Positions 1 to 34,654 of a stretch of 34,654 bases of DNA are shown piece after piece. The number at the start of each line of letters is the position of its first letter. The stretch's first letter is position 1. The position numbers and the translations under genes are program-made. The notes below the pieces were generated by a model, which did not search any database, was not told where the DNA came from, and worked only from the letters and a program-made list of their open reading frames with translations. The stretch is from Prevotellaceae bacterium (GTDB taxonomy: Bacteria > Bacteroidota > Bacteroidia > Bacteroidales > UBA932), in the NCBI GenBank assembly GCA_031270335.1, contig JAISXV010000116.1, positions 1 through 34,654 on the forward strand. Direction: 5' to 3'.

Positions 1-2
1 AG

Positions 3-95
3 GTACTGCAACACATACCGCAAGAACAAATTTTGCAAGATGCGAAATTGATGCCTGCGTGGATTAAAAAGTTAATACAGAAATTATATGAATAG
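3..95 (+). CDS. C-terminal fragment (5' cut by window edge) of a probable AbiEi/DUF6088-type antitoxin
   Basis: Open frame from base 3: VLQHIPQEQILQDAKLMPAWIKKLIQKLYE*. It overlaps the next start (ATGAATAG). The C-terminus resembles DUF6088/AbiEi-like proteins encoded upstream of AbiEii; recalled similarity only. Confidence 0.5.
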   Translation, partial: VLQHIPQEQILQDAKLMPAWIKKLIQKLYE

Positions 96-338
96 TTTTT
101 TCAATCTGAATGATGCCGAATGAACGGCGTTGATTACACGCCTGATATTCGCCGCCGCATTTGCCTTGTCCCACCGCCGCAAGTCATTGACGATTGGCGG
201 CAGGATTACGAAAAAATGCAGGGGACAATGATTTATGGCGAATCACTGCCTTTTGACAAACTGCTCGCACGGATTGAAGAATTACAGGGAAGATTTAGTT
301 TTTCCGAAGAGAGGGATGTCCGAAGGCAATCCTGTTAA
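88..338 (+). pseudogene. AbiEii/AbiGii-type nucleotidyltransferase toxin, internally deleted remnant
   Basis: ATG at 88 gives MNSFFNLNDAE* (typical N-terminus). In another frame from ~120 comes the family-like C-terminus TPDIRRRICLVPPPQVIDDWRQDYEKMQGTMIYGESLPFDKLLARIEELQGRF. The nucleotidyltransferase core is missing. Confidence 0.6.
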
Positions 339-359
339 TCCTACAATCCTAATCGTATT

Positions 360-387
360 TTCATACTTCATCGTTCATACTTCATCG
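360..387. repeat. 14-bp direct tandem duplication TTCATACTTCATCG x2
   Basis: ttcatacttcatcgttcatacttcatcgttcaaac directly downstream of the permease stop. Confidence 0.85.
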
Positions 388-388
388 T

Positions 389-1222
389 TCAAACTGTATC
401 CATAAAACTTCGTTGTACCTTATTAAATACAACTATTCCCAATCCTAACACTATACACATAAACACAAAACTGTATCCTAACTGATACCAACTGAATATA
501 CCTGTACCCATTGTTCCGAACTTGAATGTTTCAATAATGGAAGTAACAGGATTCAGCGCTGCTATCCATTGCTTTTTAGGCGACAGTTCGCTCAGAGGAT
601 AAATAATAGGAGTAGCATACATCCACAATTGTACAATGAAAGTAAACAGGATGCTTAAATCCTTATATTTTGTTGTCATGGAAGAAGTAATGATTCCAAA
701 ACCCAAAGCCAGTCCGGCAAGCATAACGACTAAGACCGGAAGCAAAAGAATATATACATTGGGAGCTATTGTGGCTCCGTTTAGAATATAAAAAACATAA
801 ACTGCGACAAACAGCAGTAATTGTATGCTGAAAGTGAATAAAGCAGAAGTAACTGTACTCATCGGCATAATCAGGCGTGGAAAATAAACCTTCCCGAAAA
901 TATTCTGATTGTCGATGAAAGTAGTAGATGTTTTTGTTAAACAGATTGAAAAATAGTTCCATAAACAAATTCCCGCAAGATAGAACAAAGGCTGTGGTAA
1001 CCCGTCTGTAGAAATTTTGGCAATTCTTCCAAAAACTATCATGTACATAGCTGTTGTCAGCATCGGGTTAATAAAAAACCATAAAGGACCTAAGATTGTT
1101 TGTTTGTATTGAGTTATAATATCTCTCTTTACAAACATACGCCAAAGATCTTTATATTGGAATATTTCATGAAAATCTATGTCAAAAAGACTTGATTTGG
1201 GTTTAATTATTGTTTTTTTCAC
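389..1222 (-). CDS. ABC-2 type polysaccharide export permease (Wzm-like)
   Basis: 277 aa; LWRMFVKRDIITQYKQTILGPLWFFINPMLTTAMYMIVFGRIAKI...; multiple hydrophobic helices typical of the Wzm/RfbA permease family. Confidence 0.9.
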   Translation of the reverse strand: MKKTIIKPKSSLFDIDFHEIFQYKDLWRMFVKRDIITQYKQTILGPLWFFINPMLTTAMYMIVFGRIAKISTDGLPQPLFYLAGICLWNYFSICLTKTSTTFIDNQNIFGKVYFPRLIMPMSTVTSALFTFSIQLLLFVAVYVFYILNGATIAPNVYILLLPVLVVMLAGLALGFGIITSSMTTKYKDLSILFTFIVQLWMYATPIIYPLSELSPKKQWIAALNPVTSIIETFKFGTMGTGIFSWYQLGYSFVFMCIVLGLGIVVFNKVQRSFMDTV

Positions 1223-1277
1223 TCACTATTTATTATTATTGTTTATATTCAATTAACAAAAATTTTGCTATAATAAT

Positions 1278-1718
1278 TTATTTTTTCACTTTCCAATAGC
1301 CCCCTTTATCGGGTCCGACGCGTTCCAAAAGACCTTGAGATTTTAGTTTGGAAATATTTTCTCGTATTTTTACAGCAGACATCCCAATAATACTTGCCAA
1401 TTCTTCTGATGTTATATATCGGTCTTTCTTTATATTATTTAATATTAATTGCTGTTTTTCTGTAACCTTTTCTGTAACTTTTTCTGTAACCTTTTCTGTA
1501 ACCTTTACATTTTTTGTGCGTTGTGTAGTTTTTCCGGTTATTTCGAAAGCAAATTTCAAATGACCTGTGATTGTTTGCATTGATTCATCAACTACATCGT
1601 ACAAGTTTCCATTAATCATTTTGTCGGCAATTATCCAGGAAGGAGTTTTGAATCGTCCAATATGTACATTATATAACTCAAGTTTCCCCCCTATTTTAGT
1701 TGAAAGAATTACATGTAA
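1278..1718 (-). pseudogene. Remnant of an AlbA_2-type ATP-binding transcriptional regulator with C-terminal winged helix
   Basis: The frame extends upstream of the track ORF as KLELYNVHIGRFKTPSWIIADKMINGNLYDVVDESMQTITGHLKFAFEITGKTTQRT, then goes directly to KNVKVTEKVTEKVTEKVTEK and a wHTH. The N-terminal part and the ATPase-like middle region are absent. Confidence 0.6.
1440..1505. repeat. 12-bp tandem repeat (TTTTCTGTAACC-like) encoding VTEK repeats
   Basis: ttttctgtaaccttttctgtaactttttctgtaaccttttctgtaacc. Confidence 0.85.
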
Positions 1719-1910
1719 TTAACAAAAATCTATTTTATGTAACAAAGTAATAAACAGGAAAATGTGTAAAAACACCGTTAACATTGATTATGTATTAATT
1801 GCCTTTCAGGCAATTAAAAATATACTCAATACTAATCATGTCTTTGTTTATTTTACTGTTTATCATTTGATTACTTCAAACAAATATTTGCTAATTCTAT
1901 GTAATTAGCA

Positions 1911-2050
1911 GCTACCGACATGTCCGGGATTTTCGTTCGCCGTTGTGATTGCTCGTCCGTAAGGATCCATCATCATCGTAAAGACGCAAAATTTTGCGTC
2001 TTTACAACAATAACAACGACAAAATCCCGTATGGATGACATGTCGGTAGC
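1911..2050. repeat. Nested imperfect palindrome (MITE/REP-like element or large terminator hairpin)
   Basis: Outer perfect 14-bp inverted repeat GCTACCGACATGTC (1911-1924) / GACATGTCGGTAGC (2037-2050); inner CGGGATTTT/AAAATCCCG arms; central perfect 28-bp palindrome GTAAAGACGCAAAATTTTGCGTCTTTAC (1978-2005). Confidence 0.85.
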
Positions 2051-2054
2051 AGGC

Positions 2055-3848
2055 TTAAAACTCAAATTTTTGAGAGAAGTTATTCATTCCCATTATCAGA
2101 AGTTTGTATATAGATTCGTTGAATATTATCATTTCCTTTTTGTTGACGGGATAATTGCCCAGCATCAGCGACTGTACATACAGGATGTTTATTACAGCCT
2201 CGAACATTGTGTCGTCGTCGAGGTCAGTCAAATCGTTTATCAACACATTATCTTTGTTGAAACACAATGTTGGCGTCAATTCTTCCTTTTTTTTGATAAA
2301 GCCGTGCAAAGTAGATGCAAACGGGTTTGACGCGTTGGCGAGATTACTGATATTCTTATTATTCAGCGCCTCGTCGTTAGCCACGTATATTGCGGGAGTA
2401 TCTTCGGGTTCAAACTTTTTTATCTGTGCTTTGCAATAGCATGATTTCAACACTTTGTTGGCTTTTTCTTCGAAAGCCATGAATTTTTGGTCGTTAGTAA
2501 CCGTTTCGCCGAGGTTGGACAAGATGTCCTGCGGAGTTATTTTTGTTATCACGACGTTCGGAAATACGATTGAAATCTTGCGAATCAAATCACTCTCAAA
2601 ACTGTACGCCGCATTAATAACCGTTTTACCCTGCGAGCCTGCGATACGTCGAATTTGCCGGAAATCGTCCATCGAAGGAGTATAGAATATTTCGTCGTTA
2701 TACGTTTTCAACGACTTGAAATTCAACATTCCCTTGTTTGTCTCGAACGGAATGTAATCGACAAACAGTTTCAGTAATTCCGCATCTTCGGCGGCAAGAG
2801 CTTTGATATACAAATGGTGCGTATTGATAATTGCCTCCAAGATATCTGTGTTTGTGATAGATAACAGTCGCAGATATTCTTTGAAAGCGGAATTAAGTTC
2901 TTTTTTCGCGTTTTTCAGATCTTCGTTATCCATCAACGATTCTCTGGAAGCGGTGGGTTTCAGCGCATTTGTGTTGATTACGCATTTGACGAACGATGCC
3001 CATTCGGGAAACAGATTGCCCGCCTGTTCGCAGAGGAACATTCGTTTCAGATATATCTTATGTTCCTTTGAACCAGTGAATTGTATCTTGTACGGCATGA
3101 TAAAGCCGACGCCTTCGATTTCGCCTGTCGCCGAACTCATCCTGAACACATCCAGGAAGTTGATGCTGAACGCCTGTTTGCCGTATTCCAGCAGTTCTTC
3201 TTTCGAGCTGTCGGGATTGAGCCACACGGGAAGACCTTTGATTAACAATTCACTGTCGTCGCCGGCGACTAAATTGATTTTTGTGGGTAAAGCGCCTCCG
3301 AAATACAGAATATTCTTTCTAAGTTCTTCTTTTTCAAACAGCAATTTCCATTCTTTTTTGGGATGAAGAATAATTTTTGTTCCCGGCGTCATTTCTTCTT
3401 CGATATGTTCGATGGTATATGTCCCGTCGGCTTTTCCACGCCAGCGTATTCCCTTGTGTCTCTTGTATAACGACCGTGTTTCGACGATTATTTCGTTGCT
3501 CACGACAAAACACGAGAGCAACCCGATTCCAAATTTGCCGATATAATCTTTTTCTAAAATATCGTCGCGTTTCGAACTTTGACCTATCACGGAAAGAAAT
3601 TTGTGAACTTCCTCTTCCGACAGACCGATTCCATTGTCTGCAAAGATTATTTCCGGATGTTTGTTGTTTACATAAACATTGATTTCGCCTGCAAACGATT
3701 CGTCGATACTTCGCCGTGCAGTTATCGCATCTATCCCATTTTGAAGCAGTTCCCTGACAAATACGTTCGGCGAACTGTATATGTGTTCCGAAAGCAATTC
3801 TATCATTCCTTTCAGATTAACTTGAAACAAATATGAATTATTTTCCAT
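2055..3848 (-). CDS. HSP90-family ATPase/chaperone (non-canonical HtpG-like)
   Basis: 597 aa; GHKL motifs ELLQNGIDA, FADNGIGLSEEE, IGKFGIGLLSCFVV; starts LFQVNLKGMIELLSEHIYSSPNVFVREL. Confidence 0.9.
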   Translation of the reverse strand: MENNSYLFQVNLKGMIELLSEHIYSSPNVFVRELLQNGIDAITARRSIDESFAGEINVYVNNKHPEIIFADNGIGLSEEEVHKFLSVIGQSSKRDDILEKDYIGKFGIGLLSCFVVSNEIIVETRSLYKRHKGIRWRGKADGTYTIEHIEEEMTPGTKIILHPKKEWKLLFEKEELRKNILYFGGALPTKINLVAGDDSELLIKGLPVWLNPDSSKEELLEYGKQAFSINFLDVFRMSSATGEIEGVGFIMPYKIQFTGSKEHKIYLKRMFLCEQAGNLFPEWASFVKCVINTNALKPTASRESLMDNEDLKNAKKELNSAFKEYLRLLSITNTDILEAIINTHHLYIKALAAEDAELLKLFVDYIPFETNKGMLNFKSLKTYNDEIFYTPSMDDFRQIRRIAGSQGKTVINAAYSFESDLIRKISIVFPNVVITKITPQDILSNLGETVTNDQKFMAFEEKANKVLKSCYCKAQIKKFEPEDTPAIYVANDEALNNKNISNLANASNPFASTLHGFIKKKEELTPTLCFNKDNVLINDLTDLDDDTMFEAVINILYVQSLMLGNYPVNKKEMIIFNESIYKLLIMGMNNFSQKFEF

Positions 3849-3918
3849 TTTCTTTATACTAACTTCCTTTAATAATGTATTTTTTAACTAAAAAACCTCC
3901 TATTAAGGTTGCGAAGAG

Positions 3919-3991
3919 AGCGGAAAACGAGATTCGAACTCGCGACCCCAACCTTGGCAAGGTTGTGCTCTACCAACTGAGCTATTTCCGC
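3919..3991 (-). tRNA. tRNA-Gly(GCC)
   Basis: Reverse complement GCGGAAATAGCTCAGTTGGTAGAGCACAACCTTGCCAAGGTTGGGGTCGCGAGTTCGAATCTCGTTTTCCGCT folds as a cloverleaf; anticodon GCC. Confidence 0.96.
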
Positions 3992-4038
3992 ATTATCAAT
4001 CCTAATACAATCCTTAATAAAAGGTACTTTTTTATTTG

Positions 4039-4111
4039 AGCGGAAAACGAGATTCGAACTCGCGACCCCAACCTTGGCAAGGTTGTGCTCTACCAACTGA
4101 GCTATTTCCGC
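4039..4111 (-). tRNA. tRNA-Gly(GCC), second identical copy
   Basis: Identical 73-nt sequence repeated at 120-bp spacing. Confidence 0.96.
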
Positions 4112-4213
4112 ATTATGTCAAAACAACTTTTCACTTACCTTGCGAAACAAAACACTAATAATCAACCGTTTTTGTGATACCGGCATCAACTTTCAGTGTC
4201 TCGTTTCACGCTG

Positions 4214-4244
4214 CAAAGGTAATACTTTTTTCTATTTCAGCAAA
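4214..4244 (-). promoter_or_regulatory. Bacteroidetes-type promoter for the tRNA-Gly pair (TTTG-N19-TACCTTTG)
   Basis: Plus-strand caaaggta 4214-4221 and caaa 4241-4244, with exactly 19 nt between. Confidence 0.7.
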
Positions 4245-4248
4245 TATT

Positions 4249-4962
4249 TTATGCTTTTTTCTTAACTCCATACCGTTCTGTCACGCTTTGGAAGATAGAA
4301 CACGACACCACGCCTGCGGTTTCCGTACGTAGCCGGTTACGACCTAAAGAGACGGGGATAACTCCCTTTGATATAGCCATTTCTATTTCCTGTTTAGTGA
4401 AATCGCCTTCGGGACCTATCATTGCCAAAGTCGGTTTGCCGGAGACGATTGTTTCTGCGAAGGAAATAGTTTTTTCTTCGCAGTAGGCAATACATTTTGT
4501 TTCTTCGGATTTCAACAGTATAAAGTCTTTAAATTCTGTCGCCTGGTTGAGTCTCGGGAAATTAAGGTTCAGCGACTGTTTCATTGCCGAGACTATGATT
4601 TTTTCCATTCGTTCGACATTCAGCGTCTTACGTTCCGAATGTTCGCTCAACAGGGGAGTAATCTCTTCGACGCCAATTTCCACCGCTTTTTCGACAAACC
4701 ATTCAAAACGGTCGATATTTTTTGTTGGAGCGATGGCGACGTGAAGAAATTCCGGACGTTTGTAAACCGGTTTAGTATCAAGGATATTAAGAACGCATTT
4801 CTTTTGACTGTCGTTAATAATTTTTGCTGTATAAATTTCGCCCGAACGGCTGAAAACATCAATGATATCGCCGGTGCGATGCCTTAAAACGCCGATACAA
4901 TGTTTTGATTCTTCGGAATTTAAAGCACAAATTTCATTCTCAATTATTTCAGTATAAAACAT
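4249..4962 (-). CDS. rsmE: 16S rRNA (uracil1498-N3)-methyltransferase
   Basis: 237 aa; FEWFVEKAVEIGVEEITPLLSEHSERK, MIGPEGDFTKQEIE, LGRNRLRTETAGV motifs. Confidence 0.95.
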   Translation of the reverse strand: MFYTEIIENEICALNSEESKHCIGVLRHRTGDIIDVFSRSGEIYTAKIINDSQKKCVLNILDTKPVYKRPEFLHVAIAPTKNIDRFEWFVEKAVEIGVEEITPLLSEHSERKTLNVERMEKIIVSAMKQSLNLNFPRLNQATEFKDFILLKSEETKCIAYCEEKTISFAETIVSGKPTLAMIGPEGDFTKQEIEMAISKGVIPVSLGRNRLRTETAGVVSCSIFQSVTERYGVKKKA

Positions 4963-4986
4963 TTTAATGTATAATAAAGTAACTTT

Positions 4987-5946
4987 TCAATCATAATTGT
5001 CCGTTAAAAGACGTTTCAGTACAACCTGAGCCGAGATAACCCTGTTTGCCGCTTCGGGTATGACTATTGATTGCGGGCTTTCGATAACTTCGTCGGTAAC
5101 AATCATATTCCGTCGCACAGGCAAACAGTGCATGAAATAAGCATTGTTGGTCAACGCCATTTTCCGCGAATCGACAGTCCAGGCTCTGTCTTTACTCAAA
5201 ATCTTTCCATAATTCGGGTCGTTGTATGCCGCCCAGTTTTTTGCGTAGATGAAATCGGCGCCCTCGAACGCCTTGTCCTGATTGTATTCGATTTTTGCTT
5301 TTCCCGTAAACCGTTTGTCAAGTTCGTAACCTTCGGGGTGAGTGATTACCAGCTCATAATCAGTTGCATTTATCCATTCTGCGAAAGAGTTCGGCACAGC
5401 CTGCGGCAGCGAACGGGGATGCGGCGCCCATGTCAGGACAATTTTAGGACGTTCGGTTTTCCTGTATTCTTCGATTGTAATCAAATCGGCGAAACTTTGC
5501 AGAGGATGCCTTGTCGCCGCTTCCATGCTGAAAACCGGTTTTCCCGAATATTGAATAAACTGATTCAGAATCTTTTCCTCATAATCGTCCTGTTTGTTTT
5601 CGAATCGTGCAAAAGAACGCAGTCCTATAATATCGCAATAACTGCCCATAACAGGAATAGCTTCAAGTATATGCTCCGGTTTGTCGCCATCCATAATCAC
5701 TCCGCGACCGGTTTCGAGTTTCCATGCTCCCTGATTCACATCCAGCACAATAGCGTTCATGCCGAGATTCAGCGCCGCTTTCTGGGTGCTTAATCTTGTC
5801 CGCAAGCTCGAATCGAAAAATATCGCAAGCAAAGTTTTGTTTTTTCCCAAAGCGTCGTATCGAAATACGTCTTTTTTTAACTCAAATGCCTCTTTTAAGG
5901 CAACATCGAGGTTCCCAATATCATTTACCGACGTAAAATGTCTCAT
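4987..5946 (-). CDS. argF': N-succinylornithine carbamoyltransferase (argF')
   Basis: 319 aa; FFDSSLRTRLSTQKAALNLGMN, GVIMDGDKPEHILEAIPVMG, SMEAATRHPLQSFADL, FMHCLPVRRN; Pro at residue 90. Confidence 0.93.
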   Translation of the reverse strand: MRHFTSVNDIGNLDVALKEAFELKKDVFRYDALGKNKTLLAIFFDSSLRTRLSTQKAALNLGMNAIVLDVNQGAWKLETGRGVIMDGDKPEHILEAIPVMGSYCDIIGLRSFARFENKQDDYEEKILNQFIQYSGKPVFSMEAATRHPLQSFADLITIEEYRKTERPKIVLTWAPHPRSLPQAVPNSFAEWINATDYELVITHPEGYELDKRFTGKAKIEYNQDKAFEGADFIYAKNWAAYNDPNYGKILSKDRAWTVDSRKMALTNNAYFMHCLPVRRNMIVTDEVIESPQSIVIPEAANRVISAQVVLKRLLTDNYD

Positions 5947-5968
5947 ATATATTATATGTATCTAATTT

Positions 5969-7696
5969 CTATTTTGCTAACAATTTTTCTCTGGCGTCGT
6001 TTTTGATTGTTTTCCTCCAAAACTCCGGTAACTGAGGCTGTTGCGGTGAAACAGATACTCCGGTAGGCGTGCGTAAAAACTCGCCGTTAGCTTCACGTTT
6101 GATATTACCGTCGATATATTTTACAAGCAGATAACGGTCTAATTCTTTCCACTGTTTGATTGTCGAAGCGGCTGTATTTACCGAAAAATCGGTTACAAAC
6201 TCAATTGACTTTTCTTCGTTTTCGGAATAGAGTTTTTTCGCATGTTCGTCGATAACTCCTACCATTTCAACGTATTTCGATTCGAGTTCTTCTTGCAGGG
6301 CGATTATGTCGGCGCTCATCACGTCGTAACGTAAATACGCAAAGTTAGTTACACGGTTGAAAACCCAGAAGGCGGCGTTATCGGAATATGTCAGCAAATC
6401 GCCGTTGCCTACCGCATACTCTTCCGGCACGCGCGTACTGCAACTGTATATCGGTGTCAGACAGGATGTCGAAGCGTCGTCGGCGCTGAACCACAATATC
6501 CCCGCCAAGGCTTTCGGCATATTGCTGCGACCTTCGGCAACAAACCAGAAACCTGTCTGTTGAGTGGCGATTGCCCGTTCGTGAACAAATTTTTCGCCGT
6601 CAACTTCCCAACTCATTGGACGCCAGCGATATGGCAACTTATACGGTCCTGCGCCGATGTCGGTTGTCATGTCCATTTTTGTACCTTCGTAATGGTCTCT
6701 CATCATTCTCGCCGTGTGTTCAAACGAAACTTTTTCGTCGGGCTTGATATATAGCGGCATCCGGTTTTCCAAATCGAAACCTCTTGCATATTCTTCATAC
6801 TTCCACATGTCGTTGTTTATGCTTTTGAAAAACGACCATACTCTTGCATCACAGGCTCTTGCGCCGCCGAAATCAAGAGGATTGTATATGTCCGAAAAAC
6901 TGAAATCTTCGTCTTTGCCGTTGTACAAACCGAGTTCACGCGCCGATTGTGCAACGTCGGCGGCATAAACCACTTCGACGGCAGGATTGAAGATTTTGTC
7001 TATTTCTTTAGATGATATCGAAGTGCTGCCGTTGCTCCACGGGAATGTCCGTATTCTCGCCTGATTAGCATGTGCGCACACGTATCCGTCGGGGATGCGA
7101 ACGGCTACCCATGCAGCGCCTTTGCTAAGATTTTTAGCAACTTTGCTTTTCGAATCTTGCTGAATCTTAGTCCCTTTACCGACCATTTCCAGAATCCAGA
7201 CTTCGTCGGGGTCGGCAATCGAAAACGATTCCCCACCGGAACAATAGCCATACGCCGCAACTAATTCCGTCATGACTTTGATGGCTTCACGGGCGTTTTT
7301 CGCTCTCTGCAATGTGATGTAAATCAAACTGCCATAGTCGATTATCCCTGTTGTATCGACTAATTTCCCGACGCCGCCGAAAGTCGTTTCGCCGATAGCC
7401 AGCGAATGTTCGTTCATGTTCCCGACAACACGGTATGTGTTTGACGCTTGCGGGATTTCGCCCAAAAATCTTCCCGATTCCCATTCGTAAACCTGAAGCA
7501 TTGTCCCTTCGGGATAACTTGCTGCCTGCCAAAAATACAATTCACCGTAAAGAGTGTGCGAATCGGCAGCGTAAGTGATAAATGTCGAACCGTTTTTTGA
7601 TGCTCCTTTCGTGATCAAAAAGTTGGTACACGCTATAGAAGGCATTGCAATACAGAGGTTTGCAGCCACAATCATTAATAATAATCTTTTATTCAT
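5969..7696 (-). CDS. C69-family (PepD-like) dipeptidase, secreted
   Basis: Likely start MNKRLLLMIVAANLCIAMPSIACTNFLITKGASKNGS; a signal peptide precedes the candidate nucleophile Cys. The track ORF extends upstream to 7750 but the downstream Met fits better. Confidence 0.9.
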   Translation of the reverse strand: MNKRLLLMIVAANLCIAMPSIACTNFLITKGASKNGSTFITYAADSHTLYGELYFWQAASYPEGTMLQVYEWESGRFLGEIPQASNTYRVVGNMNEHSLAIGETTFGGVGKLVDTTGIIDYGSLIYITLQRAKNAREAIKVMTELVAAYGYCSGGESFSIADPDEVWILEMVGKGTKIQQDSKSKVAKNLSKGAAWVAVRIPDGYVCAHANQARIRTFPWSNGSTSISSKEIDKIFNPAVEVVYAADVAQSARELGLYNGKDEDFSFSDIYNPLDFGGARACDARVWSFFKSINNDMWKYEEYARGFDLENRMPLYIKPDEKVSFEHTARMMRDHYEGTKMDMTTDIGAGPYKLPYRWRPMSWEVDGEKFVHERAIATQQTGFWFVAEGRSNMPKALAGILWFSADDASTSCLTPIYSCSTRVPEEYAVGNGDLLTYSDNAAFWVFNRVTNFAYLRYDVMSADIIALQEELESKYVEMVGVIDEHAKKLYSENEEKSIEFVTDFSVNTAASTIKQWKELDRYLLVKYIDGNIKREANGEFLRTPTGVSVSPQQPQLPEFWRKTIKNDAREKLLAK

Positions 7697-7722
7697 AACA
7701 ATAAATAATTGTAAATTTTGCG

Positions 7723-7751
7723 CAAAAGTACAAAATATTTTTAAAATCAAA
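7723..7751 (-). promoter_or_regulatory. Putative promoter (TACTTTTG -7 element) for the C69 peptidase
   Basis: Reverse complement TTTG...TACTTTTG directly upstream of the peptidase start. Confidence 0.5.
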
Positions 7752-7759
7752 AAATATCG

Positions 7760-7767
7760 TACCTTTG
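7760..7767 (+). promoter_or_regulatory. Putative -7 element TACCTTTG upstream of the ROK gene
   Basis: tacctttg located 43 bp upstream of the ATG at 7810. Confidence 0.5.
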
Positions 7768-7809
7768 AGCCGATAAATTTTTTAATTATTGACTTGAAAA
7801 TAGTTTATT

Positions 7810-8772
7810 ATGAGGAAAAAAGTAGTTGCGGGGATTGATATTGGCGGGATGAATACCCGTATAGGCTTGGTTGACGAGACCGGAGAGGTGTTAACCGACA
7901 GCAATATTGCTACAAATCAATATCCCACGTCCGAAGAGTTCGTGTCTGCCATATACAACAGCATCGAACTGTTATTAAAGAATCCCGATATGCCTCTTTC
8001 AGAGCTTATTGGCATAGGCATAGGCGCGCCCTGTGCAAATTATCACACCGGCAGTATCGAAGGAGCGGCGAATCTTCCATGGCAATATGTAGCCTTGTCG
8101 TCGATGCTGGGCGAACAGTTTCCCGGCGTTCCCATCAAAGTAACCAACGACGCTAACGCCGTGGCTATCGCCGAAATGATTTACGGCGATGCTAAAGACC
8201 TGAAAGATTTCGTTGTCATTACGTTAGGGACAGGACTTGGTAGCGGTATCGTCGCCAACGGGGAACTGATATACGGTCACGACGGATTCGCCGGCGAAGT
8301 AGGACATATCACCGCCGTTCCCGGAGGAAGACAGTGTAACTGTGGTCGTTGCGGCTGTCTTGAGACGTATGTTTCGGCAACAGGGATAAAACGCACTGTT
8401 TTCGAACTCTTAGCCAATTCGACAAAAGAAAGCGTATTGAGAAATACATCGTTCAACGAATTGACGGCGAAAGATATTCACGTGGCGGCGCTCAACGGCG
8501 ACTCTGTCGCCATCAGAGCCTTTGAAATAACAGGCGAAATACTCGGCAGAAGTCTGGCTGACGTTGTTGCGTTCACAAGTCCTTCGGTGATATTCATTTT
8601 TGGCGGTCTTGCCGAGGCAAAAGACATGATTCTCAAACCTGCCAGAGAGAATATGGAGAAATATTTAGTGGGCTGTTACAAGAATAAAGTGCAGTTAAAA
8701 CCGTCGGCGCTCGGCAATAAAGACGCCGGAATAGCAGGCGGGGCGGCATTAATATGGAGGGATTTTGTATAA
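7810..8772 (+). CDS. ROK-family sugar kinase (glucokinase-like)
   Basis: 320 aa; GIDIGGMNTRIGLVDETG, TLGTGLGSGIV, zinc motif CNCGRCGCLE. Confidence 0.92.
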   Translation: MRKKVVAGIDIGGMNTRIGLVDETGEVLTDSNIATNQYPTSEEFVSAIYNSIELLLKNPDMPLSELIGIGIGAPCANYHTGSIEGAANLPWQYVALSSMLGEQFPGVPIKVTNDANAVAIAEMIYGDAKDLKDFVVITLGTGLGSGIVANGELIYGHDGFAGEVGHITAVPGGRQCNCGRCGCLETYVSATGIKRTVFELLANSTKESVLRNTSFNELTAKDIHVAALNGDSVAIRAFEITGEILGRSLADVVAFTSPSVIFIFGGLAEAKDMILKPARENMEKYLVGCYKNKVQLKPSALGNKDAGIAGGAALIWRDFV

Positions 8773-9244
8773 GATGTTTTTTCCACCAAGATACATAATA
8801 CGTGCGGCGAAATCGACGATATTCATAGCGATAATCTTTGCGATATTCCTGTGTTTCATCTATTTTACTTCCGAAAAAACAAGAGTTGACACAACTTTTT
8901 GGGATTTGATTCCATATCCGGCAACAATGGCAGGATTTTTTATTTTGTATGGAATAAGCTATCCTTTAGTGTCATTTGTCAAAAAAGATGCGATGCTGGT
9001 AAAGTCGTTTTCGGAAGAACGCATCAACATATTAAACATCTTCGATTCAGCGGGATATGAACTTACAAGCGAAAAAAACGGAGTATTGACATTTCGTCTG
9101 AAAAGCAAGTTTACCCGCTTTATGCGACTGTTGGGCGAAGACATGATTGAGGTAGAATATAACGAAGGAAAAGTCTCTTTATCAGGATTAAGACGCGATA
9201 TATACCGCATAGCGAGATATATTGAATATCTGAACAGGAAATGA
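8765..9244 (+). CDS. Conserved hypothetical small membrane protein
   Basis: 159 aa with two N-terminal hydrophobic segments; overlaps the ROK stop and the next start (ATGA). Confidence 0.75.
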   Translation: MYKMFFPPRYIIRAAKSTIFIAIIFAIFLCFIYFTSEKTRVDTTFWDLIPYPATMAGFFILYGISYPLVSFVKKDAMLVKSFSEERINILNIFDSAGYELTSEKNGVLTFRLKSKFTRFMRLLGEDMIEVEYNEGKVSLSGLRRDIYRIARYIEYLNRK

Positions 9245-10575
9245 TTATAAAAAATGCTAATATACTGAATGAAGGAAAGATTTTTGAAGGAAATGTCCGG
9301 ATTGAAAACGGTATAATTACGAAAATTTTTACCGGCGACAATCCGGATATTCTTGCAGATACATCAATAATCGACGCTCAACACAAATTGCTGATGCCCG
9401 GAATAATCGACGATCAGGTACATTTCAGAGACCCCGGACTGACGCACAAAGGCGATATATTTTCGGAAAGTCGCGCCGCCGCCGCCGGAGGAGTAACTTC
9501 GTTCATGGATATGCCGAACACTTCGCCGCCGGCGTTAAGCATCGAACTTTTGGAAGAAAAATACAGCGCCGCAAGTCGTAATTCGCTGATAAATTACTCG
9601 TTTTATCTCGGCGCATCGAACGGAAATATTGCCGAAATCAATAAAGTCGATCCGAAAGCCGTTTGTGGAGTAAAGGTCTTTATGGGTTCATCAACAGGCA
9701 ATATGCTTGTGGATAATGATGATACTTTAGCGGCAATATTTTCGGAATCGCCGGTCATTGTGGCGGTTCATTGCGAAGACGAAAACACTGTTCGACAAAA
9801 TTCGGCGCTGTACCGGCAAAAATTCGGCGACGACATTCCAATCTCCTGTCATCCTGCAATTCGAAGCGCCGAAGCTTGCTATAAATCATCAGCCAAGGCG
9901 GTGGAACTCGCCGCAAAATACAATACGCGACTGCATATCCTTCACCTTTCAACAGCAAGAGAATTAGACCTTTTTGAGAAAAACTCGAAAAATTATCTTC
10001 CACGAATTACAGCCGAAGCCTGCGTACATCATTTATGGTTCAGCGATTCGGATTACGAAATTTTGGGAAACAGGATAAAATGCAATCCCGCAATAAAATC
10101 GTCAGCCGACAGGGACGCTTTGCGCGAAGCGGTCAGGAACGGAAAAATCACCGTTGTAGCCACCGATCATGCCCCGCATACTGTCGATGAAAAACAAAAG
10201 AAATATTTCGGAGCGCCGTCGGGATTGCCGCTCATACAGCACTCGCTTTCTGCAATGTTGGAGATGCACAGACAAGGCGTATTTTCACTGTTCGACGTCG
10301 TTGAGCGAATGTGTCATGCACCGGCGAGACTGTTTAACATTCACCGACGGGGATATATACGTGAAGGTTACTACGCTGATTTGGTTCTTGTTGACATGAA
10401 CTCAGGATACTCGCCCTGCAAAGATAACATACTGTATAAATGTGGATGGTCGCCATTTGAAGGAGTTCGTTTTTCGACCAAAATTGAAAAGACATGGGTC
10501 AACGGCGCAATTGTTTTCGACAATGATAAAATCGTGGAAACAAATTCCGCCAAACGGCTCGAATTTGAGAGATAA
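9241..10575 (+). CDS. pyrC: Dihydroorotase
   Basis: 444 aa; PGIIDDQVHFRDPGLTHKGD, SFMDMPNTSPPA, VATDHAPHT motifs. Confidence 0.95.
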   Translation: MIIKNANILNEGKIFEGNVRIENGIITKIFTGDNPDILADTSIIDAQHKLLMPGIIDDQVHFRDPGLTHKGDIFSESRAAAAGGVTSFMDMPNTSPPALSIELLEEKYSAASRNSLINYSFYLGASNGNIAEINKVDPKAVCGVKVFMGSSTGNMLVDNDDTLAAIFSESPVIVAVHCEDENTVRQNSALYRQKFGDDIPISCHPAIRSAEACYKSSAKAVELAAKYNTRLHILHLSTARELDLFEKNSKNYLPRITAEACVHHLWFSDSDYEILGNRIKCNPAIKSSADRDALREAVRNGKITVVATDHAPHTVDEKQKKYFGAPSGLPLIQHSLSAMLEMHRQGVFSLFDVVERMCHAPARLFNIHRRGYIREGYYADLVLVDMNSGYSPCKDNILYKCGWSPFEGVRFSTKIEKTWVNGAIVFDNDKIVETNSAKRLEFER

Positions 10576-10584
10576 AAGATAAAA

Positions 10585-11517
10585 ATGAAAGAACGTATAG
10601 CATACATAATAAACCCAATATCAGGAATAACGGATAAAAAAGCGATAGCGGATTACGTCTGTAAAACGACGGATACCGGCAAATTTGATTTCGAAATATA
10701 TTATACAAAATGCGCCAACGACGGTTTTCGACAGGCTAAAGAGTTTGCCGGCAACGGTTTTGACAGGGTTATTGCTGTCGGCGGCGATGGAACGGTCAAC
10801 GAGGTCGCTCGCGGATTACTGGATTCGGATACTGCGTTGGGAATAATCCCCTTAGGTTCGGGCAACGGCTTTGCCCGTCATCTCAAAATTTCCCTTAACT
10901 ACCAAAAAGCCAATCAGGTCGCGCAAAACGGAAAAATAATAACTTCCGACTATGGCATACTAAACGACAAACCGTTTTTCTGTACCGCCGGAATTGGTTT
11001 CGACGCGCAGGTAGGACAGCGATTTGCACAAATCGGCAGACGGGGATTTGTGTCGTACGCTCAGGCTTCGTTTATGGAGTACATCAACTATTCGCCTCAA
11101 AACTACAAAATTACAATCGACGGCAAGACGTTTTCGCGCCGAGCATTCCTGATTACCTGCGCAAACACTTCGCAATGGGGCTATAATGCTTATATTGCGC
11201 CGAATGCAAGTCTCAATGACGGACTGATTGATTTGGTGATTGTTTCTCCGTTTTCGTTTGTCGTTGCTCCGATAATCGGTTTGCGAGTGTTCACAAAAAG
11301 TCTGTATAACTCCCGTAACATCGAGGTTTACAGAGCCAGAGAAGTGACAATCGAAAGAGAAAAAACCGGTTGTATCCACATCGACGGCGAGCCGCTCAAC
11401 GAAGAAAAAATGCTGAAAATCAAAGCTGTGCCGGATAAATTGAAAATAATCGTGCCTGCAAGCGTCAAACGAAGATTATTACATTCGTCGTTGAAATATA
11501 TACGATTCTTGAATTGA
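10585..11517 (+). CDS. Diacylglycerol kinase-family lipid kinase (YegS/BmrU-like)
   Basis: 310 aa; NPISGITDKK, VAVGGDGTVNEVARGL, IPLGSGNGFARHL. Confidence 0.93.
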   Translation: MKERIAYIINPISGITDKKAIADYVCKTTDTGKFDFEIYYTKCANDGFRQAKEFAGNGFDRVIAVGGDGTVNEVARGLLDSDTALGIIPLGSGNGFARHLKISLNYQKANQVAQNGKIITSDYGILNDKPFFCTAGIGFDAQVGQRFAQIGRRGFVSYAQASFMEYINYSPQNYKITIDGKTFSRRAFLITCANTSQWGYNAYIAPNASLNDGLIDLVIVSPFSFVVAPIIGLRVFTKSLYNSRNIEVYRAREVTIEREKTGCIHIDGEPLNEEKMLKIKAVPDKLKIIVPASVKRRLLHSSLKYIRFLN

Positions 11518-11518
11518 T

Positions 11519-12700
11519 TTATTTCACGCTTCCGAGTTTATCCGAAAACACTGCATGTGGCAATTCTCTCAGATTATATTGCGAAGCCATGACTTCGCCG
11601 TAAGCGCCTGCCGAGCGTAGAGCGATGAAATTACCTCTTTTTGTTTCCGGAAGAAGTACATCTTTAGCAAAACAGTCGGACGATTCGCATATCGGTCCTA
11701 CCACGTCATAGACTTTTTCGGGAGCATCCGACGAAAGATTTTCGATGTGATGATGAGCGTGATACAGAGCCGGTCTGATCAGATCGGTCATTCCTGCATC
11801 GACGATAACGAAATTTTTTGTTTTCCCTTCTTTGATGTATAAAACACGAGTTATCAGCGATCCACACTGTGCGACAATAGAGCGTCCGGGTTCGAAATGC
11901 AGTTTTTGCCCCGGAAACAATTTCAGATTCTGCTCGAATACCGAAAAGTACGTTGCAAAATCGGGAATGAGGTTTTTGTCGGGAGTTTGATAATCGACGC
12001 CCAACCCGCCGCCGACGTTGATATGCTCAAGTTCGAATCCCCTGTCTTTAAACCATTGATTGAAACTGTTTACACGCTGACAAAGTTCTACAAAGACGTT
12101 CATGTCCGTTATCTGCGAACCGATGTGGAAGTGTAAAGACGTCAGCCGTAGATACTTCATCGTTTCCAATTTTTCGATAACCTTGTCGAAATCCCATGCG
12201 CTGATTCCAAACTTGTTTTCTTTTTTACCCGTCGAAATATATTCGTGAGTTTTAGCATCGACGTCGGGATTTATGCGCAACCCGATGTTGTAAATTTTTA
12301 GTCCCTTTAAACGGGCAAGGTAATTGATATTTTCAATTTCGGGAATTGATTCGCAATTGAAAACGAAAATGTTGTTATACAGCCCGATTTGGATATCAAG
12401 GTCTGATTTGCCAACGCCGGCAAAAGCGATAGTCTCCTGTTTGGCGCCATTTTGGAGAGACCGAAAGATTTCGTTACCGCTCACACAATCAGCGCCGAAT
12501 CCTGCGCCAAAAATAATCTTCAACAGATTCGGATTGGCATTTGCCTTTAAGGCATAATGCAAAATATAGCCTCTTTTATCGGCTTCGTTTTTAGCAGTCG
12601 CAACCGTCTGCTTCAATAAATCGACGTCATAATAGTAAAATGGCGTCTTAGTTTTTGACTTATAACTTGACCATTGGTCGATAATAGCTTTATCTATCAT
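11519..12700 (-). CDS. lysA: Diaminopimelate decarboxylase
   Basis: 393 aa; YALKANANPNLLKI, SLHFHIGSQI, NVGGGLGVDY, FEPGRSIVA, CESSDCFAKD. Confidence 0.95.
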   Translation of the reverse strand: MIDKAIIDQWSSYKSKTKTPFYYYDVDLLKQTVATAKNEADKRGYILHYALKANANPNLLKIIFGAGFGADCVSGNEIFRSLQNGAKQETIAFAGVGKSDLDIQIGLYNNIFVFNCESIPEIENINYLARLKGLKIYNIGLRINPDVDAKTHEYISTGKKENKFGISAWDFDKVIEKLETMKYLRLTSLHFHIGSQITDMNVFVELCQRVNSFNQWFKDRGFELEHINVGGGLGVDYQTPDKNLIPDFATYFSVFEQNLKLFPGQKLHFEPGRSIVAQCGSLITRVLYIKEGKTKNFVIVDAGMTDLIRPALYHAHHHIENLSSDAPEKVYDVVGPICESSDCFAKDVLLPETKRGNFIALRSAGAYGEVMASQYNLRELPHAVFSDKLGSVK

Positions 12701-12705
12701 ATCTC

Positions 12706-14724
12706 TTAATTTTTAATATTTAATTCTATTTCATCAATACGTTTTGTTATTGGGAACGAGGGTTTTGGTATCGATTCCCTGACCGTCCTTTCCGAAGGAC
12801 GTAAAATTCTGTTCAAGACTTCAGCGCCTGATTTCGGACGCAAGTCGATTTCCCATCTGTATCCGGGTAATTTTATCTCGTCCTCTCTCACAAGGAAAAG
12901 AGGATTATTATTGCCTGTTACATTGTCGTAATAGGCTATGCGACGCGCTTTTCCCGATTCGAAATTTATTTTGAATCCTGCCGATTCCGTCCTGTTCATT
13001 GTGAAATCGTTAAGAGAGAAAGCGAGCGTCTGCGCGTTTCCAATTGCCTCGAAAACAGTTAATTGTCTGTTACTAAAATATGCTTTCATGTTTTTGGACT
13101 TTACCTGATTGAAATATATAGTACTGTCGGGGTCTCCTTCGGGAACGACAACCATCGCATTACCGTTAAAATCAGCATATTTCATCTCTCCGTTTATCAT
13201 ATAAAACTTCATTGAATCCGATGTTATCTGCATCTTTTTTCCGTTCCACAAAACAGGATCGCGATATATTCTCCATATCGAATCAATATTATTGAAATAC
13301 ATTGAATCGCTTTTCACTTGAAAATCATGCCTGTACAGTTTTGCCCTTTTTAAAGCAAACAGTTCTTTATAGGTACTGTCCACGTATTGCGTTGTATCTT
13401 TAATTGGGAATTGAGAGTCAAGAGTTGAGAATTGAGAATTGAGAGTTGAGAATTGAGACGGATGCGTTGTATCTTTAATTGAGAATTGAGAATTGAGAGT
13501 TGAGAATTGAGACGGATGCAAAGTAACTTGCGTTGTATCCGGTGAAATTGTATCGGTAATGGAAATCGCAAGCATCGTATCAACGGGTATGACGATTTTC
13601 TCTGTGGCGATAATCGAATCGCTTTTTGAAACGATGACCGAATCTCTCTGTGAGACGATGACCGAATCTTTCTGTGAGACGATAACCGAATCATTCTGTG
13701 AGGCGATGACCGAATCGCTCTGTGAGGCGATGACCGAATCATTCACTGTTACAGGTATTTTCATTGTTCGTGTTACCGAGGAAAGAGTGTCGCCCCTCAG
13801 GAAAACCGAATCTTTATCGTCGTACATTATAATCGACGGATTCCGGCGCATCAGGAAATCTTCGGTATTCATGTCGAAATCGGCAAAATCAGCCAAAAAA
13901 ATCGTTTTCTGAGCAGTATCGGTAACTTGCGCATTTGAATACAGTTGTCCCTTTTTCCCCTCATTTTCGTAGTAGATACTGTCGGCAAATATTTCCTGTT
14001 TCGACGACAGCATATACGAATTGCGGTGAAAAAACATGATACTTTTATCGCTGTCGTACCAGCCTTTGTCACAGTACAGATAGCCGTTTCCCGACCATAT
14101 ATGAGTGTTCGAAAAAAACGTAAAAATTTTCGTGTTGGAGTTATATGTCATCGAATCCGACTGTAATACATAATCTTTTGTGTCGGACTGCACCTGTCCG
14201 ATAAACTCAAATTCCTTGGTTTTTGCATAATAATAACCTTTTTGAGATTCCAGCGTCCTGAACGAATCGACAATCGTTCCTTCATGTTCGAAATAACCGA
14301 TTTCCGTTCTGGTGTCAAAATCTACTTCGGTGGTTCTGAGCGTCGAACTGCTGTCGATGAGATGCACTATCCTGCCTGTGACGTTTGCTTTGCCGGTGAT
14401 TTCGCTGTATATCATTTTGTCGCCCGTAACAATTGTAGCGCCGCTTGTAACTTTTGTGTTGCCAAATGCTTCGGAAATTCCGGAGGGCCAAAGCGCTGCG
14501 CTGTCACATTCCATGACAATTCCTTCGTGTTCCATTTTGACGTTGTGCCAACATCGCCAAACAAATCCGGTATCCGATTCGATTGTTATCGTAAGATCGC
14601 TGTTCAATATGCGTATTCTTTTTTTCTGCGGAGCGGACTCCGTAGAAATAGTATCCTGCATGGTTTGCTGTGCTATAAGCAAAACAGGAACAAAAAACAA
14701 TATTGCAATCAGGACAGTTCTCAT
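12706..14724 (-). CDS. OstA/LptA-like outer-membrane biogenesis protein with internal repeat region
   Basis: 672 aa; signal peptide; KRIRILNSDLTITIESDTGFVWRCWHNVKMEHEGIVMECDSAAL...; repeated beta-jellyroll style segments; low-complexity repeats in the middle. Confidence 0.85.
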   Translation of the reverse strand: MRTVLIAILFFVPVLLIAQQTMQDTISTESAPQKKRIRILNSDLTITIESDTGFVWRCWHNVKMEHEGIVMECDSAALWPSGISEAFGNTKVTSGATIVTGDKMIYSEITGKANVTGRIVHLIDSSSTLRTTEVDFDTRTEIGYFEHEGTIVDSFRTLESQKGYYYAKTKEFEFIGQVQSDTKDYVLQSDSMTYNSNTKIFTFFSNTHIWSGNGYLYCDKGWYDSDKSIMFFHRNSYMLSSKQEIFADSIYYENEGKKGQLYSNAQVTDTAQKTIFLADFADFDMNTEDFLMRRNPSIIMYDDKDSVFLRGDTLSSVTRTMKIPVTVNDSVIASQSDSVIASQNDSVIVSQKDSVIVSQRDSVIVSKSDSIIATEKIVIPVDTMLAISITDTISPDTTQVTLHPSQFSTLNSQFSIKDTTHPSQFSTLNSQFSTLDSQFPIKDTTQYVDSTYKELFALKRAKLYRHDFQVKSDSMYFNNIDSIWRIYRDPVLWNGKKMQITSDSMKFYMINGEMKYADFNGNAMVVVPEGDPDSTIYFNQVKSKNMKAYFSNRQLTVFEAIGNAQTLAFSLNDFTMNRTESAGFKINFESGKARRIAYYDNVTGNNNPLFLVREDEIKLPGYRWEIDLRPKSGAEVLNRILRPSERTVRESIPKPSFPITKRIDEIELNIKN
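13386..13520. repeat. TTGAGAA-type microsatellite plus a tandem duplicated block inside the OstA-like CDS
   Basis: gcgttgtatctttaattg(g/a)gaattgag...gagttgagaattgagacggatgc occurs twice; translated as HPSQFSTLNSQFSIKDTT repeats. Confidence 0.85.
13608..13745. repeat. 24-bp tandem repeat (about 6 copies) encoding DSVIVSQR-type octapeptides
   Basis: cgatgaccgaatctctctgtgaga-like units at 13608, 13632, 13656, 13680, 13704, 13728. Confidence 0.9.
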
Positions 14725-14742
14725 ACTTACAGCGTTTTCAAA

Positions 14743-16107
14743 CTAAAACAACCATGCGGCACTGACAAACGGACATTCTTTATACTTTTCGCTTATCCGG
14801 ATATATTCTGTCTCAGATTTTTTCGAAACCCATGCTTCGATTGCTTCGTTTTGTTTTTTATTTTCGTACAGTCGCGAAATATAATTGAAATCATCTTTCA
14901 GATTAACAGTGTGCGAGGGAATAAACTCTTTCAACATGATAACTTTGTAGAGTATTTTTCCTGATTTCACATCCGTCGAAGCGTAAGGACGCGATATTTC
15001 TCCCAGTTCGAGATGTTCTAAAGCTCTGAAATCGTCGGGATTCAGCTCATCTTTGTAGAACGATGTACGGATTTCGCCGGTGTAATCGTTGACCACCAAA
15101 CCGCTACCTGCACGTGATTTTTCGTTTTCGGAATATGCCAATGCCGCTTCTTGGAAAGTAATACTGTCAGTTTCAATTCTTTTCACTATACTGTCTAAAC
15201 GGGCAAATCCTGCGGCTTGGTCTTCGAGGCTGTATTTTGGTTTCAACAAAATTTGCCTGAAATTGACAAGCCCTGTTTCATCCTGTTTTTCCAACAGTTG
15301 AAGTATGTGAAAACCATATTCCGATTCGATGATTTTCGATACCTGTCCTACCCGCATGTTACTCAACACCGAACGTACAGAGAGGACATTTCCTTCCAAA
15401 GGATTCAATCCCAATTCTCCGCCACGGATTGCCGATTCGTGTTCGGAATACAGAGCCGCCAAAGTTTGAAACTTTTCTCCGTCCAAAATACGCTTTCGCA
15501 AGTTGAGCAGTTTTTCTTTCACATCGAGGATAGCCTTTTCGGAATCAGGCTTTTTGGCTATTTCGTAAATGATGTACTGGTCGGGAATAATTACCGGAAC
15601 AGTGTCTTTATCAAGTGTTTTGAAGAATCGATTGACTTCGCTTGGAGTAATTTTAATTTTTTGGGCAATCGACATCTGCATCGACCTGGCATACGACTGT
15701 TCTGTTTCGAACTCAATGCTTTCCTCGCGAAACTGTTCTATCGACTTTTTGTAATAGACTTCGAGCGCTTCTTTCCCATATTGGGCAATGAGGGCGGCGA
15801 TATTCTTTTCGACAGTGCTTTGGATATTGTCGGCGCTTGGACCAAGACTGTCAAGTTTTGCCTGTGCTACCAACAGTTTTTGGTCTCTGAATATTTTGAG
15901 TATCTGACATCTGGGATTTCCTTCTTTGAGATTTTCCAGTCCTCCTCGAATCTGCATGTCACGGTATAACATGTCGATATCAGATTCGAGAATAGCTTCG
16001 TTCCCTACAACTGCAACTACCTTGTCTAATGATGTTTGCGTTTTTGCTAATGGCATTATTGTAAAAGTAAAAATAACAATTGCCGCTAATTTTTTTATCA
16101 TAATCAT
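14743..16107 (-). CDS. Periplasmic peptidyl-prolyl isomerase (SurA/PpiC-like)
   Basis: 454 aa; signal peptide, SLDKVVAVVGNEAILESDID, parvulin-like segments AIRGGELGLNPLE and SEYGFHILQLLEK. Confidence 0.93.
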   Translation of the reverse strand: MIMIKKLAAIVIFTFTIMPLAKTQTSLDKVVAVVGNEAILESDIDMLYRDMQIRGGLENLKEGNPRCQILKIFRDQKLLVAQAKLDSLGPSADNIQSTVEKNIAALIAQYGKEALEVYYKKSIEQFREESIEFETEQSYARSMQMSIAQKIKITPSEVNRFFKTLDKDTVPVIIPDQYIIYEIAKKPDSEKAILDVKEKLLNLRKRILDGEKFQTLAALYSEHESAIRGGELGLNPLEGNVLSVRSVLSNMRVGQVSKIIESEYGFHILQLLEKQDETGLVNFRQILLKPKYSLEDQAAGFARLDSIVKRIETDSITFQEAALAYSENEKSRAGSGLVVNDYTGEIRTSFYKDELNPDDFRALEHLELGEISRPYASTDVKSGKILYKVIMLKEFIPSHTVNLKDDFNYISRLYENKKQNEAIEAWVSKKSETEYIRISEKYKECPFVSAAWLF

Positions 16108-16108
16108 A

Positions 16109-16963
16109 TTAATTTAATCTTTTAATTTTTATTTCGTTTCTATTCATTGCATCGTTGAATACAGCATTTTCCATTTGCCGTATCATATTGTTTTTCCTGC
16201 GGTTAAGAATTATATTTTTTATATTGTCTCTCACATGTTCGAAAGGCGCCACGCTTCCTTTCATCGAAATATCGTTTATTTTGATGAAATAAGTGTATTT
16301 ATCGTCGCTGTCTTCGATTGTGCGCATTCTGATTGCACGGTTTTCGTACGAGTCTGTTGTGCCTGGCAATGGAGCAGTTACTTGGTCTAAACTCATCCAT
16401 TCGTTGTGAAACACGCTGTAAGCCTCGGCTCCGTTTATCGAAATCTGTTCAAGTTCGTCGATGTCTTTTTCCCTGTTCGAACGGTAAAGATACCGTATTT
16501 TTTCGAGGTTTTTAAAATCGTTCGATACCTTAATATATAATACTTTTACCAGCATTCCGGTCAACTGGAAATTGTCGGGATTATCTTTGTAAAACTGTTC
16601 TATTTCGCTATGTCTGACAGCCGTATCCATTTTGGAACGAATATATGCCTGTTCGTGTTTATGTATCAGCAGAGACGTCCGGTAATCGTCAATTTCCTTG
16701 TCTATATTTTTTTCCTCTTCCGAAAGATTTTTTTCCGCATGTAGCAGTACAGCTTGATTTTTTGCCCATCGATGCAAATAATCCGTCAGAATAGTCAAAC
16801 TGTCTTCGGATGATAGATTTTGCAGATAATCTTTTATTTCGGACAAATACAATTTCCGTTCGCCCACTTCGGCAATGGGTATTTCATTTTGTTGACGTTT
16901 TGTTTCGCACGAAAACAAAATTATCAACATAACTGAAAAAAATACAATCTTTTGTCTCATCAA
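16109..16963 (-). CDS. PPIase-related lipoprotein (SurA N-terminal-like)
   Basis: 284 aa; lipobox LFSC at the N-terminus; PIAEVGERKLYLSEIKDYL; directly precedes the SurA-like gene. Confidence 0.7.
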   Translation of the reverse strand: MMRQKIVFFSVMLIILFSCETKRQQNEIPIAEVGERKLYLSEIKDYLQNLSSEDSLTILTDYLHRWAKNQAVLLHAEKNLSEEEKNIDKEIDDYRTSLLIHKHEQAYIRSKMDTAVRHSEIEQFYKDNPDNFQLTGMLVKVLYIKVSNDFKNLEKIRYLYRSNREKDIDELEQISINGAEAYSVFHNEWMSLDQVTAPLPGTTDSYENRAIRMRTIEDSDDKYTYFIKINDISMKGSVAPFEHVRDNIKNIILNRRKNNMIRQMENAVFNDAMNRNEIKIKRLN

Positions 16964-17078
16964 TACAAATTAAAAAACGGCGCAAGTTACAAAATAAATG
17001 AGAAACTGAACAAATTTTGTGAAATTTGACTTTAAATATCTTGAATTTCAGCGATGTTCATTTTAACATGATCTCCGG

Positions 17079-17663
17079 TTATCTTTGTGTTTTCATCTCT
17101 AAAATTTTAACTCCACACTTATACAGCATCAGTATTATTTGCTGACAAACGATTCCGAATGTTGCTCCGCAGACGACGTCGAGCGGAAAATGTTTTCCCA
17201 CATAGATACGGCTGTATGCGACGCATACAGCCCAAAAGAATATCCAGACGGTGAAATATCTGTTTTTGAAGAACCATGCGGTAAACATTGCGAAACAAAA
17301 TGCGTTTGCCGCATGGTTTGAGATAAATCCGTATTGTCCGCCGCAATGTTCGAGGGAATGGATCAGGGGTTTGAGTTCATCGACATGACATGGACGCAAC
17401 CGTTCGAAAACATTCTTGAACAGATGTACCGACAGTTGGTCGGACATTGCGAATGTTGCGCCGAGCAAGGCAATCATCAATATACTTTTCCATACGGGCG
17501 TTCCACGGAACATAAATCCTGCAATACCCAAATACATCGGAATCCATAGATATATATCGCTGAAAGTCTTCATTACGGGGTCGAGCCAATCGAAATGAAA
17601 CCCGTTGATGATAAGAAACAGTTCAGTATCCCATTCGGGAAAACCGGTATTACTCATGAACAT
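17079..17663 (-). CDS. PAP2-family phosphatase (undecaprenyl-pyrophosphate or PgpB-like)
   Basis: 194 aa; FERLRPCH, GFISNHAANAFCFAMF, YSRIYVGKHFPLDVVCGA, matching the KxxxxxxRP / PSGH / SRxxxxxHxxxD pattern. Confidence 0.9.
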   Translation of the reverse strand: MFMSNTGFPEWDTELFLIINGFHFDWLDPVMKTFSDIYLWIPMYLGIAGFMFRGTPVWKSILMIALLGATFAMSDQLSVHLFKNVFERLRPCHVDELKPLIHSLEHCGGQYGFISNHAANAFCFAMFTAWFFKNRYFTVWIFFWAVCVAYSRIYVGKHFPLDVVCGATFGIVCQQIILMLYKCGVKILEMKTQR

Positions 17664-17667
17664 TCAA

Positions 17668-19143
17668 TCAGTCAACATCTCTGTTGAGGTACGAATTATT
17701 TTCGTTAAGGATATGAGTTCCTCCGGATTCACCGAGCCAGTGTTTCGTCACCTCTTTGCCGGCGCTTTTTCCGAGGGGTACCTTAGCTTCCTGTCTTTCG
17801 TATGCTGGAATTTGCTCCATCATTGTAATATCCGCTTCTTTCATCGACCATGTACCATCAACTCCTCCGGGCATGCTTATAGACGACGTTGTCCGGTTTA
17901 TCGAAACGGAATCGGAGATTGCCTCGTCCTTGATATCAATTTTTTCGATTGTCTCATTTGGAGTGAGGTCAATCGGACTGTAATATTGGTTATTGACAGG
18001 AGTGTCGGCGACAGGTCGCGAATCGGATGGCTTGCCTGTCAGGATGATAACATGTGGATCTTCGGGACCTTGTGGTTTTCCGGAGCTTTGGAGTGTTACA
18101 GTATCTTTTTTCAACCCGATGGATTTAATATCATCTCCAATATCGGGGAACGAGTTATTCATCGAAAAACCTGTAGCAATAATTGTTACCGAGATTTCGG
18201 CGTCTGAATTTTCGGCGTCGAGCGATATATCTTTCGTCACGCCACGCTTGAAATTGGCGCCTCTACCTGATGAATTGATTATATGCGACATTAACTCTTT
18301 CAATTCGTATGTTTTCAATGGATTTTTCAGACCTGAACTGACGTTTACAAGGATATTTTTTGCGCCGGAGATGTCGTTATTGTTCAGCAACGGAGAGAGG
18401 AGAGCTTGTTCGGCGGCTTTCTGCACACGATTTTCACCGGCAGCGCGTCCAAGTCCCATTAGCGCCATGTCGCTGTCTTTCATTACCATCTTGACGTCGG
18501 CTAAATCGACGTTGATATATCCTTCGACAGTGATGATTTCGGCAATGCTTTTGGCTGCGGTTGCCACAACGTCGTCGGCTTTCGGGAACGCTTCGAAAAC
18601 CGACAGCTCGGGATATATTTCATACAGTTTTTCGTTGTTGATTATCAGTAGCGAATCAACGTTTTTCCTCAGATTCTGCAATCCGTCGATAGCTCTCTTG
18701 TACGGCTCTTCGCCTTCGTCCTTAAAGGGTAAGGTGACAATTGCAACTGTCAGTATCCCCATGCTTTTTGCTTCTTTGGCGATAATTGGCGCCGCTCCTG
18801 TTCCTGTCCCGCCGCCAAGTCCGGTAGCGATAAAGATCATTTCAGTGTTTGATTCCAGGATTTTCTTTATTTCGTCGAGGCTTTCGAGCGCTGCCTGCCG
18901 TCCGATTTCGGGATTGCAACCGGTGCCTAATCCTTTGGTAAGCATTGCCCCGAGTTGTATTTTTACCGGAACAGTACTCTTGTCCAAGACCTGAGCATCA
19001 GTGTTGCATATAATAAAATCAACGCCTTCGATGCCTTTTTCATACATGTTTTTGACAGCATTGTTGCCGCCGCCGCCTACTCCTATCACTTTAATCAAGT
19101 GACTCAATTGTTTGTCCCAGTTTAATGGTATTACTTCATTCAT
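17668..19143 (-). CDS. ftsZ: Cell division protein FtsZ
   Basis: 491 aa; IKVIGVGGGGNNAVKNM, GLGGGTGTGAAPIIAKEAK, C-terminal NNSYLNRDVD. Confidence 0.97.
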   Translation of the reverse strand: MNEVIPLNWDKQLSHLIKVIGVGGGGNNAVKNMYEKGIEGVDFIICNTDAQVLDKSTVPVKIQLGAMLTKGLGTGCNPEIGRQAALESLDEIKKILESNTEMIFIATGLGGGTGTGAAPIIAKEAKSMGILTVAIVTLPFKDEGEEPYKRAIDGLQNLRKNVDSLLIINNEKLYEIYPELSVFEAFPKADDVVATAAKSIAEIITVEGYINVDLADVKMVMKDSDMALMGLGRAAGENRVQKAAEQALLSPLLNNNDISGAKNILVNVSSGLKNPLKTYELKELMSHIINSSGRGANFKRGVTKDISLDAENSDAEISVTIIATGFSMNNSFPDIGDDIKSIGLKKDTVTLQSSGKPQGPEDPHVIILTGKPSDSRPVADTPVNNQYYSPIDLTPNETIEKIDIKDEAISDSVSINRTTSSISMPGGVDGTWSMKEADITMMEQIPAYERQEAKVPLGKSAGKEVTKHWLGESGGTHILNENNSYLNRDVD

Positions 19144-19173
19144 ATCCTTTATATTTTTATATTATTATTTCAA

Positions 19174-20499
19174 TCAATCATTTTTTTCTTCCTGTTGCGG
19201 ATTCATAAACATTACAAAAGCTTTACTCAATTTCTGCACCCATTCCGGCAACCGCTTTGGCGGCAGCGGTGGTGGCGGCGGCGGTTGTAACGGCGGTGGC
19301 GGCGTCTGTTTCGGCGTGAAACTATCCAGATGGTCGAATCCGCACATTATAAGTCCTACTGCAGTTGAATATTTGGGATGTATGACGCTAACGTCGGAAT
19401 CGACAATATTGTTGGGATTGCCAATGACGACTTCGATGTTCATTCGTTTTTGTATTGCCGGTTCCTTTCCGGCAAGATCTTTTAACCGTTGAAGGAGAAA
19501 ATCTCTTAATCCTGACATTTTCGATACTCCGCCGGTTATCACAAGTCCTGCGCCGAGTTTTCCGCACTGCGTTTTGTTGATTATTTCGTACATCACCATG
19601 TCAATAATTTCGTTCAGTCGCGAAGTGATTATTTTCGTTATAATGTCGAGCGGAATATCGCGTGACGGGCGACCGTTGATGCCTTCGACACGGACGCTGC
19701 CTTCGGTGTTTGCCGTGAGTCCGAACTGTATTTTGATTTGTTCGGCTTGATTGAACATCACGCTGCAAATGTTCTTAATGTCTTCGGATATAGAATTTCC
19801 TCCGAAGGGGATTACGGCAGTGTGGATGATTGTATTATCTTTATATACAATTAAATCTGTAGTTCCGCCTCCGATATCAATCATTGCGACGCCCATTTCT
19901 TTTTCGTCGTCGGAGAGTGTTGCCCTTGCCGATGCGATGGGTTCGAGAATCAACTTGTTCATCGACAGGTTCAGTTCTCTCATACAGGTATTTGTGTGTA
20001 TTCTGTTTGCCATGTTTCCTATCACCACGTAATAATGCCCTGTCAGTTTGTTTCCGAGCCGTCCGATGGGGTCGGTGATTCCATTTCTGTTGTCAATGCT
20101 GTAATACTGCGGGATGACATGCAATATTTCGGTGTCGGGACTGAGATGCATTCGTCCGGCATTCACTTCGAGTTCTGCGATTTCTTCTTTGGTAATCATG
20201 GAATCATATTGGTCACGGATTTTTTCCACTCTGTTTTCGATACACGTAATATGTTGTCCGGCAATGCCGACATATATGTTTTCGAGGTTTGTGATTCCGG
20301 CTTCGGCTTTGATTTGCGTCAGAGTGGGAATTACGGCATTGACAACTTTCGAGATATGTTCGACTTGTCCGCGCCGGATTCCGTCGGAGGGGGCTTCGCT
20401 GTATGCGACAATTTTGTAATTCTCGTTTTCGGTTTTTTCGCCAACGAGACTGACCACTTTTGTCGTCCCCAAATCTATTGCAACTACATATTTAGGCAT
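19174..20499 (-). CDS. ftsA: FtsA-like cell division protein, paralog 1 (proximal to ftsZ)
   Basis: 441 aa; VAIDLGTTKVVSLVGE, MIDIGGGTTDLIVY, LVITGGVSKMSG, HPKYSTAVGLIMCG; poly-Pro linker and C-terminal amphipathic helix LPEWVQKLSKAFVMFMNP. Confidence 0.92.
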   Translation of the reverse strand: MPKYVVAIDLGTTKVVSLVGEKTENENYKIVAYSEAPSDGIRRGQVEHISKVVNAVIPTLTQIKAEAGITNLENIYVGIAGQHITCIENRVEKIRDQYDSMITKEEIAELEVNAGRMHLSPDTEILHVIPQYYSIDNRNGITDPIGRLGNKLTGHYYVVIGNMANRIHTNTCMRELNLSMNKLILEPIASARATLSDDEKEMGVAMIDIGGGTTDLIVYKDNTIIHTAVIPFGGNSISEDIKNICSVMFNQAEQIKIQFGLTANTEGSVRVEGINGRPSRDIPLDIITKIITSRLNEIIDMVMYEIINKTQCGKLGAGLVITGGVSKMSGLRDFLLQRLKDLAGKEPAIQKRMNIEVVIGNPNNIVDSDVSVIHPKYSTAVGLIMCGFDHLDSFTPKQTPPPPLQPPPPPPLPPKRLPEWVQKLSKAFVMFMNPQQEEKND

Positions 20500-21812
20500 T
20501 ATACTTTTTCTTTCTTTTCGTACAGGGCGTTTTTGAATATATCCATAAACGATTTTAACGTTGTGGGTATATTTCCGTTATCGTCACTGTCGCTGTTATT
20601 ACTGTTGATATCGTTAGTTGACAACCGGCGTTTGTTGATTTCGGGTGTTAGATTTTTCTCACGGCTGTCGAATCCGCACATTAACAGTCCTACGGCTGTC
20701 GAATATTTCGGATGTATGATTTCTTTCGGCGAGCTTTCGGATATGTATCCGGGTCGTCCGATTCTGACGTCCATACCGGTTTTCAGTTTCACAAATTCCC
20801 GCAGATGCGTCATTTGCGAGCCTCCGCCGGTGAAGACTATTCCTGCGCCAAGTTTATGGTCGTTATCTGCATATTTCCTGATTTCGAAGAGTATCATGTC
20901 CATGATTTCTATCATTCGCGCTTCGATAATACTTGCCAGCGATTTGAAAGATATTTCGCAGGCTTCGCGTCCTTCTCCTCTCGGCACGGCGATGATATGA
21001 TGTTCCGGCGTCATCGACGCAATACATGAACCGTATTGTATTTTGATGTTTTCAGCGTCACGCATAGGGATGTCGCAACACATCTTGATGTCGTGTGTGA
21101 TAGTGTTTCCTCCGAAGGGGATTATTGCGGTGTGCCTGACGACTTTATCGTGATAAATAATCAAGTCGGTGGTTCCTCCGCCCATATCGACCATGACGAC
21201 GCCCATTTCTTTTTCGTCTTCGGAGAGTATGGCTCTTGCCGACGCCATCGGTTCGAGTATCATCTCTTTCAGCGAAAGATTCAACCGCTCGATACACACT
21301 TCGGTATGCCGTGTCGAAATGCCTCTTTCGATTATCACCATGAAATTGCCGGCGAGTTTATATCCCAGACGTCCTGCGGGGTCGGTTATTTCGTTGATAT
21401 CATCGACGCTGTATGTCTGTGGGATGACATGTATAATTTTTTCGCCTGCGTTGACGTGCAGCTTGCGGGCGTTAGATTCGAGCGTTTTGATTTCGTCGTT
21501 TGTAATCATTTCTTCATACTTTGGTCGCAATATTTCCGTCCGGTTTTCGATGTACCGTATGTGCAAGCCGGCAATACCCACATATACTTCGTTGATTTCG
21601 GATATCCCGGCAATAGCCTTGATATTGCCAAGCGTGCCCTGCACCACTCCGACAACAGTCTGTATATTTTCGACTTGACCGTGCCTTATGCCTAACGAGC
21701 GCTCTTCGGAATACGCCAAAATCCTGATACGCCCGCTATTGTTAATCTTTTCGCCTACAATACTCACTATTTTTGTAGTGCCTAAATCTATCGCTGTCAA
21801 ATAGTCTGCCAT
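20499..21812 (-). CDS. ftsA: FtsA-like cell division protein, paralog 2 (distal)
   Basis: 437 aa; TAIDLGTTKIVSIVGE, MVDMGGGTTDLIIY, IVFTGGGSQMTHL, HPKYSTAVGLLMCG; C-terminal helix TTLKSFMDIFKNALYEK; TAATG stop/start overlap with paralog 1. Confidence 0.92.
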   Translation of the reverse strand: MADYLTAIDLGTTKIVSIVGEKINNSGRIRILAYSEERSLGIRHGQVENIQTVVGVVQGTLGNIKAIAGISEINEVYVGIAGLHIRYIENRTEILRPKYEEMITNDEIKTLESNARKLHVNAGEKIIHVIPQTYSVDDINEITDPAGRLGYKLAGNFMVIIERGISTRHTEVCIERLNLSLKEMILEPMASARAILSEDEKEMGVVMVDMGGGTTDLIIYHDKVVRHTAIIPFGGNTITHDIKMCCDIPMRDAENIKIQYGSCIASMTPEHHIIAVPRGEGREACEISFKSLASIIEARMIEIMDMILFEIRKYADNDHKLGAGIVFTGGGSQMTHLREFVKLKTGMDVRIGRPGYISESSPKEIIHPKYSTAVGLLMCGFDSREKNLTPEINKRRLSTNDINSNNSDSDDNGNIPTTLKSFMDIFKNALYEKKEKV

Positions 21813-21835
21813 ATATTTTGTTATTTAATAGTTAA

Positions 21836-22621
21836 TCAATTATCTTTTTTTATCGCTACAATCTGTTTATCAAATCTCAGGTCAAGAATTGCGTATGGAG
21901 CGTCGTTTTCGGCTCTGTAATACGGATTCACTTTCCTGTAGAAGGTCAACAGATTATCTAATTTCTTTTCGTAACCGTGCAATTGCCCGAAACGTATCAG
22001 ATGATTGTCCGAACATACTGCAAATGCAACATTTTTGTTTTCGTCGATGTCAATTTGCTGAATCTGCACGTTCCAGAACTCATCGTTCGAAATATGTCGC
22101 GTAAATGCCAGCAGATTGTGTGCAAAACGGGCGTCGCTCATTGTTTTTCCATCAGCGGGCAACCGGATTTTACCCGTCGCCAGAGGCACGTCGTACGCAT
22201 ATCGTTCCGAAACGGGAAAAGCTATGCCTTCGTCATCTAAATAACACGAACCCGACGAGGTCAACAAACGTACGATCGGCATTCGTTGTTCGATTTCTAC
22301 GTGCAGAATACTGTCGCCTGTCTGATATACAAGCGCATTTTTCACCGGACTTTTTGATTTGACTAATTTCAATATCTTTTTTATCACCTCATCGTTCAAA
22401 CGCTTGCCTTTACCAGCGATTCTACTTTGTTCAATCATTCGTTTGAAATCACCGGATGTTATCAACTTTGCTGTTTCCGCATTCCGTATTTTTACGTCGA
22501 TTCCTTTGCATACAGGGTCGCCCTTTGTGCTGCATACGTATATGGACAGACAAACTACTACCGCTAATATCGAAAGAATCAGAGTAATCCTTTTCCATGC
22601 AATCTTCCTTTTCATTGCCAT
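21836..22621 (-). CDS. ftsQ: Cell division protein FtsQ/DivIB
   Basis: 261 aa; single N-terminal TM, POTRA-like region KGIDVKIRNAETAKLITSGDFKRMIEQ, VEIEQRMPIVRLLTSSGSCYLDDEG; directly upstream of ftsA genes. Confidence 0.88.
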   Translation of the reverse strand: MAMKRKIAWKRITLILSILAVVVCLSIYVCSTKGDPVCKGIDVKIRNAETAKLITSGDFKRMIEQSRIAGKGKRLNDEVIKKILKLVKSKSPVKNALVYQTGDSILHVEIEQRMPIVRLLTSSGSCYLDDEGIAFPVSERYAYDVPLATGKIRLPADGKTMSDARFAHNLLAFTRHISNDEFWNVQIQQIDIDENKNVAFAVCSDNHLIRFGQLHGYEKKLDNLLTFYRKVNPYYRAENDAPYAILDLRFDKQIVAIKKDN

Positions 22622-22642
22622 TCTATCTGTTTACAAACGCCG

Positions 22643-22650
22643 CAAAGATA
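22643..22650 (-). promoter_or_regulatory. Putative -7 element TATCTTTG upstream of ftsQ
   Basis: Plus-strand caaagata about 22 bp upstream of the ftsQ start. Confidence 0.45.
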
Positions 22651-22811
22651 ATCATTATTCGATTCCCTGAATATAATTTTCAATAAATAATATAAAATAT
22701 TTATCCACAACCTTTGTTATCGCACTTGTAGTTAATAGATTCCGGGGTATAAAAATCGAAAAACAATTTTCGAAAATTTTACAATTTTTTAGTAATTTTA
22801 ATCAAAATTCG

Positions 22812-22819
22812 TACCTTTG
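22812..22819 (+). promoter_or_regulatory. Putative -7 element TACCTTTG upstream of the merR gene
   Basis: tacctttg 28 bp upstream of the ATG at 22847. Confidence 0.55.
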
Positions 22820-22846
22820 TCGCATTATTTGAATAAAAAAATAGAA

Positions 22847-23185
22847 ATGCCGTACAAAGAGCCGAAGATAGAAAGACTTCAATATGCTATCAGTGAAGTC
22901 GCAGAGATGTTTGGAGAGAAGATCTCCACGATAAGATACTGGTCGGACAAGTTCGAAGGAATACTCAATCCTGTGCGAAATAACAAAGGAAACAGGATGT
23001 TTACTCCCGACGATCTGGATGCGTTAAAAATCATATATTATCTTGTAAAAGAGCGAGGTATGACTTTAGATGGAGCTAAGAAACGACTTGTCGAAAACAG
23101 AAACGGAGAACGAATGAACGCCGAAATAGTCAATCGTCTTGAAAACATTAAATTAGAATTGTTGGAAATAAAAAATTTGATATAA
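22847..23185 (+). CDS. MerR-family transcriptional regulator
   Basis: YAISEVAEMFGEKISTIRYWSDKFEGILNPVRNNKGNRMFTPDDLDALKIIYYLVKERGMTLDGAKKRL. The TTG start used by the track (22817) overlaps the promoter, so ATG at 22847 is preferred. Confidence 0.88.
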   Translation: MPYKEPKIERLQYAISEVAEMFGEKISTIRYWSDKFEGILNPVRNNKGNRMFTPDDLDALKIIYYLVKERGMTLDGAKKRLVENRNGERMNAEIVNRLENIKLELLEIKNLI

Positions 23186-24280
23186 ATGATTACAGTTAAA
23201 GACATTGTGTCGGAGTTAGAAAAATTGGCTCCATTGAGTTATCAGGAAAGTTACGACAATGCCGGACTGATTGTCGGAAGTTTGGATACGGAAGCAAGTT
23301 CGGCGCTTTTGTGTTTCGACATAACCGAAGACATTATTGATGAGGCAATTGAGAAAAAAGCGAATCTTGTCATATCACATCATCCCGTGATATTCGGAGG
23401 TTTAAAGAAGATAAACGGGAAAAATGCAACGGAACGCATTGTGATTAAGGCAATACGTAACAATATTGCTTTATATGCGGCGCACACGAATCTCGACAGC
23501 GTCCGGGGCGGCATAAACACAACTTTAGCCGGAAAATTAGGACTTTCGGATATAAAAATTCTTTCGCCGCTCAAGAAAAATCTGTTTAAAATCGTAAGCT
23601 TTGTCCCCGAAGCGTATTCCGAAAAAGTCCGCAGGGCATTGTTCGAAGCCGGAGCGGGACACATCGGCAATTACGATTCGTGCAGCTATAATATTAAAGG
23701 TATAGGGACATTTCGGGGCGGCGACAACACAAATCCGTTTGTCGGTGAGAAGGGTTTATTGCACAACGAACCGGAAATCAGAATAGAAACTGTTGCAAAG
23801 AAAGAAAATCTGCACAAGATTATTTCGGCGCTGAAACAAAGTCATCCGTACGAAGAACCTGCTTACGACATTTATCAGCTTGAAAACGAGTATGAAAACG
23901 CAGGTATCGGAGCGGTCGGCGTTTTACCGGAATATACTGATGCTACCGGTTTTTTGGCAAAAATCAAGGAAATCCTTTCCGTTAAAATCATACGGCATAA
24001 CGATTTGTTCAAAAAAGTGAAAACCGTTGCTGTATGCGGCGGTTCAGGTTCGGGATACATCAACGAGGCAATAGCCGCCGGAGCCGATATTTTTGTTACG
24101 GGCGACTGTAAATATCACCAGTTTTTGGACTATCGGAACGAGATTATTTTGGCGGATACAGGGCATTTCGAGAGCGAATATTTTGCGACCGAAATATTTT
24201 ATAACGTAATTAAAAAAAAATTCCCTAATTTTGTGGCGAATTTATCGCATGGAATTTGTAATCCTGTGCAGTATTTTTAG
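23186..24280 (+). CDS. Nif3-like dinuclear metal center protein
   Basis: 364 aa; YQESYDNAGLIVGS, ISHHPVIFGGLKKI, YAAHTNLDS, GDCKYHQFLD, DTGHFESE. Confidence 0.93.
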   Translation: MITVKDIVSELEKLAPLSYQESYDNAGLIVGSLDTEASSALLCFDITEDIIDEAIEKKANLVISHHPVIFGGLKKINGKNATERIVIKAIRNNIALYAAHTNLDSVRGGINTTLAGKLGLSDIKILSPLKKNLFKIVSFVPEAYSEKVRRALFEAGAGHIGNYDSCSYNIKGIGTFRGGDNTNPFVGEKGLLHNEPEIRIETVAKKENLHKIISALKQSHPYEEPAYDIYQLENEYENAGIGAVGVLPEYTDATGFLAKIKEILSVKIIRHNDLFKKVKTVAVCGGSGSGYINEAIAAGADIFVTGDCKYHQFLDYRNEIILADTGHFESEYFATEIFYNVIKKKFPNFVANLSHGICNPVQYF

Positions 24281-24311
24281 TTGTAAATTAGTTAATTATA
24301 AAAATATAAAC

Positions 24312-25142
24312 ATGGCAAAAAAAGCAGAAAAAAAAGTTGTAATAACTCCGGAAAATGATAAAACGGACGGAAAAGCTGGACTTCTACAGCAAATTTTGAA
24401 GACAAAACCTCAGGTTTCGGCTAATGACCCTGTCGAAAAAAAATTACGTCTGTTGTATGAAATTCAATTGATTGATTCCGAAATTGATAACATACGAGTT
24501 CTCAGAGGAGAACTGCCTAACGAAGTCAGAACATTGGAAGATGACATAATTGGATTTGAAACAAGAATCTCAAACATACAGGTTGAAGTGAAAAAAGCGG
24601 AGGGAATTATCTCCCAACGGAAATTAGATATCGAAAATTCTAAAAGCCTGATAAAGAAATACGAAGAACAGCAGAAAAATGTCAGGAACAACAGGGAATT
24701 TGAGTCTCTTTCAAAGGAAGTAGAATTTCAAAGCCTTGAAATAGAATTATCGGAAAAGAAAATCAGGGAAGCCGACAACCTTATCAGCGAAAAGAAACTT
24801 TTGGAAGAAGACGCCAAAAAATCGTTGGAAGAAAGGAAAAAAGACCTTGTCGCTAAAAAACATGAATTAGAAAAAATTGTCGCAAACACTGAAAAAGAAG
24901 AAAAAGTTCTGGAAAATAAATCAACAGAATACAAACAAGTTATAGAACCCCGCTTGTTGAACGCCTACGAACGGTTACGTAAAAATGCACGCAACGGTTT
25001 AGCAGTAGTCGAAGTGAAACGTGACGCCTGCGGTGGTTGTTTCAACAAGATACCGCCTCAACGTCAGGTCGATATAAAAATGGGGAAACGACTGATTCCG
25101 TGCGAATATTGTGGACGTATTTTAGTTAACTGGAGTGAATAA
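24312..25142 (+). CDS. Coiled-coil C4-type zinc-ribbon protein
   Basis: Long coiled coil, C-terminal CGGCFNKIPPQRQVDIKMGKRLIPCEYCGRIL; start ATG at 24312 rather than 24231. Confidence 0.88.
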   Translation: MAKKAEKKVVITPENDKTDGKAGLLQQILKTKPQVSANDPVEKKLRLLYEIQLIDSEIDNIRVLRGELPNEVRTLEDDIIGFETRISNIQVEVKKAEGIISQRKLDIENSKSLIKKYEEQQKNVRNNREFESLSKEVEFQSLEIELSEKKIREADNLISEKKLLEEDAKKSLEERKKDLVAKKHELEKIVANTEKEEKVLENKSTEYKQVIEPRLLNAYERLRKNARNGLAVVEVKRDACGGCFNKIPPQRQVDIKMGKRLIPCEYCGRILVNWSE

Positions 25143-26193
25143 GTTTATTGTAATATTAACAATGTTGTGTGCAGGCGTCGTCTCTTGTTTTGCGCAGGAA
25201 ACAACAAACAGGTCGTCAGTGCTTTTTATTCTTGACATAGCTCCGGAAGCGCGTTCGTCGGGTATGGGCGATGTAGGCGTCGCTACCGCTCCCGATGCGG
25301 TTTCGCAGAGATGGAATGCTGCCAAATATGTTTTTGCAAAACAGTCGCGCGGCGCTTCTCTATCCTACACTCCCTGGCTCAGCAAAATAGCCAAAGGGAT
25401 GAATATGGGGTTCCTTTCGGGATACATGCGTTTCGAAAACAGCGCTATAGGAATTTCAGCGCTATACCTTTCGACTGGAGGAATAGACCTTTACACCAAC
25501 GACGGTACATCTGTCGGAAGCATCATGTCGGGCGAATATGCCATGGACGTTTCTTATTCACGTCTTTTGGGAAAATATTTGTCGGGAGGAATAACCTTGC
25601 GGTATGCCAATGGATTAAAAGTCGAATCTACCGGTTCTGCCAGTGGCGGAGTGCTTCGTCCATCGCCTGCATTTGCCGCAGATGTGGCTTTTTTCTACAC
25701 AAAACCCATGGACGCTTTCGGAACGATAACAAATTTGTCTTTCGGCACTTGCATCTCAAATCTCGGAACAAAAGTGAAACTGTCGGGCGACAAAGAAATG
25801 TTTATGCCAATGAACTGGCGACTTGGCTCTACATGGACAGTTTATTTGGATAAAGACAATACTTTAGCCACATCGTTCGATATCAATAAATCGCTTGTCC
25901 CGTTATATTACGAAAAGAATATCACAATGTTCGAGGCAATAGGCAAATCTTTCGACCAGGCACGAGATTTTGTATGGTCTGCCGGTTTGGAATATTCGTT
26001 CGCACAAGCGGCAATGCTGAGGGCAGGCTATCATAACAGCAAGAATAACAGAGGATACAACTACTTCACTTTAGGAGCGGGATTAGCATATCAATCGTTT
26101 CGGTTCGACGGTTCGTATTTGATTACTACGTCAAATATAAGTTCACCCTTGTCTAATACATTCAGAATCACCATGAGTTATCTCTGGCGATAA
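25135..26193 (+). CDS. porV: Type IX secretion outer-membrane protein PorV (LptO)-like
   Basis: 352 aa from GTG start; LFILDIAPEARSSGMGDVGVATAPDAVSQRWNAAKYVF...LSYTPWLSKI; beta-barrel pattern. Confidence 0.87.
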   Translation: MNKFIVILTMLCAGVVSCFAQETTNRSSVLFILDIAPEARSSGMGDVGVATAPDAVSQRWNAAKYVFAKQSRGASLSYTPWLSKIAKGMNMGFLSGYMRFENSAIGISALYLSTGGIDLYTNDGTSVGSIMSGEYAMDVSYSRLLGKYLSGGITLRYANGLKVESTGSASGGVLRPSPAFAADVAFFYTKPMDAFGTITNLSFGTCISNLGTKVKLSGDKEMFMPMNWRLGSTWTVYLDKDNTLATSFDINKSLVPLYYEKNITMFEAIGKSFDQARDFVWSAGLEYSFAQAAMLRAGYHNSKNNRGYNYFTLGAGLAYQSFRFDGSYLITTSNISSPLSNTFRITMSYLWR

Positions 26194-26200
26194 AGAATAT

Positions 26201-26231
26201 TTTGCAATAACAAAATAGTATTGTACCTTTG
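26201..26231 (+). promoter_or_regulatory. Bacteroidetes-type promoter TTTG-N19-TACCTTTG upstream of tRNA-Arg
   Basis: TTTG 26201-26204, TACCTTTG 26224-26231, exact 19-nt spacer. Confidence 0.75.
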
Positions 26232-26249
26232 CGCCGCCGTTCTGGCAAT

Positions 26250-26323
26250 GGTCTGGTAGCTCAGTTGGATAGAGCAACAGCCTTCTAAGCTGTGGGTCTT
26301 GGGTTCGAATCCCAACCGGATCA
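26250..26323 (+). tRNA. tRNA-Arg(TCT)
   Basis: GGTCTGGTAGCTCAGTTGGATAGAGCAACAGCCTTCTAAGCTGTGGGTCTTGGGTTCGAATCCCAACCGGATCA; cloverleaf with anticodon TCT. Confidence 0.96.
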
Positions 26324-26341
26324 CGAAAGAAAAAAAGAAAG

Positions 26342-28543
26342 ATGTGCGAAGTGTTGTTACAAAGAGAATTAATCAACAAACCCGGGAAAATCGGGAAAGG
26401 AAAATTTAGTATCAGGATTATATTTGTCGGATTACTTTTAATTTCGAACATTTCATTTGCGCAAAGAAACGTGAAATATGAGAATGTTGTCAAAAAAGTA
26501 ATCAAGTTAAGCAAGGAAGAAGCTTTTGGCGAATACTCCGATTTTCTCAGTTTAAATCCTTATATCGAAAGGGCGAATCTGTACTATCAATTAGCCGAAC
26601 TTGCTTCGTCTATAATGAAGGATATGAATCCTTTAACCGATTACGACCGGATTAGACGCCTGTACGATGCATCCGACAACTATTATCTCATTTGTGATCA
26701 ATATATCAATGATAATGAAGTGCGTAAAGACCAGGCGCTTTTCACTGCAGTACGAACCTCGCAACGAAGATTGTCGGCTCAGGACGTCAGTCTGTATATC
26801 AGGACAAAACGCAGCATTGATTCCATATTTTTTGCGGAAATATCGGAAACATTCAAATCGTTCACTTTGATGGTCGATTCGTATTACCGTTGTATGGACG
26901 TTTACAAAAATATCTGCGCTAATAATAGAAATATCAACGATTTATATGTTAATTGGAATGACAGTAAAGAAGCTTTGTCGTTGATGATAAGCAAATTCGA
27001 TTCGATTGCGTATTTCAAAAATCTTCTTAGTGAAAAAGGTCCAAATCTGAACCTTACCTATAAAAATATAGTCGATTTCAAGATAGATGGATTCTCGCCG
27101 ACTGATTTTAAGAACATTGCTGAATTATGGGATTATAAAGAGTGGGCTGTTCAACAGCAGAAATATTATAATGAAACTGTGCATAAGACAGTTGAAAGAA
27201 CACGAATTGTCGAACAAAAGTTAGATATGCACATTGAAGAAATTCACGCATCGAAAACGCCAATTTCTTCAAAAAACTATGCCGATAACGATTTAATGGA
27301 AGAATTAAAAAACTTGCAGGAAATCACGTCTTTATATTTAGATATCGAACGAAAATACAGAATTATAGATTTCTTGAATTTAGTGTACGACGAAAAAAAT
27401 ACTCCCGTAAGCACAAATTATTCCGTTGACAAACAGGCAGATTACATCTATTCACTCATGGAAGCGTATTTCAGGATATTGGATATTGATAAGAAAATAG
27501 AAACAAAATATCCTTCGATGAAGAAAAAATCTTCGGAAACGGAATCAAACGATGAATCAATTTACAGTCTGTATAATAGCAGTATCGAGAATTATAAACA
27601 ATACGTCATCAACTCGAAAATAGCAGGAAAAGTTGACAATTTCATCTACAACAAGGCGAACAACATTCCGAAAATCAGAGGCTCGGGTTTTTATCGACCT
27701 TCGAGTTCGGGATATATAGTGAAAAATATAGTGAAAAACGACGACGGAAGCGTTTTTCTGGGGGGCGCGTCCATCAATTCGCAAGGATATTCGATTGCAT
27801 TTACGGCATTCAGCGCCGATGCTCATAACGTAAACTGGCTGAAAACCATTGATATATCCAAGATGATTTACGACGATTGTTCGATGTCGGTTTGCAGTAT
27901 TCCGGCGGGAGTGATGAGTTTGGTTAGTTCCAAGAACGTTTCAGACCCGGCTTTGACAACGCAAATGATTGTAAAATACGATATTAAAGGAAATGAAAAA
28001 CAAAAAATCACCTTGCCTGAGAAAAATTTTCCGTTAGGACGAACTATTTTCTATGACGAAATATCCGAAAATACATTGCTCACTTTTTACGGAAACACCG
28101 AAGAATGGTTTCGTGATAGCGTACTTATTGTACAACAGATTAATAAGGATAATCAGCAAAAATTTCGTGCGGATATTAAACTCAGTGGCGAATTGATAGA
28201 AATCTTTCCCTCAGATAACGGAAGATTCATATTATTTGGTAATTACGCCGAACTTGACGCTATGGGCAAAAAAGAAAATGCCGCTTTGGGAATTTTCTCA
28301 TTGATAATCGACCCCGAGGGGAACGTCGTAAAAACATCCGTATATCCCTCCGACAAGCCGAGATATGGAATTTGTGTGAACAGAATATCGCCGGAAACAT
28401 TCCTGATTTCAGGAACAAGCGGCAGTATCCGCAAAAACAATTCTGACCTTGTGCCTTCGGAAGGCGAACCTGTCGTTATTATGACGCATAGCAATGGCGA
28501 TTTTGCAGGCGAATATAAAAAAAATAAATATTTCGAGCAATGA
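26342..28543 (+). CDS. Hypothetical secreted protein (733 aa): helical N-terminal region, beta-rich C-terminal region
   Basis: Long ORF with signal-like segment FSIRIIFVGLLLISNISFAQ; no family recognised. Confidence 0.8.
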   Translation: MCEVLLQRELINKPGKIGKGKFSIRIIFVGLLLISNISFAQRNVKYENVVKKVIKLSKEEAFGEYSDFLSLNPYIERANLYYQLAELASSIMKDMNPLTDYDRIRRLYDASDNYYLICDQYINDNEVRKDQALFTAVRTSQRRLSAQDVSLYIRTKRSIDSIFFAEISETFKSFTLMVDSYYRCMDVYKNICANNRNINDLYVNWNDSKEALSLMISKFDSIAYFKNLLSEKGPNLNLTYKNIVDFKIDGFSPTDFKNIAELWDYKEWAVQQQKYYNETVHKTVERTRIVEQKLDMHIEEIHASKTPISSKNYADNDLMEELKNLQEITSLYLDIERKYRIIDFLNLVYDEKNTPVSTNYSVDKQADYIYSLMEAYFRILDIDKKIETKYPSMKKKSSETESNDESIYSLYNSSIENYKQYVINSKIAGKVDNFIYNKANNIPKIRGSGFYRPSSSGYIVKNIVKNDDGSVFLGGASINSQGYSIAFTAFSADAHNVNWLKTIDISKMIYDDCSMSVCSIPAGVMSLVSSKNVSDPALTTQMIVKYDIKGNEKQKITLPEKNFPLGRTIFYDEISENTLLTFYGNTEEWFRDSVLIVQQINKDNQQKFRADIKLSGELIEIFPSDNGRFILFGNYAELDAMGKKENAALGIFSLIIDPEGNVVKTSVYPSDKPRYGICVNRISPETFLISGTSGSIRKNNSDLVPSEGEPVVIMTHSNGDFAGEYKKNKYFEQ

Positions 28544-28638
28544 TAGAAAATATGAAAATATGTACGTATCTTTATGCTTGAAAAATAAATGGTTTTAATA
28601 TTATAATGTATTGAATACAAAGGATAAAACAAAAAATA

Positions 28639-30159
28639 ATGAGTCGAAAAAAAATTAAATCAGCGCTGATATCCGTTTATTACAAGGATAATCTTGAGAA
28701 AATAATTAAAGCGCTCAGCAAATATGGAGTGACAATGTATTCGACGGGCGGAACGTTCGATTTTATCAAAAATATCGCCAAAGTTCATTCTGTCGAAAGT
28801 CTTACAGGCTATCCCTCGATTTTGGGAGGACGTGTTAAAACGCTGCATCCAAAGGTGTTTGGAGGAATATTAAGTCGCAGGGACAACAGTTCGGACAAAG
28901 AAGATTTGGCTAAATACGAAATACCTGAAATAGACCTTATTATTGTGGATTTGTATCCATTTTCCGAAACTCTGGCGGCAAATGCATCTCACAGCGAAAT
29001 AATCGAAAAGATTGATATTGGCGGGATTTCGCTGATTCGGGCAGCAGCGAAAAATTATACAGACACGCTTATCGTATCGTCACGCAACCAGTATTCATCG
29101 TTGCTCGAACTGCTGGAATCGAAAAACGGCGCTACCGATACCGAAGACAGAATACGTTATGCCGCCGAAGCATTCGAGACTACAACAACTTACGACAGAG
29201 ATATTTCCGATTATTTTGCTTCATTATTGAATAAAGAAAAATTTGCACTGAATATTTCGCCAGCAAACAAACTGCGTTATGGAGAAAATCCGCATCAAAA
29301 AGGCGTTTTCTATGGAAAGTTAGACGAAATTTTTACTCAACTGCATGGAAAAGAGATATCATACAACAATCTTTTGGATATTGACGCTGCTTTTGCACTG
29401 ATCAGCGATTTTACGGAAACGACTTACGCCGTCATTAAACATAACAATGCATGTGGCTGTGCTTCGGACAGTAATCCGCTGGCTGCATGGGAAAAAGCTT
29501 TGGCAGGCGACCCGATATCGGCGTTTGGTGGAATAATCATAACCAACAGTCCCGTTGATGCGAACATTGCAGGAGAAATCAACAAACTGTTTTTCGAAAT
29601 AATTCTTGCTCCCGGATATTCCGGCGAAGCTCTAAATATCCTTAAAAGCAAGAAAAACAGGATTATATTGGATGTCAAATCAAACAACCGTCCGGCAAAA
29701 CAGTTCCGTTCGGTTCTTAATGGCGTTCTGGTTCAGGATGCCGATAACATTTCCGAAGATATTTCGTATCTGAAGCAAGTAACGAAAAAAGCGCCGACAG
29801 ATCAGGAGATAAGCGATTTGCTTTTTGCAAACAAGTTAGTGAAACATTCGAAATCTAACACTATCATTTTAGTGAAAGACAAGCAGTTGCTGGCAAGCGG
29901 CGTAGGTCAGACTTCGAGGGTTGACGCTCTCAAACAGGCAATCGAAAAAGCGAAGAATTTCGGATTTTCGTTATTGGGCGCTGTCATGGCTTCCGATGCG
30001 TTTTTCCCCTTCCCCGATTGCGTCGAAATAGCATCAAAAGAGGGCATTACAGCGGTTATACATCCGGGAGGCTCGGTACGTGACCAGGAATCGGTCGATT
30101 TCTGCGACAGCGCAGGTATGGCAATGGCAATTACAGGATACAGACATTTTAAACATTAA
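28639..30159 (+). CDS. purH: Bifunctional AICAR formyltransferase / IMP cyclohydrolase
   Basis: 506 aa; ISVYYKDNLEKIIKALSKYGVTMYSTGGT, GRVKTLHPKVFGGIL, RYGENPHQKG, KHNNACGCA. Confidence 0.96.
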   Translation: MSRKKIKSALISVYYKDNLEKIIKALSKYGVTMYSTGGTFDFIKNIAKVHSVESLTGYPSILGGRVKTLHPKVFGGILSRRDNSSDKEDLAKYEIPEIDLIIVDLYPFSETLAANASHSEIIEKIDIGGISLIRAAAKNYTDTLIVSSRNQYSSLLELLESKNGATDTEDRIRYAAEAFETTTTYDRDISDYFASLLNKEKFALNISPANKLRYGENPHQKGVFYGKLDEIFTQLHGKEISYNNLLDIDAAFALISDFTETTYAVIKHNNACGCASDSNPLAAWEKALAGDPISAFGGIIITNSPVDANIAGEINKLFFEIILAPGYSGEALNILKSKKNRIILDVKSNNRPAKQFRSVLNGVLVQDADNISEDISYLKQVTKKAPTDQEISDLLFANKLVKHSKSNTIILVKDKQLLASGVGQTSRVDALKQAIEKAKNFGFSLLGAVMASDAFFPFPDCVEIASKEGITAVIHPGGSVRDQESVDFCDSAGMAMAITGYRHFKH

Positions 30160-30173
30160 AAAAAAATAGATAT

Positions 30174-31196
30174 ATGGCGTTATCTTTATTAACTCAAGAC
30201 CTTGCAATGGATTTGGGTACAGCGAATACAATAATTATGTACAACGACAAAATTGTCGTTGATCAACCTTCAATCGTCGCTATCGACCAAAATACCGGCA
30301 AAACAATCGCTATCGGTGACACTGCCAGACAAATGCACGGCAAAACTCATAAAAATATAAAAACGGTGCGACCTCTGAAAAACGGCGTAATTGCCGATTT
30401 TGAGGCTGCCGAACAGATGATTCGAGGAATGATCAGAATGATTCCTTCTAAATCTCGCTTTTTTACTCCTTCGTTGCGTATGGTAATCTGTATCCCGTCG
30501 GGAAGCACTGAAGTGGAAATTAGAGCAGTACGTGATTCTGCCGACCAGGCGGGAAGTCGTGAAGTGCATCTTATTCACGAGCCTATGGCTGCCGCTCTGG
30601 GTATCGGAATCGACGTCGAAGCGCCGGAAGGAAATATGGTCGTGGATATTGGCGGCGGAACAACCGAAATTGCGATTATCTCGCTCGGAGGCATTGTCTG
30701 CAATGTGAGCATACGGATCGCAGGCGATGATTTTACCTCTGATATTCAGCAATATATGCGCCATCAACACAATATCAAAGTTGGTGAAGCAACCGCAGAA
30801 GAAATCAAAATCAGGGTAGGCGCTGCTTTGACCGACCTCGAAAACCCGCCCGACGATTTTGTCGTGAGAGGTCCGAACATTATGACCGCGCTACCGATAG
30901 AACTGTTGGTAAATTACGAAGAAATAGCACATTGCCTCGACAAGTCGCTGATAAAAGTGGAGGCGGCGATTATGTCAATACTGGAACAGGCGCCACCCGA
31001 ACTGTATGCCGATATCGTCAAAAACGGAATTTTCCTTACCGGCGGAGGCGCGTTGTTGAAAGGATTAGATAAACGTCTGAAAGAGAAGATAAATATCGAA
31101 TTTAAAGTTCCCGAAAATCCATTGTTAGCCGTAGCCCGAGGCTCCGGAATCGCAATGAAAAAACTCGGTAAAGGCGTGCCTTATCTGTTTAAATAA
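30174..31196 (+). CDS. mreB: Rod shape-determining protein MreB
   Basis: 340 aa; DLAMDLGTANTIIMYNDKIVVDQPSIVAID, VVDIGGGTTEIAIISLGGIV, FLTGGGALLKGLDKRL. Confidence 0.96.
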   Translation: MALSLLTQDLAMDLGTANTIIMYNDKIVVDQPSIVAIDQNTGKTIAIGDTARQMHGKTHKNIKTVRPLKNGVIADFEAAEQMIRGMIRMIPSKSRFFTPSLRMVICIPSGSTEVEIRAVRDSADQAGSREVHLIHEPMAAALGIGIDVEAPEGNMVVDIGGGTTEIAIISLGGIVCNVSIRIAGDDFTSDIQQYMRHQHNIKVGEATAEEIKIRVGAALTDLENPPDDFVVRGPNIMTALPIELLVNYEEIAHCLDKSLIKVEAAIMSILEQAPPELYADIVKNGIFLTGGGALLKGLDKRLKEKINIEFKVPENPLLAVARGSGIAMKKLGKGVPYLFK

Positions 31197-31199
31197 AAT

Positions 31200-32753
31200 C
31201 TATTCGCTTTCACAAACCACTCTGAAACCTATTTTGATACAGTCTGACAGCCACCAGATGCTTTTCGGCGATTGCGGGTCGGTTTTGAGCCATTCTTCCG
31301 TGCGTGAATAATCGCGTCTCGCTGCACGCAAATCTTTAGCGTCCGACGTGAATGAACCGCCCCGTACCACATGTTCCGTACCTGTTTCGGGACCTTTTGG
31401 GTCAGCAACTTTGCCGGGAGTTTCGGAATAAGCCGTTTCGGAGTACCAGTCGGAGCAATATTCCATCACATTTCCGAGCATATTTTTGAGACCGAAAGGA
31501 TTAGGCGCTACTTTGTCGGCGTATTGCGTACGACCGCCCGAGTTTTCGGCATATATCGCATAAGTGTTAATCACAGCGGTATCGACGCCGAATATGCTGT
31601 TCCACCATCTGTCGCGTGTGAATTTTTTCGGACTTCCTTCAAAGAAATAAGGAGTCGAAGCGCCGCCTCTGGCAGCATATTCCCATTCCGCTTCGGTGGG
31701 CAAACGATATTTTTTCCCTGTTTTGATTGAGAGCCATTGACAATATATCTGCGCTGCATAATGCGACATTGTGATAGCCGGACTTTTACCGAATCCCCAG
31801 CCCTGATCGACCTGTCCGTAGAAAGGAGTAGGTCCACTCACGGCGTCAACAGCATTACGGTTTTTTTCCATTATCATATTAGGATCAAGACGTCCTTCCG
31901 AACGTGTTTCCCTGAAAAATGCTTCGTAATCACTCCATTCCACCTCTACTTCGCTCATGTAAAACGGACTTACAGTGACGTCCCGCACAGGTCCTTCGTC
32001 TGTTTTCCGGTACGGTTCATTTTCGGGACTTCCCATTTGGAAAGTTCCTCCCGAGATAGCAATCATTTTGAAAGTCACCGATGTACCCGGAACTTTTTCG
32101 GTAAAATTTTCGAATCCCGTCAATTTTGTTGCAGAATCGTATATTTCCCCTGGTTCATCATCGCCTGTACCGAATATGTCATTGGCTTTGTGCGAGTAAT
32201 CGGGATTATAATGACCAACATCGAGATGGCAACTGATACATTGCAAGTCTAATTTTTCCTTATTTTCGACATAATAGAGATGCGCCACAGCTCCTTCGCT
32301 CGTAAGTCCTGTTGTAAACAAATTTTCGTGACATTTTTCGCACGATTCGTTGTAAACAATTTTGACGGCATGTTCGAGACGGCTTTTTTGCTGCCAGTCG
32401 AACGAAGCGCTGTCTTTTGTATAATACGACCACATATCTTTCAAACCCGTTTTTCCTTTTTCCCATAAATAATTGCAACCGCCTTTGGGAGGAAGGTGAC
32501 AGTCAACGCAATGAATCACTACTCCGCTTTTCGTATTGTGATGCGACGATTGCAGCCACGATTTGTCGGCATCGGGATGGATATGGCACGACATACAGTA
32601 TTCGTCGGTAGATGTGTAGTCCAAATATCTGTTTCCGAAAAACATCAGCGCAACGCCAATAATCAAACCTACAGCAAATAACAAGCTGATTTTTCGCCTG
32701 TTATTCTTTTTCTTTTCTCTTTTATACGCCATGATTTTTAAGATATTTTTCAA
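31200..32753 (-). CDS. Membrane-anchored tetraheme NapC/NirT-like cytochrome c fused to a SUMF1/FGE-like domain
   Basis: 517 aa; N-terminal TM; four CxxCH motifs (CMSCH, CVDCH, CEKCH, CISCH); then FKMIAISGGTFQMGSPENEPYRKTDEGPVRDVTV...YRLPTEAEWEYAARGG...GNVMEYCSDWY...VVRGGSF...IGFRVV. Confidence 0.9.
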   Translation of the reverse strand: MKNILKIMAYKREKKKNNRRKISLLFAVGLIIGVALMFFGNRYLDYTSTDEYCMSCHIHPDADKSWLQSSHHNTKSGVVIHCVDCHLPPKGGCNYLWEKGKTGLKDMWSYYTKDSASFDWQQKSRLEHAVKIVYNESCEKCHENLFTTGLTSEGAVAHLYYVENKEKLDLQCISCHLDVGHYNPDYSHKANDIFGTGDDEPGEIYDSATKLTGFENFTEKVPGTSVTFKMIAISGGTFQMGSPENEPYRKTDEGPVRDVTVSPFYMSEVEVEWSDYEAFFRETRSEGRLDPNMIMEKNRNAVDAVSGPTPFYGQVDQGWGFGKSPAITMSHYAAQIYCQWLSIKTGKKYRLPTEAEWEYAARGGASTPYFFEGSPKKFTRDRWWNSIFGVDTAVINTYAIYAENSGGRTQYADKVAPNPFGLKNMLGNVMEYCSDWYSETAYSETPGKVADPKGPETGTEHVVRGGSFTSDAKDLRAARRDYSRTEEWLKTDPQSPKSIWWLSDCIKIGFRVVCESE

Positions 32754-32774
32754 TAATTAAGCATTGAAAAAGAA

Positions 32775-33527
32775 TTAAGTATTCATTGCACCGCAAACAT
32801 TAATCACTTGCCCGCTGACATACGACGACAAATCGGATGCAAGGAAGACAGTTACTCCTGCGACGTCGTCGGGCGTACCGCCACGACGGAGGGGGATTTT
32901 TTCTATCCACGATTTACGGATTTCTTCGGGTAAAGCAGCTGTCATTTCGGTTTCAATAAATCCGGGAGCGATTGCATTACAGCGTATTCCACGTACTCCA
33001 AATTCTTTTGCCACCGATTTTGTCAGTCCGATGATACCGGCTTTCGATGCGGCGTAGTTTGCTTGATTGGCATTGCCCGATACGCCTACAACCGAACTCA
33101 TGTTGATTATGCTGCCGCCTGCCTGTTTCCACATAACCGGCTGCACAGCTTTGGTGAAATTGAATACTGATTTGAGATTCACTGAAATAACAGTGTCCCA
33201 CTGGTCTTCGGTCATACGTTTTACTGCGCCGTCCTTTGTGATTCCGGCATTATTTACCAAAATATCTATACGTCCGAAATCTTTTACTATTTCGCTGACA
33301 ACCTGATGTGTTTCATCGAAATTCGCCGCATTGGAGGCATAGCCTTTTGCTTTGATTCCGTGTGCCTGCAATTCTTTTTCCAACTGTTCCGTTACTTCGG
33401 ACAGAACAAGATCTGTGAATGCAATATTCGCACCTTCATGCGCCAATTTCAACGCGATAGATTTTCCTATACCTCTGGCAGCTCCTGTAACCAGCGCCGT
33501 TTTTCCTTCTAACAATTTCATATTCAA
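32775..33527 (-). CDS. fabG: 3-oxoacyl-ACP reductase (SDR family)
   Basis: 250 aa; LVTGAARGIGKSIAL, LVNNAGITKDGAVKRMTEDQWD, YAASKAGIIGLTKS. Confidence 0.93.
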   Translation of the reverse strand: MNMKLLEGKTALVTGAARGIGKSIALKLAHEGANIAFTDLVLSEVTEQLEKELQAHGIKAKGYASNAANFDETHQVVSEIVKDFGRIDILVNNAGITKDGAVKRMTEDQWDTVISVNLKSVFNFTKAVQPVMWKQAGGSIINMSSVVGVSGNANQANYAASKAGIIGLTKSVAKEFGVRGIRCNAIAPGFIETEMTAALPEEIRKSWIEKIPLRRGGTPDDVAGVTVFLASDLSSYVSGQVINVCGAMNT

Positions 33528-33601
33528 TATCTTTTTATTACAATAATAATTTTAATTTTCCTGCAAATTTACTAAAAAAATTACATATTCATAATGTATG
33601 A

Positions 33602-34003
33602 TCAGTAATTTTTGAATGTAAATATAAAATTCATGCCGAAATTCCACAAGATGACGACGCCGATAGCAAAAATTTTCGACAGATAGAAATTCCATTTCAA
33701 CTTGTCGGAAAGGAAAAAAACAATAAGATTGTTCAACGCAAGCCCGACAACCGAAATGCCAACAAACGAAAAATATTCGGAAGCAATCCGCTGACTGTGA
33801 CTTTCGAATGTCCAGATACGATTCAACATATAATTTGACGAAGCCGCCAAAATAAAGCCGCAACTGTTTGCTATATATTTGTTTACTTTCAATTTCTCTT
33901 TCAACAGCCAAGTTGTTCCAAAATCAATAATCATTCCGGAAAAACCAACAGTACAAAATTTCAAAAATTTCAAAATAAAAGCTACATCAATCATTTTCTC
34001 CAA
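33602..34003 (-). CDS. GtrA-family membrane protein
   Basis: 133 aa; FLKFCTVGFSGMIIDFGTTWLL, ANSCGFILAASSNYMLNRIWTFES. Confidence 0.88.
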   Translation of the reverse strand: MEKMIDVAFILKFLKFCTVGFSGMIIDFGTTWLLKEKLKVNKYIANSCGFILAASSNYMLNRIWTFESHSQRIASEYFSFVGISVVGLALNNLIVFFLSDKLKWNFYLSKIFAIGVVILWNFGMNFIFTFKNY

Positions 34004-34255
34004 CAGGTTTTTATATAACCAACATTTTTCACATAAACAAAAATCATTACTTTTTAATTTTTTCGCCGCAAAAGTACAAAAGTATTTTGTATTTTCGTTA
34101 AAAATTTGTTAATTATCATATACACAGAGTTTTTCAAATTTTTCTATTATTTTTAACTACATACATTAAGAAAAAAATGAATATGAAATGGTGTATTTTA
34201 AATTGGCGTACAAAATATTGGGAAATTCTATGTATCTTTGCAAAAAATAATTGTA

Positions 34256-34449
34256 ATGAAATTACGGATATATTTAGATAATTGTTGCTTTAATCGTCCA
34301 TACGACGACCAAACGCAAATAAAGATTTGGCTGGAAACAGAGGCAATTGTGATTTTTTTATCACTGTGGACAAACGTTTATTGAAATATCAGGATAAACG
34401 TATAAAAATATATAACCCGATAGATTTTATAAATAACATTGAAATATGA
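34256..34449 (+). pseudogene. PIN-domain toxin, internally deleted
   Basis: N-terminus MKLRIYLDNCCFNRPYDDQTQIKIWLETEA (frame of 34256) is followed in a different frame by NCDFFITVDKRLLKYQDKRIKIYNPIDFINNIEI* (stop 34447-34449). The middle of the PIN fold is missing. Confidence 0.65.
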
Positions 34450-34654
34450 CAAATAGTACAGCGCTGTTGGAAAAAGGCATGAGATGCCTTAACAACGAAT
34501 TAGGGATTTTGGACGCCGAACGGTTTGTGGCGTTACTTTTAAGAGAGCCATTCGATTATACCGAATGGCGCAGAGAAAATTTATTCGTAAACATGAGTCT
34601 TGATGAGATTATGGACGAAGCGGATAAATACTGCAAAGAAAATACGGATGCATC
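34446..34654 (+). CDS. Small partner protein of the PIN gene (probable antitoxin), truncated by window end
   Basis: MTNSTALLEKGMRCLNNELGILDAERFVALLLREPFDYTEWRRENLFVNMSLDEIMDEADKYCKENTDA...; ATGA overlap with the PIN stop. Confidence 0.6.
   Translation, partial: MTNSTALLEKGMRCLNNELGILDAERFVALLLREPFDYTEWRRENLFVNMSLDEIMDEADKYCKENTDA

Follow-up and report, generated by a model that had tools for sequence, protein, structure and literature searches.

Two diverged tandem ftsA genes between an ftsQ-like gene and ftsZ in a Prevotellaceae bacterium

Organisation of the division locus

The window, meaning the whole stretch of 34,654 nucleotides that was analysed (contig JAISXV010000116.1, assembly GCA_031270335.1), carries on its minus strand a cluster of division genes in the order ftsQ-like gene, ftsA copy A2, ftsA copy A1, ftsZ and PAP2-family gene. 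The features are listed in order of transcription.

21836 to 22621, minus strand: ftsQ-like gene, first in the cluster, assigned by homology and by its shared position upstream of ftsA in relatives
20499 to 21812, minus strand: ftsA copy A2, upstream and more conserved, 437 aa, TIGR01174
20497 to 20501, minus strand: TAATG, overlap of the A2 stop and the A1 start, the same in the related genomes G104 and G100
19174 to 20499, minus strand: ftsA copy A1, downstream, ftsZ-proximal and more diverged, 441 aa, TIGR01174
17668 to 19143, minus strand: ftsZ, TIGR00065 at 335.8 bits (cut-off 295.2)
17079 to 17663, minus strand: PAP2-family gene, after ftsZ in transcription order

An earlier sequence-only reading had described two tandem, full-length and diverged ftsA genes between an ftsQ-like gene and ftsZ (its paralog 1 is A1 and its paralog 2 is A2), and this description stands: both ORFs were located, both pass TIGR01174, and the proteins are 49% identical over 405 aa. 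The product of the ftsQ-like gene is 70-80% identical to its counterparts in G100 and G104 and 34% identical to that of the sister genome G007, and no Pfam or NCBIfam match was found for the gene. The TAATG overlap suggests translational coupling of A2 and A1; in three further genomes of the genus (G103, G105 and G020) the two copies are separated by short gaps of about 20-40 bp instead. Elsewhere in the window, a 733-aa ORF with no Pfam match (26342-28543) lies upstream of mreB (30174-31196).

Family membership, fold and conserved motifs

Both proteins are genuine members of the FtsA family, scoring 292.4 bits (A1) and 308.0 bits (A2) against the NCBIfam profile TIGR01174, for which the curated cut-off is 175.85. 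The concern that one copy might belong to another actin-like family, such as PilM or DnaK-like proteins, was not borne out, the PilM profile giving 31 and 24 bits, far under its cut-off of 133. The sole further match in the window's assembly is MreB. PF02491, the SHS2/IC insertion in the actin fold, is present in both copies. AlphaFold2 models, built from alignments of the window's proteins and those of related loci, have a mean pLDDT of 87.9 for A1 and 85.9 for A2, with TM scores to E. coli FtsA (7q6d) of 0.89 and 0.93 respectively, and for each model the top 19 neighbours in a search of PDB structures are FtsA chains.

The actin-like phosphate motifs previously noticed in both copies are indeed kept, and the full set of nucleotide motifs (G16/T17/K19, D210/G212/G213/T215 and T335/G336/G337 in E. 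coli numbers) is intact in A1 and A2; phosphate and adenosine motifs are retained in every FtsA copy of the genus. The two models also contain the C-terminal amphipathic helix that had been proposed from the sequence, with a hydrophobic moment within the top 3% of each protein, and amphipathic tails occur in all FtsA copies of the genus. The helix is real in both proteins, where it is presumed to act as the membrane anchor.

20508 to 20564, minus strand: A2 C-terminal amphipathic helix, residues 417-435, presumed membrane anchor
19186 to 19245, minus strand: A1 C-terminal amphipathic helix, residues 419-438, presumed membrane anchor

Two proposed hallmarks of paralog 1 did not survive comparison with its orthologs. 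Its adenosine-binding signature, TGGVSKM, reads TGGVSKM, TGGVAKM, TGGGAKM or TGGASKL among A1 orthologs, and single-copy FtsAs vary at the same position (TGGG, TGGS, and TGGA in E. coli), so that TGGV was rejected as the sign of a non-ATPase copy. The poly-Pro linker is found in this genome only, the orthologs having Thr-Pro-rich or charged linkers; linkers are hypervariable, and their composition was discarded as a functional mark. Since the nucleotide motifs are intact in both copies genus-wide and neither the TGGV nor the linker difference is conserved, the suggested division of the pair into one ATP-dependent and one structural FtsA is unsupported. Behind the TGG motif A1 also carries about 14 inserted residues (19453-19494), modelled as a helix and otherwise seen only in the G104 ortholog.

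Occurrence of the tandem

The window's assembly is a fragmented metagenome-assembled genome (MAG) of 2.9 Mb in 290 contigs, 83% complete, and all 13 genomes sampled from the genus are fragmented MAGs. ftsA was detected in eight of them and is tandem in six (G000, G020, G103, G104, G105 and G100, the last with A1 cut by a contig end). G101 has A1 only, at a contig end, and G056 has two ftsA copies on different contigs, in separate division loci. Of the five genomes in which ftsA was not found, three (G039, G082, G102) also lack ftsZ and G094 has ftsZ at a contig end; the fifth, G070 (92% complete), has ftsZ alone (L108, 6950-8848), and about 560 bp upstream of it appear to be noncoding. Wherever the ftsQ-ftsZ region is whole among the 13 genomes there is never just one ftsA, and ftsZ occupies one place per genome wherever it was detected. 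G056, a member of this uncultured Bacteroidota lineage, comes from a termite gut, and the window's own genome may have a termite-gut origin as well.

That the tandem might be an artefact of assembly or binning is very improbable. The genomes are indeed all fragmented, no ftsA was found in five of the 13 and several contigs end at the locus; however, in the window the copies overlap by one base on a single contig, flanked by the ftsQ-like gene and ftsZ, and independent genomes whose FtsAs are roughly 40-73% identical show the same gene order.

Outside the genus, a single FtsA is the rule in 93 sampled genomes from 25 further genera of the family, apart from a few incomplete genomes with none or a fragment and one exception, G035. 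Exactly one FtsA match was found in 371 of the 392 genomes sampled elsewhere in the order and in 115 of the 117 sampled elsewhere in the phylum (G570 had none), and no tandem ftsA was present in either sample. Six genomes elsewhere in the order with two ftsA genes were considered as further tandems, but in all six the genes lie on separate contigs or are contig-end fragments. Text searches of the open-access literature turned up no description of naturally tandem ftsA paralogs. The objection that the duplication might be already common or described gains no support from these samples and searches; the survey of ftsQ-ftsA-ftsA-ftsZ synteny that had been proposed indicates a tandem that is real, restricted to the genus in these samples and apparently undescribed.

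Two other genomes carry second copies of a different kind. G586, from another class of the phylum and 98% complete, has two full-length FtsA matches on separate contigs (C27:22029-23141 and C39:77583-78695). G035, from another genus of the same family, has two division clusters (L113, 4883-8724, on G035:C8, and L114, 4728-8161, on G035:C7), of which one is a usual ftsQ-ftsA-ftsZ and the other encodes an MreB-like protein, FtsA and FtsZ in a row. The MreB-like protein is an MreB paralog of 419 aa encoded directly upstream of the second ftsA, and the extra cluster is possibly a second divisome set.

Evolutionary history

The proposed phylogeny against single-copy FtsAs was computed by maximum likelihood from 74 FtsAs, including 14 copies from the genus, all of which fall into a single clade (100/99), next to which stands the single-copy G007. 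This nearest sister has one ftsA in the canonical order murG-murC-ftsQ-ftsA-ftsZ; a decayed second ftsA was sought in its 459-bp ftsA-ftsZ gap and none was found. In a copy-class tree from which the long-branched G020 was excluded, the downstream copies cluster together and the upstream copies likewise (four of each, 98/97 and 100/99), and adding G105 weakens this support to 79/78 and 53/8. Topologies in which the G056 copies join these two classes were rejected (AU p 0.0008 and 0.0005), and one that pairs them with each other was not (AU p 0.41). The simplest reading is one tandem duplication for most of the genus and a second, probably independent one in G056, with older conversion between copies as the alternative. 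Large recent gene conversion between A1 and A2 was rejected, their four-fold sites being 36-47% identical overall; one small patch is better conserved in two genomes.

The loci of G056 (L100, L101 and L102) cover scattered division genes. Copy 1 follows ftsQ and precedes a tRNA-like stretch, copy 2 is separated by 47 bp from the preceding gene for a PASTA-domain transpeptidase (ftsI-like), which is near rsmH/mraW, and ftsZ is alone on a third contig, so that both ftsA copies stand in division-gene settings.

Divergence between the two copies

Within each copy class dN/dS is about 0.14-0.25 (NG86, with dS near saturation), and both A1 and A2 are under purifying selection. Mean identity to 14 single-copy FtsAs was compared by subdomain: it is 45% (A1) and 46% (A2) in IA, 38% and 41% in IC, 53% and 55% in IIA, and 38% and 53% in IIB, where the single-copy proteins are 59% identical among themselves. 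In IIB, group-fixed losses of consensus residues number seven in A1 and none in A2, against five and six in the other subdomains. The A1 losses in IIB concentrate in one helix, whose sequence in A2 and relatives is ISFKxLAxIIEAR, immediately before R300/E303 (E. coli numbers).

20907 to 20960, minus strand: A2 IIB helix, (E/x)ISFKxLAxIIEARxxEI, conserved as in single-copy FtsA
19609 to 19662, minus strand: A1 IIB helix, DIPLDIITKIITSRLNEI, ISFKxLAxIIEAR consensus lost, R294 and E297 (the R300/E303 equivalents) kept

Subdomain IIB also binds the FtsZ tail (structure 4A2A), and R300 and E303 of FtsA matter for this binding. The equivalents of both residues are present in A1 and A2 of the window, the helix around them being lost in A1, and A1 orthologs mostly retain them (R300 is lost in G105). 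Longitudinal contacts in the filament are made by IIA-IIB and lateral ones by IC (PMC7613929). The asymmetry varies between genomes: consensus losses are scattered through every subdomain in G105 and G056, and G020 has diverged in both copies. The divergence that recurs lies in IIB of the ftsZ-proximal A1 and was not noted in the earlier reading; its statistics are borderline: Fisher p ranges from 0.018 to 0.2 with the threshold, and the comparison was picked after the difference had been noticed, so that the asymmetry is a lead and not proof.

Two elaborations were examined and set aside. A second FtsZ docking motif to accompany the second FtsA was rejected, as both FtsZ tail motifs also occur in single-copy relatives. 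A complementary specialised interface between A1 IIB and A2 IIA was rejected because the A2 changes in IIA are mostly conservative swaps, and the charges of A1 and A2 show no complementary pattern.

Interpretation

The reading we favour, to which we give a probability of about one half, is that the locus encodes two active FtsAs made together, with A2 as the conserved FtsZ anchor and A1 as a modified filament subunit. In the ancestor of most of the genus, ftsA would have been duplicated in tandem inside an ftsQ-ftsA-ftsZ cluster and both duplicates retained as working FtsA proteins. Produced together from coupled genes, both would be ATP-binding, membrane-attached components of the Z-ring. A2, keeping the ancestral IIB surface, would be the main FtsZ anchor and filament former, and A1, with an altered IIB helix around retained R300/E303 equivalents, would be a further subunit, altering contacts in the filament or the binding of FtsZ; the simplest way would be co-assembly with A2. 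The heteromeric A1/A2 filament suggested earlier is an attractive hypothesis, and a variant divisome is plausible; the paralogs are co-transcribable and diverged. The stronger version is doubtful, namely an obligate two-subunit division actin, a mixed A1/A2 filament in which alternating longitudinal contacts are non-equivalent and FtsZ anchoring and filament architecture fall to different subunits.

The main rival is simple redundancy or dosage, in which both copies do the same ancestral job, either suffices and their difference is drift since the duplication (neutral subfunctionalisation). This is possible, though we hold it unlikely: all motifs are intact in both copies and the G056 copies are dispersed over different division loci, as expected without fixed pairing, but the pair is old and retained genus-wide with about half of its residues different, divergence is repeatedly asymmetric between the copies, and both are under purifying selection. 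Less probable again is that A1 has taken on a cytoskeletal role outside the divisome, its place in the cluster being only inherited. A1 is the faster copy in IIB and its linker is hypervariable, yet it still adjoins ftsZ and mostly keeps R300/E303, the ATP motifs and the anchor, and the second copy of G056 follows an ftsI-like gene.

Relation to known systems

FtsA is, to our knowledge, almost always single-copy. A1 and A2 resemble canonical FtsA (TIGR01174; 7Q6D, 7Q6F, 4A2A) in fold, SHS2/IC insertion, nucleotide motifs, C-terminal amphipathic helix and ftsQ/ftsZ flanks, and differ from it in being two diverged tandem copies, one of which lacks the conserved IIB helix sequence. Duplicated bacterial actins are known in the MreB paralog sets, such as MreB and Mbl of Bacillus and MreB1-5 of Spiroplasma, whose copies presumably share out the work or mix; the comparison is one of analogy, and those actins serve rod shape or motility. 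A core division filament protein is also duplicated in FtsZ1/FtsZ2 of plastids and archaea, and the plastid isoforms form heteropolymers. There the tubulin homologue is doubled, in contrast to the actin-like anchor here, with ftsZ at one place.

How the filament state of FtsA and its tethering of FtsZ drive division is still debated, and interest in the locus is moderate until a functional difference between A1 and A2 is demonstrated. The natural pair offers a case for asking whether a division filament can have two kinds of subunit, and because A2 keeps and A1 appears to have lost part of the IIB surface, the roles of FtsA might be separated by gene swaps instead of point mutants. The probably independent pair in G056 suggests that something in the genus favours two FtsAs.
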